64,000 bases of DNA from a virus, in IMG/VR virus record IMGVR_UViG_3300036832_000548, positions 18,592 through 82,591 of that record; one strand, 5' to 3'. Shown one piece after another: positions 1-64,000 of this stretch; positions within the stretch are counted from its first letter, which is position 1, and the number at the start of each line of letters is the position of its first letter. The notes under the pieces are model-generated. The model worked only from the letters and a program-made list of their open reading frames with translations, did not search any database and was not told the DNA's origin. A program made the translations under genes and the position numbers.

Positions 1-30
1 CGCTGCGGCGATGAGCAGAAGGCGCTTCAT
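1..30 (-). CDS. Partial gene with signal-peptide start
   Basis: Only the first ten codons lie in the window; they read MKRLLLIAAA, the basic-then-hydrophobic start of a Sec signal peptide or lipoprotein. The ATG overlaps the stop of the upstream gene as ATGA, so it belongs to the same minus-strand operon. The product cannot be named from this fragment. Confidence 0.5.
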   Translation of the reverse strand, partial: MKRLLLIAAA

Positions 31-440
31 TGTCGGGGTCCGTTGTTGGTTGAGCTGCCGACAAAGCGGCCCTGATCGTCATAGAACGAGCGCGAGTTGC
101 CAATCCGCACGGAGCTGCCCGCGAACGAACCTTGGCGATCATAGAAGCTCCGCGAGTTGCCGCGTTCCACGGACGACCCAGAGAACTGGCCCTGAGCGTC
201 GTAGAACGAGCGCGTCTGCGCGTGGGCCGCGCCAATGAGGATGCTCATCAGCCAAAGCAGGATCGCCCAGAACACCGCTTTCTTGAAATAGAACCAGACC
301 CAGAAGGCATTGGCCTGATGGATCTCGCTGCGGACCTGAGCGAGACGAGCGCGGACGAGTTCCAGTTCCAGCGCCGCCAGTTCATCACGGGGCGGTAGCG
401 GCTGCGGTCGATGCCGCCCCGGAAATTTGATGAGGGTCAT
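27..440 (-). CDS. Membrane-anchored protein with three RSFYDxQG repeats
   Basis: This 137-residue protein has a charged N-terminal half with a short helix (about residues 18-45), one hydrophobic segment (about 48-72) ending in AHAQ, and then three copies of an 18-residue repeat of the form RSFYDxQGxFxGSSxxxGN. The layout suggests an inner-membrane anchor with a repeat domain outside. The start at 440 is chosen because it gives an ATGA overlap with the preceding gene. Similar FYDxxG repeats occur in rhizobial hypothetical proteins (family knowledge). No function is assigned. Confidence 0.7.
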   Translation of the reverse strand: MTLIKFPGRHRPQPLPPRDELAALELELVRARLAQVRSEIHQANAFWVWFYFKKAVFWAILLWLMSILIGAAHAQTRSFYDAQGQFSGSSVERGNSRSFYDRQGSFAGSSVRIGNSRSFYDDQGRFVGSSTNNGPRQ

Positions 441-595
441 GATCGCTTCGCCTCCAAAGGAGACACCAGACACAAAACGAGGATGATTATGAGGGCTGAC
501 TGCAGCACGATAAGTGGCATGTCGATGGGCCAAAGCACAACGAGCATACCGCCGCCCAGCACGCCATAAACGAAGAGGCGGATGAGGGTGCTCAT
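437..595 (-). CDS. Small two-segment membrane protein
   Basis: This 52-residue protein has two hydrophobic stretches (about 4-23 and 27-45), consistent with a small integral membrane protein. It overlaps both neighbours by ATGA, so translation is probably coupled. Size and topology would fit a holin, but there is no lysis gene next to it, so no function is claimed. Confidence 0.6.
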   Translation of the reverse strand: MSTLIRLFVYGVLGGGMLVVLWPIDMPLIVLQSALIIILVLCLVSPLEAKRS

Positions 596-705
596 GTTAG
601 CAATCCCAAGGTCAAAATACCGAAAATGATGAACAACGATGCGGCGGTTGACCAAAAACTCACCCAGCGGCTAAAGACGATCCTAGTTGCTTTCAACGTG
701 GTCAT
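592..705 (-). CDS. 37-residue membrane microprotein
   Basis: Translation from the ATG at 705 gives 37 residues with a basic start and one hydrophobic segment (about 15-36). Its TGA overlaps the next ATG. It fills an otherwise empty gap in a coupled operon. The function is unknown. Confidence 0.5.
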   Translation of the reverse strand: MTTLKATRIVFSRWVSFWSTAASLFIIFGILTLGLLT

Positions 706-708
706 GAC

Positions 709-1002
709 TCAGCTTCCCATCGGATATTTGGCGGTGCCATAGATCTCATCGAGGAGTTCCGGGGGGCAGTGGAACGCGCGCTCGACACTGAACGGTTCCG
801 TCATCTGCTTGCCCTTGTGGTCAGCGAAATGCACTGGGCCACCTTTCCACAGACGGTCCTTGCTGGGATCAAATCCAAACTTGGCCTTGATCTCGCGCAC
901 GAACCCTTTCGGATCGTCGCCCTCGTAGAAGATGATGCGACCCTGTGGGAACAGCTCACGCCACGTTGGCGTGCGCTTGGTCTTGGTCTTACGTTTGGTC
1001 AT
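709..1002 (-). CDS. Small basic hypothetical protein
   Basis: The start at 1002 is preceded by a strong AAGGAGG ribosome site. The 97-residue product begins with a run of Lys, Arg and Thr (MTKRKTKTKRTP) and is otherwise soluble and mixed in charge. No known domain was recognised. It ends just before the small membrane gene at 705. Confidence 0.65.
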   Translation of the reverse strand: MTKRKTKTKRTPTWRELFPQGRIIFYEGDDPKGFVREIKAKFGFDPSKDRLWKGGPVHFADHKGKQMTEPFSVERAFHCPPELLDEIYGTAKYPMGS

Positions 1003-1013
1003 GACTTTCCTCC

Positions 1014-1385
1014 TTATTCCTCGATGAACGCGCCGCAATCGATGCAGCGGCCACGACTGTCGCTGCGATGGTGGCAATGCTTCTGGATCTCTTCGATCTG
1101 TTCGTTGACGAGGGTGAGCACCGCAGACCAATCATCAGTCTGCAATACGGGCAGGCCGTCATCAGCGAACTGGCCATCGCCGTCGAGGCGGTACACAGAA
1201 AAGCGGCAACCCTCCTGATGCTCGCGATCCGCTGGGTCGAGATAGTCAATCCAGATGCTCAGCGGGCACTCTGCGTGATCGAAATGCGGCATCGTGTCGT
1301 TGTGCCAAGAGTTGTCGAGCCACTCTGCAGGAAGCGCAGGCATGGTGGCGGGATCAAACTTTGGGAACTCTTCGCGATAGCTCAT
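1014..1385 (-). CDS. Hypothetical protein with C-terminal Cys/His pair
   Basis: This is a 123-residue acidic protein. Near the C terminus it carries CHHRSDSRGRCIDCG, which could bind a metal (a CxH then CxxC arrangement). The start at 1385 overlaps the stop of the upstream gene by ATGA. No family was recognised. Confidence 0.65.
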   Translation of the reverse strand: MSYREEFPKFDPATMPALPAEWLDNSWHNDTMPHFDHAECPLSIWIDYLDPADREHQEGCRFSVYRLDGDGQFADDGLPVLQTDDWSAVLTLVNEQIEEIQKHCHHRSDSRGRCIDCGAFIEE

Positions 1386-1567
1386 TTGGACACCTTGAGG
1401 TGGAACCACTCCACTATGAAATTGCACGGCTGCGAATAGTGGCGCATCTCGCTGGTGATTAAACGAGCCTTAAGCGCGTTGTAAATTTCCTGATCACTGT
1501 GGAAGAGCCGCAGCGCGTGATAGGTCGCCCCGTTAGGACAGCCCTGCAATCGTTCAAGAACGGTCAT
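1382..1567 (-). CDS. Small hypothetical protein, possible winged-helix
   Basis: The 61-residue product starts MTVLERLQGCPNGATYHALRLF and reads like a short helix-turn-helix fragment, but this is weak. It overlaps both neighbours by 4 bp (ATGA). The function is unknown. Confidence 0.6.
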   Translation of the reverse strand: MTVLERLQGCPNGATYHALRLFHSDQEIYNALKARLITSEMRHYSQPCNFIVEWFHLKVSK

Positions 1568-2049
1568 TGTCCACCCCATGTCTCGCCAGCGGTGAGCGCG
1601 ACCTCATACGGATCAGGAGCAAGCTTGAACAACCGCTCCATGTCAGCATCGTACTCCGTGACCTGATCTGGGCTGAGAGCGGGCGAATAATCCGCGCCGC
1701 GTGTGTCAGGATGGAAACCAAGGCCAATCCTGACAGCCCACTTGCGGGCGATGCCGTACATCTCGCACCACTCAAGTGCGGCCTGCAGATTGGGGAGCGT
1801 GCCGTCAGCCAGAACGTCGCCCTCAAGACGGTAGAGGCCAACGAGATACGGTTCGTCCAACTTGTCGCCAAGGCCACTACCCTGATCGCAAATCCACAAG
1901 TAGCCATCTGGGACGATCTGCTCCCAACACAGGCACCCGCCGCCCGTGTGCGCGACCGTATAGTTGCCAGCAGCAGCAACCGCCTTGCCAACCTCGCTCG
2001 CTTGCGCGGCAGCAGTGGTCGCATCAAGCCAAGTGAAAAAGTTACTCAC
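1564..2049 (-). CDS. Hypothetical protein, 161 residues
   Basis: The GTG start at 2049 is chosen for its AGGAGG ribosome site and its 8-bp overlap with the preceding gene. The protein is soluble and acidic toward the end, with no recognised domain. It is co-directional and translationally coupled with its neighbours. Confidence 0.65.
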   Translation of the reverse strand: MSNFFTWLDATTAAAQASEVGKAVAAAGNYTVAHTGGGCLCWEQIVPDGYLWICDQGSGLGDKLDEPYLVGLYRLEGDVLADGTLPNLQAALEWCEMYGIARKWAVRIGLGFHPDTRGADYSPALSPDQVTEYDADMERLFKLAPDPYEVALTAGETWGGQ

Positions 2050-2374
2050 GGGGATCCTCCTGCAGCGCCAATGGTGACTCTGAGTTCCAAGCCTCATCGC
2101 TCTCAGCGTCGTCGCAGCCGGGATCGAGGTGCGTGCCATACGGCGGCAAATAAACCTTGCCCTTCCATTCCTGCTGTAACGCTGCGGTGACTTTTTCGTC
2201 GTCCACGCTCACAAGCATGGCGCACCAAATTTCGTTGAGACCATTTTCAGCGATGGTGCCAACTGTGCCAGCGGGCACGATGCACTCTGGAAAGATGTCG
2301 AGCGGCTCCGCAAAGCGGACGCGCGTCCCTTCCGGGAGTTTCGCGAGTTCAAGCCAAGTCAATTGACGGGTCAT
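2042..2374 (-). CDS. Hypothetical protein, 110 residues
   Basis: The residue 10-45 stretch (LAKLPEGTRVRFAEPLDIFPE, then VPAGTVGTI) looks like a small beta-barrel, similar to SH3-like folds of phage accessory proteins. This is a resemblance only. The start at 2374 overlaps the upstream stop by ATGA. Confidence 0.65.
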   Translation of the reverse strand: MTRQLTWLELAKLPEGTRVRFAEPLDIFPECIVPAGTVGTIAENGLNEIWCAMLVSVDDEKVTAALQQEWKGKVYLPPYGTHLDPGCDDAESDEAWNSESPLALQEDPRE

Positions 2375-2538
2375 GACTTTCTCTTTCGCTGCTTCTGGCC
2401 ATCGCTGTGGCCCCAATCGTAAATCGCTTGATCCAAGCCACCGGGAAAATAGTCGCCTTGTTCGCCGTCTTGGAATCCGGTGCGATAGGTTTCGAGTTCC
2501 GTTCCGGTCAGTTCGTAGGCTTTGCGTTTCTTCTTCAT
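2371..2538 (-). CDS. 55-residue hypothetical protein
   Basis: The product starts MKKKRKAYELTGTELETYRTGF, has a basic tail (QKQRKRKS) and no membrane segment. The start at 2538 was chosen over a more upstream one because the longer version runs back through the gene at 2543-2749. The function is unknown. Confidence 0.6.
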   Translation of the reverse strand: MKKKRKAYELTGTELETYRTGFQDGEQGDYFPGGLDQAIYDWGHSDGQKQRKRKS

Positions 2539-2542
2539 GATC

Positions 2543-2749
2543 TCAGTCCATGTAGCCGTGGGGATACTGAGTCTTGGCGTGGTCGCGGCACGAATGGCAC
2601 GGCTCGACGTGAGCGTTCCAACCTTTTGCAACACGCTTTTCGGTGCCGTCATATTTGGAGCGGTAGACATAGAATTTAGCGGTCTCGCGAACTAGTTCAC
2701 CGCGTGAGATACACGGGCCAACGGGAGAGAAGGTTCTAACGGTAGTCAT
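2543..2749 (-). CDS. Small hypothetical protein with CxxC
   Basis: The 68-residue protein holds CHSCRDH near the C terminus, a possible half zinc site, and starts MTTVRTFSPVGPC. It lies 4 bases upstream of the next gene in the same operon. The function is unknown. Confidence 0.6.
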   Translation of the reverse strand: MTTVRTFSPVGPCISRGELVRETAKFYVYRSKYDGTEKRVAKGWNAHVEPCHSCRDHAKTQYPHGYMD

Positions 2750-2776
2750 TTGGTTCCTCGTTTGTTTGATCGGTGG

Positions 2777-2796
2777 GGAGGGGCCGTAACCCCTCC
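2777..2796 (-). terminator. Intercistronic GC hairpin
   Basis: GGAGGGG and CCCCTCC form a 7-bp stem with a 6-nt loop just after the stop of the minus-strand gene at 2804. No clear U-run follows on the minus strand, so it may only reduce or process the transcript. Confidence 0.35.
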
Positions 2797-2803
2797 GGGC
2801 TGA

Positions 2804-3001
2804 TCAAGCGCGGTACCTGTCGATATAGGCAACCGCCTCGTCTACGCTCTTAAATCCGTCCTTACAGTCATACATGCTGTTGAACTTGTTATAGATGCTG
2901 TAAGTGCCTGCGGCTTTAGTCGGATATTTTTCTGACCAGAACTCGATTGAATAGTTGCGGTAAGAGATCCGGCCAAATTCGTCTGTCTGTGCTTTGCTCA
3001 T
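2804..3001 (-). CDS. First gene of the left minus operon
   Basis: The start at 3001 has a purine-rich site (GAGAAAGAA) upstream. The 65-residue product contains aromatic-rich sequence and ends in GFKSVDEAVAYIDRYRA, a form seen in small proteins that modify or bind partners, but no family is certain. It is the first gene after the divergent control region and so may be the most strongly expressed of this cluster. Confidence 0.65.
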   Translation of the reverse strand: MSKAQTDEFGRISYRNYSIEFWSEKYPTKAAGTYSIYNKFNSMYDCKDGFKSVDEAVAYIDRYRA

Positions 3002-3029
3002 TTCTTTCTCTCTTTGTTGAAATGAATAT

Positions 3030-3061
3030 AGGACAATCCGTCCTAGGACGCAAGGTCCTAG
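3030..3061. promoter_or_regulatory. Overlapping palindromes in divergent control region
   Basis: In the 147-bp gap between divergent genes (3001 minus and 3149 plus), AGGAC-aatcc-GTCCT is directly joined to CCTAGGAC-gcaag-GTCCTAG, so the central GTCCTAGGAC is shared by two palindromes. Such paired dyads are typical of operators bound by dimeric regulators. No convincing -35/-10 pair was seen for either direction. Confidence 0.5.
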
Positions 3062-3148
3062 TGTGCGGCATCTTGGCTGGAATAACAGCCTGTTTTTCAA
3101 GGGGGTAACTACGACGGTAACCAGAGGTTGACAAGAGGAACACACACA

Positions 3149-3514
3149 ATGGACGACACGACCAATAAACCCGCCCCGGAAGAGGCCATCGATTTCGAGA
3201 GCAGCCCGCAGCTCGATCAGGAAGCAAACCTTGAGCACACGTTGTCGAAGCCCATCCAAGCGCATGGCGAGGAGTTGCGCATTCTCAGATGGCGCGAGCC
3301 AACCGGAGCTGACATCGAGCGCGCAGGCAATCCCATCGTGATCGATTTCTTTGGCGAGAAGCCCACCCTGACATTCAACGAAAAGAAGATGGGCGCGATG
3401 ATCTCCGCGCTCTGTCAGATCCCGCCCTCGAGCGTGCGCCAGCTAACCGCAGCGGACTGGAATTCCATCGCTTGGAAGCTAGTCCGTTTTTTTATGCCGC
3501 AGGGGGCGGCGTAA
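3149..3514 (+). CDS. Tail assembly chaperone, Mu gp41-like
   Basis: This 121-residue acidic protein lies immediately before the tape-measure genes, the position of tail assembly chaperones in contractile and flexible tails. It contains the chaperone-type stretch LRWREPTGADIERAGNP (about 47-63). The start at 3149 follows an AAGAGGAA ribosome site. Near the 3' end, seven T residues set in CGT-TTT-TTT-ATG make a -1 slippery site; the shifted product would be about 180 residues. In the assembly model, the short and long forms coat the tape measure during tail building. Confidence 0.75.
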   Translation: MDDTTNKPAPEEAIDFESSPQLDQEANLEHTLSKPIQAHGEELRILRWREPTGADIERAGNPIVIDFFGEKPTLTFNEKKMGAMISALCQIPPSSVRQLTAADWNSIAWKLVRFFMPQGAA

Positions 3515-3690
3515 TCGCGCCCGACAGCATCGTGCTGATGTGTTACGAGCTGGCGTATTTCTATCACATTGATCCGCGCTTGTTCCTTGAGCAGACCATC
3601 AGCGAGCTGGCGCGCCACAAGCTGTGGACTGCGCGCCTGACTGAACGGATTCGCGCTGCGCAAGAGGCAGAGTCCGGTTCTGAGAATTAG
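3472..3690 (+). CDS. Frameshift extension of tail chaperone
   Basis: This reading frame overlaps the end of the chaperone gene and continues for about 65 codons past the T7 run, to the base before the tape-measure gene. Its own TTG start lacks a ribosome site, so it is best read as the C-terminal half of a -1 frameshift product. The frame holds a mostly helical segment (LMCYELAYFYHIDPRLFLEQ). The same arrangement is established for lambda G/GT and for the corresponding genes of Mu. Confidence 0.65.
   Translation: MEASPFFYAAGGGVIAPDSIVLMCYELAYFYHIDPRLFLEQTISELARHKLWTARLTERIRAAQEAESGSEN
3487..3493 (+). other. Programmed -1 frameshift site (T TTT TTT)
   Basis: The zero frame reads CGT TTT TTT ATG, giving the heptamer T-TTT-TTT in X-XXY-YYZ register. 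A -1 slip joins the upstream chaperone to the downstream frame without meeting a stop. Position before the tape measure and lack of an independent start support it. Confidence 0.6.
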
Positions 3691-3693
3691 GCA

Positions 3694-5877
3694 ATGCCTG
3701 ACCAGACAGTCGAGATCAAACTAGTATTGCGGGACGAGCTGTCCAAGCAGCTTGCCCCTATTGTTGCGCAGGTCAGGCAGCTCAATCAGGCGATCGATAC
3801 TACCCGCCCGCAACAGCACATGGAGCGGTTCGGCGGGGCCGTCCAGGGCGTTCGCCGCGAACTCTCCGCACTATCGCAGATCACTTTCGGCGGGTTGATC
3901 GGCGGCGGCATTGTCGCTGGCTTAATGGCCACGGCAAAGGCGCTGGGCGACATGGCCAACCGTGGCCTCCAGCTCCGCTACAGTGCCGACGCGCTGGGCG
4001 TCACCACCGGGATGCTCAATCAATTTTCCGACGCCATGATGGGGCTCGGGAAATCGCGTGAGGCAGGTCAAGCAAGCATCGAGGCAGCAACCAAGTCGCT
4101 GCGCGAGCTACAGATCGAAGGAGGACAGTCAAAGCTTTTCACTGAACTCGAGCGCGCCGGCGGCGAAACCGGCCAACGCCTCGCGCAAGAACTGGCGAAG
4201 GAGATCGCTGGACCGCGCGGCCTGCAGGGCGGTCTTGAGTATGCGATGCGCCGCATGGCGGGGATGCGACAGGAGTCAGCCGCCAAGTTCGCAGAAATTC
4301 TGGGGCTGGGGCCGGGGTTCGGTCGGGAGGCCGCGCGGGATTATCTGCAAGTCCTCGGGCAGCTCCCCAAGCGACTCGAACTTTCGCATCAGCAGCAGCT
4401 CGAGCTGGCAAAGGCCAATGCGAGCCTCGGCATCTCTTGGGACAATATCAAGACTACGCTGGCCGGATCGCTGCTCCCGATCTTCGCGCAGCTCACTCAC
4501 ACGCTCGATCAGTTCCTGCAATCCAAGGCCGGTCAGGAATTCACCAAGCAGCTCGAATCATGGGGCCGCGAGATGAATGCCGCGCTCAAGGAGTGGCTTG
4601 AGGGCGGCGGCTTAACGCGACTGACCGAAACGCTCGGGACAGCGGTTGGCACGTTGAGGCAGGGATTTGAGGCCGCTGACAAAGTGGTCACGGCCATGGG
4701 AACGGATTGGGGGCACGTCCTAGGTGCGCTTGGGATCGCGGTGTTCGCCTCACAGTTGGCGGGCATTGCTTCTAGCCTCCGATTGATTGGAGGCATTCCC
4801 GGCATCGCCTTGATACTTGGTAGCCTCGCGCTCATCACAAAGCCAAAGATCGAGGACATCAAAGACCCGGCAAAACGTGCGCAAGCGGAAAAGGACGTAG
4901 CGGGCGGCGCAGCACAACCCGGCGACCCGTGGGCACTTTGGAATATTCTCAAGGATCTGTTGAAAGGCAACATCGATTGGAAATCGATGTTGCGCGAAGA
5001 TCCGCTCCTTCCCTTTCCGGGCAGTGGGCAATCCAAGACTCCATCAGAGAAGCGCGCCGACGACGCAGCAAAAAAGAACGCGCAACAGCGCATCACCGAA
5101 GAGTTCAGAGATCTCGATTACGAACTCCAGAAGCTCAATCAATACCTCGCGCCGGGTGGACCAGAAGGCAGCGCAGGATCAAGCGGTTTCCAACTGCCTC
5201 CGTATCAGCAAAAAGATTTCACGTTCTATTATCCCGGTGCCAGCGGTGCGAAGGGAATGGAAGGACCGTTTGAAACCGCGCGAGCGGGATTGGACAAGCA
5301 ATTCACTCCTAAAACACTTGATGATTTTCGGTTGGGGCTCACGCCCGCTGTTACGGTTGCTGGACCTGCGAGCAAATTGGGACAGTCGATCAACTTAGGC
5401 GATATCGAATATCGCAGCCCGATTGATGGCAAAGTCTATCAGGTCCCTAATGTGCCGGGTTATGTGCATGATCGCGGCGGGGCATTCACAGAAGATAAAC
5501 CAAACAAACGCGACATCGCCGTTGGCGATTTTCGTGGCCTCAATCCTGTCACCGGCTTGCCATTCAATGACGCTACCGCAGAAGCGTTCAGCCGCGGGAA
5601 CAAGCAATTTGCCGCCGGCACATTTCCAACAGCGTCAGGCTACGATGAAGCGGGCTTTACCGGCGAAGGCGTTGTCGGCACCGATCCGATCACGTCGCAT
5701 CTCGCCACGCGCGATTCTCAATCCGTCAATGGCACCGCTACCGTCGACATAGACGTTGGCGGCATGACGCAAGCGATGCGAAATCCGAATGACCTGTTCA
5801 AGCCGCAACCACTCGGCGGTTCAGTGCAAATGCAAAACGTGACGCGCCCAGACAACAATCCTATGAGTTTCCAGTAA
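3694..5877 (+). CDS. Tape-measure protein 1
   Basis: This 727-residue protein is the first of three consecutive paralogues. All start with an acidic-basic segment (VEIKLVLRDELS here) followed by a hydrophobic stretch (about 64-85), helical middle, and a conserved block around residues 245-285 (SWDNIKTTLAGSLLPIF, then TLDQFL). A second long hydrophobic zone is at about 339-380. The protein likely sets tail length and sits inside the tail tube. Unlike the two that follow, it has no enzyme domain; its C-terminal third is low-complexity and lacks the DPSGG tail motif. Confidence 0.8.
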   Translation: MPDQTVEIKLVLRDELSKQLAPIVAQVRQLNQAIDTTRPQQHMERFGGAVQGVRRELSALSQITFGGLIGGGIVAGLMATAKALGDMANRGLQLRYSADALGVTTGMLNQFSDAMMGLGKSREAGQASIEAATKSLRELQIEGGQSKLFTELERAGGETGQRLAQELAKEIAGPRGLQGGLEYAMRRMAGMRQESAAKFAEILGLGPGFGREAARDYLQVLGQLPKRLELSHQQQLELAKANASLGISWDNIKTTLAGSLLPIFAQLTHTLDQFLQSKAGQEFTKQLESWGREMNAALKEWLEGGGLTRLTETLGTAVGTLRQGFEAADKVVTAMGTDWGHVLGALGIAVFASQLAGIASSLRLIGGIPGIALILGSLALITKPKIEDIKDPAKRAQAEKDVAGGAAQPGDPWALWNILKDLLKGNIDWKSMLREDPLLPFPGSGQSKTPSEKRADDAAKKNAQQRITEEFRDLDYELQKLNQYLAPGGPEGSAGSSGFQLPPYQQKDFTFYYPGASGAKGMEGPFETARAGLDKQFTPKTLDDFRLGLTPAVTVAGPASKLGQSINLGDIEYRSPIDGKVYQVPNVPGYVHDRGGAFTEDKPNKRDIAVGDFRGLNPVTGLPFNDATAEAFSRGNKQFAAGTFPTASGYDEAGFTGEGVVGTDPITSHLATRDSQSVNGTATVDIDVGGMTQAMRNPNDLFKPQPLGGSVQMQNVTRPDNNPMSFQ

Positions 5878-8775
5878 ATGGTAGCTCGCAAACCACAAAC
5901 CATCGAGGTCGTCGTTCGCGACGAGGTGACGCGCGCTCTTGAGCGTGCGCGCTCGCATATGCGCCAAGTCGGTGGCGGCAAGGAAACACTGGGCGGCATA
6001 ACGGGCGCGATCAAGGGACTCGAGGGTGGCATCGAGTCAGTCGCACGCGGCATCAGCCGCGAGTTTGGCACGCTGGCCCGCATGGCGGGCGGCAGCTTGC
6101 TGGGTGCTGGTTTTGTCGCTGGCCTCAACAGGACGGCGCAGGCGCTGGGCAATGTGGCGCGGGCCGCAACGCAGCAGCACTATCTCGCTGAACAAATCGG
6201 GCTGACGACGCAGCAGCTCGCAAATCTCACGGCTCGCGGTCGCGCGTTCGGCTTGGGTGTTGAGCAGACCACGGCTGGCATTTCGAGTCTCTCCAAAAAT
6301 CTGCGCGATCTGAAGATGCTCGGTCAGAACGCGCCCATTTATAAGTCACTCACGGAAGCGGGCGGCGGTAGTGGTCAGCGGTTTGGCGACAAGCTCATAG
6401 CAGCGGTCAGGGGACCTGGCGGCTACGACGCTGGCGTCCATACGTTTATCAAACTGATGTCGGAGACGAACGCTCAGGCGCAGAGCAAGCTCTCTGATAT
6501 GTTTAATCTAGGTTCGATTGCGTTCCGCGATCTCGATTCTCTTGGTCTGGGCGATCTTCCAAAGCCGATTGTATTGTCTGATTCGGCAGCGCGCGATCTC
6601 ACGCGCTCGACGGCGCTTGCAGATCAGTCGTGGACAAATATCAAAAACACTGTCGGCGGCGCGTTGATGCCGGCGGTCGAACAGTTGGCGCGAACGCTTG
6701 ACGCATTCCTGCAAGGACCTGGCGCAGGAATGCTCAAACAGTTTACAGACTGGGTTTCCAAGATCAACATCCCATGGGGAGCAATCGGCACCGCGCTGGC
6801 GAGTGCAGCCGGAATATTAAGCATGGCCTTCATCTGGGTGAAGAAGGCAATCGTGGAGGTCACTCCGATAGTCGATAAAATCGGCGGCTGGGGACCGCTT
6901 CTGCTCACGGCGGGTGCCGTGATCCAATACGGCAACGTCAACAAGGTCACGCTGAGCTTGTATGTCATCGGCGGTGCGTTGACCGTCATTGGCGAGCACG
7001 ACTGGGTACTCAAAGCACTCGCTGACGCCAGCAGATTGGCAATGGGGACGGGCAAACTGTCATCGCAGTTTGGATCGCCCTATTCGAGGAACATCGAGGA
7101 CCGTCGCGGGCAGCCGTCCATACAGATGCCGCCGAATGCCAAGGCCATGCGCGGCGGCTACAACCTCATGAGCAGCACCACTGGCTCGAGCGACGACGAT
7201 GACGATATCACCAATGCGTTGAGTAATCAGCTGCAAAGCACCAGCGCGCAAGTCATGCAGCTGGCCAATATCGTGGCAACGCAGGGACTGACTCCCGATC
7301 AGCTCGGCGGCGGGACTGCAGGAGGAGGACAGATCCGCATTCCCAGCGCTGGTGGCGGCGGTGGCGGGTACACGCCGCGCCCGCGAGCTGCACCGCCGCC
7401 TTCGACACCACGGACAACAACGCCACCGTCGACGCCACCGTCGACGCCGCCAGCACCGCCTCCATCGACGCCGCCAGTAACACCACCAACGCCATCTTCA
7501 ACACCGTCGAGGCCATCCTCGACAACGCCTCCAGGGCCGACACCGGGACCAACACAGCCGCCGCCCGGAGGTACTAATAAGGGCGTGTTGCTGTTCGCGC
7601 ACGGCCTTACCGGACGCTATGCGGGGATGCACGGCAGCATCGCGCAAGTCGAAGCAGACGTTAAGCGATACGCGGCAGCGCACGGCTATAGCAGCGTTGA
7701 GTTCATTTACGGCTCGCCCGCCGAACAAGAACGGCAAATGCTGGATCGGGTTAAGCGCGGAGGCGTCGGCGGCCTTTTGGGCTTTTCGGCTGGCGCTGGT
7801 CCTGCGCGACGGGTCAGCAATGCGACCGGTGTGCCGGCGGTTACGACCGGAGCACCAAGAGTTCCAGGCGACGTGAGCCCCGCGAAACGTCACATGGACC
7901 AAATCCGCGTGCTGGCGGAACAGGAAGAAAGGAAACGACTACAACAAAATCCGACCGCGCAGCCACAAGTGCCAACCGCGAACCCGCAACAGCCGACCAC
8001 CGGGCGGTCGGGATTGGTTTCGCCGGTCACCGGATCATTCGGTGAGAATTCGTCCAACCCATACGGCGCTGCTCGCAAGGGTGGGCGACCGCACTCCGGC
8101 GTCGATTGGCGCGCGGAGAATGGGACGCCAGCGGTTGCGATGATTGGCGGTGTCGTTACGCACGTCGGCTACGATAGAGGCGGTTACGACAACTATGCGG
8201 TGGTGAAGGGTGACGACGGCGTCTATCGTCGATATGCCTATCACGGGCGATCGCTTGTCCACAAAGGACAGCGGGTCGAGCAAAAGCAACCGCTTGGCAT
8301 CATTGATCGGCGCCATCTGCATTACGAAGAAATCCACCCGAAATTGGCGAATGGCAAACCGAATCCGGTGTATGCGGAATTTGAGCGGAATGGCAACGCC
8401 AGCACCAGCTATCAACGCGGCACGTCCGATCCGTCGCAGACGCTCAATATGCCATATCGGACCAGGGTCACCGCAGGCGAACCGCTTGGCGGCCAACCTG
8501 CAACGGCACAGCCTGCGCAAACGTCGCCAATCGTCTATTCGAACGAGGACGAGATCGAGCGGCTCAAATATAAAAAAGAATTGGACGAACAATATCCGCA
8601 GGGCGGCTATACGCCGATTCCAAAAGGTCGCATCAGCGGCCTTGTCAATCTCCAGATCAATGTGCGCGGGCCGCGCGGCGTGAAAGTATCTGGCGAAGGT
8701 GCCGGGGTCGTAGGGCCTGCGAGCATCGACCGATCCGATCCCAGCGGCGGCATCGAAGGCTTCTCACCGGCATAA
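5878..8775 (+). CDS. Tape-measure paralogue 2 with hydrolase-like and M23 domains
   Basis: This 965-residue protein begins one base after the previous stop. Residues 1-310 align with the other two tape measures. A Pro/Thr/Ser-rich linker (about 495-560) leads to an alpha/beta-hydrolase-like segment (about 567-660) with FAHG and the nucleophile-elbow pattern GFSAG. Then comes a LytM/M23 peptidase domain (about 716-830) with HSGVDW and HLHYEE, matching the HxxxD and HxH zinc ligands of that family. It ends in DPSGGIEGFSPA. The M23 domain probably cuts peptide cross-links of the wall during DNA entry. The hydrolase-like domain has no clear precedent here. Confidence 0.8.
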   Translation: MVARKPQTIEVVVRDEVTRALERARSHMRQVGGGKETLGGITGAIKGLEGGIESVARGISREFGTLARMAGGSLLGAGFVAGLNRTAQALGNVARAATQQHYLAEQIGLTTQQLANLTARGRAFGLGVEQTTAGISSLSKNLRDLKMLGQNAPIYKSLTEAGGGSGQRFGDKLIAAVRGPGGYDAGVHTFIKLMSETNAQAQSKLSDMFNLGSIAFRDLDSLGLGDLPKPIVLSDSAARDLTRSTALADQSWTNIKNTVGGALMPAVEQLARTLDAFLQGPGAGMLKQFTDWVSKINIPWGAIGTALASAAGILSMAFIWVKKAIVEVTPIVDKIGGWGPLLLTAGAVIQYGNVNKVTLSLYVIGGALTVIGEHDWVLKALADASRLAMGTGKLSSQFGSPYSRNIEDRRGQPSIQMPPNAKAMRGGYNLMSSTTGSSDDDDDITNALSNQLQSTSAQVMQLANIVATQGLTPDQLGGGTAGGGQIRIPSAGGGGGGYTPRPRAAPPPSTPRTTTPPSTPPSTPPAPPPSTPPVTPPTPSSTPSRPSSTTPPGPTPGPTQPPPGGTNKGVLLFAHGLTGRYAGMHGSIAQVEADVKRYAAAHGYSSVEFIYGSPAEQERQMLDRVKRGGVGGLLGFSAGAGPARRVSNATGVPAVTTGAPRVPGDVSPAKRHMDQIRVLAEQEERKRLQQNPTAQPQVPTANPQQPTTGRSGLVSPVTGSFGENSSNPYGAARKGGRPHSGVDWRAENGTPAVAMIGGVVTHVGYDRGGYDNYAVVKGDDGVYRRYAYHGRSLVHKGQRVEQKQPLGIIDRRHLHYEEIHPKLANGKPNPVYAEFERNGNASTSYQRGTSDPSQTLNMPYRTRVTAGEPLGGQPATAQPAQTSPIVYSNEDEIERLKYKKELDEQYPQGGYTPIPKGRISGLVNLQINVRGPRGVKVSGEGAGVVGPASIDRSDPSGGIEGFSPA

Positions 8776-8778
8776 AAA

Positions 8779-11292
8779 ATGGCTCAAGGCACCAGATCAC
8801 CCACCGTCGAGATCCTCGTCAGGGATGAGGCTACGGTTGCGCTCGAGCGCGAGCGCGCACGCATCCGAGCGGCTGCGGCCAATCATGAGCTATTTACTGG
8901 ACTCGAGTCAGCCTTCAAAGGATTCGAAGGCGCAATCCAGTCGCTGGCGCGGACGGTCAATCGTGAATTTAGAACGATATTGGGACTAACCGGCGCGGGC
9001 GGCTTTCTCGGAGCTGGCCTTGTCCTCGCCATCGACAAGACGGCACAAGCCGTCAGCGGCCTCGCGCGTTCCGCTGAGGAGAACAGATATCTAGCCGACA
9101 CGCTTGGCGTGACCACCGCGCAGCTCAACAACTTGGTTGCGCGCGGTCAGGCGCTCGGCATGAGCACGGAGCAAAGCAGATCAGGCATCGAGAGCCTGCT
9201 CCGCGCGATGCGCGATCTAAGACTGATGGGGCAGGATGCGCCGGTCTATAAGGCGCTGGTGGAGGCTGGCGGGGCGAGCGGCCAACGTGTTGGTGATCAG
9301 CTCATCGCTATGGTGAAGGGACCGGGCGGCTACGAGGCAGGCATCCGTCAATTTGCCAAACTGCAATCGGGGATGAACCTCGATGCCCAGCGTAAATTGT
9401 CGGAAATTTTCGGCACAAGTTCACTTGCATTCCGCGATCTCTATACCGTCAAGAATATCCCTTCGATTATCGATCTTGCTGGTCCACAGGCGCGCCGTCT
9501 CAGCATCGCGATGGCGAGTCTGAATGTCTCGTTCGATAATTTGAAGACCACGCTTGCTGGCGCGGTGATGCCAGCGTTCGAAGGATTATCGCAAACACTC
9601 GACAAGTTCTTGCAGGGTCCTGGCAAGAAGATCGTTCAGCAATTCGCGGATTGGCTGTCAACGCTCAATATCCCGTGGGACAGAATCGCCAAAGGCTTGG
9701 TGGGCGCGGTCGAGGCGCTGCGAGACATTTTTGCATGGGGCAAGAAAACCGCAGAGGATCTCGAGCCGATCATCGGGAAACCCAAATTGTGGGGACCCGT
9801 ATTGAAAAAGATGGCTGATCTGGTCATTCCCGGATTCGTCAATCATCTGCTGACTTTTGCCAAGGCATTGATGGCCGTTGGCCAGCATGCGGATGTGATC
9901 GCGAAGATAACCGCAGCCGTCCGCGGCGGCGAAGCTCCCGCGCCGCCAACTGCGAAGCCATCAGCATCACCGTTGCTGCCCATGCCGACGCCGCAACAAC
10001 TGCGTGGCACTGGCCGCACGCAAGGCCAGAGTCCGTCAGCGCCGCGAGCGATGGGCCTGCTATCGACTGGTGGTGGTTATACTCCCGGTGGAGGCGAGGA
10101 CCCGCAAGATACCGATCAACTGAGCGAACAGGTACACGCGACATCGCGGCAAGTGTTGCAGCTCGCGAACTACATATCTTCGCAGGCTCTCACCACGGAC
10201 GTGAGCGGTGCGGGCGGATTGGCTGGGCTGGCTGGACAAATCCGCACGGGCAGAGTTGGCCGCGCTGGCACAACAATCGGCGGCGGTGGTGGAGGCACGC
10301 GCGGCGGTGGTGGTGGCCGACGCGGCGGTGGTGGAGACAGTGGCATCCCTGACACCGGGACAAACGCAACCGGCACCACGAAAGGCGTCACGTCAGAAGG
10401 CATGGCACTGCTTGACACCATCGCGACTTGGGAAGCGGAGCCAGCTTTCAAAAACGGTCAGCGCGCTGGCTGGAATACAATGATTGGCAACGTCCGCTTC
10501 GATCCGAATACGGACGAGCACCCTAAAAGAGCCTATCCGTGGCTGCGCGGTTATGTTGGGGGGGCTGGTGTTTCCTATGCGTCTGGTCGCTATCAGGAAA
10601 CGATCAACACCTATTATGAGAACGTCGCGCGCAGCAAGCGATTGCACCCCGGCATGAAGGTTTCGGGCTGGTCGCCAGAGGCCCAGAACATTCGCAACTG
10701 GGACAAGGCACAAGATATTTACGCGCGCCGTTATAGAAATCTCGGCATTCCAAGTCTGACCGGCAACTTGCAAAAAGATTTGGAAGCCAACAAAAACAAC
10801 CCAGCAATGATTGGAAGGATGGCGCGGGCACTTAGTGGTGAATGGACGACGGCCCCTGGTGGACACGAACGCTCAAAACAAACGGGCAAGAGCGAGAGCC
10901 AATATTCAACGCAATATCTAAAAATGCTCGCGAGGACATCGCAAGATCCCGCGCTGGCCAATCAAAGCGATCCTGCCTCGCCGTCCTCATCGTCAGCATC
11001 GTCATCGCCAACAGCGCCGACATCGCCGCCTGCGCCAACGTCACCAATTGTCTGGTCGAACCTGGACGAGATCGCGCGTCTTGAGCGGGAAGCACGGGAG
11101 GCGGCAAGCCTACCAGCTGGCGGGTTCACCCCAATTCCGCGGCAAGGCGGCTCGAGCAGGATCAATCTGAACGTCAACGTGCGCGGGCGCAGTGCAAGGG
11201 TGTCGTCGGAAAGCAGCGGCGACATGGGATCGGCAACGATCAGCCGGGACAAAGACCCAAGCGGCGGCATCGAAGGCTTCTCACCGGGATAA
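8779..11292 (+). CDS. Tape-measure paralogue 3 with GH104-like lytic domain
   Basis: The 837-residue product shares residues 1-300 with the two upstream paralogues, including the NLKTTLAGAVMPAFE block. A Gly-rich linker (about 490-525) precedes a domain at about 541-710 that resembles lambda endolysin (GH104 transglycosylase): LLDTIATWEAE supplies the likely catalytic Glu and SYASGRYQ matches the family AGRYQ motif. It ends in DPSGGIEGFSPG. The expected role is local peptidoglycan cleavage from within the tail. Confidence 0.8.
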   Translation: MAQGTRSPTVEILVRDEATVALERERARIRAAAANHELFTGLESAFKGFEGAIQSLARTVNREFRTILGLTGAGGFLGAGLVLAIDKTAQAVSGLARSAEENRYLADTLGVTTAQLNNLVARGQALGMSTEQSRSGIESLLRAMRDLRLMGQDAPVYKALVEAGGASGQRVGDQLIAMVKGPGGYEAGIRQFAKLQSGMNLDAQRKLSEIFGTSSLAFRDLYTVKNIPSIIDLAGPQARRLSIAMASLNVSFDNLKTTLAGAVMPAFEGLSQTLDKFLQGPGKKIVQQFADWLSTLNIPWDRIAKGLVGAVEALRDIFAWGKKTAEDLEPIIGKPKLWGPVLKKMADLVIPGFVNHLLTFAKALMAVGQHADVIAKITAAVRGGEAPAPPTAKPSASPLLPMPTPQQLRGTGRTQGQSPSAPRAMGLLSTGGGYTPGGGEDPQDTDQLSEQVHATSRQVLQLANYISSQALTTDVSGAGGLAGLAGQIRTGRVGRAGTTIGGGGGGTRGGGGGRRGGGGDSGIPDTGTNATGTTKGVTSEGMALLDTIATWEAEPAFKNGQRAGWNTMIGNVRFDPNTDEHPKRAYPWLRGYVGGAGVSYASGRYQETINTYYENVARSKRLHPGMKVSGWSPEAQNIRNWDKAQDIYARRYRNLGIPSLTGNLQKDLEANKNNPAMIGRMARALSGEWTTAPGGHERSKQTGKSESQYSTQYLKMLARTSQDPALANQSDPASPSSSSASSSPTAPTSPPAPTSPIVWSNLDEIARLEREAREAASLPAGGFTPIPRQGGSSRINLNVNVRGRSARVSSESSGDMGSATISRDKDPSGGIEGFSPG

Positions 11293-11309
11293 ATTGAGGC
11301 TCGACTAAC

Positions 11310-11864
11310 TTGGCTTCCATACGTGATAATCATAACGTCTGGCGCGACAATCTGGTGCCCGCCTCGTTTCGCGGCGCGGTCTTTCATGTGGAGACGAGCG
11401 CGCGATCGAGCGGACGCAGGACAGTCGTCCATGAGTATCCGAAACGGAATAACCCCTATGCCGAGGACATGGGCCGCAGCGCGATCCGCTGGCAGATCAC
11501 GGGCTATTTGATCCTGCGCGACAAGGGCATTCGTGGCAACCTGCTCAGCCAGATTGGAGACATGATCAACGCGCTCGAGGCGGACGGCCCTGGCGTTTTG
11601 ATTCATCCGACGCTGGGCGAGATGCTGGTCCAGTGCGAGAGATATTCGTACAGCGACAAGCGCACGGCCGGCGGTTACATCGAGTGGGATATGCAGTTCG
11701 TGGAGGCGGGATCTGGGATATTGACTGCAGTGATCAATACTGCAGCCATGCTGGTCATGACCTCGACCGCAGCTGAGACAAGCGCAGCGACGGCAATCAA
11801 AAGCGATACAGCTCCGCTGCAGAGCACGATCAAACCTCAACCCAGCCAAACCGTAGCGGCATGA
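11310..11864 (+). CDS. DNA circularisation protein N-domain, Mu gp43-like
   Basis: The 184-residue protein starts at a TTG and contains the DNA_circ_N pattern: VPASFRGAVFHVE, then HEYPKRNNPYAEDMG, then GPGVLIHPTLGEM. In Mu-like phages this domain begins a baseplate/tail protein of about 490 residues. Here it stops at 184 residues and the next gene appears to carry the rest. The alanine/threonine-rich C terminus may be a linker. Confidence 0.8.
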   Translation: MASIRDNHNVWRDNLVPASFRGAVFHVETSARSSGRRTVVHEYPKRNNPYAEDMGRSAIRWQITGYLILRDKGIRGNLLSQIGDMINALEADGPGVLIHPTLGEMLVQCERYSYSDKRTAGGYIEWDMQFVEAGSGILTAVINTAAMLVMTSTAAETSAATAIKSDTAPLQSTIKPQPSQTVAA

Positions 11865-12532
11865 GCACGCCATCTGAACTAGCTGAAATCAACGGCATCG
11901 TTAGTCGGATAACTGCGAATTTGATGCGGTTTAACGGCATGCGCGGTCAGACCGGTTCTGCGTTGCGTCAAGCCTGCGGCGATCTTAATGCACGCACCAG
12001 CACCTATGTGGTTGATGGAACATTCGCCAATCGCTTGTTGAACTGCTTTCTCCTCGCAACCGTGGCCGGCATTAGTCTTGATTGGATGGACCAGGTCGTT
12101 GCTGGACTTATTGCTGAACAGCCGACCACTCTGATGTCGACCAGTGTCGTACAGAATGCGTTGATCATGGCTATCGCGCAGGAAGGGCGGATCATTGCAG
12201 CGACAGTCTATGTCAGTCGCGATGATGTCGATGCGACCATGCAACGGATGAATAATTGGTTCGAAACCATCAAGGACATCATCGCGGATACCATGAGCGG
12301 TCCAGGCTACGAGGCATTCATCACGCTTACGGGATCGATCACCCGGCATCTGACAGACAGCGCGCGACCGTTGCCGCGGATACTACGCTATCAGATGCCC
12401 ATGGTGATGCCGGGGTTGTTGGCCAGCCAATACATCTACGGCGACGGGAGCCGGGATGAAGAACTGGCGGCAGAAAACAAGGTCGTCCATCCCCTGTTCA
12501 TGCCACTGGCATTGCGGGCCTTGAGCGCGTGA
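11861..12532 (+). CDS. Probable C-terminal half of gp43-like protein
   Basis: This 223-residue protein overlaps the previous gene by ATGA. Its last residues (AAENKVVHPLFMPLALRALSA) match the usual end of Mu gp43-type proteins, which place a conserved HP.F near the C terminus. The pair therefore looks like a split gp43 in two coupled genes, although an independent protein cannot be excluded. Confidence 0.6.
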   Translation: MSTPSELAEINGIVSRITANLMRFNGMRGQTGSALRQACGDLNARTSTYVVDGTFANRLLNCFLLATVAGISLDWMDQVVAGLIAEQPTTLMSTSVVQNALIMAIAQEGRIIAATVYVSRDDVDATMQRMNNWFETIKDIIADTMSGPGYEAFITLTGSITRHLTDSARPLPRILRYQMPMVMPGLLASQYIYGDGSRDEELAAENKVVHPLFMPLALRALSA

Positions 12533-12539
12533 GGCAATC

Positions 12540-13688
12540 GTGCCGTTCAGAGCTTCAGAAATCGCAGTCATTACTGTCGGTGGCATGGATTTCAAGGATT
12601 GGGAAAATGTCACGGTCAAGATGGTGGAAGGAGAATCGAACCACAGTTTCAAGCTGTCGGTGTCGGAAGGAGCCCCGCTGACCAAAGATTTTGGGAGTCT
12701 GAAGATCAAGCCAGGGGATCATTGTACGATCACGCTGGGCGGTGAGCTGGCCATTTCTGGATACGTCGAGACGCGGCAAGTCGGCTACAACGCAACACAG
12801 CATGGCATTCAGATCATTGGGCACAGCTACAATAAGGCGGCGGCTGATGGCTCCGTCATGCACAAGACGATGGAGTTCAAGAACCAATCGCTGCAACAAA
12901 TCGGGACGCAACTCCTGAAACCGTTCGGCATCCAGTTTGTCCCTAAGACGGCAATGCCTACCAAGCAATTTCCACGGGTGAACGTGGCGCCAGGTATGAG
13001 TGCGTGGCATCAACTCGATATCCTTGCGCGCCAGCGGCAGGTGACCCTAGGGACTGACAAGCAAGGCAACGTGACAGGACGGACGTTTTTTCAGGGCGGC
13101 GGCGATGCGCTGGTCGAGGGCGTAAATATTCTTGATGGTCAAGAGGTCATGACCATGAACATGGGCGACGGGCCGCTCAATGAGAAAAGTCAGACACCCG
13201 GCAGCAATTTCAATTTTGGGCGCGAGGCCGCAGGCCCAACGTCAAAAACCGATAGCCGACCACTGGGTGAGTCTGGGAAGGGCGTATATGCGCCGCAGGT
13301 TGGATTGACTGAGCATCACGGCGACAAGGACGACACCAAGGCGCGCGGCAATATGGAACAACAACGCCGCGGCCAAGAGCAGTTGCAAGTGACCATAGTG
13401 GTGCAGGGGTGGATGAGACCGTCAGGCGGCCTTTGGGAGCCGGGGACGAAGGTCATGGTGCAATCGCCCATGCTGTTGGTTAGTGAATCGCTCAAGCTCA
13501 TGTCAGCGACATTTACGCAAGACAACAAGTCAGGGACGCGCACGACGCTGGAGCTCACGCGCGAAACCGGCAGCGAACAGGACGCCAAGGACGGGAAGGC
13601 ACCTTACAACATGGATCCGAAAACCCCTGGCGGCGTGGACGATCCAAGCGATCCGTCCGGGGGCCGACCGGGATTCTCGCCGGGATAA
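12540..13688 (+). CDS. Baseplate hub, Mu gp44/P-like
   Basis: This 382-residue protein follows gp43 and precedes the spike. The N terminus has a GMDFKDWENVTVKM segment, then a G-rich hub-like fold with SGYVETRQVGYNATQHGIQI, typical of Mu P and T4 gp27-type hub proteins. The start is GTG. The C terminus is SDPSGGRPGFSPG, the same tail motif seen on two tape-measure proteins. It probably forms the central hub ring between tube and spike. Confidence 0.8.
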   Translation: MPFRASEIAVITVGGMDFKDWENVTVKMVEGESNHSFKLSVSEGAPLTKDFGSLKIKPGDHCTITLGGELAISGYVETRQVGYNATQHGIQIIGHSYNKAAADGSVMHKTMEFKNQSLQQIGTQLLKPFGIQFVPKTAMPTKQFPRVNVAPGMSAWHQLDILARQRQVTLGTDKQGNVTGRTFFQGGGDALVEGVNILDGQEVMTMNMGDGPLNEKSQTPGSNFNFGREAAGPTSKTDSRPLGESGKGVYAPQVGLTEHHGDKDDTKARGNMEQQRRGQEQLQVTIVVQGWMRPSGGLWEPGTKVMVQSPMLLVSESLKLMSATFTQDNKSGTRTTLELTRETGSEQDAKDGKAPYNMDPKTPGGVDDPSDPSGGRPGFSPG

Positions 13689-13704
13689 TGGGAGACATCG
13701 ACCG

Positions 13705-14616
13705 ATGGTGATGCGAAGCAACAGCGGCGACTCGGCTAACCGCATTCAAACTCATGCGTCCCGTGCGACTTTGCGCGAACTCGATTCGAGTCCGTTTTGG
13801 AGTGAGACAAAAGAACTCGATGTGATGGACAGCGAGACACATACCGGCGTCGAATTCGCTGAGAATTATGGGGGGACTTGTGTGCCGGCGAAACAGGACC
13901 AAGACGATCAGCAGCAACAACAAGGCCAACAGGACACTGGGGGTGGCAGCAGCGGTCCCGGAGGCGGCGGCGCTGGCTCGCAGGGCGAGGAAGGCCAACA
14001 GCCGCAGGGCGATGCCGCTGAGGCCATCGTGCTCTATCTCAATGGCTCGCGCAGCCATCCGGTCATCATATCGATGGGCGATCGGCGTCATCGCCTGATC
14101 GGATTAGAGGAAGGCGATGTTGCCAATCATCGGCTCCAGAGCGACCGGCAGCAATTTCTTCTGTCAAGCGACGGCACCTATCTATCGACGCGCGATGACA
14201 AGGTAATGCGGATCGCGCTGGTGCCGTCAGCGGATACTGGCACGCCGAAACCGCAACAGCCATCTGCGACACAAACAGCGGCGAGCGGAGGCAGCAGCGG
14301 CAGCTCGAGCAGCGGTGCAGGTCAGCAGAACCAACAAAAAAAGTACGGCCAGAAATCAGCCAAGAGCGACAACCAGAGTTCAAAGATCAGCATTCAACAA
14401 ACAAAGGACGCGACGACCGTTCAGCAAAACAGTGCATATTCACAGCAGGGGTCGGATCACAGCACGGTTTATTACGGAGACAAAACCAAGTCAGCGCAGG
14501 CGACCACCGACCACGCGCATTTGCGCACGGGCGGCAATCGCATATTCACCGACAGCGGTGGGTGCTGGTCGACGGTGCCGATCCAGCAAAAGAAGGATGG
14601 CTACTGCAAAGAATAA
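13705..14616 (+). CDS. Baseplate spike, Mu gp45-like
   Basis: This 303-residue protein carries the gp45 pattern: an ELD...VMDSETHTGVEFAENYG stretch, then AEAIVLYLNGSRSHPVII and DRRHRLIGLEEGDV, where family members fold into the OB-like base of the spike. Gln/Gly-rich linkers lie at about 68-105 and 200-235, much longer than in Mu. The C-terminal half includes THR/SER-rich sequence and DHAHLRTGGNRIFTD. A short upstream frame (MGDIDRW then stop, at 13688) resembles the usual gp45 N terminus in another frame, so the true start may have been lost by a frameshift. Confidence 0.7.
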   Translation: MVMRSNSGDSANRIQTHASRATLRELDSSPFWSETKELDVMDSETHTGVEFAENYGGTCVPAKQDQDDQQQQQGQQDTGGGSSGPGGGGAGSQGEEGQQPQGDAAEAIVLYLNGSRSHPVIISMGDRRHRLIGLEEGDVANHRLQSDRQQFLLSSDGTYLSTRDDKVMRIALVPSADTGTPKPQQPSATQTAASGGSSGSSSSGAGQQNQQKKYGQKSAKSDNQSSKISIQQTKDATTVQQNSAYSQQGSDHSTVYYGDKTKSAQATTDHAHLRTGGNRIFTDSGGCWSTVPIQQKKDGYCKE

Positions 14617-14620
14617 TCCC

Positions 14621-15808
14621 ATGCGCTGGTGGCTCAACACGGACGATCCGCAGATATTCGCGGTCGACAATGCGTCAGTCAGCGGGATGGATTTCTCGAC
14701 GCTGCCGATCAATTCGTGGATGGTGCAGTGGACGGATGGCAAGGGCGAGATCGAGAACCAGATTGACCCCAACACGAACGACAATGGCCTACGCGCAAGC
14801 TTTATCGATGTCACGCCTTATGCATCATTCTTTCAGCAGTTCCTTACGCTGTTGCCAGGTCTGACACTGGCGCAAGCGCAGAAGGTTCAAACCGATCTGA
14901 TCAAACAAATCTTCGAAAGCAAGCGGCAGGACCCATTTCACTATCCTGTCGCATCTGGGGACTACTCGTGGGACGCATCGGACGAGGCGCTGTTTTCGTC
15001 TCATGGAGCGCAACTACAAAACAATCTTACAGAGATCGGCGCATCCGTTGTCTCCTACACGGCTTCCGCTACCATCACGATTCCAGCGGAGCAGGCGTGG
15101 GTTCGCATGTGGGGCGGATCGGGCGCGTCGGGTGCTGGATCATCTGTGTCTTATTTGATCGGATCGCCGGGTGTTGGCGCACCGGGTTATCTTGAAAAAT
15201 TTCTGACCGGACTCACGCCAGGCCACACGCTCACCTACACGCGCGGCAATGGTGGCGCAGCGACGACAGGAGTGGGCGGCAACGGCACGCCATCGATCTT
15301 GGCGAGTGGCACGCAGACGATTCCTACGCTCACGGCGAATGGAAGCAACGGGACAAGCCTTAACAGCGCTGGCATGTATCCCACACAAGGCAGTGCAGGC
15401 GGGACGGCGACTGGTGGTGACATCAACCGTAAGGGTCAGATGGGAGGGCCGTCAGTTACTCAACAAGCAGATAGTACTGGCGTGTTGGCGCTGTTGTTTG
15501 GAACGGCTGGTCAGACCGGACTGGCGAGCGGCGTTGATGGTTCCTATACTAGCCCCGGCAATCCGGGCAATCCGGGCGGCATGATCGTGTCCTGGGGCAA
15601 CGTCGTCGTCACGACCGGCATGCAATGGATACCGATTGGTGCCAGCGCGCCGGTGGCCGTGACATCGACAGAGCAAACCGCAATTCTCAATGGCATCGCC
15701 GTGCGCACCAACACTCTTGCTGGCACGAAAAATACGAAAGTCGCGCAGGTCGAAGCGCTGACAGTGATCGCAGACGTAATCAATTACGACGTAACTGCGG
15801 GGTGGTGA
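14621..15808 (+). CDS. Glycine-rich fibre-like protein inside baseplate cluster
   Basis: The protein starts MRWWLNTDDPQIF (an alternative in-frame ATG is at 14597, overlapping the spike gene). Residues 1-115 look like an assembly domain; residues about 135-320 are rich in Gly, Ser and Thr with a GGSGASGAGS-type stretch, resembling polyglycine receptor-binding adhesins. It lies between gp45 and gp46, where Mu has no gene, so it may be a baseplate-attached accessory fibre. The function is inferred from composition. Confidence 0.6.
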   Translation: MRWWLNTDDPQIFAVDNASVSGMDFSTLPINSWMVQWTDGKGEIENQIDPNTNDNGLRASFIDVTPYASFFQQFLTLLPGLTLAQAQKVQTDLIKQIFESKRQDPFHYPVASGDYSWDASDEALFSSHGAQLQNNLTEIGASVVSYTASATITIPAEQAWVRMWGGSGASGAGSSVSYLIGSPGVGAPGYLEKFLTGLTPGHTLTYTRGNGGAATTGVGGNGTPSILASGTQTIPTLTANGSNGTSLNSAGMYPTQGSAGGTATGGDINRKGQMGGPSVTQQADSTGVLALLFGTAGQTGLASGVDGSYTSPGNPGNPGGMIVSWGNVVVTTGMQWIPIGASAPVAVTSTEQTAILNGIAVRTNTLAGTKNTKVAQVEALTVIADVINYDVTAGW

Positions 15809-15809
15809 A

Positions 15810-15992
15810 ATGGGCCAAGCATACCGACCCTCATGCGCCCAGTGTGGCTATGAGGCTCACGGCTTGCCGGATCGCAAGCAGGATCTGGTCCAGAAGCATG
15901 TCATGGGCGTGCTGGTCTGGCTCCATTTGCAGTGCGAGCAAATCTATCGACAGAACGCGGCGCCGCCGCCAGCACCGGCACCACAACAATGA
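15810..15992 (+). CDS. Small Cys-containing protein, 60 residues
   Basis: The product begins MGQAYRPSCAQCGYEAHGLPDRK (CxxC) and ends in a Pro/Ala-rich tail. It sits directly after the previous stop and overlaps the gp46 start by ATGA, so it is probably translated. The function is unknown. Confidence 0.5.
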   Translation: MGQAYRPSCAQCGYEAHGLPDRKQDLVQKHVMGVLVWLHLQCEQIYRQNAAPPPAPAPQQ

Positions 15993-16537
15993 CCGATATC
16001 TATCTGCAGGATCGGGTCAGTCTAGCCGGCACGTTCATGGATTGGCTGCAGAACGCTGATGGCTTGTCTGAGGAACAGGAGCTGGCCACGGCGGTGCGCG
16101 TGGCGATCGGTACGGACACCTTGGCCGCGATTGACGATCCGTTGCCTGATCTCGACAGCGAAGATCGCCGCGGCTGGTGGGGGGACTTGGACGCTGAGGA
16201 AATCTGGCAAGGCTGGCCAATAGGCTGCAAGAACTGGCTGCTGTTCCGCGCCAAGATTGCTGACCCTTATTCATGGGAAGGCGCAACCTTGGTGCGTGCC
16301 AAGGCTTACACCCGCCAAGCCCTGCAGCCGTTCATCGATCTGCACATCTGCAGTCGCATCGATGTCGACGCAACGCGCAGCGGTCGCGACCAGATCTCGG
16401 TGAGCGTCAGCATGTATCGCGGACCCAAGCGACTTATCGAGCTGCGCTTCCAAAGTCTGTGGGACGAAATCGGGCGCGATTATGTTCCGGTCGGATCGAA
16501 GGATCGATACGTCACCGGCCAACCCCTTAATCCTTAA
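15989..16537 (+). CDS. Baseplate wedge protein, Mu gp46-like
   Basis: The start MTDIYLQDRV at 15989 gives a 182-residue protein with the gp46 signature: LDSEDRRGWWGD and GSRLWL-like GCKNWLLFRAK, then a run of PFIDLHICSRIDVDATR. It lies just before baseplate J, as in Mu. The start was chosen for its 4-bp coupling with the preceding gene. Confidence 0.8.
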   Translation: MTDIYLQDRVSLAGTFMDWLQNADGLSEEQELATAVRVAIGTDTLAAIDDPLPDLDSEDRRGWWGDLDAEEIWQGWPIGCKNWLLFRAKIADPYSWEGATLVRAKAYTRQALQPFIDLHICSRIDVDATRSGRDQISVSVSMYRGPKRLIELRFQSLWDEIGRDYVPVGSKDRYVTGQPLNP

Positions 16538-16552
16538 TTTCGGATCTATCTC

Positions 16553-17641
16553 ATGCCGTGGACCACACCGTCACTCAAGACGGTCAGGCAGCTTACGCGC
16601 GATGCAATCACGGCCAACCTTTACGGTGCCGTCTTCGTCGGCAACAACGTGCTGCGCGTCATGGCAGACACGATGGCGGGGCTGGCGCATCATGTCCTGC
16701 GCTATATCGATTGGCTCGCGCTGCAGCTCCTGCCCGACACCGCTGAAACAGAATGGTTGGATCGGCATGGTTCCATCTGGCTGGTGAATTCAGATGGCAC
16801 CATCGGACGAAAGCTGGCAACGCTGGCATTCGGTTCCATCTCGGTCACTGGCACACCCGGCGTTGTTATTCCGCTGGGCGCGACTTTGGTCAGCCAGCCA
16901 GCGACAGGCGCTGTCACAAATTACGAGACCATGGAACAGAGCGTTGTCGGCCAGACTTCGACATCGCTCAGCGTGCGGGCACTCGATGCTGGCAGTAACG
17001 GCAACCAGGCCGCAGGCCAGTTCTTGCTATTCAATCCAGCATTGAACGGCGTAGATCCTCCCGCCTCTGTGATTACGATCACGGGCGGCGCTGACGATGA
17101 GACGGACGACGAGCTGCGGATGCGCGTTCTCAAGCGCATACAGCAGCCTCCGATGGGGGGAGATGCCACGGATTATGAAGCGTGGGCCTTGGCTGTGCCT
17201 GGAGTTACGCGAGCATGGGCATTTCCGCTAGAGCAAGGCATGGGCACGGTAACCATCCGCTTCATGATGGACGATCTTCGTGCCGACAATAACGGCTTCC
17301 CCTTGGCGGAAGACGTGACGGCGGTCGAAACCTACGTTGACTCGCAGCGCCCAGTGGCGGTCAAGGACATCTTCGTTGTCGCTCCAATTCCGTTTCCAAT
17401 CGATCTGCGCATCAATCAATTGGTCGTTGATAGTGGCGCTACACGCGAAGCAATCGAGCAATCGCTGGTCGAGATGCTTTTTGAAAAAGCCGTTCCTGGC
17501 GGCACGATATATGCCTCATGGGTCGAGGTGGCCATCGCTGACGCGCTAGGCGTCGATCATTTCGAACTGGTGTTTGCCACACAGGCGATGCCTAGTCCTG
17601 GACACTTGGCAATTCTGGGATCGATCATTTACGCGGGATAA
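16553..17641 (+). CDS. Baseplate J protein, Mu gp47-like
   Basis: This 362-residue protein shows the baseplate-J layout: an N-terminal helical part, LDRHGSIWLVNSDGT, a central GVVIPLGATLVSQ beta domain, then the conserved ITGGADDETDDELRMRV and PGVTRAWAFP segments. It forms the wedge that links the hub to the fibres. Gene order and length match the family. Confidence 0.9.
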   Translation: MPWTTPSLKTVRQLTRDAITANLYGAVFVGNNVLRVMADTMAGLAHHVLRYIDWLALQLLPDTAETEWLDRHGSIWLVNSDGTIGRKLATLAFGSISVTGTPGVVIPLGATLVSQPATGAVTNYETMEQSVVGQTSTSLSVRALDAGSNGNQAAGQFLLFNPALNGVDPPASVITITGGADDETDDELRMRVLKRIQQPPMGGDATDYEAWALAVPGVTRAWAFPLEQGMGTVTIRFMMDDLRADNNGFPLAEDVTAVETYVDSQRPVAVKDIFVVAPIPFPIDLRINQLVVDSGATREAIEQSLVEMLFEKAVPGGTIYASWVEVAIADALGVDHFELVFATQAMPSPGHLAILGSIIYAG

Positions 17642-17650
17642 GGGTTTGCG

Positions 17651-18367
17651 ATGCCGGATAGGCACATAAGGCGCGACGGTGATGCCTATGCGGTGCAATG
17701 TGCTGCGCTGTTGCCGCAAGGAGTAGCGTGGCCGCGAGAGCCTGATTCCGTCTTAATGAAAACGGTGCGTGGCCTCTCACAGATCTGGGGTTACGTCGAT
17801 GGTCGCGCCGCTGACTTACTGGAAAGGGAAAGCGATCCGCGTCTGACAATCGAGCTGCTCCCGGATTGGGAGCGCAACTGGGGACTTCCTGATCCCTGCT
17901 TCAAAAGTGCGCTGACCATCGAGCAGCGGCATACGTTGCTGCTGTTCAAGATGACGCTGTTGGGTGCGCAAAGCCGACAGTGGTTCATCGATATCTCAAA
18001 GTGGCTCGGCTATAGCATCACGATCACGGAATTCGCGCCATTTACTTGCGGGATCTCGCAATTAGGTGACACGCGCGGCATGGAGTTGTGGGACGACACG
18101 CCAGGTCAGCATCCTGAATTGATGGATGATTTTCGTTGGGAAATCGGCCCACCTGAAACTCGATTTTACTGGCAGGTCCACGTTCACCTTGCGCCATTGA
18201 TGTGGTTTCGATGTGGATCTGGCCGCGCCGGCGAGGACCCGCATCTGACGATCGGATATGCACAGGATCTTGAGTGTCTATTGAGGCGCTGGAAACCTGC
18301 TCAGACTGACATCGTTTTTGATTACAGCAACCTATCTCCGCCGAACAAGTACGCAGGATTGCCATGA
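17651..18367 (+). CDS. Baseplate protein, Mu gp48/YmfQ-like
   Basis: The 238-residue protein opens with LLPQGVAWPREPDS, continues with LERESDPRLTIELLPDWER and NWGLPD, and ends with LECLLRRWKPAQTDIVFDY; these are the hallmarks of the YmfQ/DUF2313 family. It is the last baseplate gene before the fibres. Confidence 0.9.
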   Translation: MPDRHIRRDGDAYAVQCAALLPQGVAWPREPDSVLMKTVRGLSQIWGYVDGRAADLLERESDPRLTIELLPDWERNWGLPDPCFKSALTIEQRHTLLLFKMTLLGAQSRQWFIDISKWLGYSITITEFAPFTCGISQLGDTRGMELWDDTPGQHPELMDDFRWEIGPPETRFYWQVHVHLAPLMWFRCGSGRAGEDPHLTIGYAQDLECLLRRWKPAQTDIVFDYSNLSPPNKYAGLP

Positions 18368-20151
18368 AATACGAGCCGCCGCTCACCAGCTCTGATCCGA
18401 ATGCGCCGTATATCAACGCGCAGGAGGGAAAGGGCATACATGGCTCGGTTCCAACGGCGGCGACCGTCGAAAATCCGCTGCGAGAGATTACGAGTCTGAT
18501 CACGAACTCGGAACAGACGCCTGACGATGGTGACTTGATGCAGGTCACTCGCGGTGTCCGCGACGGACGATTGAACTTTCGCGTGGATCAAGGAACACCC
18601 GATGCACTTGTTGTCGCGCAACTGTCGCCGCCTATTACAGATTATGAGGCTGGCCTTGAAGTTCGTGTATTGGTGGCCCACAGCGCAAGCGGAACTGTGC
18701 CGGTTACAATTCAGATTGGCAATCTTGCGACGGCGGGTGTCGTAAAATTAGACGGCACTGATTTGAAGGCCAACGATTTGTTGGCCGGACAGATTGCAGA
18801 TTTGGTTTATGATGGTGTTAATTTTCAGGTCCAGAACCTTGGCATTGCCGATCAAGCTGGTTCTGGCAACATTGATCGATATGAAATTACGATCCCCTAC
18901 GTGCATGACACTGGTACTATCAATCATTTGATTGGTTTGTACGTTCCAAGTTTGCCCAATATAAATGAAGGGAGAACCGTTGAAATCAAACTGGCAAACA
19001 ATACGACTGGGCCAGTTGATTTCAAGCCCAACAATTTCCCAGTCTATCCAGTGCGTCATCCTGACGGTACTGACCTGTCCGCAGGCGACGGCGTCATCAA
19101 CCAGATTTTGCTTCTCGTTTGGGACGGCGGGCAGTGGCAGTTAATCAGCAGCCGCGCGGACCCGACTGCACTTATTGTAAGAACGCCAAAGCGATCGCTG
19201 CAGTTTCAGGACCCTAGCGCTGGATGGTGGGGAACCTACACGTCCTTCCCATTTATGATGCGCACGCCCAAGGCCGCTGGCAACAGCAGCCTATGGACGT
19301 TTAGTACGTTCATTCGTTGGCCGGTTTTGATCCCACGGCCTAATGTGGTTCCAGGCCATCAAACCGATCTTAGAGAGTTCGTCATATCCGCTGCCGACGC
19401 TACCGGACCTGCTACTGGTGGAGCTGGCGATGTGACCTGCCTGGAGTTTGAAGGCGCCGACATCGACACCTGTCTATCGACCTTTTGGGACAATACTAAC
19501 GTCCCAAAAAGCGGTTACGGCGACTCCACTACGCCTGCAACGCATAACGGTGTTTTTGCGTGGGGCTTATTCAAAGACACAAACTGGCATCATCTAATGT
19601 GGCGGGGAGACTCGATCAGCGCTCATCAAACTGAAGTGTGGATCGATGGCATTCTGGTAAATGCTGGTTCTGTGACTACTCCAAGCACGATGAATGCAGC
19701 ACGGTTGCACGCTCTCGGCACCGAAACTGGCCCGGATAATCCCGCTAACACGACTCCCACTCCTGTTGCGTTCCAACCATCAGTCTATGGCTGTCGTGCT
19801 CGCATGGCCGAGGTTGTCATGGTTGATGGGCAGTGGCTCGATTGGAGCGTCTTCGCCTATAACATCGGCGGCATAATGGTCCCGAAAGTGCTTAACATAC
19901 CGGCGATGAATTTCGGAGTGAACGGCTATTATTTGAACTGGTCGAATGCCACTGCCATGACAGAAACAACTTTAGGCTCCGACTACAGCGGCAAAGGCAA
20001 TAATTGGACGCCGGTCAACTTCACGGCTGCGCATCTGCATTTGGACTATCCCGGTAATCCTGACTCTACCGAGACCTTCGGAACCTTTACCAATGGCGGC
20101 ACATGGCCAACCGGCCTACCGCCAGGATGGCGCACGATTTCAGGACCGTGA
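18364..20151 (+). CDS. Tail fibre 1 with LamG-like domain
   Basis: This 595-residue protein overlaps gp48 by ATGA, which is the usual fibre position. The N-terminal 90 residues (YEPPLTSSDPNAPYINAQEG) are an attachment domain shared with the fibre at 20662. After two beta-rich modules, a concanavalin/LamG-like domain (about 275-500) contains LWTFSTFIRWP and WHHLMWRGDS; the C terminus has FGVNGYYLNWSNAT. The last part likely recognises a cell-surface glycan. Confidence 0.75.
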   Translation: MKYEPPLTSSDPNAPYINAQEGKGIHGSVPTAATVENPLREITSLITNSEQTPDDGDLMQVTRGVRDGRLNFRVDQGTPDALVVAQLSPPITDYEAGLEVRVLVAHSASGTVPVTIQIGNLATAGVVKLDGTDLKANDLLAGQIADLVYDGVNFQVQNLGIADQAGSGNIDRYEITIPYVHDTGTINHLIGLYVPSLPNINEGRTVEIKLANNTTGPVDFKPNNFPVYPVRHPDGTDLSAGDGVINQILLLVWDGGQWQLISSRADPTALIVRTPKRSLQFQDPSAGWWGTYTSFPFMMRTPKAAGNSSLWTFSTFIRWPVLIPRPNVVPGHQTDLREFVISAADATGPATGGAGDVTCLEFEGADIDTCLSTFWDNTNVPKSGYGDSTTPATHNGVFAWGLFKDTNWHHLMWRGDSISAHQTEVWIDGILVNAGSVTTPSTMNAARLHALGTETGPDNPANTTPTPVAFQPSVYGCRARMAEVVMVDGQWLDWSVFAYNIGGIMVPKVLNIPAMNFGVNGYYLNWSNATAMTETTLGSDYSGKGNNWTPVNFTAAHLHLDYPGNPDSTETFGTFTNGGTWPTGLPPGWRTISGP

Positions 20152-20154
20152 CCC

Positions 20155-20649
20155 ATGTCAATTCTCACACACGACAGACCGGACCCGAGGTACTACACGA
20201 ATATCGTGCAGTACGACAATGGGGACTGGGCAGCTGATCCACTTCCAGTTGACGATACGATCATATATCCGACCAGGGGCGGATACACCGGAGCAGGCAT
20301 TCCATTTCCAGGCTTGCGCACGACCACTGCAGGCAGCGTGAAAACTATGGCGCAACAGCTGATCTACAAATACGCGCCCAACGACTTACAACGAAATGCT
20401 CTCTACATCTTGGTAACTCAAACATCCGGTACTGCTTGGACGAACGCCAAGGCGATGATGGACTGGATAGCTGCGGTCAATGCTTTCAGAGATACAACAA
20501 TTGCGAACATCAAAACATTAAACTTCAACCAGATTGTTATGTATATCCCGCCTCTTGGAATGCCGCCCTGGCCTGTGCCACCGGCTGGCTTGACGCCAGT
20601 ATCGGGAGCACGGGTGGGCAGTGCTACTTATGCGCTTCGCTATTCTTAA
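20155..20649 (+). CDS. Fibre-associated protein A
   Basis: The 164-residue product starts MSILTHDRPDPRYYTNIVQYD and contains YKYAPNDLQRNALYILV and IKTLNFNQIVMYIPPLGMPPWP. It is paralogous with the protein at 22574 and each one follows a paralogous fibre. By position it may be a fibre assembly chaperone or cap, but no family was recognised. Confidence 0.65.
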   Translation: MSILTHDRPDPRYYTNIVQYDNGDWAADPLPVDDTIIYPTRGGYTGAGIPFPGLRTTTAGSVKTMAQQLIYKYAPNDLQRNALYILVTQTSGTAWTNAKAMMDWIAAVNAFRDTTIANIKTLNFNQIVMYIPPLGMPPWPVPPAGLTPVSGARVGSATYALRYS

Positions 20650-20661
20650 AGGAGAGATGAC

Positions 20662-22407
20662 GTGCAATATCAGCCTCCATATGGTCCACCTGGCCTAATT
20701 GATCCGAACGCCTCTTACATAAATGGCGATCCTACAATCGGGCGTCAGGGCTCCGTGCCGCCCGCTTCAGCGTTCGAATATCCACAGCGCGAGATCGTCA
20801 ACCTGATCAGCAATTCGAAACAGGTCCCGACTGATCAGGATCTGATGCAGATGACGCGCGCCGTGCGCGACGGCAAGCTGATATATAGTCTCGATAGTGG
20901 TCCGCTGGATACTGTGGAGATTCCCAATTTCAACCCGCCGATCATTTCCTACACTCAAGGGCTGACATTACATGTTCTTATCGCCCATACGGTCACCGGG
21001 CCTACGACTATAGCCATCGGTAATCTAAATCCCACGGCCATCAAGCGCAGAGACGGGGCCGAACTTAATGCTAACGATATGGTGGCCGGCCAGATTGCCA
21101 CTTTGGTTTCGGACGGTAGTTTCTTTCAACTCCAAAATATGGGCGCGGATGGTGGCGTTGGTGGCGCAACGACGCTGCACAACGTCGATCTGCCTTATGT
21201 CCACGACACGGGCGCGCTCGATCCGAATTGGCAAGATCCAAAACAAACCACAAAGAATCATGTGATCGGACTATACAGTCCGGTGTTGCCTGACATCAAG
21301 GAAGGCCGCACGGTTGAGGTTAAGCTCGATCAAGTAATCCAAGGGCCAACTGATTTTGCGCCGAACTCATTTCCGATTCATCCTGTGGCACATCCTGACG
21401 GCTCTCCAATCGTAGCGGGCGATGGCGTTCCTAATCAGATTTGGCTTTTGGTGTTTGATTCAGCCCAATGGCAGTTGCTCGATGTTTTCAATTCAGGCGC
21501 TCAACCCGGACCTGAGCCAGCACCGAAAGCGTATGACGGCAGATCGCTTCAATTGATGCCTCCCGGTAGTCCTAGCTACGGCGCTTGTAACACTCCCCAG
21601 TGTTTGGATCGCATGCCTTCGTTGAATACGAATCGGCAAGTGTTCACGATCAGTGCCTTCGTAAAGACTCCTGTAGCAACAAATCAAATCTATGGGGGCG
21701 CTCAGTCGGGCGGCGGTCAATCTTGGGCGTTCACAGCCGGTGACGTTGGAGGGGCGTGGTGGGGTTGTAGTATGAATTTCTTTGGCGTGAACCTTGAAGG
21801 CGACACAACCAACAACAACATATGGACTGTCTGGTGGAATAACTCTGGCGGTCAAGTCTCAGGCGTAGGATCGTATGAATCTTACACAGGTGTGACGAAT
21901 GGGTACTACACGTCAGGCATAATGACTGACAATAAATGGCATCACTTTCTCTGCACCTCTGATGGAGCATTTATCTATGTCTATATGGACGGCATTCTGA
22001 AAAACAAGGGTGCTGTTTCGGGCAACAGTCCTTGGAATAGCACGCTGAAACAGAACATTGGAACAGATTGGTCTTGTACTGGCATGCCAACCTTAGGTGG
22101 CGCTGCCGGTAATTTCGGGTACAGCACATTGCGTTATGCAGAAGTGATCAACATAGATGGCCAATCGATAGGAGATTATACAAAGTTTGCTCAGGCAGTT
22201 AATGGCATTCTCGTTCCGCTCGATCCGAGCGAGATCATGAAGATGAACTTTGGTCCCAACGGATTTTACTTGAACTGGCAGAACGCAACCGACGCCACGC
22301 CGACTGGCTTAGGCAAGGACGCCAGCCCGAACAACAATAATTGGACGCCAAGAAATATGGATTTGACGCATCTTCAAACCGACTTCCCCGGCAAGCAGCA
22401 ATCATAA
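20662..22407 (+). CDS. Tail fibre 2, paralogue of fibre 1
   Basis: The GTG start follows GGAGAG. The 581-residue product repeats the layout of the fibre at 18364: YQPPYGPPGLIDPNASYING, DLMQMTRAVRDGKL, a beta module, and a LamG-like domain with WHHFLCTSDGAFIYVYMDG, ending in NFGPNGFYLNWQNATD and NNNNWTPRN. Sequence between the shared motifs has diverged, suggesting two receptor specificities. Confidence 0.75.
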   Translation: MQYQPPYGPPGLIDPNASYINGDPTIGRQGSVPPASAFEYPQREIVNLISNSKQVPTDQDLMQMTRAVRDGKLIYSLDSGPLDTVEIPNFNPPIISYTQGLTLHVLIAHTVTGPTTIAIGNLNPTAIKRRDGAELNANDMVAGQIATLVSDGSFFQLQNMGADGGVGGATTLHNVDLPYVHDTGALDPNWQDPKQTTKNHVIGLYSPVLPDIKEGRTVEVKLDQVIQGPTDFAPNSFPIHPVAHPDGSPIVAGDGVPNQIWLLVFDSAQWQLLDVFNSGAQPGPEPAPKAYDGRSLQLMPPGSPSYGACNTPQCLDRMPSLNTNRQVFTISAFVKTPVATNQIYGGAQSGGGQSWAFTAGDVGGAWWGCSMNFFGVNLEGDTTNNNIWTVWWNNSGGQVSGVGSYESYTGVTNGYYTSGIMTDNKWHHFLCTSDGAFIYVYMDGILKNKGAVSGNSPWNSTLKQNIGTDWSCTGMPTLGGAAGNFGYSTLRYAEVINIDGQSIGDYTKFAQAVNGILVPLDPSEIMKMNFGPNGFYLNWQNATDATPTGLGKDASPNNNNWTPRNMDLTHLQTDFPGKQQS

Positions 22408-22602
22408 ATGTGTACGTTTTGCGAGGAAACGAGACGCAGGGCGATAAGGTTGACCGCCATCGTCGAAGCTTGGACCAGAAGCCGACTGGGTGTCAATTCG
22501 CAGATTGTGACTGAAATTGATCGCTATTACCGTGAACAGTACAGACTGGCGGACTCAAACGCGGAAGGTCAAAATGGCGATAATCACGACAACCAAGCCT
22601 GA
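22408..22602 (+). CDS. Small protein between fibre cassettes
   Basis: The 64-residue product starts MCTFCEETRRRAIRLTAIV (CxxC) and is hydrophilic toward the end. It abuts the fibre stop and overlaps the next gene. There is no equivalent in the first cassette, so it may be an insertion. The function is unknown. Confidence 0.45.
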   Translation: MCTFCEETRRRAIRLTAIVEAWTRSRLGVNSQIVTEIDRYYREQYRLADSNAEGQNGDNHDNQA

Positions 22603-23020
22603 TCCGAGGTATTATCAAAATATCACGCAACTGCCCGACCTCACTTGGTCCTCTGATCAGAAGCTTCTTCCTGACCAACAACGTATTGCGCCCGGATATA
22701 CGAGTGCCAACCCTCAGAACATCGCAACCATTCCTGGGCTAACGTCAGAAACAGCATCGAATGTCACTGAATACGCTGCATCACTGGTCAACAAATACGC
22801 GCCTGCGGATGTGCAAAGAAACGCTCTCTATACATTGTCCCACACACCCACTGATGCGAACTCCAAGGCGACGATGGATTGGGTTGCTTCAGTCAACTCC
22901 TATCGGGACACGCAAATCGCCAACGTCAAGACATTAGATTTCAATGGATGTGTAGCGTACATCGTGCCTACTGGAATGCCACCGTGGCCAACACCCCCGT
23001 CCTTCCTGACACCCTCATAA
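22574..23020 (+). CDS. Fibre-associated protein B
   Basis: The start at 22574 has a GGAAGG site; a longer frame back to 22517 lacks one. The 148-residue product parallels protein A (20155): TKPDPRYYQNITQ, KYAPADVQRNALYTL, KATMDWVASVNSYRDTQIAN and GMPPWPTPP. It belongs to the second fibre cassette. Confidence 0.65.
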   Translation: MAIITTTKPDPRYYQNITQLPDLTWSSDQKLLPDQQRIAPGYTSANPQNIATIPGLTSETASNVTEYAASLVNKYAPADVQRNALYTLSHTPTDANSKATMDWVASVNSYRDTQIANVKTLDFNGCVAYIVPTGMPPWPTPPSFLTPS

Positions 23021-23033
23021 AAAGACCGTCATC

Positions 23034-23507
23034 ATGGCCTCGCAGCTTCTTTATTTGCCCGTCTGCGTGCTCGTTGCTGAAGCGGCAAACAATGCTGATT
23101 GGCTCGATGGCCTTGAATATTGGGATGCACCGCCGCCAGCCGGCAATCCGATAATGCTGGACGGCATCTCGTTCACGCTCGAGATGCGATCTGCGCCGCC
23201 AGCCGCAACCGTTGTGCTGCAGGCAAGCACAGTCAATGGGTTTCTCAAGGTCTATGACAACACTTGGCAATTGTCTGTTCCGGCTGCGACTATGCAGCTC
23301 GTCCCGCCAGGAGATTACGTTTTCGATCTGCTCGGGATGGCTGACGGATACACGCGCAATCTCGTGCAAGCGACGGTCACCATCGATCTGGGAATCACAC
23401 GAAGCATTATTCCAACAGCGACGATATTGCCGAGTGCCCAACCGATTCCATTTCCGGCATCAACAATCACTCGCGTCGTCGGAATCAATCCAGAGGCAGT
23501 GATATGA
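23034..23507 (+). CDS. Fibre-region hypothetical protein
   Basis: The 157-residue product starts MASQLLYLPVCVLVAEAANNADWLD and is rich in beta-prone sequence with Pro-rich turns. The N-terminal hydrophobic run is not a clear signal peptide. It overlaps the collagen-like fibre gene by ATGA. Confidence 0.6.
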   Translation: MASQLLYLPVCVLVAEAANNADWLDGLEYWDAPPPAGNPIMLDGISFTLEMRSAPPAATVVLQASTVNGFLKVYDNTWQLSVPAATMQLVPPGDYVFDLLGMADGYTRNLVQATVTIDLGITRSIIPTATILPSAQPIPFPASTITRVVGINPEAVI

Positions 23508-24904
23508 CGATCCAATCAGTCACAGTCGTAAACGGCAGCGCCGGCAACATCGGCCCTCCTGGCCCTCCTGGTCCGAGTTATAACGGAAGCAGCACTTCAC
23601 CCTTCGTCATTGGCGTTGGTCCAAAAACTTTCATCACGCAACCCAATCTCGCATACCTGCCGGGGAGCAGAGTGCGTTTCTCATCGGCGGCGTTGCCAAT
23701 CGATGATTGGATGGAAGGTGTCGTCAATTCTTATTCTGCTGGCGTCATGCTGGTCACGATTGATCTAATTAGTCAGACACGGGACTCGAACAGTCATAGT
23801 GACTGGAATTTGACCGCTGCAGGACATCCCGGCGCACAAGGCAATCCCGGCGCGCAAGGTGTGGCTGGTCGTCCGGGTAATGTCATCTGGCAAGGAGTAG
23901 CCGCGCCGACAGGGAGTGCTCCGGCATCGCCCGTCGATGGTGACTATTATCTTCAAAACAATCCGGCTGTGCCGGGATCAGCGGCATATCTGTGGGGGCC
24001 ATATAATCATGCCGCCACGCCGTCGTGGGGCGCGTCTGGTTTGTTGCTTGCGGTTGGACCGCCCGGACCCATGGGACCTACAGGGGCGACTGGGGCGACC
24101 GGGGCGACTGGGCCTCAGGGATCTATCGGACCAGCGGGGCCTCAAGGTGTGCCGGGGCCATCCGGGAACCAAGGACTTCAAGGAAATCCTGGAGCAGGAT
24201 ATGGTGGCTTCTCCACAACATCAGCAACAGTCGGAATAGGAACATTCACGTTCATTTTGACTACGGCTGGATATGCTTATGTTGTTGGATCACGCATCCG
24301 CGCGACTTCGCAATCAAGCAATGAATGGATGGAAGGCGTTGTCACCAACTACACCGGTACGACCCTGGCGTTTACTGCCGATCTTGTTTCTGGTTCCGGG
24401 ACACACGCTGACTGGAATATCAGTATCGCTGGCCAACAGGGTCAGCAAGGCATCCCAGGACCTGCGGGAGCTGGCAGTGGCGACATGCTCCGCAGCAATA
24501 ATCTCTCAGATGTTTTGAGCGTTTCGACTGCGCGCAACAATCTCGGCCTCGCTGCCGTCGCTAACAGCGGTTCGTATGCGGATCTATCCGGCAAGCCACT
24601 GCCGCCAACGCAGCGCAGCGTCACGGCCTCACCAATCTCGCTCGTGGCAAATGATGAGATTATCAACTGCAACATCACGAGCGGTACGGCTTCATGCAAC
24701 TTGCCATCTGCCGCCACGCGCGCGGGCAGAGCACTCGTCTTCAAGGACGTTGGCGGGCAATTCTCCAACCATCCGCTGACGCTTACTTGCGCTGGCTCAG
24801 AAAGAATGGACGGGCTCGGCGGCATTACGCTCAACACCAACTATCAGTTCCTGCGGCTCGTACCCGCCAATGATGGGGTGAACACAGGATGGTCACTGCA
24901 ATAA
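23504..24904 (+). CDS. Collagen-like tail fibre
   Basis: This 466-residue protein has an early GPPGPPGP, then two copies of an SRVRFSS/SRIRATS...DDWMEGVV/NEWMEGVV beta module that flank Gly-X-Y repeats. The main collagen-like run (about 186-232) contains GPMGPTGATGATGATGPQ. The C-terminal 95 residues (from RSVTASPISLV, through VFKDVGGQFSNHPLT, to the end) are closely similar to the protein at 30329. Collagen-like stretches stiffen phage fibres. Confidence 0.8.
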   Translation: MTIQSVTVVNGSAGNIGPPGPPGPSYNGSSTSPFVIGVGPKTFITQPNLAYLPGSRVRFSSAALPIDDWMEGVVNSYSAGVMLVTIDLISQTRDSNSHSDWNLTAAGHPGAQGNPGAQGVAGRPGNVIWQGVAAPTGSAPASPVDGDYYLQNNPAVPGSAAYLWGPYNHAATPSWGASGLLLAVGPPGPMGPTGATGATGATGPQGSIGPAGPQGVPGPSGNQGLQGNPGAGYGGFSTTSATVGIGTFTFILTTAGYAYVVGSRIRATSQSSNEWMEGVVTNYTGTTLAFTADLVSGSGTHADWNISIAGQQGQQGIPGPAGAGSGDMLRSNNLSDVLSVSTARNNLGLAAVANSGSYADLSGKPLPPTQRSVTASPISLVANDEIINCNITSGTASCNLPSAATRAGRALVFKDVGGQFSNHPLTLTCAGSERMDGLGGITLNTNYQFLRLVPANDGVNTGWSLQ

Positions 24905-25692
24905 GACTGCTCATCATCTTCGCAGCTCTGCTGCTTGGCCTCGATAGGGCGCAGGCGCAGTGCTCAGGCCAACCTAGCGCCAATCAATTCTGTGCTGGCC
25001 CGAGCTCAGGCGGCTCCGGTTTGCCAGGCTGGCGTGCGATGGTTGGCGCGGATCTGCCGACACCGATCAGCGCGCCGATCCAAGTGAACACGACAGTGAT
25101 CACCGGCGGCACGTCGGGCCGCACTCCGTACAACAATGCGGGGGTATATGGCGAATTCGTCATGGGCGGCGATTGTAGCCTCGCTGTGCCTAGCATTACT
25201 TGCACCAAGACGGGCGGCGCGGCATTCGTCGCATCAGCAACGACTGACGCGACCAACGCCAGCAACATCGGCACCGGCACGCTCGCCACGGCGCGGCTCA
25301 ACACGGCGGCAGCTGCGGATTTCGAGGCTGGCACTGCCGGTAAGGTTCTAGTCGCAGATCAGGTGTTTACTACCGAAGCAACGGTCGTGGCAGCGGCGAC
25401 CACAACTCTCAACTTTAGCAACTTCATCAACGTCCAAGTCACGATGGGTGCGTCGATCACGACGCTGAATTTTTCAAACGTCAAAGCCGGTCAGGCTGGA
25501 CTGATACGATTCGTGCAAGGAGCATCGGGCGGCCCATACACAATCCCGGCGACGATAAATTCAACATTAAAATGCGCGGGAGCGTGTAACTATACGCTAT
25601 CAACGGCAGCGAGCGCAGTCGATATCATTGGCTACACTTGTCTCTCGGCCACGTATTGTGTTGGTGGCGCATTGCTTAAGGACGTGAAATGA
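24889..25692 (+). CDS. Secreted fibre-region protein
   Basis: The 267-residue product starts MVTAIRLLIIFAALLLGLDRA with a Sec signal peptide (cut likely after AQAQ), then a Ser/Gly/Thr-rich beta structure. It contains NIGTGTLATARLNTA, a segment common in phage tail proteins. It overlaps the collagen fibre end by 16 bp. Confidence 0.65.
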   Translation: MVTAIRLLIIFAALLLGLDRAQAQCSGQPSANQFCAGPSSGGSGLPGWRAMVGADLPTPISAPIQVNTTVITGGTSGRTPYNNAGVYGEFVMGGDCSLAVPSITCTKTGGAAFVASATTDATNASNIGTGTLATARLNTAAAADFEAGTAGKVLVADQVFTTEATVVAAATTTLNFSNFINVQVTMGASITTLNFSNVKAGQAGLIRFVQGASGGPYTIPATINSTLKCAGACNYTLSTAASAVDIIGYTCLSATYCVGGALLKDVK

Positions 25693-28652
25693 AAATGCGC
25701 TGGCGTTGGCTGCAAAATGTAGTGAGCGTCGCGGCGCTCTGCGGATTGTTTTCGCAGGGCGCGTTCGCGCAACTACCGGGGACGTTTCAGCCGCTCACTG
25801 CGGTGGCCGCTGGTGGTGGTGTCCAAGATTGTATTGGTGGGACTATCACCTATAACGCCGGACAAACGATACACACGTTCACGAATGCTGGAAGCAATGA
25901 TTTCGCATGTGCGTCCGCGCGAACCGTAAACTATTTGGTCGTTGCGGGCGGCGGTGCCAGTGGCGGTGCACAAAATGCAGGCGGTGGCGGTGCTGGAGGG
26001 ATGCTGACTGGCACTGGCACAATTCCTATTGGAACAAGTCAGGTCGTGGTTGGGGCAGGCGGCATCGCTGCCGTAGGGTTAACGAAAGGATCGAGCGGCG
26101 GCAATTCGCTGATACTAACACCGGGCGGTGCTGGATCGTGGTTTGGCATAATGCCAAGTCTATCACTTTCTAGCTTCGGGTCAGGGAGTGCCGGGTTCGA
26201 ATATCGCAGCCGCATCAATACGGCGGCATATGTAGGGGCACCTGTGCTAGGATCGCAACTGCGGATAACAATCGGTCAAGGTGCTAGTAGCCGCGCACTA
26301 TTCAATGCGATGTATTGCGGTCATGCGGCAGCGGCAAGCCCCAACTTAAATTACGATGGCAATCAGGTTCAGATCAAATGGGCAGGTGCCGCAAGCCCAT
26401 CTGGCGGCGTCCCAACCGGCTCGATTGTTTCCGATCCAGTCACCTTCGCGTTTTCCGGCAGCAAGGATTTAATCTGTGCAACAAATTGGAATGACAATTC
26501 TATTACTGGAAATGAAACGGCTGGCACTAATATCGTTGGTACTAATTGCTCAGGTGCGAATGCTGGCAACACGACATCGCCCTGCGCAACTGGTACTGCT
26601 CAGTACTGGCTGGTTCCGATTTTGCAGATCGAGGCCTTCGCCGCTGGCACGATTCTCGCGCAATCCACGGGTGGTGGAGGCGGCGGCGTCAACTCAGGAG
26701 GCTTGCAAGTTGGTCTCAACGGTGGGTCAGGTGGTGGTGGTAGTGGTGCCGCAACGGCGGCAGGGACTGGGATAGCTGGACAGGGTCACAACGGTGCATT
26801 TGCTGGCAGTGGTGTTAATTCTGGCAGCGGTGGTGGCGGGGCTGGTGCCGTTGGTGTTGTGGCTGTCGATCCTAACGGCGGCAACGGCGGCGCTGGTCTC
26901 TCGTCATCAATAACTGGCACATCGGTTTGCTACGCGGGCGGCGGTGCCGGCGGGCCGTGGACCGGTGTTGCGGGAACGGCCACTTGCGGCGGCGGCAACG
27001 GCGGAAGCTATTCGCCCTCGACCGCTTGCACGGTAGGAACACCAAACACTGGCGGCGGGGGCGGCGGCGGTAATGGCACCGGCGGCTCGTGCACTGGTGG
27101 AAGCGGCATCGTTGTCATCAGCTATCCGTCGTCTGGCGTGCCGTACGTGAATTGCATAGGCGGCACGATCACGACTTCCGGCGCGAACACTGTCCATACG
27201 TTCGCAACAGCCGGCACCTTCAGTATTAGCTGCGGAACGGGCAAGACAATTAACTATTTGATTGTTGCTGGCGGCGGTGCTGGTGGTGCTAATTCTGGCA
27301 GTGCAAGTGCTTCACCTGGCGCTGGTGGAGCAGGCGGATTTTTAACTGCTTCAGGCACATTCCTACCGGCTGGGGCGTCGTCTGTTGTTGTTGGAGCTGG
27401 GTCACCTGCGCCTACAGCTTATAATGTTGCGCCTTGCAATACGACTGGCACAGCAGGTAATTCATCAATTGGACCTATCGCAACCGCCATCGGCGGGGGC
27501 AACCCCGGTTGTAATCAATTTGCTGGTTCCAATGGTGGCTCGGGCGGCGGCAGTTCCTATGGTTACACCGTCGGGCTAGGTACTAGCGGACAAGGCAACA
27601 ATGGCGGAAAAGGCTTTGTGGCAGCACCTGGGGGCGGCGGCGGTGGTGGTGGTTGCGGCGCTATAGGCGTGGATGCTCTCACTGGCACTGTTGCCGGCAA
27701 TGGTGGGACTGGTTGCACCAGTTCGATCACTGGAACATCGGTTTGCTATTCCGGTGGCGGCGGCGGCGGCATTACGGGAGTTGGAACGCCGGGAACTGCA
27801 ACGTGCGGCGGCGGCAATGCCGGGGCCTCGGGTGGCGTCAACGTCGGAACTGCTGGGGTTAATGGAACTGGAGGCGGTGGCGGTGCCAGCAGTACAAATG
27901 CTGCAGCTCTTGGCGGATCAAAAGGTGGGGATGGAATTGTTGTCATCTCGTATGTCACAGGCTCCACGACGCCGCCACCACCTGTTCCTAATCTGACGCT
28001 TTTCGCTAATCCGGGGAAGAGTACTCAAACCACCACAGTCATTACAGCAACCACGACTGCGCCGATAGTTGCTGGCAACTTGGCCATCGTCGCATTTGGG
28101 AATGCGAGCAACAACGGCGCCGCAACAGTGTCAGTGTCGGATGGCACCAACAGTTACACAAAAGCAAAGAACCAAGGCACAGCGACGACAAATTATGCCG
28201 AGGTCTGGTACAAAGCCAATGCCGCTGCCGTGCCGAGTGGATCAACGATTTCTGTCACATACGCCAGTGCTCCCGGTGGAGCACCCTATGAGCGCCAAGT
28301 CATCATCGGTGCGCAGTCGCTAAATGTCATTACGACTTCGCCGCTGGATCAGACGGCGGGTGCGAACGGGACTGGCAGCACAGTGTCAGTGTCTATACCG
28401 GCACTCGCGCAGGCATCCGAGGTGATTGTTTGTATGTGGTGGGTAAATCAACCGGGCAGTCCTAGTTCATTGACTGCCTCTGGACCTGGCTTTACCAATG
28501 TAGCGACCGGATTTGATGCCACCAACTATCCAGATGGCTGGTCGCTCGACCAGAAGGTCACACAGAGCACTGCTGCGGTGACCTACAATCCAACTTGGAG
28601 CTCTGGTAACTCGGGCGCGCCGGCAGCGTGCGCCACGTTCAAGGGCATCTGA
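25689..28652 (+). CDS. Large glycine-rich secreted adhesin
   Basis: This 987-residue protein carries a signal peptide (about 1-27, ending GAFAQ). Two related glycine-rich domains each start with CIGGTIT, then VNYLVVAGGGA or INYLIVAGGGA, and continue for 200-300 residues with GGGxGG stretches. The composition resembles the polyglycine-rich receptor-binding tips of T-even gp38 adhesins. The C-terminal 200 residues form a Thr/Ser-rich beta domain. A signal peptide on a tail-type adhesin is unusual. Confidence 0.7.
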   Translation: MKMRWRWLQNVVSVAALCGLFSQGAFAQLPGTFQPLTAVAAGGGVQDCIGGTITYNAGQTIHTFTNAGSNDFACASARTVNYLVVAGGGASGGAQNAGGGGAGGMLTGTGTIPIGTSQVVVGAGGIAAVGLTKGSSGGNSLILTPGGAGSWFGIMPSLSLSSFGSGSAGFEYRSRINTAAYVGAPVLGSQLRITIGQGASSRALFNAMYCGHAAAASPNLNYDGNQVQIKWAGAASPSGGVPTGSIVSDPVTFAFSGSKDLICATNWNDNSITGNETAGTNIVGTNCSGANAGNTTSPCATGTAQYWLVPILQIEAFAAGTILAQSTGGGGGGVNSGGLQVGLNGGSGGGGSGAATAAGTGIAGQGHNGAFAGSGVNSGSGGGGAGAVGVVAVDPNGGNGGAGLSSSITGTSVCYAGGGAGGPWTGVAGTATCGGGNGGSYSPSTACTVGTPNTGGGGGGGNGTGGSCTGGSGIVVISYPSSGVPYVNCIGGTITTSGANTVHTFATAGTFSISCGTGKTINYLIVAGGGAGGANSGSASASPGAGGAGGFLTASGTFLPAGASSVVVGAGSPAPTAYNVAPCNTTGTAGNSSIGPIATAIGGGNPGCNQFAGSNGGSGGGSSYGYTVGLGTSGQGNNGGKGFVAAPGGGGGGGGCGAIGVDALTGTVAGNGGTGCTSSITGTSVCYSGGGGGGITGVGTPGTATCGGGNAGASGGVNVGTAGVNGTGGGGGASSTNAAALGGSKGGDGIVVISYVTGSTTPPPPVPNLTLFANPGKSTQTTTVITATTTAPIVAGNLAIVAFGNASNNGAATVSVSDGTNSYTKAKNQGTATTNYAEVWYKANAAAVPSGSTISVTYASAPGGAPYERQVIIGAQSLNVITTSPLDQTAGANGTGSTVSVSIPALAQASEVIVCMWWVNQPGSPSSLTASGPGFTNVATGFDATNYPDGWSLDQKVTQSTAAVTYNPTWSSGNSGAPAACATFKGI

Positions 28653-28667
28653 GAATTCCATTGATGG

Positions 28668-29036
28668 ATGACGATGAGCACTTCCTTCCGCGAGGACTGG
28701 AAGGTCGGCAGCGCATTGCTCGCCGCGTTGTTGGCGCTTGGCATCATTGGCGCGGTCATCGTTTATTTAATGACTCCTGCGCCAGCACAACAAGTGTCAC
28801 CGCCGTCAGCAGATTTGTATGCCGACATTCCGTTCGATCCAAAGCTGTTGCAAATCGACAAGACGGCGCTGACTGAGGCATACCACGATCAGCTCAAGCA
28901 TCTATTTGACATCTGGCTCCGGGGACAGGCGCAGAGCACCAAGGAAATCACCACGGGGCTAAAGATCGCGCGGCGCGCATACGGCATTGCCGCTGGGCAG
29001 ATTGCCAAGCGCGAAGCAGAGGCCGGACTGAAATGA
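28668..29036 (+). CDS. Membrane-anchored hypothetical protein
   Basis: The 122-residue protein has one membrane segment (about 15-36, LLAALLALGIIGAVIVYLMT) followed by a Pro-rich stretch and a charged helix. Size and topology fit an inner-membrane spanin, but no second spanin gene overlaps it and no function is claimed. An alternative start is at 28674. Confidence 0.6.
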   Translation: MTMSTSFREDWKVGSALLAALLALGIIGAVIVYLMTPAPAQQVSPPSADLYADIPFDPKLLQIDKTALTEAYHDQLKHLFDIWLRGQAQSTKEITTGLKIARRAYGIAAGQIAKREAEAGLK

Positions 29037-29076
29037 GCATCGAGGGCGCATATGCCAAGGCAGAAGGAGAACGATG

Positions 29077-29454
29077 ATGGCTGTGAACTATTCCAATTCG
29101 ATCAAAGACCAAAGGATGACGGCAGCATTGAACGGCATCGACAACAATGCCGCGCCAGCCTACATCGAGATCTGCACGGCTGCGTTTGCCGCGGTGCTGG
29201 TGACGATCACGCTGGCCAAGCCAAGCTTCACTGAAGCCGCGCAAACGCTCACGATGGCGGGCGCGCCAAAGTCAGGCGTTGCTGGCGGGAACGGCACTGC
29301 TGCGGTCGCCCGTATCAAGGACGGCGGCGGCACGGTGCAGGTCAACAATCTGTCTGTTGGCACGTCAGGCTCTGACATCAATCTCAATAGCGTGGCTATA
29401 AGTTCTGGTCAGACCGTTACGCTTTCTTCGGGGACTGTGACCCACGCGCCGTGA
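29077..29454 (+). CDS. Fibre-region hypothetical protein
   Basis: This 125-residue protein starts MAVNYSNSIKDQRMTAALNGIDN after AAGGAGA. The middle (ITLAKPSFTEAAQTLTMAG) and the G/S/T-rich C terminus look like a small virion protein. No family was recognised. Confidence 0.6.
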   Translation: MAVNYSNSIKDQRMTAALNGIDNNAAPAYIEICTAAFAAVLVTITLAKPSFTEAAQTLTMAGAPKSGVAGGNGTAAVARIKDGGGTVQVNNLSVGTSGSDINLNSVAISSGQTVTLSSGTVTHAP

Positions 29455-29466
29455 TAGAGTTACCGA

Positions 29467-30168
29467 ATGGGCGAAACAAAAATAGAGCGTCACCGTCGTC
29501 AATGCCGCGAAGCTACACGCCGATGGCGCGCACGGCACAAAGCGGGCATGCCAAAGCGCATCATGCAGGCTGCACCGGAGGGAATCGCACTGTATCCGAT
29601 CCCCGGTTACAGCAATTACATGATTGATGATGATGGCATCTTATATTCGCGGTTACCATTTCACGCGCCGCGAATAGAAGATGGCAACTTTGTCCCGTGG
29701 CGCGTTGTCCCGCTGAATAGATCGTTAAGAAAAGGGGCGAATGGTCACAACTATTTCACGGTGAGAATACGCGCCGATGCTGAGAAAAAACGAAAGCGCG
29801 TCTTAGTGCATCGGCTGGCAGCACTGGCATTCCTTGGTCCGCGTCCGACCGGAATGTTTGTTGCGCATGAACAACTAGGATTTGAAAATAATTCGCGTGC
29901 TAATCTGTCCTACAAAACGCCTAAACAAAACAAAGCAGATGAGCTTAGAGACGGCACGCGCTATCAGGGCGAAGAGCATCATGAAGTGCGGATACATAAT
30001 GCCATCTGGCCGGAGCTAGTGGTTCGATGGAATGCGGGCATAGAACGTAAATCGGATATTTGTCGCGAGTACAAGATCAGCCATCAGGCCGTGAGGCGTC
30101 GATTGGCGCGTGAAAATCCATACAGCAGGCCGGACTTCGCGGGTGCATTTGAAGGATTAGTAACATGA
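29467..30168 (+). CDS. HNH homing-type endonuclease with NUMOD-like domain
   Basis: The 233-residue protein has a NUMOD4-like segment (IPGYSNYMIDDDGILYSR), then VLVHRLAALAFLGP and FVAHEQLGFENNSRANLSY, the HNH order of homing nucleases. A basic helix-turn-helix-like C terminus (SDICREYKISHQAVRRR) probably binds DNA. It sits inside a run of fibre genes and is likely a mobile insertion; the next gene overlaps it by ATGA. Confidence 0.75.
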   Translation: MGETKIERHRRQCREATRRWRARHKAGMPKRIMQAAPEGIALYPIPGYSNYMIDDDGILYSRLPFHAPRIEDGNFVPWRVVPLNRSLRKGANGHNYFTVRIRADAEKKRKRVLVHRLAALAFLGPRPTGMFVAHEQLGFENNSRANLSYKTPKQNKADELRDGTRYQGEEHHEVRIHNAIWPELVVRWNAGIERKSDICREYKISHQAVRRRLARENPYSRPDFAGAFEGLVT

Positions 30169-30332
30169 CGTTCGAACAAGAACTCAAGGCAGCAATCGAC
30201 CAACATCGCGGCGAAGGCTTCGAAAAGCTGCGGGCCGTAGTCGATGCGATCTTCGCCAAGCATGGTCGCGAGATCCCGCAACCGATCACCGGCACCATTG
30301 AGACAGTTGACCCTGGCGATAGGCTGCAATGA
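30165..30332 (+). CDS. 55-residue hypothetical protein
   Basis: Read from the ATG at 30165, the product starts MTFEQELKAAIDQHRGEGFEK, a short acidic helix pattern with no membrane segment. It overlaps the nuclease by ATGA and the next gene by ATGA. It was not obvious from frame length but fills the coupled gap. Confidence 0.5.
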   Translation: MTFEQELKAAIDQHRGEGFEKLRAVVDAIFAKHGREIPQPITGTIETVDPGDRLQ

Positions 30333-30736
30333 CTCAGCAAACGATCGGCATTGGTTCCGCGCCCAACGACGGCACCGGCGATCCGGTTAGAACTGCGTTC
30401 GACAAGTGCAATAAAAATTTCACTGAGCTCTATCAGACCCAGCGGCGCGTCACGTCCTCGCCCATCACGATTACATCGACTGATGCGATCATAAATTGCA
30501 ACATCAGCAGCGGCTCGCCTACTTGTACCTTGCCGCCATCCGCCTCGCGCGGAGGCCTGCCGCTCATCTTCAAGGATGTCGGGGGTCATTTCGCCGCTAA
30601 CAACCTGACCATCACTGCGGCAGCTAGCGAATTTATCGACGGGCTGACCACCATCGTACTCAGCACGAATTACCAGAGGCTGAAGCTGCTTCCAGTCAAT
30701 GACGGCGTTGGAGTGGGGTGGATCATTGACCAATGA
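30329..30736 (+). CDS. Small virion-like protein with collagen-fibre C-domain
   Basis: The 135-residue product starts MTQQTIGIGSAPNDGTGDPVRTA, a segment typical of phage tail-fibre N termini. Residues about 38-135 are closely similar to the C terminus of the collagen-like fibre at 23504 (shared FKDVGG, NTNYQFL-like TNYQRLKL and NDGV). The two probably share a fold or an assembly partner. Confidence 0.7.
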   Translation: MTQQTIGIGSAPNDGTGDPVRTAFDKCNKNFTELYQTQRRVTSSPITITSTDAIINCNISSGSPTCTLPPSASRGGLPLIFKDVGGHFAANNLTITAAASEFIDGLTTIVLSTNYQRLKLLPVNDGVGVGWIIDQ

Positions 30737-33519
30737 CATTCCCAACTGCCGATCTCACAACGATCACGGCAGACAGAACTGATTTCACTGCCGACGCTTC
30801 CGTTACGCTAACTGCCGACACGACGAAATTCACGGCGGATAGCACCAGCATATCCGCCGATATGATCATGCTGCCGGGTGCCGTGGGCACACTGGCGGCG
30901 ACGGAAGCGGCAGACGGCGCGACATTTGCTGGTGCGGTTGCGTGGCCGGTCATCACCGGCACGTTGGTCGCAACCGACGTTGCTGATGGCGCAGCATTCA
31001 GCGCAACGTCAGTCACGCTCGGGGCATTGGCGGCGACTGAGAGCAGCGACACTGCGGCATTTTCCGGTGCGGCGGCTACTCTTGGATCGCTAGCGGCGAC
31101 AGACGCTAGTGACGCCACGACGTTCGCCGGTCAAGTCGCTTGGCTCGGAACAATCGCCGCGACGGAAGGCGCGGATACCAGCACATTCTCTGGCATCATC
31201 GGATTGCTCGGCTCGCTGGCGGCTGAAGAGATCGATGATGCGGCAAGTTTCACCGGCTCTGCAGTTACGTTTGGATCGTTCGCTGCGAACGAGGCTATCG
31301 ATACCGCAGCGTTTGCTGGCACTGCCGTCACGCTCGGCAGCTTTGCGCTCACTGAAGATGTCGACACGGCGGATTTCGCGGGCGGTCTCGTTGGCCTCTC
31401 GACGCTGACGGCACAGGAAGGCCCGGATAGTGCTGCGGTCAGCGGCCAGGTCGAATGGTTCGTAACTCTAACGGCGACGGAAGGCGCGGATAGCGGTTCG
31501 TTTGCGGGTCTGACCGGTCTGCTTGGTTCGCTCGCGGCGACTGACGATCTCGATACGGCGGCAATCGACGGCGCGGTTGATTGGCAGCTCGAACTCGCGG
31601 CTGTTGAGGGCTCTGACGCTGCAGCGTTCAGCGGGCAGAGCGAATGGATCGCCACCCTAGCCGCGACTGAAGGCGCGGACGTTGCGGCCTTTGTCGTATC
31701 GTCAGCGTTCAGCGGCATCCTCGCCGCGACTGATGATCTCGACACCGCAGTGTTCAGCGGACTTGCTGGTGCGATCGGCCAGGTCGCGGCGGTCGAGGCG
31801 GGCGACAGCGCGTCGTTCAGCGGCCAAGTCGAAACCGTTGTGGCGCTGGCCGCGACGGAGGACGCAGATGCAGCCGCGTTCGCTGGCGAGCTGGTCTGGG
31901 CCGGGACGCTGGCAGCGGTTGAAGCCAGCGATATCGTGGCCTTCGCTGGCGGGATCTCAACGGCCGGCGCGTTGGCGGCGACTGAGGACATCGATACCGC
32001 AGCGTTCTCCGGTTCTGGCTATCTGATCTATGCCAGCCTCGCCGCCACAGACGCGGTCGATGCTGCGGCATTCAGCGGACTGGCTGGTGTGCTGGGATCG
32101 CTGACGGCGCTCGAGGGCGCTGATCAGGCGACGTTCGCGGTCACAGCCACATGGCTTGGCACGCTGGCCGCGACTGAGCGCGCTGACGACGCCTATTTCC
32201 CCGGCGAGTCGATTACGTTTGGCACGGTCGCCGCGACTGACGGGCAAGACGCGCCGTCCTTCAGCGGCACGGTCGCATGGCAAGGTGCCCTTGCTGCGGC
32301 AGAGATTGGCGACCGTGCGGGATTTGCCGGTCAAGCGGCCTTTCTAGCCACGCTGGCTGCAATCGAGCTGCCAGACGCCGCCAGCCTCACGGGCGCGGTA
32401 GCGTGGCTGGGCACGCTGGCCGCTCAGGAGGCGGCGACCGATACAGCCTCGATCCAGGGGCTTGTAAGCGCCTACGGTGCGCTAGCTGCCAACGAGGCAG
32501 GCGACAGGGCCAGCCTAACCGCCAGCGTGCAGACCCTCGGGTCTCTGGCAGCAACGGAACTCCGTGACACCGCTGCGTTCAGTTCGCAGGTCGGGGTCAG
32601 CGGAACCCTAGCGGCGAATGAGACCGCCAGCGACACTGCCAGTTTCGGGCTGTCTGCCCAAACGCTCGGTGTCATAAGCGCGATTGAAGCAGCCGGTGAT
32701 GCCGCCGCGTTCAGCGGGGAGGCTGGTCGCGTCGGCACGCTGGCCGCGACTGAGACGACGGTCGATGCCGCGCAGTTTCAGGGTCAAGTCGTTTGGGTCG
32801 CCACGCTGGCGGCGGTCGATGGTCCCGACAGCGCGCAGCTTGCGGGGCGCGTTACCTGGTTCGCCACTCTGGCGGCGAACGAAGGTCCTGACGCCGCCAG
32901 CTTCAGTGTCACCCTCGGATGGCTGGGTGCGCTCGCCGCGCATGAGGCGCCTGACAGCGCCAGCATCACGGCTGTTGCCCAGACGTTTGCAACGCTCGAG
33001 GCGGTCGAGCGTCCAGACAGCGCGGCGATATACGGCATAGCCGGCATAGTCGGTTCGCTCAATGCGCACGAAGCGCCCGACACATTTCAGGCCAGCGCGG
33101 TGGCCGGCGCGATCGGCGCGCTCGCCGCGCTCGAGGCACCGGATCGCGCGAGCTTCACGTCAGCTGACGTTCAGACGGTTCAGTTCGTTGCAAGGAAAAT
33201 CCCGCTCGATGTCACGGTCACCGTCAAGCCACGGATTGTCGCCGTCGTCAGGCAGGTCGACACGGCGTGGCAAACCAATGTCACAGCGTCAGGCTATAGC
33301 GATGCTGTTCAAAGCAAGCAAACGCGCATCACGGCGACCAATCGGCAGACTGAGTTTACTGGCCAGAGCACGCCGCTCGATAATGTTATTACGTTCAAAC
33401 CAAGCGGCCTGAGTTCTACAAGCAAAAAGATCGGCGCAACTGCCGACATGAAGATCACTGCATCTGGCTATCAGGCGACGGCGCAAGGCAAGCGGACGGG
33501 GTGGAAAGGAAAGCCATGA
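30733..33519 (+). CDS. Repeat protein, about 36 units of 21 residues
   Basis: The 928-residue product consists from about residue 52 to 815 of some 36 imperfect repeats of roughly 21 residues of the form LAATEGxDTAAFSGxVxWxGT. The repeats are Ala/Asp/Thr-rich with no Cys. The last 100 residues (from KIPLDVTVTVKP) are a distinct Lys-rich beta domain. Such a repeat array could make a long beta-rich fibre or a calcium-binding rod. It follows other fibre genes. Function and target are unknown. Confidence 0.7.
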   Translation: MTFPTADLTTITADRTDFTADASVTLTADTTKFTADSTSISADMIMLPGAVGTLAATEAADGATFAGAVAWPVITGTLVATDVADGAAFSATSVTLGALAATESSDTAAFSGAAATLGSLAATDASDATTFAGQVAWLGTIAATEGADTSTFSGIIGLLGSLAAEEIDDAASFTGSAVTFGSFAANEAIDTAAFAGTAVTLGSFALTEDVDTADFAGGLVGLSTLTAQEGPDSAAVSGQVEWFVTLTATEGADSGSFAGLTGLLGSLAATDDLDTAAIDGAVDWQLELAAVEGSDAAAFSGQSEWIATLAATEGADVAAFVVSSAFSGILAATDDLDTAVFSGLAGAIGQVAAVEAGDSASFSGQVETVVALAATEDADAAAFAGELVWAGTLAAVEASDIVAFAGGISTAGALAATEDIDTAAFSGSGYLIYASLAATDAVDAAAFSGLAGVLGSLTALEGADQATFAVTATWLGTLAATERADDAYFPGESITFGTVAATDGQDAPSFSGTVAWQGALAAAEIGDRAGFAGQAAFLATLAAIELPDAASLTGAVAWLGTLAAQEAATDTASIQGLVSAYGALAANEAGDRASLTASVQTLGSLAATELRDTAAFSSQVGVSGTLAANETASDTASFGLSAQTLGVISAIEAAGDAAAFSGEAGRVGTLAATETTVDAAQFQGQVVWVATLAAVDGPDSAQLAGRVTWFATLAANEGPDAASFSVTLGWLGALAAHEAPDSASITAVAQTFATLEAVERPDSAAIYGIAGIVGSLNAHEAPDTFQASAVAGAIGALAALEAPDRASFTSADVQTVQFVARKIPLDVTVTVKPRIVAVVRQVDTAWQTNVTASGYSDAVQSKQTRITATNRQTEFTGQSTPLDNVITFKPSGLSSTSKKIGATADMKITASGYQATAQGKRTGWKGKP

Positions 33520-33731
33520 GCATCGAGGGCGCATTGCCGCCGCATCCGCCACCGCTCGAGCCCACGCCTTCGTATGCGATCAAGGAGCTGCTCACTGAGG
33601 CGAAAATCAGTGCGCTCAACGAAGGTCTCGCTGACCAGGGCGTCACGCCGGATCAGATCATTTCTATTCAGTACAGGCGTATGCATGGAAGCGCGCGTTA
33701 CCACGTCTTCTACAAAGGAACACAGACATGA
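33516..33731 (+). CDS. 71-residue hypothetical protein
   Basis: The product starts MSIEGALPPHPPPLEPTPSYAIK and overlaps the repeat protein by ATGA and the amidase gene by ATGA. It has a Pro-rich N terminus and a C-terminal half rich in charged helix. The function is unknown. Confidence 0.55.
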   Translation: MSIEGALPPHPPPLEPTPSYAIKELLTEAKISALNEGLADQGVTPDQIISIQYRRMHGSARYHVFYKGTQT

Positions 33732-35011
33732 GCAAAGCTATCGCCATCAGCTCTGGCCATGCGCAGGATGTGCCAGGCGCATCAGGCGAATGCGACGAGG
33801 TCACAGAAGCCCGCAAAATTGTCGACCGCGTCCATGAACTGCTGCAGCAAGCAAACGTGCCGTGCGTCAAGTTCCACGATAACGAATCGCAATCGCAGTC
33901 AGAAAATTTAGACGCCATAGTATCCTGGCATAATCAGCAGGACCGGCAGAGAGACATCAGCGTCCACCTAAATGCTGGAGGCAATGATGGTCCAATGGGC
34001 TGTGAGGTGCTTTGGGTCACGCAGGAAGAACTCGCTGGCGAGATCTCCGCGGCTATCGCAGCTGCAGGTCATCTCAAAAACAGAGGGCCGAAGGAACGCA
34101 CTGATCTGGCGTTCCTGAACGGGACCGACATGCCTAGTTGCTTGCTCGAGGTAATATTTTGCGATAGCAGTGCCGACACTGAGTTGCTGAACGAGCACCA
34201 TGAAGCGATCTGCGTTGCGATTGCGGAGAGCATCGCTGACGTGAGGCTCGAGCAACAGCCACCAGCAGAGAGGCCACCAATCGATATGCCAGATCGGCCA
34301 CCGCCCGAACCCGCTGAGGAGCAAAGCCGCGTCAATATCGTGGGCCGCGCGCAGGGAGATGTTCAAGTCACCATCAACGGCGTCGTCGTCTATGGGCACG
34401 GTCGACGGGGGCGCGGTCAGCGTTGTCCGAATAGGGTGGACATGGTCGCCACGATGCAGGGTGATGTCATCGTCGTGCTGAACGGCGAAGAGTTTCACAA
34501 CAAACCTGTCGCTATCCCGCCAGAGCCGCCGCCTGACGAACTCCAACCGGAGATCAAAGCGAACCACAAGAACGTATTCGCGACCACGTTCGGCGGCGAA
34601 GCGGACAACGAACACAGTGCCTATCCACCCTATGACAGCGACGGCATGGGCGAGTATTTGGACGATGAGAGCTTCTATGTATCGCTGCCAGTTGCTGTCG
34701 ACGATGCGGAGGACCGCGAGCGCGGGGTCACGGTGTTCAATCGCGCGAACGGCAAGAGCGCGCCGGCGCCGGTGAAGGACAAGGGACCATGGGTTATCAA
34801 TGACGATGCGTATGTGTTTGGTGACGAGCGACCGATCGCGGAGCAATGCTACAACGATCATGAGCCGCTGCCGCAGGGATCAGGAAATAACGCTGGGAAG
34901 ATCCCGGCGAATCCCGCTGGCATCGATCTGTCGCCGGGACTGATGAAAGAACTCGGGATGACCGACAACGGCCCAGTTGATTGGCGCTGGAACGAGGCTG
35001 AGATCGCCTAA
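33728..35011 (+). CDS. N-acetylmuramoyl-L-alanine amidase endolysin
   Basis: This 427-residue protein has an Amidase_3 domain (about 1-170): the GH at residue 11, an SVHLNAG block near 79 and CLLEVIF near 140 match the zinc- and catalytic-site motifs of the family. A linker follows, then a C-terminal domain (about 300-427; RGVTVFNRANGKSAP, KGPWVINDDAYVFG, AGIDLSPGLMKELG) that resembles RlpA-type double-psi barrels. The protein cuts amide bonds in peptidoglycan. No signal peptide is seen, so a holin or transmembrane helper is needed. Confidence 0.8.
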   Translation: MSKAIAISSGHAQDVPGASGECDEVTEARKIVDRVHELLQQANVPCVKFHDNESQSQSENLDAIVSWHNQQDRQRDISVHLNAGGNDGPMGCEVLWVTQEELAGEISAAIAAAGHLKNRGPKERTDLAFLNGTDMPSCLLEVIFCDSSADTELLNEHHEAICVAIAESIADVRLEQQPPAERPPIDMPDRPPPEPAEEQSRVNIVGRAQGDVQVTINGVVVYGHGRRGRGQRCPNRVDMVATMQGDVIVVLNGEEFHNKPVAIPPEPPPDELQPEIKANHKNVFATTFGGEADNEHSAYPPYDSDGMGEYLDDESFYVSLPVAVDDAEDRERGVTVFNRANGKSAPAPVKDKGPWVINDDAYVFGDERPIAEQCYNDHEPLPQGSGNNAGKIPANPAGIDLSPGLMKELGMTDNGPVDWRWNEAEIA

Positions 35012-35123
35012 GTTCTGTTGACAACCAAGTGTTGCGCTATTGACGAACTGTCACAAGCGCGTAGCAATCACTAGCGTAACGTCAGACTCGTTTACCAACC
35101 AACCCAAAAGGAGCTTGACCGCG

Positions 35124-35777
35124 ATGAATCCTTTCCTCGCTATGATTATTCCCGTCAGTGGTGCTGGTGGTCCGGTTGATCCGGGGTTCGGCGTGCCCGG
35201 TTGGCCCGCGCATCCGATCGCACCGGGCGGCCCACCGGGGGTGCCGACACACCCGTGGGTTCCGCCAATGCCGCCAACGTGGGGCGGACGACCACCTCCC
35301 GGTTACATTTCTGGTGGTCCCGGATCGCTGCCGGGTGTCCCGCCTGGAACATGGGGCGGGGTTGCGCCGCCGTGGGTTGACCATACGCTGCCGGGTGTCC
35401 CGCCTGGAACATGGGGTGGAGTCGCGCCGCCGTGGGTTGACCACACGCTGCCCGGATGGCAACCACATCCGTCACATCCGATCGCGCCCGGTGGTGGTCA
35501 ACCTCCCGGCATTTGGGGCGGCCCCGGTTCATTGCCGCCTTGGGCCATGCCGCCGATCTATCTTCCGCCTGACGAAACGCCACCAGAGCCTGGTTCTGGC
35601 AATTCGCCAGCACATCCGATTTACATCCCGCCCCCGCACGGACAGCAGCCGGGTGGCGGCAAGTTCTTGGTCCATGTTTTTGTGCCGGGTGTCGGCGGTG
35701 TGTGGTTCCTAATCGAAGCGCCGCCAGCTCCAGCGCATCCGATTGTTGAACCGCCTCCAACGGGACCGAAGGCCTGA
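35124..35777 (+). CDS. Pro/Gly-rich repeat protein
   Basis: The start at 35124 has AAAGGAG upstream. The 217-residue product is dominated by PG-rich motifs and a 20-residue unit (GVPPGTWGGVAPPWVDHTLP) repeated twice. The base composition and low complexity are unlike the neighbours. It may be a structural linker or a surface protein. No function is assigned. Confidence 0.6.
   Translation: MNPFLAMIIPVSGAGGPVDPGFGVPGWPAHPIAPGGPPGVPTHPWVPPMPPTWGGRPPPGYISGGPGSLPGVPPGTWGGVAPPWVDHTLPGVPPGTWGGVAPPWVDHTLPGWQPHPSHPIAPGGGQPPGIWGGPGSLPPWAMPPIYLPPDETPPEPGSGNSPAHPIYIPPPHGQQPGGGKFLVHVFVPGVGGVWFLIEAPPAPAHPIVEPPPTGPKA
35328..35447 (+). repeat. 60-bp tandem repeat, two copies
   Basis: Positions 35328-35387 and 35388-35447 match except for a few bases, including the phrases CTGCCGGGTGTCCC and GACCATACG/GACCACACG. 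The repeat codes for the duplicated Pro/Gly unit and probably arose by slippage or unequal exchange. Confidence 0.75.
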
Positions 35778-35849
35778 ACACGACGGGACGAGCGGCAAGA
35801 ACGGCGGGATGACCGTCGTGCCGCCCGCCGCGACTGAGGTAATAAAAAA

Positions 35850-35881
35850 GCGGGGCACCGACATGGTGCCCCGCATTATTT
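35850..35881. terminator. Bidirectional terminator
   Basis: GCGGGGCACC (35850-35859) and GGTGCCCCGC (35865-35874) form a 10-bp stem with a 5-nt loop. A-rich sequence precedes it and T-rich sequence follows, so it can stop transcripts from both sides. It separates the Pro/Gly gene from the convergent gene at 35881. Confidence 0.8.
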
Positions 35882-36336
35882 CATTCTGATTTTCTCGCTT
35901 CCATCTCAGCCTTGAAATCATCAGGCGTTCGCCGCGTCTTCCGTTTCGGCTCAGCCCCATCAGCCCTTGCAGGTCCGGGTGGGGCGGGAGGGGAACCGGC
36001 CTCGGTTGTGTTCCCCGAGGTCGGTTTCTTCTTCCTGCGCAACGACGGGACCTCGTCATTCAGCGGAGCCTCGACCGTCTTAGCGGCGATCGCCGTGATC
36101 AGCGCCGGCACTGCTGATGCGGTTGGGCCTCCATTGTGGGTGGCGATAGTCAGGCGGTCGAGCTTGTCGAGCCGCTTGCTGCTGCGGGTCACGGTACGGA
36201 TCTGGGCGTCGATCCGCTTTTCCTGCCGGACGAATGCCGCGAGCATTTTTTCCCGCTTGTCTCGCATCCGGTTCAGAAGGGCCACCTCGGCATTGTGTTT
36301 CCGTCGGGCACGTTCTAGTCTTGGACTGTCGGTCAT
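35881..36336 (-). CDS. Lys/Arg-rich coiled-coil protein
   Basis: The 151-residue product starts MTDSPRLERARRKHNAEVAL after AAGGAT. The N-terminal half is a predicted charged coiled coil (about 5-70) and the C-terminal part is basic with PKRKTRRTPDDF. This suggests a DNA-binding or scaffold-like protein, but no family was recognised. A longer frame to 36426 exists but lacks a ribosome site. Confidence 0.6.
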   Translation of the reverse strand: MTDSPRLERARRKHNAEVALLNRMRDKREKMLAAFVRQEKRIDAQIRTVTRSSKRLDKLDRLTIATHNGGPTASAVPALITAIAAKTVEAPLNDEVPSLRRKKKPTSGNTTEAGSPPAPPGPARADGAEPKRKTRRTPDDFKAEMEARKSE

Positions 36337-36371
36337 GATTGATATCCTTAGAAGGTTGGTTGCAGACCCCA

Positions 36372-36405
36372 CCCCGGCTGGTTGACGCCCAGCCGGGGTT
36401 TCTTT
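36372..36405 (+). terminator. Rho-independent terminator
   Basis: CCCCGGCTGG (36372-36381) and CCAGCCGGGG (36389-36398) make a perfect 10-bp stem with a 7-nt loop, followed by TTTCTTT. It is oriented for plus-strand transcripts, although the nearest plus gene lies upstream of the convergent gene; read-through or an antisense transcript may end here. Confidence 0.65.
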
Positions 36406-36579
36406 GCTTTCCGATTTACATTTCAAAAAGCCCGGTCATTAACGACCGTGAGATAGAGTCTAGCACACGCGATTCCGCGTTCAGTTAGTTAGAAGATGAA
36501 TAGCAAACACTTAGCTCGGCGCGGTGTTTGATGTTGTTGATGAAAATACTTTCTAAAAATACCGTTTTGGAATTTCGGC

Positions 36580-36690
36580 ATGGATCGCGGCACCCGCAAC
36601 GCAGCCATCATTTTCCTGATCGTCGTCGCGATCCTAGTCGCGATGTGGTTTATCGGTGCGTATGTCTGGAACGGAGGAGACTACCAATGA
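36580..36690 (+). CDS. 36-residue membrane microprotein
   Basis: Read from the ATG at 36580, the product is MDRGTRNAAIIFLIVVAILV and onward, with one membrane segment (about 8-29) and a short tail. Its stop overlaps the next ATG (ATGA). It may act with the next membrane gene; a holin-like role is possible but unsupported. Confidence 0.55.
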   Translation: MDRGTRNAAIIFLIVVAILVAMWFIGAYVWNGGDYQ

Positions 36691-36866
36691 CAAGAGGTCT
36701 ACTGTTTTGGGTCGTCTATGTGATCTGCGTCATCGTTTGGCTAGGCGTTAGCTTTGGCGGCTTCGGCGGTCCATACGGCGCGCACCTAGCTGGCGGCAGC
36801 GTCATCGAGTTCATTCTGTTTGGTCTGCTCGGCTGGCAAGTATTTGGTCCGGTCGTTCACGGCTAA
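36687..36866 (+). CDS. Small membrane protein, 59 residues
   Basis: This start follows ACGGAGGAG and overlaps the previous stop. The product has two hydrophobic segments (about 5-25 and 36-56) with a Gly-rich turn. It is the last gene before a strong terminator. The function is unknown. Confidence 0.55.
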   Translation: MTRGLLFWVVYVICVIVWLGVSFGGFGGPYGAHLAGGSVIEFILFGLLGWQVFGPVVHG

Positions 36867-36913
36867 CGAGTTCCGCGTTACGCTCCGTGGCGCGGAAGAT
36901 TGCCCTCCCCACT

Positions 36914-36942
36914 AGCCCCGGCTCACACCGGGGCTTTTTTTA
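36914..36942 (+). terminator. Rho-independent terminator
   Basis: AGCCCCGG (36914-36921) and CCGGGGCT (36928-36935) form an 8-bp stem with a 6-nt loop, followed by a run of T. It ends the transcript of the small membrane genes. Confidence 0.8.
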
Positions 36943-37095
36943 TTATGATCGCAGCATCCACATGGCGAGCCCAAACAATGCCGCGCCGAGTGACATGCCT
37001 ATGATGGCGATTGCCACGCCAAGCAGCATGAGTTGCCAGCCCTGGCGGCGGTTCATCCAACTGTCAATCCGCCCGATTGGTATTCGTTTGCTCAT
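36943..37095 (-). CDS. 50-residue membrane protein
   Basis: The reverse strand reads MSKRIPIGRIDSWMNRRQGW and onward, with one hydrophobic segment (about 23-47). Its ATG overlaps the stop of the gene at 37092 (ATGA). It closes a minus-strand cluster of coupled small genes. The function is unknown. Confidence 0.5.
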   Translation of the reverse strand: MSKRIPIGRIDSWMNRRQGWQLMLLGVAIAIIGMSLGAALFGLAMWMLRS

Positions 37096-37241
37096 TGGTG
37101 GTGGATGTGCTGCATGAAGAGGTCACGCTTCGCGATCTCCATGAAGACCGCGCGCGTATCCTGCGGCAGCGGATTGAGCTTGGCCCAGCTCACCATCACG
37201 ACGGCGAAGACGAGCGGCAGCAGCACGGTGAGCCGGGTCAT
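37092..37241 (-). CDS. 49-residue membrane protein
   Basis: The product starts MTRLTVLLPLVFAVVMVSWAK with a membrane segment (about 3-19) and a soluble tail ending in HHQ. A longer frame from 37331 has no ribosome site, so the 37241 start, coupled by ATGA, is preferred. The function is unknown. Confidence 0.5.
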   Translation of the reverse strand: MTRLTVLLPLVFAVVMVSWAKLNPLPQDTRAVFMEIAKRDLFMQHIHHQ

Positions 37242-37459
37242 TTTGCCCATTTTGGCCGCTTGAGTTCGCCACTCGCCAGATCGATCAGAGCCGTGCCTAT
37301 CTTGGCGGCTTGCTCGCGCGGGATCAGCCAAGTGATCGTCATGTGCTCTGGGTGTTGCATACTCAGAAAAATGTGCTCGGACCCATCGAACATCACCTTG
37401 CCGACCTTCCAGCGCGGATCGAGTATGGCTTGCAGTATCTTTTCGTCATTGATGCTCAT
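37238..37459 (-). CDS. Small soluble hypothetical protein
   Basis: The 73-residue product starts MSINDEKILQAILDPRWKVG and ends in GELKRPKWAK. No domain was recognised. It overlaps both neighbours by 4 bp. Confidence 0.55.
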   Translation of the reverse strand: MSINDEKILQAILDPRWKVGKVMFDGSEHIFLSMQHPEHMTITWLIPREQAAKIGTALIDLASGELKRPKWAK

Positions 37460-37710
37460 GTGGTTCCTAAGCTCATCAGTTCATCTGCAAGCTTTTCCAT
37501 GAGCTTGCTGACCTCGCGTATCCTGCGTGCGGTCATTCGCAGGTTCAACCTGTGATCAGGTCTGCTGACCAACGCCGCGAATCGTTCCGCCTCTTTCCGG
37601 CTCTTAAATGTTTTGATCCGGCGTTTGCCATCAGCGTCAGTCCAATTAACGATCATCGCTATGCTGCGCACACCTTTGCTATTGTACCATGTACGCTCGC
37701 GGATGCTCAT
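37456..37710 (-). CDS. Small DNA-binding-like protein
   Basis: The 84-residue product contains RSIAMIVNWTDADGKRRIKTF followed by SRKEAERFAALV, which resembles the Arm-type or AP2-like DNA-binding fold (a three-stranded sheet and helix) of phage integrases. It overlaps the next gene's start. The function is inferred only from this shape. Confidence 0.5.
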   Translation of the reverse strand: MSIRERTWYNSKGVRSIAMIVNWTDADGKRRIKTFKSRKEAERFAALVSRPDHRLNLRMTARRIREVSKLMEKLADELMSLGTT

Positions 37711-37880
37711 TATGGCCGCATGGTTCGCGTTGTTCGATAGACGCCGTGGCCGACTTTGACCACAACGCCGTTGCGTCGAAGCGTGCGCAGCGTAGGAAAT
37801 TCAATCCCCTTAGCGCGTGCGCTTCCGCGTAGTTCGCGCCATTGCACCCATCGGAATTTTTGTGGTTGGACTCGTTTCAT
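37710..37880 (-). CDS. Small basic protein
   Basis: The 56-residue product starts MKRVQPQKFRWVQWRELRGS and is basic, with a possible helix-turn-helix or winged-helix pattern (LRTLRRNGVVVKVGHGVY). An upstream GTG at 37901 is possible. The divergent gene starts 68 bp away. Confidence 0.5.
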   Translation of the reverse strand: MKRVQPQKFRWVQWRELRGSARAKGIEFPTLRTLRRNGVVVKVGHGVYRTTRTMRP

Positions 37881-37924
37881 GGATTTCCCTTTGCCTTCCA
37901 CCCAGATCTTTGGCTAGTGTCGGC

Positions 37925-37942
37925 CCTCCTGTCAACTGGAGG
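37925..37942 (+). promoter_or_regulatory. Hairpin covering the ribosome site of the next gene
   Basis: CCTCC at 37925-37929 and GGAGG at 37938-37942 can pair around an 8-nt loop. GGAGG is the ribosome site for the TTG-starting gene at 37948, so the hairpin may limit its translation. Confidence 0.4.
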
Positions 37943-37947
37943 TTGCC

Positions 37948-38367
37948 TTGCGCGCTTACCTGATCGACCCTGCCCTGCATCGGATCTCGGACATCGAGCT
38001 TAACGACCGGGACATTGTCGGGGATATGCACCGGATAATTGGTGCGGTGACGCTCGACAAATTAAAGATTAGTGACGCCGGCGACCGCATGTGGTGCGAT
38101 GACGGCGTGCTCGCTCGAGGTGTTCCCTGTTTCGCATTCAAGCTAAGGGGCAACGGACCCTTCGGCGGCAAGTGCATCATCATCGGACATGACAGACAGG
38201 GCGACGAGCGCGCTCCAGTCGTTCCGCTGGAAATGATTGAGAACGACGTTGATTGGCTCGATGAAATCGTCCCGGAAATCGTCTGGCTCCAAGAGCCCGC
38301 AACGGTCTTCGGGAAAGAGGGCACCCGGTTCCACAGCGTCGTCACCTACTCGCGCAAAAAAACCTAA
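37948..38367 (+). CDS. DUF3846-like small protein
   Basis: This 139-residue protein starts at a TTG after a GGAGG site. The pattern MRAYLIDPALHRISDIELNDR, then GDRMWCDDG and CFAFKLRGN, resembles DUF3846-type phage proteins, which have no known function. It is soluble and acidic at the end of a divergent pair. Confidence 0.55.
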   Translation: MRAYLIDPALHRISDIELNDRDIVGDMHRIIGAVTLDKLKISDAGDRMWCDDGVLARGVPCFAFKLRGNGPFGGKCIIIGHDRQGDERAPVVPLEMIENDVDWLDEIVPEIVWLQEPATVFGKEGTRFHSVVTYSRKKT

Positions 38368-38368
38368 A

Positions 38369-38548
38369 ATGAAGCAGCGTAAGTTGCAGCTCCCGATGGT
38401 CGACGGCAGCTTAGTGGTGTGCGCGCGTTGTACGTTTCGCGCCGCCAGTCATTACATTGTGGAGATGGTTAGCGGCAGTTCAAAATATCGCGTCTTGTGT
38501 TGCCAGTGCTACGAGTGTTCTGAAGGAAAGAAATGCAATCATGTGTAG
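38369..38548 (+). CDS. Small Cys-rich protein
   Basis: The 59-residue product starts MKQRKLQLPMVDGSLVVCARC and holds CxxC, then VLCCQCYECSEGKKC, enough for one or two metal sites. It starts right after the previous gene. It resembles the other zinc-type microproteins of this genome. The function is unknown. Confidence 0.5.
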   Translation: MKQRKLQLPMVDGSLVVCARCTFRAASHYIVEMVSGSSKYRVLCCQCYECSEGKKCNHV

Positions 38549-38607
38549 CTTTTGCGATCAGGTCAGGAACTGGCCGCGCGCCATCGGGCGATGGATGGGA
38601 GATCGTT

Positions 38608-38910
38608 ATGCAAATCCGCAGATTCAGCGACATACCGGAAATCGATTCCGACGAGGGGGCCAAGCAAGCGCAAGCAATCAAGCGGCAAATCAGGCCGCAC
38701 CTGGCCGGCCTTCCGTCAGAGGTTCAGGGAGCAATCCTAGCGGACCTTCTGTCCCTTTGGCTGGCGGGCCACATCGTTCCCGGCAACCGGCGCGAGACTG
38801 ATAGCCTGCGCTCCGTCTTGCTCAGGCAGCACGTCAAGGCGGTGCGGGAGATGATCCCATCGAGCGAGGCGGAAATTTTGGGGAACCTGCCTGTGGCTGG
38901 CAGTGGCTGA
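38608..38910 (+). CDS. Hypothetical protein, 100 residues
   Basis: The start at 38608 has GGGAGA upstream. The product (MQIRRFSDIPEIDSDEG, then LPSEVQGAILADLLSLWLAGH) looks like a helical protein without membrane or catalytic signatures. Its 5' end overlaps another Cys-rich frame that is not supported. No function was recognised. Confidence 0.55.
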   Translation: MQIRRFSDIPEIDSDEGAKQAQAIKRQIRPHLAGLPSEVQGAILADLLSLWLAGHIVPGNRRETDSLRSVLLRQHVKAVREMIPSSEAEILGNLPVAGSG

Positions 38911-38983
38911 CGGTAGCAACGCACGGTTGACAGGTTGCCGCAGGGTGCCAGAGTCCGCGTGTCTGCAAGGGATGGGGGATTTC

Positions 38984-39412
38984 ATGAGACTAGTCACCGG
39001 AATGCTTTTGCTCGCGTGCAGCTCGAGCGCGATGGCGGCTGACCAGTGCATCAGGTCGCTGCCTGATCACCGTCAAGGCCACTGGCACTATCGCTATCAG
39101 GATGGTGCCAAGTGCTGGTACGGGCCGGGAGCGGAGTCGATTCGACTCTCGCGCCGGGAGGATCGTGAGCAGCTCGAGCCGCGTAGGCACCGCGAGCCTG
39201 AGCGGACGGCACCGCCTACACCGGTCGCCAGCATTGCACAATATATAGAAGAAGAGCCTGACCAGCCGCTCGATCCAACGGTGAAGCGCGTGCGCGTGGA
39301 ACCGTTTCGGATGCCGCTCAGCTCAAGCCGGCGAATCCAGCAAACTTTTGAGCAGCTCGTTGACGCTTGCCAGTTAAGCATCGAGGCGTGCGAGCGATTT
39401 GTCGGTCGCTGA
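38984..39412 (+). CDS. Secreted hypothetical protein
   Basis: The 142-residue product starts MRLVTGMLLLACSSSAMAADQC, a Sec signal peptide cut near AMA. The mature part is Arg-rich (SRREDREQLEPRRHREPER) with four Cys residues that could form disulfides. It is likely periplasmic; the substrate is unknown. Confidence 0.6.
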   Translation: MRLVTGMLLLACSSSAMAADQCIRSLPDHRQGHWHYRYQDGAKCWYGPGAESIRLSRREDREQLEPRRHREPERTAPPTPVASIAQYIEEEPDQPLDPTVKRVRVEPFRMPLSSSRRIQQTFEQLVDACQLSIEACERFVGR

Positions 39413-39752
39413 TATGTCTATATCCAATGATAGGGCAACTGGGAGTTGACGATTCTCGCGTTAGCGTCAGGGTGGGGACGGTGGGACAGTTGCGTTGCTA
39501 GTGCGCTCTTGCCCTGCCTGCGGCGGGCGACCTGGGGCCTCGGGTAAGCCCGCCGTATCATTCTTTTGTCTTAACCCCATAGCTCCCGGTTCAATTGCGG
39601 AAGCATCGCCTTCCATCCACAGCATTTTTTGTCCGCAACAAAAGGTTGACCCTTATACCTTTCGATATACGGACAACGCCGTAGTTTTGCGCATAGAGTT
39701 GCCTCGATGGGATTCCACGGGGAGGGCGACCCCTCCAGAAAGAAGGAACTGA
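39413..39752 (+). promoter_or_regulatory. Upstream region of PEP-CTERM gene 1
   Basis: This 340-bp stretch holds no convincing gene. It ends with a small GGAGGG-CCCTCC hairpin (39721-39736) and then a GAAAGGAA ribosome site before 39753. No complete -35/-10 pair was found. Confidence 0.4.
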
Positions 39753-40460
39753 ATGAAGACTCTATTACTAGGTGCAGCCGCGCTTGCCGCGTTAGCGTTC
39801 GTGACGCCCGCAAGCGCGCAAAGCGAAAGCGTGACTATCGACCTGACTAACATCAACCTTCCCGGTACTACGTTCTCGGTCTCCGGTAGCGTGACTCAGA
39901 ATGGTACGGGCGGCCTCAATGTCAGTTTGGTCACTGACGGGTTCAACACGCCGGACCTATTCTTCCACGGTTCGACGGGTCATCCGACGTTGGGCTTCGA
40001 TCTGGGTGGCCTCGTTGCCGGTCTTGGTATCGTCAATGGCGATATCTCGATTGCCAACGCGACCTTCTTCGACCCGACCCACAACGTGACGACGACCGCC
40101 GTTCTCGGCATCGGCAGTCAGCAATACGATGGGTTCGGCAATTTCACGTTCAACCTCACTTGCGGTCTTGCCTGCCAAGCGTCGACCACGGACGTGACGA
40201 CGTTGAACTTCACCATCAAGGACAGCGACGGCAGCTTGCTGTTGGCGAACCTCGTCAACAACGGTAACGGCAATCTGTTCGGTCTGGACGTTTGGACTGA
40301 TCAGGGCGGCGCAGGTGGCAACACCGTCGCCACTGGCTTCGCAGCCGTGCAACTCGCTGCGGCGGTTCCAGAACCCGCGACATGGGGCATGATGCTGCTC
40401 GGCTTCATTGGCCTCGCGGCTGCGTTTCGCACACGTCGCCGGATAGCTGGCTTCGCCTAA
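39753..40460 (+). CDS. PEP-CTERM secreted protein 1
   Basis: The 235-residue protein has a signal peptide (about 1-22, ending PASA), a Thr/Asn/Gly-rich beta middle, and the C-terminal PEP-CTERM signal: EPATWGMMLLGFIGLAAAF followed by RTRRR. In Gram-negative bacteria an exosortase removes this anchor and places the protein on the cell surface (family knowledge). The gene lies between phage genes, so it is a candidate cargo gene. No exosortase is visible in the window. Confidence 0.8.
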   Translation: MKTLLLGAAALAALAFVTPASAQSESVTIDLTNINLPGTTFSVSGSVTQNGTGGLNVSLVTDGFNTPDLFFHGSTGHPTLGFDLGGLVAGLGIVNGDISIANATFFDPTHNVTTTAVLGIGSQQYDGFGNFTFNLTCGLACQASTTDVTTLNFTIKDSDGSLLLANLVNNGNGNLFGLDVWTDQGGAGGNTVATGFAAVQLAAAVPEPATWGMMLLGFIGLAAAFRTRRRIAGFA

Positions 40461-40530
40461 TAAGAAACGGGCATCGATATCGGGACGGGCGCACGCGCCC
40501 CTCCAGCTTCCCTCCACTTAATCGGGTGAC

Positions 40531-41181
40531 ATGATGAAGAAAATCTTACTTGCTAGCGTGTTTGCTTTGGCGGTCGGACCCGCCCTCGCAGACTCGATCC
40601 AACTGACGGCAACCGCCGATGGCGGCGTTCCTATTGTTATCAATAGCGCCGATGGTTCGCTCACTGTGACGAACCAAGCATTCGGTGTGTTCAACTTGAA
40701 CAGTCTGTCGATCAACAGTCAGACGTTCCTTGCGCCTCCGGGCGTGTTATCGTCCAACACGTTGGACGTTGATCAAGCCACGACCGGCACTCACACGCTG
40801 GCCCTCGACATCATTGCATCTGGTCTCTCTGGGCCGAATGCAGTTGAGAACTTTCTGTCGAGCTTCAGCGTGAGCGGCCAAACGGCAGGATGGTCAGTGA
40901 TCGAGCGAACAACGATCAACGGCAATCCGTTGGCGACCACTCCCTTGTTTACTGGCGTTAGCGACTCGGCGTTCAGCAACAATCTCGCGTTTGCTGGCAC
41001 GCTGTTCACCGCCGACGAGCACTATCTGATCACCAGCGTGGGCCAAGGCAGTTTCAACGGCGGCATCGACATCGCCGTTGGCGTTCCTGAGCCTGCGACT
41101 TGGGGTATGATGTTGCTAGGCTTCGTCGGCTTGGCTGCAGCGTTCCGCACACGTCGGCGGATGAGCCACGGCATCGCGTAG
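40531..41181 (+). CDS. PEP-CTERM secreted protein 2
   Basis: This 216-residue protein has a signal peptide (about 1-21, ending PALA), a Ser/Thr-rich middle and the same sorting signal, EPATWGMMLLGFVGLAAAF followed by RTRRR. It is a paralogue of the gene at 39753 by its anchor but the middle differs. Two such genes in tandem, followed by a terminator, suggest a small surface-protein operon carried by the phage. Confidence 0.8.
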   Translation: MMKKILLASVFALAVGPALADSIQLTATADGGVPIVINSADGSLTVTNQAFGVFNLNSLSINSQTFLAPPGVLSSNTLDVDQATTGTHTLALDIIASGLSGPNAVENFLSSFSVSGQTAGWSVIERTTINGNPLATTPLFTGVSDSAFSNNLAFAGTLFTADEHYLITSVGQGSFNGGIDIAVGVPEPATWGMMLLGFVGLAAAFRTRRRMSHGIA

Positions 41182-41211
41182 GCTTTAGTAACTTTCACTA
41201 CGCGACACCTC

Positions 41212-41240
41212 GCCGGGAGCCCACCGCTCCCGGCATTTTT
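41212..41240 (+). terminator. Rho-independent terminator after PEP-CTERM genes
   Basis: GCCGGGAGC (41212-41220) and GCTCCCGGC (41226-41234) form a 9-bp stem with a 5-nt loop, followed by ATTTTT. It ends the PEP-CTERM pair before the next gene. Confidence 0.8.
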
Positions 41241-41252
41241 ATGAGGCCCGCA

Positions 41253-41600
41253 ATGTTATGGACTTACTCTCTGATCTTCTGCGCGGTCGTGGGCGCGCTC
41301 ATCATCTGGAAAATGTTTCAAGGCGAGAAGCGCATCGAGCTTCCGCGCTCGACGGGAACACCGCGATCGAACGAAGCTGGCAGCATCCTCTCCCGCAACG
41401 AGTGTCCGGTCTGCCGACAGGCAGGCGCGGATTTCTACTATGGCCCAGTCAATCCTGAGTTCCGCGTGCTGTATTGTGCAAACCCGGAGTGCCGCACGAC
41501 CTTCAAGGTCGAGAACTACGGCGGCGGTCGCGTCTATGCGGACATCGATGACGATGAAGCGCCAGCGTACCTGTACGGGCTGACTAAGCGGCGGTCCTAG
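41253..41600 (+). CDS. Membrane-anchored zinc-ribbon protein
   Basis: The start at 41253 follows TGAGG; an in-frame ATG at 41241 is less likely because it lies on the terminator. The 115-residue product has one membrane segment (about 3-20) and then ECPVCRQ...YCANPEC, a four-Cys zinc site. The function is unknown. Confidence 0.55.
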   Translation: MLWTYSLIFCAVVGALIIWKMFQGEKRIELPRSTGTPRSNEAGSILSRNECPVCRQAGADFYYGPVNPEFRVLYCANPECRTTFKVENYGGGRVYADIDDDEAPAYLYGLTKRRS

Positions 41601-41607
41601 CTCGCCT

Positions 41608-41641
41608 CAGCCAGCCCGTGCCTTGGGGACCGGGCTGGCTG
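41608..41641 (+). terminator. Strong GC hairpin, likely terminator
   Basis: CAGCCAGCCCG (41608-41618) and CGGGCTGGCTG (41631-41641) form an 11-bp stem around a 12-nt loop. The U-run is weak (CTTCT), so termination is probable but not certain. Confidence 0.55.
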
Positions 41642-41829
41642 CTTCTGGGGCGGGCATTCGTCATGGGGTGGGGGTGGATATGACGCCTGCTGCTTCCATC
41701 AAGCCGCAGGACTCAAGGGGGGCGAGATTCCTGCGACCGCGAACAGTGTAACACGGATTCGCGCTGTTCCAACCACAGGTTGACATTCGCACACGAAAAT
41801 TCCACCCTGACAATCGAGGCTAATCCCCC

Positions 41830-42819
41830 ATGAGCGATTCTGCTGTCGAGAAGGCAATCACGAACTGCCGCGCAGGTGTTGAGCAAGCCGCGACCGGCAC
41901 GCGCGCCATTGAGAAGGCGCACGCTGACCTCAAGCCCATAGTGTTCCGCAGCCAGCCCGTGGGCCTCGCGATCGCCATGGGCGACTTGGAGCGTCAGCGC
42001 AACACGACGATCCGCGGCATGCTGCTGGCCAATGCCAAGGAGGCTGTCAGGCTTGACCGCCGCCCCGCTGCTGGCTTGGCCTTCTGCCAACTCCGTGAGA
42101 CCTTTGAGCGGCCCAGCGAGTGGCTGGCGTTTCTGCAGATGAACCTTGCTCCGCTACAGCTCACCAAGGTCGAGGCCCTGATGGGCGAGGTCCGGTTCCG
42201 GGGTGCGCTGATGACCTGCTCGCATCCGGGGTGTGACTGCACGGTCAAGGCACCCTGCTCCCACGGCAAGCCTTATATCGTTGACGGGTCGTGGCCTGAC
42301 GATACCGCCGTTGTGCCTGCAGCGCTTGTGACGACCGCCGCCATGGATCGCGCCCTTGAGGCCATCAAGGCTGACCGGAATAAGAGTAACCGTTTGATCG
42401 CACGAGAGATCGGCGCTTCTGAGTTCCTTGTCCGCAAGGCCCGCAAGGCAATCGCACCCGCAATCGCAGTTGCAGACGAGACGGCCCGCATCGGGCAGGA
42501 CGGTCGCGCTCGCCGCGCGCCCAAGCGCGGTCAGGGTTGGCAGGTCTTGCCCCCGGAAGGCCAAGGGGAATGCGATTACAATCCTGAATTTGAGCCAGCG
42601 TTCGACGGCATGTCTGACGCTGAGCTTCGCCAGCAGGCCCACAAGGCGCAGATGGCTGAGGCTGAGCGTCTGGGGCAGGAAGGTGCTTTTTTGCGCGCCG
42701 GCACCAAGAAAGGCGAGATCAACCGGGCGCGCCTGAAGGAGGTGCGGCGGGCGATCAGGTCATTGAAGACGTACTACGACAGGCTGCTCGAAATCGGAGA
42801 GATAAAGAAAGGGTCGTAA
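41830..42819 (+). CDS. Helix-turn-helix regulator-like protein
   Basis: This 329-residue protein has an N-terminal helical part, a Cys/His cluster (CSHPGCDCTVKAPCSH, about 130-145), and a helix-turn-helix segment (NRLIAREIGASEFLVRKARKA, about 187-207) followed by RIGQDGRARRAPKRG. The last motif resembles IGxDGK linkers of phage regulators and methylase-associated proteins. It may be a DNA-binding early regulator. Confidence 0.55.
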   Translation: MSDSAVEKAITNCRAGVEQAATGTRAIEKAHADLKPIVFRSQPVGLAIAMGDLERQRNTTIRGMLLANAKEAVRLDRRPAAGLAFCQLRETFERPSEWLAFLQMNLAPLQLTKVEALMGEVRFRGALMTCSHPGCDCTVKAPCSHGKPYIVDGSWPDDTAVVPAALVTTAAMDRALEAIKADRNKSNRLIAREIGASEFLVRKARKAIAPAIAVADETARIGQDGRARRAPKRGQGWQVLPPEGQGECDYNPEFEPAFDGMSDAELRQQAHKAQMAEAERLGQEGAFLRAGTKKGEINRARLKEVRRAIRSLKTYYDRLLEIGEIKKGS

Positions 42820-42836
42820 CCAGAGAGGAGGCGCCG

Positions 42837-43412
42837 ATGGCGCGACAAAAGTACAAGAAGCTCTACACGGCTGACGATTGCTCGACGCACGTCTGGGCGC
42901 TCGTCAAAGACGCGCGGGAGAACGTCGAGTTCACGCTCAAGCTCGACGCCGCGTTCATCCAGGACTCGCGGCGCGGCGTGCCGTGGAAATGCCTGCTGGC
43001 CAACGGCACGGCTGCTATCGCCCATAGCGGTCACAATCCGTTCAGCCATCCGGTCAAGTTCGTTTACGTCGAGGGGTCGCACCTCTACGTCCTGACCCGC
43101 GTGTCAGGCCGCAACCGGCGTGAGTATCCGCTGGCCATGCGATATCGCCACAATTTCACAAAGACCTTGCGGCAATTCGACAACATGACCAAGGCCCAGT
43201 TTGTGGAGCTGTTTGGCGATGCGGGTGTACAGATCAGGCTGAAGCCACCCATCCGCCATCAGCGCAGTGCGGAGCAGACTGAGAGCCGCCAGCAGCCCGC
43301 GCGTGCGCCCTCGACTGAGCGCAGGCTGGTTGGGGCCATGCGGCGCGCCCGTGACGCGGGCCTGCTCAACCTTGAGCACCTTGGCGGGCCTAGCCCTGCC
43401 ACGGCGGCCTGA
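42837..43412 (+). CDS. Hypothetical protein, 191 residues
   Basis: A strong GAGGAGG site precedes the start. The protein holds VWALVKDARENVEFTLKLDA and a basic segment (YRHNFTKTLRQFDNMTK). No catalytic or membrane signature was seen. It is the last gene before a clear terminator. Confidence 0.55.
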   Translation: MARQKYKKLYTADDCSTHVWALVKDARENVEFTLKLDAAFIQDSRRGVPWKCLLANGTAAIAHSGHNPFSHPVKFVYVEGSHLYVLTRVSGRNRREYPLAMRYRHNFTKTLRQFDNMTKAQFVELFGDAGVQIRLKPPIRHQRSAEQTESRQQPARAPSTERRLVGAMRRARDAGLLNLEHLGGPSPATAA

Positions 43413-43446
43413 CGACCCTCTCCCGGAGGGGAGGTGCGGCGGTGAA

Positions 43447-43477
43447 CCGGGTGCCCGAAAGGGTGCCCGGTTTTTTA
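43447..43477 (+). terminator. Rho-independent terminator
   Basis: CCGGGTGCCC (43447-43456), a GAAA loop, and GGGTGCCCGG (43461-43470) form a 10-bp stem followed by TTTTTTAT. This is one of the best terminators in the window. Confidence 0.9.
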
Positions 43478-43942
43478 TGGGGAGAGAGACGTATCGTCTC
43501 GGCCAAGGCGCTCTTGATACCCATGTCCCGGATGCCGAGACGGGCCGCCATCGGCCACAAGGGGAATGATGCCCACCTGCTTGATGCCGGTGGCGGCCAC
43601 CTAAAAGAACGAGCCGACCTCCGGGGCGTTAAGAGGCCGGCTCGTCCTGCTTGGTAACCCGGCTGGTCGAGGGCTGGGCAACCGCGGGGATCATCGCACC
43701 GGCGCGGCTGTGTTGTCTAGGCCTATCCCTGCCGTTGCCGGCCCATCCACAAGAAACAAACGTAGACCCGACATTTGGCCCGACAGAAACTGGAAAGGTT
43801 GGTGTATTCAAGGTGTTGAAGCACCCTATAAGGGCGAAATAGACCATCAATCGCTGCCCATCGCTGCCAAAAGCATTGTGATTGCAATGGGACTTATTAT
43901 CTGGTCTGATGTCAGCAACCACCGACCCGACAAGGACCAGAC
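43478..43942 (+). other. Non-coding region before the integrase
   Basis: No gene is supported here. A 13-bp stem with one mismatch lies at 43609-43645 and would work as a minus-strand terminator (TTCTTTTA follows on that strand). This would be a natural place for attP near the integrase, but no core sequence can be named from the window alone. Confidence 0.4.
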
Positions 43943-45136
43943 ATGGATAAGATCGATACCAAGGGCGCCCGCGAGAAGCTCCCCGCACGCGGGCGCGCAT
44001 ACTTCCTAAACACTGTCGCCAGTGGCATCACGCTGGGCTATCGCCGCCTGCCGGCTGGCCCTGGCTCCTGGCTCATTCGTAAGGCCGACGGCAAGGGCGG
44101 GGCCGTCCTCGTCACCTTCGCCAAGGCGGACGACCTGGTGCCAGCCGACGGCAAAACCATCCTCGACTTTGATCAAGCCCTCTTGCGAGCCCGCGAGGTT
44201 GCGGTCGACCTCATGAGCGACGTTGGCCCGCTGTCTATCGACAGGGCACTCACCGACTTTGCCAACGATCTGGCTGGCCGCGATTCGAACCCCGATAATG
44301 CCCGCCGCGTTCGCAAGCATTTGTCCTCGACTATGCTTGCCAAGCCCGTGGGCGCGCTCACCGCGCGCGAGCTTAAGCGATGGCGTGACGATCTCCTGAA
44401 GAAGATGACGCGGCCGACGGCCGTACGAACAATCAAGATGTTCCGCGCCGCGCTTAATCTCGCTGCCGATCTCGATAGCAAAATCACCAACCGCAATGAC
44501 TGGCGGATCGGCCTTAAGACGCGAGACGACTATCGGCCGGTTGATCGGGTACTTGAGGATGATCAGGTGCTACAGCTGATCGACGCGGCCTATGCGTTCG
44601 ACTATCAGTACGGCTTGCTGCTTGAGGTGTTGGCGTTCACCGGAACGCGCACCAAGCAGGCGACGCGCCTGATGGTCAGCGATCTTGATATCGCTGACAA
44701 GGACAAGCCGCGCCTGATGATGCCCGTGAGCCGCAAAGGCAAGTATCGCAAGACCGAGGTCAATCGGTCGATCCCGATTCCTGTCGATCTCGCTGGCAGG
44801 CTGCGTGCAGCTGCTGGCACTCGGCCGCGCAATACAGCGTTACTAGTCGACGGCAAGGGCAACCCGTGGAAACCGGCCGGCAACGAGATACGCAGGATGT
44901 GGAAGCGCGTCGCCGAGCAAGGCGGAATCAAAGAAACCATGTACGCCCTGCGGCACTCGTTCATCACGCGCAGTCTTAAGGCTGGCATTCCGCCAAGCGT
45001 GCTGGCGAACAGCGTCGACACATCGGTGGCAATGATCGAGAAAACCTATGGGCGCTTCGTCGCCAATCATGCGGACGACATCATGCGTCGTGCCCTGCTG
45101 CCATCAAGCAAGAGGATCCTTCGGATTGTGCCGTAG
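43943..45136 (+). CDS. int: Tyrosine-family integrase
   Basis: This 397-residue protein has a core-binding domain (about 95-185) and a catalytic domain. Active-site positions can be seen: Arg in FTGTRTKQAT (about 236), a Lys in SRKGKYRK (about 261), Arg in YALRHSF (about 336) and Tyr in IEKTYGRF (about 369). The HxxR histidine is replaced by Tyr (YALR), common in this subfamily. It catalyses phage integration and excision. The 3' end overlaps the convergent gene at 45104. Confidence 0.9.
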   Translation: MDKIDTKGAREKLPARGRAYFLNTVASGITLGYRRLPAGPGSWLIRKADGKGGAVLVTFAKADDLVPADGKTILDFDQALLRAREVAVDLMSDVGPLSIDRALTDFANDLAGRDSNPDNARRVRKHLSSTMLAKPVGALTARELKRWRDDLLKKMTRPTAVRTIKMFRAALNLAADLDSKITNRNDWRIGLKTRDDYRPVDRVLEDDQVLQLIDAAYAFDYQYGLLLEVLAFTGTRTKQATRLMVSDLDIADKDKPRLMMPVSRKGKYRKTEVNRSIPIPVDLAGRLRAAAGTRPRNTALLVDGKGNPWKPAGNEIRRMWKRVAEQGGIKETMYALRHSFITRSLKAGIPPSVLANSVDTSVAMIEKTYGRFVANHADDIMRRALLPSSKRILRIVP

Positions 45137-45334
45137 CCGCTCAATGCGGCGGGCCCACTCCGCGTCGGCCTCGCGTGTAATGCTGATCTTCCCGCCTCGC
45201 GACAGTTGCACAATAGCTGGCGCGAGGCCTTTCTTTTGTAACTTCGTGAACCGGGTGCGCGAGACACGCCGCTTCACCAGCCATTCGGCCAATGTGTAGT
45301 CGCGGTCAGCCGCGATGGCCTCTTTTTTTGGCAC
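45104..45334 (-). CDS. Excisionase/AlpA-like DNA-binding protein
   Basis: The 76-residue product (GTG start) has TLAEWLVKRRVSRTRFTKLQ followed by GGKISITREADAEWARRIE, the winged-helix pattern of Xis and AlpA proteins. It converges with int and overlaps its 3' end by 33 bp, as expected for a directionality factor. The start overlaps the preceding gene by 29 bp. Confidence 0.6.
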   Translation of the reverse strand: MPKKEAIAADRDYTLAEWLVKRRVSRTRFTKLQKKGLAPAIVQLSRGGKISITREADAEWARRIERLRHNPKDPLA

Positions 45335-45554
45335 GTTTCCGTCCTTTCCGCTTGATTCTCGCTTGTCTCAATCTCGTCGCGTAGCCGCCCATCATCTCAT
45401 CGTTGATGCGACCGCTCGTCTGCCACCAATCCTTGGCTATTTTTGCGCGCTTGCCCTCAAACAAACCGCCGCAACCGCCGCAATAAAAATTGCCGTTGAG
45501 TTCCAGCGGGAGCTGCAGGGCTCGCCGCAGATCGCAGGCGCAGATCGCGGTCAT
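45306..45554 (-). CDS. Small zinc-type basic protein
   Basis: The 82-residue product has CACDLRRALQLP and FYCGGCGGLF (four Cys, one metal site) and a basic tail (KRKGRKRAKKRG). It is coupled to the previous gene by ATGA. Similar Cys-rich proteins are common in phage early operons, with no known function. Confidence 0.55.
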   Translation of the reverse strand: MTAICACDLRRALQLPLELNGNFYCGGCGGLFEGKRAKIAKDWWQTSGRINDEMMGGYATRLRQARIKRKGRKRAKKRGHRG

Positions 45555-45730
45555 CGCTTCAGCCCTTTGCGTTGCCGCCGCTTCGGTGCCGTCGCTTCCA
45601 AATGCCGACTTGCAAGTGCAGCGAACACGCGCAGCTGTTCGTGCAACTCGCGCGGATACATCACGACGATGCGTTGCTTGCGGCCTTTGCCGATGGTCCG
45701 TACTTTGATTGTTTCATTGTCGCTATTCAT
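45551..45730 (-). CDS. 59-residue basic protein
   Basis: Read from the ATG at 45730, the product starts MNSDNETIKVRTIGKGRKQR and continues VVMYPRELHEQLRVFAALA, similar to ribbon-helix-helix DNA-binding proteins. It overlaps neighbours by ATGA on both sides. The DNA-binding role is an inference. Confidence 0.5.
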   Translation of the reverse strand: MNSDNETIKVRTIGKGRKQRIVVMYPRELHEQLRVFAALASRHLEATAPKRRQRKGLKR

Positions 45731-45807
45731 CGGAACACCGTCAGCGACGCGATCGCGACCAGCAAAAGCGCCAGCACGATCAGCACCAATGCGAGCTGCA
45801 TCCCCAT
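45727..45807 (-). CDS. 26-residue membrane microprotein
   Basis: The product MGMQLALVLIVLALLLVAIA and six more residues is almost entirely hydrophobic. It sits between two coupled genes with ATGA and TGATG overlaps, so it is probably translated. The function is unknown. Confidence 0.45.
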   Translation of the reverse strand: MGMQLALVLIVLALLLVAIASLTVFR

Positions 45808-45995
45808 CACTGTTTCACCGGTCTGAGAATGTTGAACATCGGTTCCTCGCACGCTTCGCAGTAAACCCACATCACGCCACCGCCATCGGCCCACAAGATT
45901 AGCGGCACATGCTCCTCAGGAATTTCCTTGCCGCATTTCGAGCACAGGTCCGTGTGCTTGCGCGGCGTGCCGAGGGTTCGATGTGGATCATCCAT
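45807..45995 (-). CDS. Small zinc-ribbon protein
   Basis: The 62-residue product has LCSKCGKEIP and VYCEACEEP, a typical four-Cys zinc ribbon. It overlaps the next gene's stop by one base (TGATG). The function is unknown. Confidence 0.55.
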   Translation of the reverse strand: MDDPHRTLGTPRKHTDLCSKCGKEIPEEHVPLILWADGGGVMWVYCEACEEPMFNILRPVKQ

Positions 45996-46216
45996 CACCC
46001 TAGCTCGCTCTCGTCGCAGGCCACGTAGGCGTCGGGAGCTGGCACGATGGGCTCAAGGCCAACGTCAATCCGCTGCGGATTAACGCGGTCGACGCATGCC
46101 CGACAAATCGGCTTGCGGTCACCCTGGTGTCGAATGCTAGGCACCCGCATCGGGTTGTAGCTGAAAATGCGGTGGCATCCGAAGCACTCGGACGTGCACA
46201 AAGCGTAGCCCATCAT
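45995..46216 (-). CDS. Phage zinc-finger-type protein
   Basis: The 73-residue product has CTSECFGCHRIFSYNPMRVPS, then RKPICRACVDRVNP, two CxxC pairs. This pattern, ending in DAYVACDESELG, is recognisable from many actinobacterial and alphaproteobacterial phages, where the function is unknown. Confidence 0.65.
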   Translation of the reverse strand: MMGYALCTSECFGCHRIFSYNPMRVPSIRHQGDRKPICRACVDRVNPQRIDVGLEPIVPAPDAYVACDESELG

Positions 46217-46488
46217 GCACGTCCCTTCATTTCCGGCTGGCCTTCGAAGCGTTTAATCATTTCCTTGAAAAGCACGACTACATCGCGACGATCAGCACCA
46301 TTGCTGATGAAATTGCACCGGTCGCCCTCTTTGCGGACGCCGTACTCATACACGAGCAACACGAAGCCTACCTTGCGATCCTTGCCCTTGGCCTCGCCGT
46401 TGAAAAACCCGTCGAGCACTTGCGCGACGGCATTCATCTGCGCGATATATTCCGGGTCAATTGGAGCGTCGCCTAATCGTTCTGCCAT
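46213..46488 (-). CDS. Hypothetical protein, 91 residues
   Basis: The product contains VGFVLLVYEYGVRKEGDRCNFISNGADRRDVVVL, close to small phage proteins with a fixed NFISNG segment. A short Gly/Lys-rich loop precedes it. It overlaps the next gene by ATG ATG. Confidence 0.6.
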   Translation of the reverse strand: MAERLGDAPIDPEYIAQMNAVAQVLDGFFNGEAKGKDRKVGFVLLVYEYGVRKEGDRCNFISNGADRRDVVVLFKEMIKRFEGQPEMKGRA

Positions 46489-46503
46489 GCTGGCTTTCCT
46501 TTC

Positions 46504-46656
46504 TTATGCCGGGCCTCGTGGGCTTTTGATTTCCCGGTTATCGCTTTTCTGTCGCATCCCACTTGAAGCAAGTCCTTGCACTACGCCTTGGACTTGCATC
46601 GCCCTGACTACCTTGCGGTAGAGCGTAGCGGCGTGAACTGTTCCGGCGACGCCCAT
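46504..46656 (-). CDS. Possible 50-residue protein
   Basis: Reading from the ATG at 46656 gives MGVAGTVHAATLYRKVVRAM and onward, ending at a TAA 16 bp before the next gene. No good ribosome site is seen, so this is only a candidate that fills a 200-bp gap. Confidence 0.3.
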   Translation of the reverse strand: MGVAGTVHAATLYRKVVRAMQVQGVVQGLASSGMRQKSDNREIKSPRGPA

Positions 46657-46697
46657 CGGTACGCTTGGCGGTTAACCGTGAGCGCCGCCGGCAAGGG

Positions 46698-46973
46698 TCA
46701 GTCTCTCGTCCGACCCAAGATCTTTCGTCTCCAATAACTGCGATTCCTCAACACATCCTTAACTTTCTCCTGATTTGTAATTTTGTCCCATTCTTCGAAT
46801 GTCGGCTCGCGCAGCGTTTGGTCCGCGTTATAGATCGAGATCAGCCCGCAATAGACACACATTGAAATGTCGCCTTCCCCTGGCACCGTTCCGTCTTCCA
46901 TCGGTCGCGCCCGTTCAAGTGGCTCATTGCACTTGCGGCATCGACTGAGCGGGACATCCAAGCTCTCGCTCAT
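46698..46973 (-). CDS. Zinc-ribbon protein, 91 residues
   Basis: The product has CRKCNEPLERARP and MCVYCGLISIYNADQTLR, a four-Cys site with typical zinc-ribbon spacing, then an acidic helix (LREPTFEEWDKITNQ). It overlaps the next gene by 4 bp. The function is unknown. Confidence 0.6.
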   Translation of the reverse strand: MSESLDVPLSRCRKCNEPLERARPMEDGTVPGEGDISMCVYCGLISIYNADQTLREPTFEEWDKITNQEKVKDVLRNRSYWRRKILGRTRD

Positions 46974-47152
46974 GGTCGTCCCATGCGCGCTTTGACCTCT
47001 GTCGGTTCATCGAGCACATATTTAACCGCTGGTCTGCCGCATTCGCATTTTCCCCACACATTGTCCTCGCACCACTGGCGACCATCAGGGTTTTTGCAAT
47101 CGTCGCACCACGGTTGCAGCCAGATGGTTTTGTGTTCGGTCATGGGGTTCAT
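46970..47152 (-). CDS. Small Cys-rich protein, 60 residues
   Basis: The product has WCDDCKNPDGRQWCEDNVWGK, then CECG, enough for two metal sites. The start at 47152 overlaps the previous stop (ATGA); an in-frame ATG follows at 47143. The function is unknown. Confidence 0.55.
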   Translation of the reverse strand: MNPMTEHKTIWLQPWCDDCKNPDGRQWCEDNVWGKCECGRPAVKYVLDEPTEVKARMGRP

Positions 47153-47316
47153 TTGCTCACCAACTCAATCTCGGCGCGCAGCCGGTCAATTAGCTTTTGT
47201 TGCTCCTGTCCCCACGCCCATAGGTCGTGGATCAATACCGCCGCAGTCGAAAAGGCCATGTGATGCGGCAATTCCCGCTCCACCCGCTTGCGCAAGTCGT
47301 CCATCTTGTCGCTCAT
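47149..47316 (-). CDS. 55-residue coiled-coil protein
   Basis: Translation from the ATG at 47316 gives MSDKMDDLRKRVERELPHHM and onward, ending LRAEIELVSK: a short helical protein without membrane segment. It is coupled by ATGA on both sides. Confidence 0.5.
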   Translation of the reverse strand: MSDKMDDLRKRVERELPHHMAFSTAAVLIHDLWAWGQEQQKLIDRLRAEIELVSK

Positions 47317-47717
47317 GCGCGCTCCTTAAACCATGGCGCGATGCGCTCGCCGTTGTAGTAGATGCGATAAGGCTCGGCGTCTTTTTCCTCGATCACATAA
47401 GCCACGCATTCCGCAAATCCTATGCGATGCAAGGCACGCAGCCGGTGGTGCCCGTCGATCAGCCAATCCTTTCCGCCGTCGCCAACAAGGATCAGCGGCG
47501 GCGCATCTCCCATGTGATCTGTGGCTAGCGAGCGGACTTTGGCTGGATCGACCTCGACGCGCTTGTTGTGCTCATAAAGCTCCCGCACATCGACCAAATA
47601 GAGTTTGTGCTTGCCAGCTTGGCAATCGTTCTTGGCCCGCGTTACGTTCCAACTGCCGACATCAGAGTCAAATGTCTCATCGCCAAGCTTCATGTTGGAC
47701 ACGATCAAGGGCTTCAT
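47313..47717 (-). CDS. ParB/Srx-domain protein
   Basis: The 134-residue product has VDVRELYEHNKRVEVDPAKV and WLIDGHHRLRALHRIGF, the GHHR motif of ParB/sulfiredoxin-fold nuclease-like proteins. Such proteins in phage early operons often modify DNA or act as nucleases. The function is inferred from the motif. Confidence 0.7.
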   Translation of the reverse strand: MKPLIVSNMKLGDETFDSDVGSWNVTRAKNDCQAGKHKLYLVDVRELYEHNKRVEVDPAKVRSLATDHMGDAPPLILVGDGGKDWLIDGHHRLRALHRIGFAECVAYVIEEKDAEPYRIYYNGERIAPWFKERA

Positions 47718-47878
47718 CGTTGTTGCACCTCATGCACTACCATTATGTCCTCGCGGATTTCTTCCTCTTTGGTAGGCGTGCAGCGCCAAGCGCGGCGGAT
47801 GGCATCGTCCTGATCATCGGCCTCGATCCGGTAAGTGCGGCGCACCAGCGCATTGATGACGACGTGCCAATGTTTCAT
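47714..47878 (-). CDS. 54-residue hypothetical protein
   Basis: From the ATG at 47878 the product is MKHWHVVINALVRRTYRIEA and onward, with an acidic middle (DDQDDAIRRA). It overlaps the ParB-like gene by ATGA. The domain resembles small phage DUF proteins but no family was recognised. Confidence 0.5.
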   Translation of the reverse strand: MKHWHVVINALVRRTYRIEADDQDDAIRRAWRCTPTKEEEIREDIMVVHEVQQR

Positions 47879-47890
47879 CAGTCTTCGTCC

Positions 47891-48319
47891 TCAGTGTCGT
47901 TCGTGCGCCAAGGTTTTGTATCGTTCAAGCCATTGCTCGTAAGACACTGACCTATACAACTGTTTCATTTGCCAGATCGCACAAGCAACGCCGCTTGCAG
48001 GATCAGTAATTTCCAGACCACTGTCTTCAACCGGATGATACGGAGTGGCACCGATTGAACGCGACACCCACACCAATCCGATTCGCGCCCTTCGCATCGA
48101 AGATAGTTTGTCAAACAGTCCAGTCGGTTCAGCCAATTTCCACAGCTGCCAATCGCTCAGGCCTGAAACGGACTGCAGTGTTTCATAAGTCCATTTCTCT
48201 TGGGCGAGCACACGTTTGGCTCGCGGCCTTTTTGCCCCGGAGCGACTGGGTTTGCTGTGGCTTTGAAACGGCAACGGTCGATGAGAGAACAGATCATCGT
48301 CGTCGCTGCGGTCTTTCAT
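47891..48319 (-). CDS. Hypothetical protein, 142 residues
   Basis: The start at 48319 follows GAGGCAGGC. The product has a basic middle (GAKRPRAKRVLAQEKWTYE) and a helical C terminus (YEQWLERYKTLAHERH). It may bind nucleic acid, but nothing is recognised. Confidence 0.55.
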   Translation of the reverse strand: MKDRSDDDDLFSHRPLPFQSHSKPSRSGAKRPRAKRVLAQEKWTYETLQSVSGLSDWQLWKLAEPTGLFDKLSSMRRARIGLVWVSRSIGATPYHPVEDSGLEITDPASGVACAIWQMKQLYRSVSYEQWLERYKTLAHERH

Positions 48320-48427
48320 TGCCTGCCTCGTATTTGAACCGCCGCCGCCACGGGGGACTGAACAAACAGATTCCATGACGACGGCGGCCACAGCCACGAC
48401 ACGCACTTGTGAGGGTACAAGCCGCAG

Positions 48428-49045
48428 CTATTCGGATGCAGTATTTTTGTCCGTTTTGAGTGGGATCATCGGCGGATCGATATTCTCAAGCGCTTCAGCA
48501 ACAAGCCGGTCGCTCAGGTTCATCCGCGCCGTCAGATCCTTGATCGTATCGGTGACTTGCGTGCCGATCTTCGATGACATCTCGACCTCACGGAACGCCT
48601 CCGCGCCTTTCTGCCGAATGAGCCGCGCGGTATCGATGACTGTCTTGAGCACGGTTTGCGCTTGGTCGTGATACTCGCGGCCCATCTGCTCCAGTGTTTG
48701 CGCGCATTGTTCGTAGCCGATCACGACGGCATGCGCGGCGATGGCGGCACTGCGGGACACGTCAGGCGCGTGCGTAACGTAGTCAGGCAGCGGCCCCAGC
48801 ACCTTAGTGGCATTGTCCTGCCGCTGCTCAGGCGGCGCGTAATCGGCTGGGACCGGGACGTGTGGATCATCGAAGGTTGGACCTTTGATCCGCTCAGTCA
48901 CCATTCTTGGCGCGCGCTTTCCTGCCGCATTGACCTCAGCTTCAAGCGCCGCAGCAACGGCGGCAAACCCTTTCTCTTCCGGCGCTGCGTTCGGCAACAG
49001 TGCTTTCAAAGGGCTCTTCCCACGCACCACTGATGTGTCAGTCAT
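48428..49045 (-). CDS. Hypothetical protein, 205 residues
   Basis: The protein starts MTDTSVVRGKSPLKALLPNAA; the first residues match the start of the gene at 52795 (MTDTS). A helical C-terminal part (TVLKTVIDTARLIRQKGAEAF, ending MIPLKTDKNTASE) suggests a coiled, acidic protein. The place next to RecT could mean a role in recombination. Confidence 0.55.
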   Translation of the reverse strand: MTDTSVVRGKSPLKALLPNAAPEEKGFAAVAAALEAEVNAAGKRAPRMVTERIKGPTFDDPHVPVPADYAPPEQRQDNATKVLGPLPDYVTHAPDVSRSAAIAAHAVVIGYEQCAQTLEQMGREYHDQAQTVLKTVIDTARLIRQKGAEAFREVEMSSKIGTQVTDTIKDLTARMNLSDRLVAEALENIDPPMIPLKTDKNTASE

Positions 49046-49236
49046 TTCGATCTCACTCCTTTGGTTGATCTTTGCAGGTTCCGAGGCGTATCAAGCGACC
49101 CTACCCACCACAGGTCGTCGCGCCGATTGGCTTCCGCCCACACAACGGCATCGTGTTCGCTCTGGAACGGCCCCAGATAGCTGAACCCGTCCTGCGGATT
49201 GCCGATGATAATGATGCAGATCTTAGGAACGCCCAT
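49042..49236 (-). CDS. 64-residue hypothetical protein
   Basis: The start at 49236 is preceded by GAGGGAACCG. The product is MGVPKICIIIIGNPQDGFSY and onward, ending RSTKGVRSK. The short beta pattern ICIIIIG is suggestive of a small alpha/beta fold. It overlaps RecT by 14 bp. Confidence 0.5.
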   Translation of the reverse strand: MGVPKICIIIIGNPQDGFSYLGPFQSEHDAVVWAEANRRDDLWWVGSLDTPRNLQRSTKGVRSK

Positions 49237-50344
49237 CGGTTCCCTCAGGATGCGCTTGCTGCTCGTCCCAGCCTGCGCGCCACTCAAGGGCTTCGCGCGC
49301 CCGTGTTGGATCTCGATACTCGATCGGGGTTGCTTTGCGCTGCATGCCCTTGGCTTGGTCAGCGCGACCGCGTTCGCGCGCAATCACCAGCAAATCTGGG
49401 GCGGTCGCCTGTTGGGGTTCTACTTTCGTTTCGGATTTTGCAGCCGTTTGCTGCGGTTCCTGATTCGTTTCCGTGTTCGAATCATCGGAGTGCTGCTCGC
49501 TTGGCGGCGATTCCGGTTCTGTCAAGTGGTCGACGATGGTTCGGTCAGCGTGGGCTTGGTCGTGCGCTTCCTGCACGGTGTCTGCTGGTGGACCGGCGAA
49601 ATGATCGAGCGTCGCGCCGCGGGCGGTCTCACTGCGAGCGCGGGACTGGGCGGTCGTCTCGCCCTCTTCATCTTCGTACATCTCCTCATCTTTGCGGATC
49701 AGATCATCGAGGTCAGACGACATGGGCAGAAGCCGCGACAGGACCCGGATCGCGGTCTTCATCTCCATTTCTTCCGTCCACATTTTCCAAGGCGCGTCCT
49801 CGCGCGAGGCGCGGCTCATGTTGCGGCGCTTGGCAATCTCACTAGGCGATAGTGGCGCGATAAAAACCCCGCCGTCCTTGGTCCCGGCTGCGGCGTAGAC
49901 AAGACGCTTCTTCTTGTCGGTGTGATCGTCGCCCGGAATATGTTTGAAATGCGGGCCGTTCTCGTCAGTCCAGTGTTCCCAATGGTCGCCATCGTAAACG
50001 ATATCCGTCGTCACCCATTTAAATTGCCCGCTATTGCGGAATTTTTTGAGCAGGCCTTGGTACATCGGCAGGTATTGGACCTTGTTCTTAAATGGCACCA
50101 ACGCGGCCTCGCGACCGTCAGGCAGCAAACCGTCCTGGGCACAACGCAGTGCGGAGTTGAACAGCGAGCCGCGGTCACAGGTGAGCAGGTCGTTATTGAG
50201 CTGCACGGCGGTCAGCACAACGCGGAAGAACCGTTCGGCTGGCATGTGCTTCGGGAGCGCATGTTGAAATTGCACACTGCGATCGTTGAGTTGATCGCGC
50301 AGGACCACCATCGGGTGCGCGGGTTTGTTGGCTTGATCGTTCAT
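49223..50344 (-). CDS. recT: RecT-family single-strand annealing protein
   Basis: This 373-residue protein has the RecT core: FFRVVLTAVQLNNDLLTCDR, SLFNSALRCAQDGLLPDGREAAL, QYLPMYQGLLKKFRNSG and WKMWTEEMEMKTAIRVLSR. The C terminus is a Gln/Glu-rich disordered tail (about 235-330). It acts with the YqaJ exonuclease at 54405. The start at 50344 has AAGGAG upstream. Confidence 0.85.
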   Translation of the reverse strand: MNDQANKPAHPMVVLRDQLNDRSVQFQHALPKHMPAERFFRVVLTAVQLNNDLLTCDRGSLFNSALRCAQDGLLPDGREAALVPFKNKVQYLPMYQGLLKKFRNSGQFKWVTTDIVYDGDHWEHWTDENGPHFKHIPGDDHTDKKKRLVYAAAGTKDGGVFIAPLSPSEIAKRRNMSRASREDAPWKMWTEEMEMKTAIRVLSRLLPMSSDLDDLIRKDEEMYEDEEGETTAQSRARSETARGATLDHFAGPPADTVQEAHDQAHADRTIVDHLTEPESPPSEQHSDDSNTETNQEPQQTAAKSETKVEPQQATAPDLLVIARERGRADQAKGMQRKATPIEYRDPTRAREALEWRAGWDEQQAHPEGTDGRS

Positions 50345-50365
50345 TCGTTTTTCTCCTTTTGATTA

Positions 50366-51041
50366 GGTGCCGCCGAGGGCAGTCGAGCGTCGGGCATCAA
50401 GGCCTCGCAGGCCCTCGGCGGCGATCTCGGCACCGATTTCCTGGGCATCATAGGACGTTTGGCCGAGATTTCTTTTTGGTGCCGCCGAGGGCAACTTGAA
50501 CTTGGGCATCATGGGTGACATGGCCCTCGGCGGCTTGCTCGGCGTGCAGTTTTTGGGAACCCACTAATTTCTGGCCAAGCAATTTCTTGGAGTTGGTGCC
50601 GCCGCGGGCAACCCGAAGGGGGGGATCATTCGGGGCATGGCCCGCAGCGGCGGTCTCGGCAGGGGATGCATGGGCATCACGAAGTTCGTGGCCGAGATTT
50701 TTGCGCTTGCGTTTTTTGGGGCCGCCGACGGCGCTTGCGATTTGGGGATCAACCGAGCAATGGCCATCGGCAGCGACCTCGGCACCCATGCCATGGGCAT
50801 CAAGAACTACATGGCCGAGATCATTGGTGCCGCCGAGGGCAGAGGAATCCTGGGCATCATGCGCTGCTTGGCCATCGGCGGCGATCTCGGCAAAGCGTCG
50901 CTGGGCATCATGGATCCGTTGGCCGAGACCATTCGAATAGATGCCGCCGGCATGGCTCCTCTGGGCATCAGCCGCATGCTGGCCGACGGCGATCTCGGCA
51001 GCGCCATTTTGGGCATCATTGCTCATGTGGCCGAGATCATT
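50366..51041 (-). repeat. Double-hairpin 108-bp repeat array 1 (six units)
   Basis: Six units, about 108 bp each, lie at 50366, 50478, 50595, 50718, 50826 and 50940 (the last is 102 bp). On the plus strand each is GGTGCCGCCGAGGGCA, variable 9-10 nt, TGGGCATCA, variable 9-10 nt, TGGCCNTCGGCGGC, GATCTCGGCA, variable, TGGGCATCA, variable, TGGCCGAGATCATT. The arms GCCGCCGAGGGC/GCCCTCGGCGGC and GATCTCGGC/GCCGAGATC make two stems with 30-nt loops. The sense strand is minus, in the operon that includes RecT. Unit 2 is degenerate. Confidence 0.85.
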
Positions 51042-51974
51042 CGTGGCTTGATCGACCCACTGTTCCCACAGGTCCACCAAGAATTGTTTGAAGGCGATCC
51101 GCAATCCGTCCTGGCGGCGATGACCGGGCGTCCATTCGGGATGCGATATCTCAGTGCGTATTCGGCGCGCGGCATAGACCTCGCCATAGCGTCCGTTGGG
51201 ATGACCTTCATCGGCCCCGGCCTTCGCTGCCGATATCCACTGCTTGTTCACGAGCCACAAGGCGATCGTGTACATCGTGGCGTATCGCTCACCCGAAAAC
51301 GGATTCGCGATCCATTCCTCCTTATCCAACTTACGCGGCCGCCACGTTTCCCGTTTCCAAGTCGATCCGGCGTGGCCATCATACGGTGCAAAGCCGAGAC
51401 GCTTCCAAAGCTTCTCCGGGTTCGCGTAGTTATCGAGCGGGCCCGCCTCCGCAACGATCAGGGCAAGGCCGAGGATGCCCGCGCCGGGGATCGACTCAAC
51501 CCACGGTGCAACGGGCAACTGCGCCGCGAGTTCCTCTATTCCAGCCGTTGAGTCGTCTCGCACTTCATCCATTGGCCCACGCGCGATGTCAGTCTTCTGC
51601 ACAATCGTGAGCAGATCGTGGGGCAAGTCCGTTTGAACAATCTCGCCGCTGCCGTTGGCGGCCTTCTTGTACACCGCGCGCGCCTCCTTGATCATCGCGG
51701 CAACCTTCTTGTTGTATTCCGCGCGAATGGCTTCCGACTCAGTCGGCTTCCAATCTGTAAAGTTGCGCCGGATATAGGACTCAAGAGCGCGGTCGATCTT
51801 TTGTTGAACTTTGATCGCGAACTTGCGCCGTCGCGCCAGCGTCACGATGTTCTTCACCAGCTCGTCGCGAGCACGAATTTGCAGCACCAGCGAAGGCAAG
51901 CCAATGGCGGAATTGCGCGCATCAATCAAAGCTTGAGCGCGGCGAGTGCGGTCGGCATTTGTTTGCTGTGTCAT
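50448..51974 (-). CDS. IS110 Tnp_20-like domain protein with repeat tail
   Basis: Residues about 150-300 resemble the C-terminal Transposase_20 domain of IS110 elements: WVESIPGAGILGLALIVAEAG, then KLWKRLGFAPYDGHAG. The N terminus (about 1-140) is a charged coiled coil with no visible DEDD catalytic domain. The last about 185 residues are in-frame copies of the 108-bp element (NDLGHxxxDAQxxxAEIAAxGQ pattern). The element's TGA-containing register is read as GAT here, so the protein reads through. It may be a DNA-binding helix-hairpin-helix protein. Confidence 0.6.
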   Translation of the reverse strand: MTQQTNADRTRRAQALIDARNSAIGLPSLVLQIRARDELVKNIVTLARRRKFAIKVQQKIDRALESYIRRNFTDWKPTESEAIRAEYNKKVAAMIKEARAVYKKAANGSGEIVQTDLPHDLLTIVQKTDIARGPMDEVRDDSTAGIEELAAQLPVAPWVESIPGAGILGLALIVAEAGPLDNYANPEKLWKRLGFAPYDGHAGSTWKRETWRPRKLDKEEWIANPFSGERYATMYTIALWLVNKQWISAAKAGADEGHPNGRYGEVYAARRIRTEISHPEWTPGHRRQDGLRIAFKQFLVDLWEQWVDQATNDLGHMSNDAQNGAAEIAVGQHAADAQRSHAGGIYSNGLGQRIHDAQRRFAEIAADGQAAHDAQDSSALGGTNDLGHVVLDAHGMGAEVAADGHCSVDPQIASAVGGPKKRKRKNLGHELRDAHASPAETAAAGHAPNDPPLRVARGGTNSKKLLGQKLVGSQKLHAEQAAEGHVTHDAQVQVALGGTKKKSRPNVL

Positions 51975-51995
51975 ATTGTGTGTCCCTTGTTGTTA

Positions 51996-52103
51996 GGTGC
52001 CGCCGAGGACATTCGACGTATGGGTATCACCCGAGCAACGGCCCTCGGCGGCGATCTCGGCGATCATACAATGGGCATCACTGGGGCTGTAGCCGAGATC
52101 ATT
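51996..52103 (-). repeat. Double-hairpin repeat, single unit
   Basis: One complete 108-bp unit fills the gap between the start of the gene at 51974 and the stop of the gene at 52103, whose TAA touches the unit's last base. The boxes TGGGTATCA and TGGGCATCA and the stem arms are all present. Confidence 0.85.
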
Positions 52104-52795
52104 TAGTGTCCTTCGATATACTTTTGCAGGCTCGCCACCGTCGCAACGACTGCGGTGTTCAACGCAGCCGGGGCTTGCTCGCGAGCTTCCCGATCAAACT
52201 GCTCGAGCACATTTGCTGGGACGATATCGCGGACCCGCGCATCCGTATTTGGCACGCGCGCGTAGCTGCGGATCTTGCACATGAGCAGCGTGTCGGCAGT
52301 CTCCTGCAGTGTGCTCAACACGGTCGAACCGACGACCGCAATGCGCTCCTCAATCGCGGCGTCCAGCTCCCGCCAGTGCAGGTCGCCAACCGGCGCGCCG
52401 TTGATCCTGCGGCGGTCATAGATGAGGCCAACGCTGCGCATCATCGCGGTTCGGTTGATCGCCTTGTCGCGGGCTGTGGGTGATTTGGTGCCGCCGCTGG
52501 CGTTTCTGCTTTGGGCATCAAGTCCACGCTGGCCAGCGGCAGCGGTCTTGGCACGCAGCGTGTGGGCATCAGCATGTACGCGGCCAAGATCATTCGAAAT
52601 GCGTTTGAGATAATCCAGCGCGAGCCCGCCGAGTAATTCCGGGCGGCGTTGAATTTTCTTGACGAAGCCGGTCAAGACTTTCGTCGGGTCGTTTTTGTTG
52701 TCATTCAACAAATTGACGGCAGCGACCCGCAGCTCGTTAGCGACGGTGTCGAGGCCGGCTTTCTTCAGAGCAGCTCCGATAGATGTGTCAGTCAT
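52103..52795 (-). CDS. Hypothetical early protein with inserted repeat
   Basis: The 230-residue product starts MTDTSIGAALKKAGLDTVANE. Residues about 68-104 are encoded by one 108-bp double-hairpin unit (NDLGRVHADAHTLR, then AAAGQRGLDAQSRNASGGTK), inserted in frame; the sequence before and after reads as one continuous protein. The start follows ACGGAGAAC. The rest is helical with no recognised domain. Confidence 0.6.
   Translation of the reverse strand: MTDTSIGAALKKAGLDTVANELRVAAVNLLNDNKNDPTKVLTGFVKKIQRRPELLGGLALDYLKRISNDLGRVHADAHTLRAKTAAAGQRGLDAQSRNASGGTKSPTARDKAINRTAMMRSVGLIYDRRRINGAPVGDLHWRELDAAIEERIAVVGSTVLSTLQETADTLLMCKIRSYARVPNTDARVRDIVPANVLEQFDREAREQAPAALNTAVVATVASLQKYIEGH
52487..52594 (-). 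repeat. Double-hairpin repeat inserted in a coding gene
   Basis: A 108-bp unit sits inside the gene at 52103, in frame and complete, but more diverged than the intergenic copies (the second stem reads GGTCTTGGC/GCCAAGATC). It behaves like in-frame palindromic elements such as those of Rickettsia. Confidence 0.8.
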
Positions 52796-52815
52796 TTTGT
52801 GTTCTCCGTTCAAAA

Positions 52816-53037
52816 GGTGCCGCTGAGGGCACCAGTCCCGTAGGCATCAACAAACAGATGGCCCGCAGCGGCGATCTCGGCAAAACTTGGTTGGGCATCA
52901 TGGATGCGATAGCCGAGATCATTTGTGTGGGTGCCGCCGAGGGCATTGCGTCGTTGGGCATCAGGCGTTCCTGGGCCCCCGGCGGCGGTCTCGGCACCGA
53001 TCCTCTGGGCATCAACGCGCGGATGGCCGAGATTTGT
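52816..53037 (-). repeat. Double-hairpin repeats, two units
   Basis: Units at 52816-52923 and 52930-53037 fill the gap between the gene starting at 52795 and the gene ending at 53039. The ribosome site ACGGAGAAC for the downstream gene lies just after the first unit. The variable segments of the two units differ from each other. Confidence 0.85.
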
Positions 53038-53038
53038 G

Positions 53039-53734
53039 TCATATCGTTACCCTGAAGATTTCGCTGAATGGCGGGCGGTGCGCCGCGTCAGATAGCTCGT
53101 TGCTGACGACTAGCACGCGATATCGAAAGCCGCGGCTTTGATTGATTACGCTGGTTCGCGCGAGATAGTTTTTCTGGAGCTGTTGCAGCCAAAAACTGGC
53201 GTGTTGCAGTTCCCCGTAAATCTTCTGCCGTCGGGCTGCATGATTGATCCGACGAAGAACGGACCCCTCATTGAACACAACGATGAAATCGCTGGCTGCA
53301 ACGTCGCGCGCCACGATCCGCATCGCGCCAACGCCATGCCCGGTGTAGCCGCAGGGATCTGATAGCCATAGGACGTAATCGTACCCACCGGCGCGTACGA
53401 CATCGACGACATCGGAATGCGTCTCGGCAATGAGGGCACTCGGAAACCGTTTGCGCAGCAAAAGCCGTTGCCTCCGACTCGCATCGCACAGGCAAACGTC
53501 CGCGCTCACGGCGAAGGCGATGTTGGTGACAATCTGCGGCGTTGGCGTCGACACAACGCCGTCATGCAAAACGCCGATACCATCACCAGCATTGGCATCG
53601 ATCAAAAGAAGTTTGTCGTGCAGATGAGCGGTCCTGACTTGCGCTTCAACGATCTTGCTCAACAACGAGTGTTTGATCCACGACCCCTCGCTGCGGCCCG
53701 CATTAGCGCGTTCGTTGGTCGAGGCGTGGGTCAT
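53039..53734 (-). CDS. Possible methyltransferase-like protein
   Basis: The 231-residue product starts MTHASTNERANAGRSEGSWIK, followed by KIVEAQVRTAHLHDKLLLIDANAGDG, a pattern similar to SAM-dependent methyltransferase-like proteins of the three-Cys-motif partner type. No downstream catalytic motif was confirmed. The start is 6 bases after a repeat unit and lacks a clear ribosome site, and translation may depend on the repeat structure. Confidence 0.5.
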   Translation of the reverse strand: MTHASTNERANAGRSEGSWIKHSLLSKIVEAQVRTAHLHDKLLLIDANAGDGIGVLHDGVVSTPTPQIVTNIAFAVSADVCLCDASRRQRLLLRKRFPSALIAETHSDVVDVVRAGGYDYVLWLSDPCGYTGHGVGAMRIVARDVAASDFIVVFNEGSVLRRINHAARRQKIYGELQHASFWLQQLQKNYLARTSVINQSRGFRYRVLVVSNELSDAAHRPPFSEIFRVTI

Positions 53735-53740
53735 CGTGTA

Positions 53741-54409
53741 GGTGCCGCCGCAGGCAGAGGCCGAGTGGGCATCATCGTCGTTGTGGCCCGCGGCGGCGAT
53801 CTCGGCGTTCCGCGTTTGGGCATCAAGCGATCGTTGGCCGAGAATTGTTGAAAGGCTGCCGCCGAGGGCATGACGATTTTGGGCATCAACGAACGACTGG
53901 CCATCGGCGGCGATCTCGGCAAGCGCCTTCTGGGCATCATCTGGCCTGTGGCCGAGATCATTCGAATGGGGGCCGCCGAGGGCAAGCACAGGATGGGCAT
54001 CACGGGTCGCGTGGCCCCCGACGGCGATCTCGGCACCCGAGTCATGGGCATCAAGTGGTCATGGGCCGAGATTATAGGTGCCGCCGAGGGCAACGATCCA
54101 TTGGGCATCACGCTGGCAACGGCCCTCGGCGGCGATCTCGGCATTCCATCATTGGACAGCAAGTCGTCGTTGGCCGAGAAGATTTTAGGTGCCGCCGAGG
54201 GCGCACCTCCCATGGGCATCAAGGACGGCGTGGCCCGCGGCGGCGATCTCGGCAACGGGTGGCTGGGCATCAGCCGTCTACTGGCCGAGATCATTCTGAT
54301 AGATGCCGCCGAGGGCATGAGCTGCTTGGGCATCAGCCAGCTTCTGGTCCTCGACGGCGATCTCGGCAGAGCTCGTATGGGCATCACTGGTGGATTGGCC
54401 GAGATCATT
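53741..54409 (-). repeat. Double-hairpin repeat array 2 (six units)
   Basis: Units begin at 53741, 53855, 53969, 54077, 54188 and 54302. The fourth has a perfect 12-bp first stem and the fifth a perfect 9-bp second stem. The array occupies the whole gap between the YqaJ exonuclease and the next gene. The TGA stop of the exonuclease falls inside the last unit (AAATGATCTCGG). Confidence 0.9.
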
Positions 54410-55325
54410 TGGTTGCTTCTTTACGTTCGTGAATTCGGAGAACGCGGACCTCGCGTGGGAGGACCGTATAGCCGGAAAAATTCGAGGTTTTGTAGGTGAC
54501 TTTCCATCCGTTAACGCCGGAGACTTGGGCCGCGTCACCCAATTTGTATTTTATCTGAGCCTCGATCTCGTCTTTGCGTTGGTCGAGCGAAGCGATCCGT
54601 TGCATCAGGGCGGCGCGTTCCGCGAGGATTTCCGGCAGCTCGTTGTCGCCAGACATGTCGACCATCTTATCGGTGGCTTCGCGTGGACTGATCAACTTGA
54701 TCAGCTCAGCATCCTTGCCGAAATCGGGCGCCGGCTCGTGACCGATCCGCATTAGCTCCCAAAAATTCTGGGCGGCTGTCTTGATCCGCTCCTCGGCACC
54801 GGCGTGGCGTGGCAATTCCCTGATGCAGACATCGAGATCATAGTTGTAAACCACGGCGGCCACCCCGAAGGCGGCGTCGGCCAGCAGCATCTCGGTGAGC
54901 AGCTGCAGCTCGATCCACAATGGGGTGATATTTCCGTTGTCCCAATCGCGCTCAAAGATGTGCGGATAGGCGGTTTTAGTTTGCAGGATGCCGAGGCCGC
55001 GCGGATCGCCGTGGATAAAGAAATCTGGCGTAGCGCCCAACTGCAGCTCAGGGGCACGGAAATATGTCTGGCATTTCTCAATGATCCAATCGTCGTGTTC
55101 CTCTCCGACACGCTGGGCAACGACGTTTTCGAGCAGGCGCCCGCGGCGGATCGGTTTCGTTTCCTCGAATTCGAACTCCATCCCATTGTGCTGATAGTAA
55201 AGCTTGAGCGCGGTGACATACGGGTGCAGGCCGAACAGCGCCGCCACCACGGAGGCGGTGATGTCCGGCTTGCGCAGCTCCAGCCACTGCGGGCGACTCA
55301 GGATTGGGATGCGTTCGACGATCAT
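54405..55325 (-). CDS. YqaJ-type viral recombinase exonuclease
   Basis: The 306-residue protein has the YqaJ signatures: VAALFGLHPY, RRGRLLENV (Glu about 66), GATPDFFIHGD (Asp about 101) and LQTKTAY (Gln-x-Lys about 115-117). A coiled-coil segment (about 235-265) follows. It is the 5'-3' exonuclease partner of RecT. It is the first gene of the minus-strand early operon; the start at 55325 lies about 100 bp from the divergent promoter. Confidence 0.85.
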   Translation of the reverse strand: MIVERIPILSRPQWLELRKPDITASVVAALFGLHPYVTALKLYYQHNGMEFEFEETKPIRRGRLLENVVAQRVGEEHDDWIIEKCQTYFRAPELQLGATPDFFIHGDPRGLGILQTKTAYPHIFERDWDNGNITPLWIELQLLTEMLLADAAFGVAAVVYNYDLDVCIRELPRHAGAEERIKTAAQNFWELMRIGHEPAPDFGKDAELIKLISPREATDKMVDMSGDNELPEILAERAALMQRIASLDQRKDEIEAQIKYKLGDAAQVSGVNGWKVTYKTSNFSGYTVLPREVRVLRIHERKEATK

Positions 55326-55430
55326 GGGTGTTCCGAATCGAATAGGGCAATCTTGCCTCTGAGCCGCGCGGCGTCAACAAGGAGTTGACTCTTTCCCCGC
55401 TGTCCTTTCTCCGGGGGTGGCAACCCTAGT

Positions 55431-55459
55431 TTGACAACGTTAGGGCTACTCGGTTAATT
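55431..55459 (+). promoter_or_regulatory. Sigma70-type promoter, rightward
   Basis: TTGACA (55431-55436), a 17-bp spacer and TTAATT (55454-55459) fit a strong sigma70 promoter toward the Cro-like gene. The dyad CCCTA ... TAGGG (55425-55429 and 55441-55445) overlaps it and may be an operator. A weaker leftward -35/-10 candidate (TTGACG, 17 bp, AAGATT) lies near 55340-55380 for the YqaJ operon. Confidence 0.65.
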
Positions 55460-55493
55460 TTTTCTTGCTTGGTAACCCTTGGTCGATATTCAC

Positions 55494-55763
55494 ATGGCAA
55501 AAGAGAGACTTGACGCAGCCATTCTGGCGCTGCGGGAAGAGAATTGGCTACCTAGAATCGCGCAGCGACTCAATTTGACCCGGCAGGCGACCTCGAAATG
55601 GCGCCGCGTTCCGGCAGATCGTGTGCGCGAGGTCGCCAAGATCACGGATTATCCCCTGGCATTTTTACGTCCTGATCTTTACGAGGACATGCCATCCAAG
55701 CCGCCCAAGCTGGCGAAGCCGAAAGCTCGCCGCCGCAATCATCGTGCTGTTGCGCATGCTTGA
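55494..55763 (+). CDS. Cro/YdaS-like helix-turn-helix regulator
   Basis: The 89-residue product has IAQRLNLTRQATSKWRRVPADRVREV and FLRPDLY, the form of YdaS/Cro-type phage regulators. An upstream TTG at 55479 would add five residues. It is divergent from the YqaJ operon and is likely part of the lysis-lysogeny switch. Confidence 0.75.
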   Translation: MAKERLDAAILALREENWLPRIAQRLNLTRQATSKWRRVPADRVREVAKITDYPLAFLRPDLYEDMPSKPPKLAKPKARRRNHRAVAHA

Positions 55764-55771
55764 GGGGTATT

Positions 55772-56359
55772 ATGGGCCAGCCATTCGACGGTCTTCCGCG
55801 CGCCCATTTCCGCGCAATCCTGGCTGACCCGCCGTGGAACTTTGAGACCTATAGCGAGGCTGGTCGCGATCGTTCTCCCAATTATCCGCTGATGACGGCG
55901 CAGGGCTTGCGCGATCTGCCGGTCAAAGACCTCGCGGCGCCTGATTGCGTGCTGTTCATGTGGGTTACATGGCCAATGCTCGAGCAATCGCTGGCGCTGA
56001 TTCGCGCGTGGGGGTTCACCTACAAGACGTGCGGGTTTGACTGGATGAAGGCGCACGCGGGCCAGATCGATATGTTCCGCGACGACGCGGATGGCCAGGT
56101 TGGGCTTGGCTACTGGACGCGCAGCAACAGCGAGCCGTGCCTGTTGGCAACGCGCGGCAAGCCCAGACGGGTCAACGCTGATGTCCGCATGGGCATCATC
56201 GAGCCGCGGCGCGAGCACAGCCGCAAGCCTTATTGCATCTATGACCGCATCGAGCGGCTCGTCCAAGGACCATATATTGAATTATTTGCTCGCTGGCAGC
56301 GTCCGGGCTGGACCGCTTGGGGCAATGAGACTGACCGATTCAAGGAGGCTGCGGAGTGA
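55772..56359 (+). CDS. MT-A70 adenine methyltransferase
   Basis: The start at 55772 follows GAGGGG. The 195-residue protein carries ILADPPWNFETYSE (the DPPW catalytic motif, residues about 14-17) and SNSEPCLLATRGKPRR, as in phage MT-A70-type N6-adenine methylases. It may protect phage DNA or regulate genes. Its stop overlaps the next start (GTGA). Confidence 0.85.
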   Translation: MGQPFDGLPRAHFRAILADPPWNFETYSEAGRDRSPNYPLMTAQGLRDLPVKDLAAPDCVLFMWVTWPMLEQSLALIRAWGFTYKTCGFDWMKAHAGQIDMFRDDADGQVGLGYWTRSNSEPCLLATRGKPRRVNADVRMGIIEPRREHSRKPYCIYDRIERLVQGPYIELFARWQRPGWTAWGNETDRFKEAAE

Positions 56360-56790
56360 ATGTCCTCGATTTATTCAGCGGGATCGGCGGCTTCTCACTC
56401 GGACTCGAACGGGCCGGAATGCGAACTACCGCTTTTTGCGAGTCTGATGCGTTCTGCCGGCGCGTCCTCGCCAAGCACTGGCCCGACATCCTCTGCTACG
56501 ACGATGTCACAACTCTCACTGCCGCTCGACTTAGCGCCGATGGCATTGACAGCATTGATCTCATCTGCGGCGGATTTCCCTGCCAAGACATCTCCGTTGC
56601 CGGCAAAGGCGCAGGACTTGCTGGCGAGCGATCGGGCCTATGGCTCGAGTTCGCGCGAATTGTTGGCGAGCTACGACCCCGTTACGTCATCGTGGAGAAC
56701 GTCGCAGCTCTGCTTGGACGGGGACTATCAACAATTCTCGGAGACCTGGCCGCGCTCGGGTTTGATGCGGAATGTGGGTCGAGTGGTTGA
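56356..56790 (+). CDS. Cytosine-5 DNA methylase N-terminal part
   Basis: The 144-residue frame carries motif I (LDLFSGIGGFSLGLERAG), motif IV (GGFPCQDIS, with the catalytic Cys) and the ENV motif VI. It stops after about LGFDAECGSSG, before the target-recognition region. The C-terminal motif RLIALGNGLVPQI lies in the next frame. The locus is therefore an internally deleted, frameshifted Dcm-type gene and may be inactive. Confidence 0.7.
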   Translation: MNVLDLFSGIGGFSLGLERAGMRTTAFCESDAFCRRVLAKHWPDILCYDDVTTLTAARLSADGIDSIDLICGGFPCQDISVAGKGAGLAGERSGLWLEFARIVGELRPRYVIVENVAALLGRGLSTILGDLAALGFDAECGSSG

Positions 56791-56995
56791 TGGGCCTGCC
56801 GCTCGAGTGGACCGTCGTAAGCGGCTCATCGCGCTTGGAAACGGACTCGTCCCGCAAATCCCGGAAATCATTGGACGCGCCATAATGGATGCTGAGCGCC
56901 CATACGACTTGCACGATGACATCAACAAGTCGCTGAAGGTTTGTTACGACGAGATCAAGGCGCGGCAGGCTGCGGGCGGTCCCGGCTGGCCATGA
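56360..56995 (+). CDS. Overlapping +1-frame protein with methylase C-motif
   Basis: This 211-residue frame overlaps the methylase N terminus in the next register and ends with the Dcm-type C motif (RRKRLIALGNGLVPQIPEIIGR). Its middle reads DFPAKTSPLPAKAQ, SSWRTSQLCLDG and SETWPRSGLMRN, features I know from a separate family of phage proteins. A third frame at 56775-56815 contains VEWLMGLPLEWT from the same family. The overlap is treated as a real oddity, not as a confirmed gene. Confidence 0.5.
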   Translation: MSSIYSAGSAASHSDSNGPECELPLFASLMRSAGASSPSTGPTSSATTMSQLSLPLDLAPMALTALISSAADFPAKTSPLPAKAQDLLASDRAYGSSSRELLASYDPVTSSWRTSQLCLDGDYQQFSETWPRSGLMRNVGRVVDGPAARVDRRKRLIALGNGLVPQIPEIIGRAIMDAERPYDLHDDINKSLKVCYDEIKARQAAGGPGWP

Positions 56996-57408
56996 GCGCG
57001 CTGCAACAAAAAGATCTTTTCACTAAACGCTGGCGGCATGTTCGCGAGCTGGACCCGTATGAAGATCAGATACAGGAAGCCCTGGTTGCGCAATTGCAAT
57101 GGGGCAAGCTGCGCGCCGGCGTGGTGTTCTTTCATGTTCCCAATGGCGGCAAGCGCGATAAGCGCACTGCTGCCAAGCTGAAACGTATGGGAGTGTTGCC
57201 GGGTGTCGCTGATCTAATATTTCTGTGGGCAACCGGCATGATCCCGCGCGTGTTATTTCTTGAGCTGAAGGCCAAGGGCGAAGGTTTATCGAAGGAACAG
57301 AGACTGTTCCGCGACAATGTGAAGACGGTGCGGTGCTACTTTGAGTGCGCTGACAACATCGATGACGCGCTGACGATTCTGGATAGATACAAGTTGCTGC
57401 GTGGTTGA
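56992..57408 (+). CDS. VRR-NUC domain nuclease
   Basis: The 138-residue protein has the VRR-NUC layout: EDQIQEALVAQLQ, FHVPNGGKRDKRTAAKLKRM, GVLPGVADLIFLW and RVLFLELKAKGEGLSKEQ. It is a Holliday-junction-resolvase-like nuclease, joined by ATGA to the frame before it. A role in recombination or replication restart is likely. Confidence 0.8.
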   Translation: MSALQQKDLFTKRWRHVRELDPYEDQIQEALVAQLQWGKLRAGVVFFHVPNGGKRDKRTAAKLKRMGVLPGVADLIFLWATGMIPRVLFLELKAKGEGLSKEQRLFRDNVKTVRCYFECADNIDDALTILDRYKLLRG

Positions 57409-57414
57409 GCGGAG

Positions 57415-58998
57415 TTGCAAAACAATGAGGCGGTTGTGGTCGAGGAACACATCGGCGGTGTGGACGAGCACACGTCTGAGGAGACGACGGTTGGCGAAAC
57501 CTATCAGCGGGCATTTTCATCGATAGGCCGAACGATCTCTCTCGCGGACGGATTCGAGGCGAAGCTTGCAGCTTGGCGCAACGGGCTGCATGAGGCGCTG
57601 GTCTATTGGCATGGCATCGAGCGTCCCGACATATTTGATGAATGCTATCGGCTGGCGGAAGCATATGGTCTGGTCGATCAATTTGGCGACGAGAAGATTC
57701 AAGAGACTCTAGCGGCGGAAGCGCAGACGGCCAAGAAGCCGCAACAGACCAACGGCAAATATGCTGACGAGGAGGTGCCGCACACGCAAGCGCAGGCTGC
57801 GCCTGTTGTGCCGCATCCCACGTTCTACGTTGCGCCGGACGAGGCGAGCATTCCGCAGCGGGCTTGGTTGCTGGGCGGGCACTACATACGGCAGGCGGCG
57901 ACGGCGACGGTTGCACCGGGCGGCTGGGGCAAGACCACGCTGACCTTGTACGAGGCGATCACCATGGTCGCTGCTGGGTTGGCGGTCTGGTACTTGAGCG
58001 GGGAGGACCCGCGCGTGGAGATCGACCGGCGCATTGCGGCGCACTGCCGCCAGCACGGCATCACCTTGAGTGAACTGCCGGGGAAACTATTCGTGGACGA
58101 CCGCTCGTCGTTTCCCATGTTCATTGCCAAGAGTCCGCGAGCTGCAGCGGTGACGTTCGATGACAAATCGCTCGAGCAATTTGAGCACGCGATTGTTATG
58201 GCTGAGATCGATGTCGTGATGCTCGATCCGTTCGTGTCGTTTCATTCCGTGCCTGAGAACGACAACGGCTGCGTCGATGCCGTGGTCAAGCGGATCGCCG
58301 CCATTGCGCAGCGCACCAACTCCTGCATCGAGATTTCGCATCATGTTCGCAAGATGATGATGGGCTTCCATCAATCGATCACGGTGGACGACAGCCGCGG
58401 CGGCGGTGCGATCATCAATGCGGTGAGATCGGGGCGCGTGATCAATCGCATGAACAGTACGGAAGCTGATCAGGCGCACATCGATCCCGATCAGCGGCAT
58501 TTTTACCTGCGGGTCGACAAGGGCAAGCGCAACATGGCCCCGCCTGACAAGGCGGTTTGGTACGAGCTCAAGAGCGTCGAGCTGGCCAACGGCGATCACG
58601 TTCAGGCGCTGGCAACGTGGGACTTTCCCAAGGTGCTGGACAACGTGTCGATTGAGGACACGGACTGGGTGCGCGATCTGGTGCGGCGCAAGGCCTATCG
58701 CGTGGATACGCGGTCATCGCGTTGGCTGGGCTTGGAGTTGGCGCGACGGTTCAAGAAAAATCCGCAGCAAAAGGCTGACATTAGCTGGATGAACAAGTTG
58801 ATAGGCATCTGGCTGATAGCTGATCCGCCGCCGTTCAAGAAAATGGAGATGCGCGACCAGGACGAGCGCAAGAAGCGGATGTTTTATGTCTCGCTCGATG
58901 CCAAGGGCGACACGCCATATGAGAGTGCTGGCAATGTGGTAGAACTGTTCCCGCATCCGCGCGGTGACGTTGATGATGATGGCAATGGCGATCACTGA
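57415..58998 (+). CDS. RepA-like AAA ATPase/helicase
   Basis: The 527-residue protein has a Walker A in VAPGGWGKTTLTLYEA (about 163-178), ATP-binding stretches WYLSGEDPRVEIDRR and VVMLDPFVSFH, and SHHVRK, typical of the AAA_25/RepA family of phage replication proteins. The N-terminal part is a helical leader. The start at TTG 57415 is one choice; GTG 57436 has a better-spaced GAGG. It is probably the replication helicase loader or helicase. Confidence 0.75.
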   Translation: MQNNEAVVVEEHIGGVDEHTSEETTVGETYQRAFSSIGRTISLADGFEAKLAAWRNGLHEALVYWHGIERPDIFDECYRLAEAYGLVDQFGDEKIQETLAAEAQTAKKPQQTNGKYADEEVPHTQAQAAPVVPHPTFYVAPDEASIPQRAWLLGGHYIRQAATATVAPGGWGKTTLTLYEAITMVAAGLAVWYLSGEDPRVEIDRRIAAHCRQHGITLSELPGKLFVDDRSSFPMFIAKSPRAAAVTFDDKSLEQFEHAIVMAEIDVVMLDPFVSFHSVPENDNGCVDAVVKRIAAIAQRTNSCIEISHHVRKMMMGFHQSITVDDSRGGGAIINAVRSGRVINRMNSTEADQAHIDPDQRHFYLRVDKGKRNMAPPDKAVWYELKSVELANGDHVQALATWDFPKVLDNVSIEDTDWVRDLVRRKAYRVDTRSSRWLGLELARRFKKNPQQKADISWMNKLIGIWLIADPPPFKKMEMRDQDERKKRMFYVSLDAKGDTPYESAGNVVELFPHPRGDVDDDGNGDH

Positions 58999-59007
58999 GA
59001 GCGCATC

Positions 59008-59217
59008 ATGAGTGACGATGATGATGAGATCACTGAAGAGATGGTCGAGGGCATCTATGCGGAGCATCAGCACAAGATTGAAACTATTTCCGGTTATGCC
59101 GAAGCGTTCCAGCGCCTGTATGAGCTAATGCACAAGGTGATGCTTGGCGAGCAGGTCGATCCCAAGGCCATCAACGAGGCAATGCTAGAATTATTTTTGG
59201 CAACTATGGTTGGTTGA
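59008..59217 (+). CDS. Small acidic helical protein
   Basis: The 69-residue product starts MSDDDDEITEEMVEGIYAEH and is mostly helical and acidic. It follows the ATPase with a GAGAGC site. Its place suggests a replication accessory, but the function is unknown. Confidence 0.5.
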   Translation: MSDDDDEITEEMVEGIYAEHQHKIETISGYAEAFQRLYELMHKVMLGEQVDPKAINEAMLELFLATMVG

Positions 59218-59221
59218 TTGC

Positions 59222-59473
59222 ATGGCTGACTTGGCGTTCATGTGGCGACCGTTTAAGAGTACGCTGCCGGGAATGAGCGCGTGGGTGACGTTCGCGGGGC
59301 CATTTCAATATGCGGTGGCGAGGGATAGTGCGGGTGCGTGGTTTGCGTCCGTGCGGCTAATGAAGGGCGGCGCTGTGATGACGGACCTGAGTGGCGGCGT
59401 GGCGTTTGAATCGGAAACAGCGGCCAAGAATGCGTGTCGGCGGCACTGGGATGCGAACCGGCTACAGTTCTAG
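59222..59473 (+). CDS. Hypothetical protein, 83 residues
   Basis: The product starts MADLAFMWRPFKSTLPGMSA and has a TFAGPFQYAVARDSAGAWFAS segment. The start at 59222 was chosen over a TTG at 59210. It converges with the minus gene at 59481. No domain was recognised. Confidence 0.5.
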   Translation: MADLAFMWRPFKSTLPGMSAWVTFAGPFQYAVARDSAGAWFASVRLMKGGAVMTDLSGGVAFESETAAKNACRRHWDANRLQF

Positions 59474-59480
59474 TTTCATT

Positions 59481-59816
59481 TCAGTGTTTTGGTCCCAGCG
59501 CACGACAAAGCTTATCGATCAAGTGCGGCGGCGTTTTTGGATGATGCAGCCAATCGCGCACAGCTTTGAGGGTAACGGCAAAATCGTCAGCTGACATCGA
59601 GCCCTTTCTGGTTCGTGTCATTTTCTGCATACGCTTGAGCGCCGCCTTACCATGACAAAACGCTATCAAGCGGCCCGCAGCCAACTCGCCCTGTAGTTCC
59701 TCTGGCGTAAAATTCATCCGTTCAGCGAAATAGCCGAGCGGGAAATATCCTTGCTCTGGTGCCTCAGTGATGATGCGCTCCAATTCAGGACCCGGCTTCA
59801 CTGGTTTGAATTTCAT
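59481..59816 (-). CDS. Hypothetical protein, 111 residues
   Basis: The product starts MKFKPVKPGPELERIITEAPE, after AGGAGC, and includes FTPEELQGELAAGRLIAFCHG. It is mainly helical and basic at the end. It is the last gene of the right minus operon. Confidence 0.55.
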   Translation of the reverse strand: MKFKPVKPGPELERIITEAPEQGYFPLGYFAERMNFTPEELQGELAAGRLIAFCHGKAALKRMQKMTRTRKGSMSADDFAVTLKAVRDWLHHPKTPPHLIDKLCRALGPKH

Positions 59817-59822
59817 GGGCTC

Positions 59823-60068
59823 CTAATCGTCCTTGGTCATCATGTGCTCGCAATAATCGCAAAGGCCGTCTCTGGTGCAATCGCACAGATACAATCGCCA
59901 TTCGCTGGCGGCACTATTCCCATCAAGATCGTAATGCTCTGCGGCGAATTGTATGGTTTCGATGGCTTCTTGCTCATCCACGAAGATTGCCTCGCCGCAA
60001 CGCGCGCACTCGATCTTCATCGCGTATTTCGCCCATCGCGCAACATCGTGGTCCGATAGCGTGCCCAT
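59823..60068 (-). CDS. Small metal-binding-type protein
   Basis: The product (81 residues from the ATG at 60068, after a GGAG site) has IECARCGEAIFVD and CDCTRDGLCDYCEH, two Cys clusters. A longer frame to 60200 has no ribosome site. It resembles small phage zinc proteins. The function is unknown. Confidence 0.55.
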   Translation of the reverse strand: MGTLSDHDVARWAKYAMKIECARCGEAIFVDEQEAIETIQFAAEHYDLDGNSAASEWRLYLCDCTRDGLCDYCEHMMTKDD

Positions 60069-60099
60069 GTTATTGCTCCGGTTGCTTCTTCTATGTGGC

Positions 60100-60282
60100 T
60101 CAGCGTCCTTGCGGCCAAGTCTCATATTGTTCGATTTGATCAGCAATTTCCCGCACACCTTTGGCCAAGCTGAGCCGCACCGCTTGCGGCAGCTCAGCAA
60201 GAAGTTTGTGACAGTCTTCAGACATCATGATCGCCAAAGGTTCGCTTTGCGGCCCCTTCGATACCGTCAGATAGAAGATCAT
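60100..60282 (-). CDS. 60-residue hypothetical protein
   Basis: The product starts MIFYLTVSKGPQSEPLAIMM and continues as a short helical protein (AVRLSLAKGVREIADQIEQY). It overlaps the upstream gene by ATGA. The function is unknown. Confidence 0.5.
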   Translation of the reverse strand: MIFYLTVSKGPQSEPLAIMMSEDCHKLLAELPQAVRLSLAKGVREIADQIEQYETWPQGR

Positions 60283-60698
60283 TGCTGTTCCCTAGCTGCG
60301 AGTGTGGCTTCCTTGGCGGCAAGATCCGTCGCCAACTCCTGCTTGTATGCATTCACTTGCGCGATGAATTTGTCGATGCCTGTGATCTGTTCGCGGATGT
60401 GTTGCATCTGATTGGGATATGGTTCAGGTACATCAGCATAACTTGCGTTCGATATCGTGACATCCATAGATAGCGCAACGTCACCGGGTCCAACGCCGAT
60501 CAGAGCGTCAGCGCCATCGTTGGAAAAATCGATCCAACAACGCGAACCTTCAAGGCGCGCCTCGATGAATTTGTCCACCGCTTCGCAGACGGCGTCATGC
60601 CAAAGCGCATCTGATAATGCTTCTTTGACCGCCTCTGATAGTAGTTTTGCTGTCTCTGGTTTCAGCGTCGGCAATGATCGCTGCATGCGCTCCGACAT
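60279..60698 (-). CDS. Hypothetical protein, 139 residues
   Basis: The product has an Ala/Glu-rich helical N terminus (ETAKLLSEAVKEALSDALW) and a C-terminal coiled coil (INKFIAQVNAYKQEL-like). No catalytic residues were recognised. It follows directly the stop of the gene at 60699. Confidence 0.55.
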   Translation of the reverse strand: MSERMQRSLPTLKPETAKLLSEAVKEALSDALWHDAVCEAVDKFIEARLEGSRCWIDFSNDGADALIGVGPGDVALSMDVTISNASYADVPEPYPNQMQHIREQITGIDKFIAQVNAYKQELATDLAAKEATLAAREQQ

Positions 60699-61022
60699 TT
60701 ATTTCTCCTGCAATTGTTGTTGCCATTTTAAGATCATATCGAAGAAATCACGCAATTGCCGAACTGTGTCCCACTCTAATGTTGTGGTGAGAACTGCATG
60801 GAACGCCCTTTTGGTATCGTCGTTTTCGACGTGAAAAACTCTGTGGTGAATTTTTACGTTGTGCTCGTCATCAACAATGATAGTCAATTCAAAATCATCT
60901 ACTGTTTTCTCTATGAGGCGATTATTGTTTGGATAAAAACCGTCAGCGGATCGCTCGCCACGCTCAGTCAAATCTATTTCTCCAGACAAATCCTCAAAAG
61001 AAATTGTGCATTCTGCTGTCAT
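60699..61022 (-). CDS. Hypothetical protein, 107 residues
   Basis: The acidic product starts MTAECTISFEDLSGEIDLTER and ends in a helix (LRDFFDMILKWQQQLQEK). It overlaps the upstream gene by ATGA. No family was recognised. Confidence 0.5.
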   Translation of the reverse strand: MTAECTISFEDLSGEIDLTERGERSADGFYPNNNRLIEKTVDDFELTIIVDDEHNVKIHHRVFHVENDDTKRAFHAVLTTTLEWDTVRQLRDFFDMILKWQQQLQEK

Positions 61023-61519
61023 TGCAGCGTTCCCCGTCTGGGCAGCAGGCCGACAAACCGGCCCTCTGATCTGCTGATGTCATCGTGCAGGATCAGCGGC
61101 CCTAGATACGCGCTGCCACGATTTGGCCGAATGATGTCGCGATGGTAGCTGAGACAGTTGGTGGCATCCTCGGCATGGATCACCACCACCTCGCGTCGAT
61201 TGGGATGATGCTCTAATCCAACCAGTGCGGCCATGTTCGTGACGCTGTCAGCATCCTTCATGCTGGCTTCAACGACCCATGCCTCGTCCACGAAAATGTA
61301 GGCAACCACGTCCCTTTCTTGGAAAATGAAGCGCACGAATTGCGCCTGCAGATCCTTGTTGGGTAGTATGCCGTCGAGCGTAAAGTGCTCGCCGTCTGCC
61401 CGAAACGCGAACCAGACCGGCTCAAGCTGCCCGTGCTTGGAAAATTTTATGTCAGCCGCTCGCGATATCCGCTCAATCGCTTTGCGCAGGTCAAGCATGG
61501 CGGCGGCGGCGGGTTTCAT
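61019..61519 (-). CDS. Hypothetical protein, about 166 residues
   Basis: Two starts are possible: MKPAAAAMLDLRKA at 61519 or MLDLRKA at 61498; the latter overlaps the previous stop by 8 bp. The product contains DIKFSKHGQLEPVWFAFRADGEHF, then a long beta-rich middle and HAEDATNCLSYHRDI. The function is unknown. Confidence 0.5.
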   Translation of the reverse strand: MKPAAAAMLDLRKAIERISRAADIKFSKHGQLEPVWFAFRADGEHFTLDGILPNKDLQAQFVRFIFQERDVVAYIFVDEAWVVEASMKDADSVTNMAALVGLEHHPNRREVVVIHAEDATNCLSYHRDIIRPNRGSAYLGPLILHDDISRSEGRFVGLLPRRGTLQ

Positions 61520-61814
61520 TACGATAGTCCCGCAGCTCAGCGTCATGCTCGGCGCGCTCTTGCGGGTTCATGGCGCGCACGCGGCGGCGGTGGCGCCTCG
61601 CAAGCCACTTGTGAATGATATCGTTGTTCACCGCCGTGAAATGCTTGGGCTCGCGCATTGGACGATTATCGTTGTGAATATTCACCTGTCGGCTTCCGTG
61701 CTCTGAGTACGGATCAAGCAATGCATCGATGATCTCCAAGCACTGCTTGACAGTGAGCTGCTGCTCGCTGGCGAGGCTGTGAGCCCCAAACTGGATGTGT
61801 TCTGATGCGTTCAC
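61491..61814 (-). CDS. Hypothetical protein, 107 residues
   Basis: The product starts MNASEHIQFGAHSLASEQQL and has an Arg-rich C terminus (KWLARRHRRRVRAMNPQERA). It could bind nucleic acid. It overlaps its neighbours in a coupled operon. Confidence 0.5.
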   Translation of the reverse strand: MNASEHIQFGAHSLASEQQLTVKQCLEIIDALLDPYSEHGSRQVNIHNDNRPMREPKHFTAVNNDIIHKWLARRHRRRVRAMNPQERAEHDAELRDYRNETRRRRHA

Positions 61815-61825
61815 TGGTGTTCCTC

Positions 61826-62071
61826 CTATCTTTGGCCGCGTCGTTGGCGTCGTGCAAGAAAGTGACTGTTACGCCGCACGATGGCTTGCATCTGATCGAG
61901 AGCACCAATCGGAACCTCGCCGCCACGACACACCTTGCCGGTGCGATCACGCCACGCGAGCTTTACCGAAAATGCCGTATTGCTTCCGTCATCCCACGAC
62001 GCAATTCCAAAACGGATTTCCTCATTCGGCTCGCTGGCGTGCCGATAGGCCTCTTTCGCTATTACCTTCAT
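61826..62071 (-). CDS. First gene of the right minus operon
   Basis: The start at 62071 has AGAAGGAG eight bases upstream. The 81-residue product starts MKVIAKEAYRHASEPNEEIR and has WDDGSNTAFSVKLAWRDRTG, a small beta-rich domain, then a basic tail. It is near the repeat-rich control region. The function is unknown. Confidence 0.55.
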   Translation of the reverse strand: MKVIAKEAYRHASEPNEEIRFGIASWDDGSNTAFSVKLAWRDRTGKVCRGGEVPIGALDQMQAIVRRNSHFLARRQRRGQR

Positions 62072-62448
62072 CGACAAGTCTCCTTCTGTTGAGACTGTCT
62101 TGATACTACGGAGTTAGTGCGCGCTACGATCTATCGTCCGGTATAGATGGCTCCCCGCCGTTTCCGCACCGTCTCGTCACGGCTGACCCCTAACCAGGGC
62201 TTCGAGGGTCATTGACCGGATCAATCGCGCGGGTCCGCACGATCCAAGGGGAGCCTGCCCGTGGCGCGACCTCTGACCCTGCTACGGGAAGGAAAGGTCG
62301 ACACCACGGACAACCCACGCAAGCGTCCTCACTAGAATCGTGGGCGCTCTATCGTGCCCGTGGGCCTCAATTCCTGTCAACCGTTCGTTGCAGATGTGGA
62401 TAATCCGGCCAATCCAGCCCCACCCGTTGATTTTCCTCAAATTTTTCT

Positions 62449-62824
62449 GACTGGCGCACTGACTGGCGCAGACTGGCGCGTTCGTTGCCCTGAGCAATCA
62501 ATTGCGTTACGCGCGGTAGCGGTGCTCGTCGGTGAGTCGCAGCCCGTTTTTGCCGTTCCGGCACCCTAACCCTCGAAAAAGCTCGAAAATGCTGGATTCA
62601 CAACTGGCGCAACACTGGCGCACGACTGGCGCACCTATTTTTTGAAAGCGCCGCCGTTGTGTTAGAGGGATTGACACAGGCCTACGGCTGCGCCAGTCGT
62701 TAGCCGGGGACCCGCCAGGGCACCCACGGCTAAAACGAACTGGCGCACCCATCCGAAGAGATGGGCTGTGTCGGAATCCCTCCAACACACATAGGCGGTT
62801 CTCACTGGCGCAACACTCGGCGCA
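62449..62824. repeat. Array of ACTGGCGCA direct repeats
   Basis: Copies of ACTGGCGCA with a G, A or C before it occur at 62449, 62461, 62471 (ending GCG), 62602, 62613, 62624, 62738 and 62803. A near copy (ACTCGGCGCA) is at 62815, and an inverted copy, TGCGCCAGT, at 62690. The nearest neighbours are 10-12 bp apart, one helical turn, as in iterons or regulator arrays. The stretch has no convincing gene. It lies between divergent operons, upstream of the antiterminator gene. Confidence 0.75.
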
Positions 62825-62835
62825 TGTTGAACAAC

Positions 62836-62864
62836 TTGACGGTCATCAAACAGTTTTCTAAAAA
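62836..62864 (+). promoter_or_regulatory. Promoter for the NusG-like gene
   Basis: TTGACG (62836-62841), a 17-bp spacer and TAAAAA (62859-62864) fit a sigma70 promoter. The predicted start point is at or next to the ATG at 62870, so the transcript may be leaderless. It follows the last direct repeat by 12 bp. Confidence 0.6.
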
Positions 62865-62869
62865 TCCGC

Positions 62870-63346
62870 ATGCCGTACTGGAGCGTTGCGCAGTGCGAAA
62901 CCCATCGTGAGCCAGTCGCGGCTCAGTTCCTCAAGGCTGGTGGCTTTGAGTGCTATTTCCCACGCATCAAAATCCAGCAACGTGTCGCCCCGTTATTTCC
63001 CGGATACGTCTTCGTTCAAATCGTGGATCGATGGTGGTCAATCTCCAACACCGTGGGCGTCATCCGCTTGCTCAATTCCGGCGATCGACCTGCTCGCCTC
63101 CGTGACGAAATCGTCAACTCCATCAAAGCAAAAGAACGAAACGGCCTTGTGAAATTACCGCAACGCCCTGGTCTCAAAGTAGGCGACAAAATCCGCATCA
63201 TCCGCGGTTCGTTCGAAGGCCACCTCGGCATCTACGCAGGCATGTCAGGCAAAGCCCGCGAACGCATCTTGCTCGAGCTGCTCGGTAGACACGTCACCGT
63301 CGAACTCTCAGCCAAAGACTTCCAACCCCTAAATGTAGCGTCCTGA
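62870..63346 (+). CDS. NusG/RfaH-like antiterminator
   Basis: The 158-residue protein has the NusG N-terminal pattern (WSVAQCETHREPVAAQFL, CYFPRIKI, PLFPGYVFVQI) and a KOW domain at the end (LKVGDKIRIIRGSFEGHLGIY). It probably binds the polymerase to let it read through terminators into the late genes. Its position ahead of the HNH and terminase genes supports this. The ribosome site is absent. Confidence 0.85.
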   Translation: MPYWSVAQCETHREPVAAQFLKAGGFECYFPRIKIQQRVAPLFPGYVFVQIVDRWWSISNTVGVIRLLNSGDRPARLRDEIVNSIKAKERNGLVKLPQRPGLKVGDKIRIIRGSFEGHLGIYAGMSGKARERILLELLGRHVTVELSAKDFQPLNVAS

Positions 63347-63549
63347 ATATTGCACGACGCCTTTGCTTGATGTAAAAGCCACATCTAAGGCTAATCCGAT
63401 AACTCCAGAATTGCTCACAGCTTTCTCACCAAAATCGAGAGAGCCATCGTGCAGCGCGTTTTTGGCCACGCAACGGAAAGTGCTTCGGCCAAGGCGCAAG
63501 GTCCATCAGCGAGCTGTCGGATTAGCCTCCTAGTCAGCGGAGTCGGACC

Positions 63550-63900
63550 TTGCGCCCCTCCTACCACCAGCGCACCGGTCAATGGCACCACCTCTATGTC
63601 ACTGGCCGCTGGGTCCGTAAAAGGAGGACCCAACTCAAACACCGCCCCCTGTGCGTGATGTGCCTAGCCAAGGGCATCCCAGAACCAGCCACCGTCGCTG
63701 ACCACATCCATCCACACAACGGTGATGAGCACGCGTTCTTCTTTGGTGCCCTGCAGTCCCTTTGCAAACACTGCCACGATCAACGCAAGAAGATCGAAGA
63801 GATCCATGGATACCAGAGCGATGTAGGTGAGGACGGTTGGCCGATCGACCCGCGTCATCCTGCTAACAGACCCAGTACCTTCAAGCCTAAACTCAAATAG
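63550..63900 (+). CDS. HNH endonuclease near the packaging genes
   Basis: The 116-residue product (TTG start) has CVMC (residues about 35-38), ATVADHIHPHNGDEH (the HNH His-x-His) and SLCKHCHDQRKK (the CxxC and terminal His). This is the classic phage HNH nuclease beside terminase, which helps cut the packaging site. The start codon is uncertain. Confidence 0.75.
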   Translation: MRPSYHQRTGQWHHLYVTGRWVRKRRTQLKHRPLCVMCLAKGIPEPATVADHIHPHNGDEHAFFFGALQSLCKHCHDQRKKIEEIHGYQSDVGEDGWPIDPRHPANRPSTFKPKLK

Positions 63901-63963
63901 CACTCAGGGTCCCCCCGCGCGGGGATTGGAACTTTAAATCAAATTCAAAAACGGGCCGGGGGG
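63901..63963 (+). other. GC-run region before the terminase-like start
   Basis: This stretch has no gene. It contains a C6 run followed by GCGCGGGG and a G7 run (GGGCCGGGGGGGTG). Such runs next to HNH and small terminase genes resemble phage cos regions, but this cannot be proven here. Confidence 0.35.
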
Positions 63964-64000
63964 GTGCATCGGAAAAAAAGAGGGCCGCCGCGCTTAAGAC
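63964..64000 (+). CDS. Possible small terminase start (partial)
   Basis: From the GTG at 63964 the frame reads MHRKKRGPPRLR to the window end. A basic RGPP-type N terminus is usual for P27-family small terminases that follow HNH genes. With only 12 codons this is a guess from position. Confidence 0.3.
   Translation, partial: MHRKKRGPPRLR

Follow-up and report, generated by a model that had tools for sequence, protein, structure and literature searches.

The phage studied here comes from soil and is represented by an 82.6-kb IMG/VR virus record, of which we analysed bases 18592-82591, a stretch of 64,000 nucleotides hereafter called the window. The window contains three consecutive genes of 727, 965 and 837 residues (TMP1, TMP2 and TMP3), correctly delimited in a preliminary description made from the sequence alone. 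They are arranged head to tail, the TAA of TMP1 being directly followed by the ATG of TMP2 and the TAA of TMP2 being separated by three bases from the ATG of TMP3, and they are framed by genes encoding a tail assembly chaperone on the left and homologues of Mu gpN and of a gp44/gpP-like baseplate hub on the right (Table 1). No fourth copy was found outside the array in the whole 82.6-kb record. Baseplate_J and gp48 genes follow 3′ of the hub gene, and terminase (recognised by eye), capsid, sheath (homologous to annotated sheaths) and tube genes are located upstream in the record. The tail is of the Mu-like contractile type, and we found a single gene each for sheath and tube and a single set of baseplate genes. 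The gpN homologue is encoded by a pair of overlapping ORFs, each matching one end of phrog_184; the annotation of phiKM1 also shows two genes.

Table 1. Features of the tape-measure array and of its flanking genes (window coordinates).
Feature	Position	Strand	Evidence or remark
Tail assembly chaperone (Phage_TAC_7), left synteny anchor	3128..3514	+	Pfam PF10109, E 1.2e-11
TMP1, first tape-measure paralogue	3694..5877	+	PHROG tape measure families; BLASTP to TMP2/TMP3; orthologues in L009, L006 and L007
TMP1 N-terminal domain, residues 1-372	3694..4809	+	Profile match 1-370 of 376
TMP1 insert, residues 505-626	5206..5571	+	82% identical in L009
TMP1 C-terminal tail, motif 2 type (LFKPQPLGGSVQM), without motif 1	5731..5874	+	
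TMP2, second tape-measure paralogue	5878..8775	+	BLASTP, tree
TMP2 N-terminal domain, residues 1-382	5878..7023	+	Profile match 8-374 of 376
TMP2 segment 565-665	7570..7872	+	Alpha/beta-hydrolase-like by eye (FAHGL, GFSAGA)
TMP2 Peptidase_M23, residues 738-817	8089..8328	+	Pfam PF01551, E 2.4e-14, 53.7 bits (cut-off 28.7)
TMP2 C-terminal tail, motif 1 type (INVRGPRGVKVSG), ends DPSGGIEGFSPA	8530..8772	+	
TMP3, third tape-measure paralogue, later duplicate of TMP2 type	8779..11292	+	BLASTP, tree
TMP3 N-terminal domain, residues 1-379	8779..9915	+	Profile match 6-375 of 376
TMP3 putative lambda-R/GH104-like lysozyme domain, residues 533-719	10375..10935	+	Profile matches (see text)
TMP3 C-terminal tail, 53% identical to that of TMP2, motif 1 eroded, ends DPSGGIEGFSPG	11047..11289	+	
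Mu gpN/DNA circularisation protein, N-terminal half, right synteny anchor	11310..11864	+	PF07157, E 1.3e-24; phrog_184 positions 5-164
gpN homologue, C-terminal half, separate ORF	11861..12532	+	phrog_184 positions 278-401, E 8e-14
gp44/gpP-like baseplate hub, ends DPSGGRPGFSPG like TMP2/TMP3	12540..13688	+	PF22255, PF21683

Three lines of evidence support the reading of the three genes as tape-measure paralogues, already proposed in the preliminary description: synteny, PHROG matches and Pfam tape-measure models, the last of which match the TMPs of relatives below the cut-off (no significant Pfam TMP match was obtained in the window). TMP1 matches phrog_2276 (4e-11) and phrog_9570 (4e-8), TMP3 matches phrog_2276 (9e-5) and the matches of TMP2 are weak (1e-3). 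The tape-measure genes of the Mu gp42 type, of SfV (orf14), PG1 and phiKM1 occupy the same slot between the tail chaperone and gpN/gp44, and homology between the N-terminus of the phiKM1 tape measure and the window TMPs is detectable (E 1e-14). However, these phages have one gene each (as seen in SfV, PG1 and phiKM1, the cultured relatives inspected), whereas the slot contains three genes in the window phage and two or three in about half of the relatives found. The window genes have no DNA or protein relatives in cultured phages at a threshold of 1e-3. Hydrophobic Gly-rich segments were noticed in the sequences of TMP1 (residues 63-81 and 342-375), TMP2 (303-321) and TMP3 (67-85).

All three copies share an N-terminal domain with 31-46% identity. 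Pairwise BLASTP aligned TMP1 with TMP2 over 373 columns (31% identity, E 4e-39), TMP1 with TMP3 over 335 columns (32%, E 1e-34) and TMP2 with TMP3 over 473 columns (43%, E 1e-99). The common region, first described as the initial 300 residues, is thus indeed homologous but extends further, to about 370 residues (about 470 for TMP2/TMP3), and the conserved block reported near residue 270 is present at about 250-276, with the pattern S-x-x-N-x-K-x-T ... P ... T-L-D-x-F-L-Q. A HMM built from the three N-termini detected close relatives with E values of 1e-35 to 1e-160, the best of about 400 shuffled sequences scoring 0.07. The domain has nearly the same length in TMP1, TMP2 and TMP3 (372, 382 and 379 residues, respectively), and it is full length and homologous in all copies across the whole clade. 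At some distant two-gene loci, the lengths of the shared domains are unequal, e.g., 425/380 in L091. Covariation of N-terminal length between two copies, the length being measured by the start of the low-complexity linker, was discarded as evidence, since the signal was weak and depended on the method (r 0.38, permutation p 0.02, Spearman p 0.19). One could suppose that the first gene alone encodes the tape measure and that the others encode tail proteins that have a domain in common with it but serve a different function, e.g., in the hub or in adhesion, all the more as TMP2 and TMP3 end in DPSGG..GFSPG like the gp44 hub. However, the similarity spans the whole N-terminal region and not one short domain, and matches to PHROG tape-measure profiles extend to TMP3 and, weakly, to TMP2; we regard this possibility as improbable.

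Beyond the shared domain, the three proteins carry different modules. The Peptidase_M23 domain of TMP2 has its metal ligands in place, HxxxD (H739/D743) and HxH at 813. The preceding segment of TMP2 (residues 565-665) is conserved in L009 and gave no convincing family match. Residues 533-719 of TMP3 correspond to a lambda-R-like lysozyme domain, a moderately supported prediction that is based on profile comparisons: this region aligns with a phage GH104 protein (E 0.01), it is detected by a HMM of seven lambda-R relatives (E 0.0015 for a search size of 100, the best of 500 shuffled sequences reaching 0.15) and hhalign gives it a probability of 81% against the lambda-R profile, with a query profile that included the GH104 protein. 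In this alignment E552 is opposite the SEG glutamate of lambda R, and the sequence GRYQ at 603 is common to both; unlike the GH104-type endolysins lambda R and P2 K, which it resembles, the TMP3 domain lies within a tail protein and is very divergent. Searches of Pfam, PHROG and PDB returned no match for it. The TMP1 insert, replaced by another sequence in L006, lacks a Pfam, PDB or profile match, and PDB searches of the modules gave only chance matches. The likeness of a D-R-G-G-A-F...K-R-D-I stretch in this insert (D593) to 3D/DPBB lytic transglycosylases was seen by eye only; a DPBB assignment was rejected, with no Pfam hit at E 10 and an hhalign probability of 0.1% to the DPBB-like inserts of relatives. 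AlphaFold models of the TMP3 lysozyme-like domain (pLDDT 39) and of the TMP1 insert (pLDDT 42) were set aside.

In relatives, the paralogues contain at the same place M23, M15, Amidase_2, SLT, DPBB, glucosaminidase, CHAP or phage lysozyme domains in changing combinations, and M15, CHAP or tail lysozyme domains are also found in single-gene relatives. The few available cases indicate a tendency for first genes to carry mostly lysozyme, glucosaminidase, SLT or DPBB domains and for second genes to carry mostly M23, M15 or amidase domains. Judging from these sequence comparisons, the copies appear to be tape-measure chains with exchangeable wall-enzyme modules.

The C-terminal tails also differ between copies. 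TMP2 and TMP3 have in common a C-terminal block of 81 amino acids (53% identical by BLASTP). Single-gene relatives tend to end with motif 1 (VDVNAPRGTKV) followed by motif 2 (LFKxVxxxRxxQM) on one chain; with a strict threshold, both motifs are present in 11 of 26, motif 2 only in 12 and motif 1 only in three. In 29 of the 30 two-gene pairs, motif 1 exceeds 6 bits in at most one copy. The within-locus difference in motif 1 score is 12.5, against 9.4 +/- 1.0 for random pairing (p 0.0002, uncorrected for kinship), a test that is exploratory because the motifs were defined after the sequences had been seen. In the clade of the window phage, the first gene has motif 2 without motif 1 and the second has motif 1, sometimes eroded, without motif 2. 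Motif 1 sits in the first gene in most groups other than this clade, motif 2 is present in both copies in several of these groups, and L084 has motif 1 in both copies. In L188, motif 2 is in the first gene and motif 1 in the other two. As a separate observation, the C-terminal sequence DPSGG..GFSP(A/G) is common to the hub (13650-13688), TMP2 (8740-8772) and TMP3 (11257-11289), and is also found at the end of the hubs of L036 and L102; it may mark a common docking or processing signal.

Searches against IMG/VR and GTDB genomes with the sheath, the gpN half and the TMP domains as queries yielded about 180 loci. We counted intervals spanning the tail genes through gpN/gp44 after de-replication by sequence. 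Among the 59 intervals, which were sampled by similarity to the window phage and so do not amount to a census, some singles being near-copies of each other, 27 contain one TMP gene, 30 contain two and two contain three (the window and L188). A third triple, L187, lies outside the count, its left flank being missing; the tandem triples occupy L187:311-8057 and L188:4781-12217 on two distant contigs. In L006, the second TMP-like gene begins directly after the first. An isolate, Bradyrhizobium sp. SRL28, carries a two-gene case as a prophage (L091, with the TMP genes at 12602-14998 and 14998-17607 of the locus), and loci with one gene occur in Chelatococcus, Faunimonas and Methylobacterium. These taxa suggest that the window phage probably infects a related alphaproteobacterium.

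A phylogeny of the N-terminal domains from the close clade separates 15 first genes from 12 second genes across a single branch (82/85), with mirrored branching orders on either side. TMP2 of the window groups with the second gene of L009 (100/100), whose contig ends inside this gene, and TMP3 is sister to these two (100/100). This topology indicates that the two-gene state is old in this clade: TMP1 and TMP2 descend from one ancient duplication, and TMP3 arose later by copying of the TMP2 type, before the lineage of L009 separated. A wider tree, with 98 domains, joins the paralogues of many other loci as nearest neighbours (L158, L139, L156, L035, the L051/L061/L067/L071/L148 group and L120/L126; SH-aLRT at least 95 each), and the second and third genes of L187 and L188 form a younger pair (SH-aLRT at least 95). 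The well-supported within-locus pairings, at least seven in number, correspond either to recurrent duplication or to homogenisation of copies within one phage. The dN/dS ratios relative to L009 are about 0.22-0.25 for TMP1 as well as for TMP2, and the ratio between TMP2 and TMP3 is 0.22-0.30, with dS near saturation. Duplications do arise in phage genomes, and the record is metagenomic; one could imagine that the copies are recent redundant duplicates or an assembly artefact, devoid of functional meaning. However, two-gene arrays occur in about 30 distinct intervals, including that of the Bradyrhizobium isolate, and the divergence of the copies is old, with dN/dS well below 1. Such a reading, already largely refuted by this wide conservation, appears to us highly improbable.

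The M23 and lysozyme-like domains, the reciprocal C-termini and the fact that two-copy arrays are as common as single genes among the relatives found favour copies that act together in one tail. We consider it about an even chance that the three TMPs form a heteromeric tape measure of a single tail, which delivers complementary wall enzymes. A single ancestral tape-measure gene would have been duplicated to give three genes of one Mu-like contractile tail, whose products would share the tube lumen as a mixed bundle, each chain consisting, in order, of the N-terminal domain, a Gly/Pro-rich linker, a wall-cutting or other module and the C-terminal tail. The homologous N-terminal domains would pack side by side in the growing tube, an arrangement for which they are suited because they are nearly equal in length. 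Likewise, the reciprocal C-terminal tails suit a division between docking and non-docking chains: TMP1 has the kind of tail that one would expect to dock on the trimeric hub, and TMP2 and TMP3 would have the complementary type. Upon contraction, the chains would exit the tube together and carry the M23 peptidase (TMP2), the lambda-R-like lysozyme (TMP3) and the module of the TMP1 insert into the periplasm at one spot. Co-assembly in one tube, stoichiometry, docking roles and enzyme action are what we infer from these comparisons.

The tape measure of the myophage A-1(L) is mostly arranged as a six-fold bundle, in which only three C-termini are visible, docked to the trimeric hub (PMC10966104). 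The existence of six slots is not certain, since the tape measures of JBD30 and 80alpha are homotrimers and T4 gp29 is listed at three copies. The A-1(L) protein, gp13, belongs to a contractile tail like that of the window phage but is homomeric and encoded by a single gene, the comparison being made by description. With more reserve, we suggest for the family as a whole a heteromeric tape measure with a common ruler domain, several independent duplications and C-terminal functions split between copies; one type would dock on the three-fold hub and the other would fill the remaining places, and extra copies such as TMP3 would widen the set of delivered wall enzymes. Several observations count against a heteromer: the presence of motif 2 in both copies of several groups outside the window clade and of motif 1 in both copies of L084, the near-complete loss of motif 1 in TMP3, the unequal shared domains of some distant loci and the lack of a demonstrable enzyme in the TMP1 insert.

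Another explanation, close to one of the two readings first proposed (one copy measuring length, two being internal cargo), is that TMP1 is the sole ruler and that TMP2 and TMP3 are former tape measures, now ejected as lysin cargo placed in the lumen or the hub. TMP1-type genes retain the LF..QM tail in the window clade, recognisable enzymes are commoner in the TMP2/TMP3 types, and the Sle1 effectors of contractile injection systems are a precedent for cargo derived from tape measures (PMC13277306). Nevertheless, the N-terminal domain is full length in all copies clade-wide, which pure cargo would not need, enzymes are also present in first genes and the order of tail types is reversed in other groups. 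We view this explanation as a less likely alternative, and the version first proposed as incomplete, having been framed without the M23 and lysozyme-like domains, the reciprocal C-termini or the frequency of two-copy arrays.

The other initial reading, that different tails are built, found no support: the copies are head to tail and co-inherited, next to a single sheath, tube and baseplate set. In a related form, each particle would be built on one paralogue, producing tails that differ in length or lysin. TMP2 and TMP3, which have tails of one type and are distinguished mainly by the enzyme module, would fit such alternative use. However, the single tail gene set, the reciprocal C-termini, which suggest that neither type is complete alone, and the tight gene spacing, which suggests joint production, leave it only a slim chance.

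Lysin modules in tape measures are already known. In mycobacteriophage TM4, in phiCbK (CHAP) and in enterococcal phages, a peptidoglycan-cutting module is present in the tape measure, as here (PMC1796659, PMC3556154, PMC10194240), but on a single chain, whereas in the window different modules are carried by paralogous chains. The Sle1 effectors are likewise related to tape measures, with exchangeable C-terminal modules inside a contractile machine (PMC13277306); this likeness is drawn by description, and they belong to actinobacterial contractile injection systems, which are not phages and occur in another host class. A limited search of the open-access literature returned no report of paralogous tape-measure genes in one tail, and the papers that speak of two tape measures use the words in another sense. 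Each tail is regarded as having one tape-measure gene, yet about half of the relatives found here carry two or three. The repeated duplication of TMP genes in these relatives suggests that the inner rod of the tail can be a mixture of proteins. One could use the family to test how many chains occupy a tube and in what way the six-fold symmetry of the tube is fitted to the three-fold hub, and it offers a natural series of lysins delivered through the tail. If the proposed heteromer is real, it would resolve the six-fold/three-fold mismatch of contractile tails by genetic means and would also serve as a swappable rack for lysins.

Other features were noticed among the structural genes of this phage and its relatives. 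Two capsid-like genes are located upstream of the window in record G000, one encoding a stand-alone protein (L005:1997-3310, 437 amino acids) and the other a protease-capsid fusion (L005:7403-9694, 763 amino acids); they are 31% identical over 346 amino acids (E 4e-30), and capsid-like pairs or remnants are also present in L010, L025 and L030. The head-tail region includes a gene for a collagen-like protein of 467 amino acids with GXX repeats (L005:11567-12970), also found in L006 and L007. Finally, ORFs resembling HNH endonucleases by eye are interspersed among the structural genes, on the minus strand at L005:5106-5585 and L005:6896-7888, and at L007:7469-8134 and 8877-9401, their sites differing among relatives.

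Follow-up and report, generated by a model that had tools for sequence, protein, structure and literature searches.

The DNA analysed here, referred to as the window, is a stretch of 64,000 nucleotides corresponding to bases 18592-82591 of an 82.6-kb IMG/VR virus record. A family of double-hairpin units is distributed among a set of minus-strand genes, two of them coding for recombination functions, as follows:

54405-55325, minus strand: yqaJ/recE-like recombination exonuclease gene (PF09588, E=3.5e-10; phrog_434), the upstream flanking gene
53741-54409, minus strand: sub-array 1, six units (guides 1-12), flanked by the RecE/YqaJ-like exonuclease gene and the gene at 53042-53737
53042-53737, minus strand: gene between sub-arrays 1 and 2, for which Pfam and PHROG-type searches found no family
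52816-53037, minus strand: sub-array 2, two units (guides 13-16), from sequence and RNA folding
52103-52813, minus strand: gene XY, a two-domain helical protein found directly upstream of tas in 11 relatives, here with a guide unit in its linker
52487-52594, minus strand: single unit (guides 17-18), an in-frame insertion in the linker of gene XY
51996-52103, minus strand: single unit (guides 19-20) separating gene XY from tas, from sequence and folding
51039-51974, minus strand: tasA (312 aa), a Nop/IS110-RBD-like Tas protein without nuclease domain
50366-51041, minus strand: sub-array 3, six units (guides 21-32), between tas and recT, from sequence and folding
49223-50344, minus strand: recT, a RecT-like annealase (PF03837, E=2e-31; phrog_148), the downstream flanking gene and the target family of guide 30

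The 16 units, each made of two abutting hairpins with no linker inside the unit, amount to 32 guides, and the sense strand of the array is the minus strand. An initial annotation, made from the sequence alone, had reported these 16 units, and all are present where it placed them; the two stems and the constant core were also as it described. Its loop flanks of 9-10 nt are indeed variable, but their length is exactly 9 nt on each side. On the minus strand, the consensus of the 32 guides reads GGCCA, 9 nt (spacer A), the constant core TGATGCCCA, 9 nt (spacer B) and TGCC, and nearly every 9-nt spacer of the window is bounded by a box C (CCA) and a box D (TG). The closing stem is GATCTC/GAGATC in hairpin 1 and GCCGCCGAG/CTCGGCGGC in hairpin 2. 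Over the first eight stem positions 91% of the bases pair in hairpin 1 and 96% in hairpin 2, compared to 22-54% when the stems are shifted by 1-3 bases; one G/C-periodic shift of hairpin 2 is an exception (79%). Compensatory stem changes were observed in unit 15 (GATCTC/GAGATC to TTGCTT/GAGCAA) and in unit 9 (GAG/CTC to GCT/AGC). Nine units were folded as minus-strand RNA, a check which the annotation had proposed, and two hairpins were obtained in all nine, with z-scores from -1.0 to -5.3 relative to dinucleotide shuffles (-2.7 or lower in 7 of the 9). Degenerate loops occur in several units of sub-array 3 (guides 26, 28, 29 and 32) and in guide 5. A search against Rfam gave no match, and a search for a sigma-70-like promoter for the array found none.

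The tasA gene sits between sub-arrays; its reading frame continues into the array, and the true C-terminus of the protein is uncertain. A profile built on 23 Tas homologues matched TasR (PDB 9mty, E=1.7e-20) and TasH (21kl, E=3.2e-6); at E<=1 it returned no IS110 chain. The best Foldseek matches of the TasA AlphaFold model (pLDDT 90) were the TasR/TasH structures 9mty, 9w02 and 9vzx, followed by IS621; a match of TasA to PF02371 fell below the cut-off. Family and structure searches assigned gene XY to no confident family or fold. Its linker is variable and predicted to be disordered in the relatives, most of which have no unit there, and a hairpin is present at the same linker in two of them (contigs G012 and G013).

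These features were compared with TIGR-Tas, a recently described system defined by two short spacers with box C (CCA) and box D (UG), in a dual-repeat or a stem-loop form, beside a Nop-domain Tas protein (Faure et al. 2025, PMC12045711). The window encodes a Nop-domain Tas protein next to the array, whose nearest solved relatives by sequence and by fold are TasR and TasH; each guide has two spacers, within the range of 8-12 nt, each bounded by CCA and UG; and palindromic stems replace the edge repeats, the hairpins being kept across loci as in the stem-loop type. The units are thus almost certainly the tigRNA guides of a stem-loop TIGR array, and we name the Tas protein TasA because it has no nuclease domain. 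The initial annotation knew of no named element with such a layout; the layout is in fact that of the stem-loop TIGR array (PMC12045711). It had proposed no function and had overlooked the Tas gene. Two other assignments were rejected. TasA, a 312-aa protein with only its sub-threshold PF02371 match, lacks the DEDD RuvC-like recombinase domain that is fused to the Tnp domain in an IS110 transposon. A CRISPR array, in which a single repeat alternates with long unique spacers matched on one strand, does not fit the paired spacers of 9 nt and their two sorts of boundary, and a same-strand target model gave no excess.

Relatives were collected by scanning IMG/VR for the hairpin core and by profile search, and guide statistics were computed on a set of 25-30 related IMG/VR phage contigs. 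We recovered 24 more phage contigs in which Tas homologues adjoin arrays of this kind, and two further, more distant Tas homologues in named phages. Searches of IMG/VR and GTDB contigs with single Tas sequences recovered nothing, and a repeat-pattern scan of genome contigs gave only single scattered, chance-like matches. The genes around the relatives' arrays are recE/yqaJ, recT, tas and the unnamed XY. About 14 close relatives (44-61% identity) carry paired hairpins, most of them with two locus-specific stems, and their pitch alternates between about 48-52 and 57-65 nt. The annotation's view of a structured RNA or DNA element that displays variable sequences on constant arms and cores is correct, and in the relatives the hairpins are conserved while the stem sequences differ by locus. 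More distant relatives carry single hairpins, each with its own stem, as in Faure et al., and the paired unit therefore looks like a derived variant of the single-hairpin form.

Among the 81 pairs of spacer A and spacer B positions in 265 guides, complementarity between A9 and B9 is the only strong signal (chi2 p=9e-20). These two bases are complementary in 127 of 254 non-redundant guides against 61 expected, and in 167 of 340 guides against 82 expected in the enlarged set; the signal is present in close and in distant loci taken separately. No covariation was detected between the spacers of hairpin 1 and those of hairpin 2 (87 pairs). Faure et al. saw no covariation between A and B spacers for TasR, and in a dual-repeat control array of the TasH type, from Salicola phage CGphi29, the spacer ends are complementary in 3 of 10 cases by our own reading. 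If the two spacers read opposite strands of one site, the A9-B9 complementarity implies half-sites overlapping by 1 bp. We prefer a model in which the half-targets would share their central base pair, giving a 17-bp site composed of A1-8, the centre and the reverse complement of B1-8. IS621 offers a precedent, both of its target guides covering core positions 8 and 9 with a 2-bp overlap (PMC11208158). A direct RNA-RNA contact between A9 and B9 is a less favoured but conceivable source of the covariation. The overlap is the preferred reading because, when the centre is left free in matches to adjacent genes (see below), the centre base fits A9 or the complement of B9.

To refine the search for targets, guides were compared with alleles of recT, yqaJ, tas and XY in a framed test, in which the coding strand reads B8, the centre and the reverse complement of A8, and in which a match has zero nonsynonymous differences over the 17-nt site. 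This test was used because the best hits of the plain search fell in genes beside the guide and their mismatches lay at the third base of codons. For the null, B spacers were exchanged among the guides of a locus, with phylogeny left out of the model. A first run on 15 contigs gave 9 matches against 1.35 +/- 1.39 in the null. After the allele set had been widened by 26 recT and 67 yqaJ loci, adjacent genes gave 12 matches against a null mean of 1.2 and a null maximum of 3, representing about 9 independent lineages. The opposite orientation gave 1 match in the adjacent gene (null 1.1), and non-adjacent genes gave 5 and 1 in the two orientations (null 3.3 and 2.7). Abutting 18-bp targets sought over 2.4 Mb were not in excess, unframed 17-mer targets showed only a slight excess, and self-targets within the window did not exceed chance; as the 18-mer and unframed searches gave little or no excess, the target signal depends on reading frame and adjacency. 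Targets in tas alone were not above the null save for one exact match.

Two guides match over all 17 positions: a guide before tas in contig G005, which fits the tas of G002, G003 and G004, and a guide before recT in L309, which fits the recT of L300, a contig in which no units were found. Among the homologous recT guides of G001, G003 and G026, every difference falls at a synonymous position of the HFKHVP codons, so the guides follow real alleles. From these comparisons it is well supported that guides would target orthologues of their flanking genes in related phages, a recognised target being available for about 12 of 340 guides and for one of the 32 in the window. This guide and the corresponding site of its own genome are located as follows:

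50490-50525, minus strand: guide 30 (hairpin 2 of unit 15), with spacer A TGTCACCCA and spacer B AGTTCAAGT, the 17-nt target encoding QFKWVT of RecT
50009-50025, minus strand: own recT site of guide 30, with 4 differences, all synonymous

The best known allele for guide 30 is the recT of L288, with 2 differences, both synonymous. Its exact 17-mer occurs 12 times in IMG/VR, never in a recT locus, and these occurrences are taken as chance.

The two hairpins of a unit differ in the gene that they address. Guides of hairpin 1 match the upstream gene in 3 of 70 cases and the downstream gene in 0 of 62; for hairpin 2 the downstream gene is matched in 6 of 62 and the upstream gene in 0 of 68. This pair rule, like the targeting pattern as a whole, emerged from exploratory analysis and was afterwards counted on data that overlap. 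For one unit each of G003 and G025 a target could be assigned to both guides, one in yqaJ and the other in recT. This suggests that, in rival phages, the upstream gene is the target of hairpin 1 and the downstream gene that of hairpin 2.

The carrier's own allele fits its guide less well than the best allele of another phage in 11 of the 12 matches and equally well in one, a comparison which is partly biased since the best allele was picked among 19-68; G006 and G009 carry guides with nearly as good matches in their own genomes. Mismatches of this kind may make the own allele immune. They also bear on self-regulation, in which guides would act on their own adjacent genes, for instance by lowering the expression of recET or tas, and would tolerate mismatches.

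One junction exists in both empty and occupied forms. Between yqaJ and recT, five contigs have no unit (L257, L258, L261, L275 and L288) and four have exactly one double hairpin (G001, G003, G025 and G026). No tas was detected in two of these unit-bearing contigs, G025 (27 kb) and G026 (55 kb), which are incomplete; the contigs are fragments, and a missing tas or unit is not proof of absence. G025 is 98-100% identical to the unit-less L275 deeper in recT and only 82% identical in the first 130 bp past the unit; over those 130 bp its identity to the unit-bearing G026 is 92%. G001 and G003 share 99% identity immediately ahead of the unit, against about 80% at greater distance. The flanks of G025 are mosaic downstream and not donor-like upstream. 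The identity peak around the unit resembles what co-conversion would leave. In T4-like phages, intronless homing and marker exclusion involve an intergenic element which acts on a neighbour gene, the flanks being co-converted (PMC2988022). As expected of a homing element, the targets here lie in the neighbour gene of related phages, element-free ones included, and the own allele differs.

Guide and Tas identity, spacer-end covariation, neighbour-gene matches, the pair rule, empty sites and the local conversion pattern are what the sequence comparisons bring out, and the best model for them is probably intronless homing guided by RNA, or marker exclusion, among related phages, which we hold with moderate confidence. 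The double hairpin would be a mobile unit lodged where genes of a phage recombination operon (recE/yqaJ, XY, tas, recT) adjoin. Minus-strand transcription and processing would give paired stem-loop tigRNAs, used by the TasA encoded between them, and each guide would specify one 17-bp DNA site, spacer A reading one strand and spacer B the other. When two phages infect one cell, the flanking genes of the rival would be bound and unwound by TasA; once silenced or damaged, the rival alleles would give way through conversion to those of the carrier, the unit being copied along and selected for its spread. The carrier's own alleles would be spared by differences at synonymous positions, and the same operon would supply a RecE-like exonuclease and RecT for conversion. 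A point against the model is that it does not account for the break or block needed to start conversion, TasA lacking a nuclease domain. A stronger form of the proposal makes the paired tigRNA unit of about 110 bp an RNA-guided mobile element with one guide per flanking gene, spreading without a nuclease by TasA-dependent allele exclusion and RecE/RecT conversion, also into phages without tas; we advance it tentatively, at somewhat less than an even chance.

The main alternative, in our view unlikely although the strongest of those considered, is silencing of rivals without mobility. Complexes of TasA and tigRNAs would block the transcription of rivals' recombination genes or their replication, and the units would lie beside these genes only as a result of guides arising as copies of local alleles made in recombination. 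This agrees with the lack of a nuclease in TasA, with the nuclease-free interference proposed by Faure et al. (PMC12045711), and with targets that are functional recT, yqaJ, tas and XY alleles while those of the carrier are mismatched. Silencing alone leaves unexplained the one guide per flank, the empty sites, the units without a detected tas and the identity peak. Somewhat less probable still, and compatible with homing, is a bridge-like role in which the two hairpins act as one RNA holding two DNA sites. The hairpins do abut without a linker, the guides address both sides of one junction, and the half-target overlap parallels the core dinucleotide overlap of IS621 (PMC11208158); the DEDD recombinase domain is absent, however, the spacers of hairpins 1 and 2 do not covary, and the published stem-loop array is processed into single hairpins (PMC12045711). 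Self-regulation we regard as improbable: the guides do adjoin the genes they match, and matches in the own genome have 1-4 mismatches, nearly all synonymous, but such guides should track their own gene, and the own allele is never the single best in the 12 cases. A protein-coding repeat, adding in-frame peptides (LGH..DAQ..AEIAADG) to Tas and other phage proteins, is extremely improbable and refuted as a primary role: spacings in the window are mostly divisible by three and the units are crossed by long frames, but the array frame does not avoid stops (3 against 5.1 +/- 2.1 in shuffled sequences), so that the protein selection which the initial annotation had named as a competing explanation is not seen, the frames are interrupted in relatives (with spacings of 49 and 62), and tas stops short of the array there.

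A concrete function is proposed here for a TIGR-Tas system, namely homing guided by RNA, or marker exclusion. The discoverers of TIGR-Tas did not identify genuine spacer targets nor state the origin of the spacers (PMC12045711). The present system offers the first well-supported natural targets, readable from sequence in one clade, and these are orthologues of the genes beside the unit. Spacer-end covariation, flanking-gene matches and the empty sites with their identity peak go beyond the published system, the overlapping 17-bp site would make a targeting rule different from that of TasR, and there is a structural parallel to the two-loop IS110 bridge RNA.

The closest known arrays are the stem-loop arrays with TasA of Faure et al. 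(Peromyscus gut contig), which share a nuclease-less Nop-domain Tas, spacer pairs of about 9 nt, CCA/UG boxes, several sub-arrays around tas and a location in phage. The present array differs from them by hairpins in fixed pairs with two stems conserved within the locus, by covarying last spacer bases, by lone units in other junctions and inside a gene, and by natural targets apparently visible in the flanking genes of related phages. With the dual-repeat arrays of TasR and TasH (9mty, 21kl/9vzx) it has in common boxes of the same kind and a homologous protein, and its spacers A and B would likewise read opposite DNA strands; here, in contrast, there is no nuclease, palindromic stems stand in place of edge repeats, and the target deduced from sequence is an overlapping 17-bp site rather than abutting halves. 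IS621, with its IS110 bridge RNA, likewise has two guide loops per RNA and a related RNA-binding domain, and each of its loops reads both DNA strands, as those of the phage units would. The overlap at the core is 2 bp in IS621 and would be 1 bp here, and the phage system has no DEDD recombinase, no donor/target transposition and many units per genome. Finally, the free-standing homing endonucleases of T4-like phages (segG, mobE, segF) are also intergenic elements with a target in a neighbour gene, hundreds of bp away, in a related phage, and with co-conversion of flanks, which here is an identity pattern. They differ in that recognition would here be made by a guide RNA, the mobile unit being about 110 bp of RNA gene and its effector, encoded elsewhere, having no known nuclease.

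Guide hairpins lie in frame in the linker of gene XY in three genomes, namely the window and two related phage loci:

Window 52103-52813, minus strand: gene XY
L203 14716-15390: gene XY relative
L227 7411-8064: gene XY relative

In 11 relatives gene XY is found directly 5' of tas. No known family or known fold was matched by this gene, whose product is possibly a Tas partner.

Exceptions to the guide rules were observed at two related loci. L042 (6884-7292) is the sole multi-guide locus where every guide misses purine-pyrimidine complementarity between the last bases of its two 9-nt spacers (0/6 guides), and its guides may follow a different spacing rule. In L021 (contig G009, 2229 and 1939), the hairpin 1 guide located after tas shows a 16/17 match to the next gene downstream in that same genome; this is an exception to the pair rule, by which hairpin 1 guides match the upstream flanking gene.

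Other window genes around the array operon were as follows:

53042-53737, minus strand: ORF between sub-arrays 1 and 2, no family match
55760-56790, plus strand: two adjoining DNA methylase genes, one for an MT-A70 adenine enzyme and one for a C5 cytosine enzyme
47313-47717, minus strand: ParB-like gene, about 1.5 kb past recT

Neither Pfam nor PHROG gave a match for the ORF, and none of the related contigs has a homologue of it. It contains the motifs DANAGDGIG and DPCGYTG, which might hint at a fold of the nucleotide-binding or methyltransferase kind. The methylase pair is on the strand opposite to the array operon.

Two isolated, named phages encode Tas homologues, both annotated as hypothetical proteins:

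L004 5644-6540: Arthrobacter phage Talia1610
L005 5488-6684: Rhizobium phage RHph_X2_25

No guide array of the window type was detected near either homologue; both are possible laboratory systems. As for the ParB-like gene, tasA operons with such genes were reported by Faure et al. (PMC12045711).
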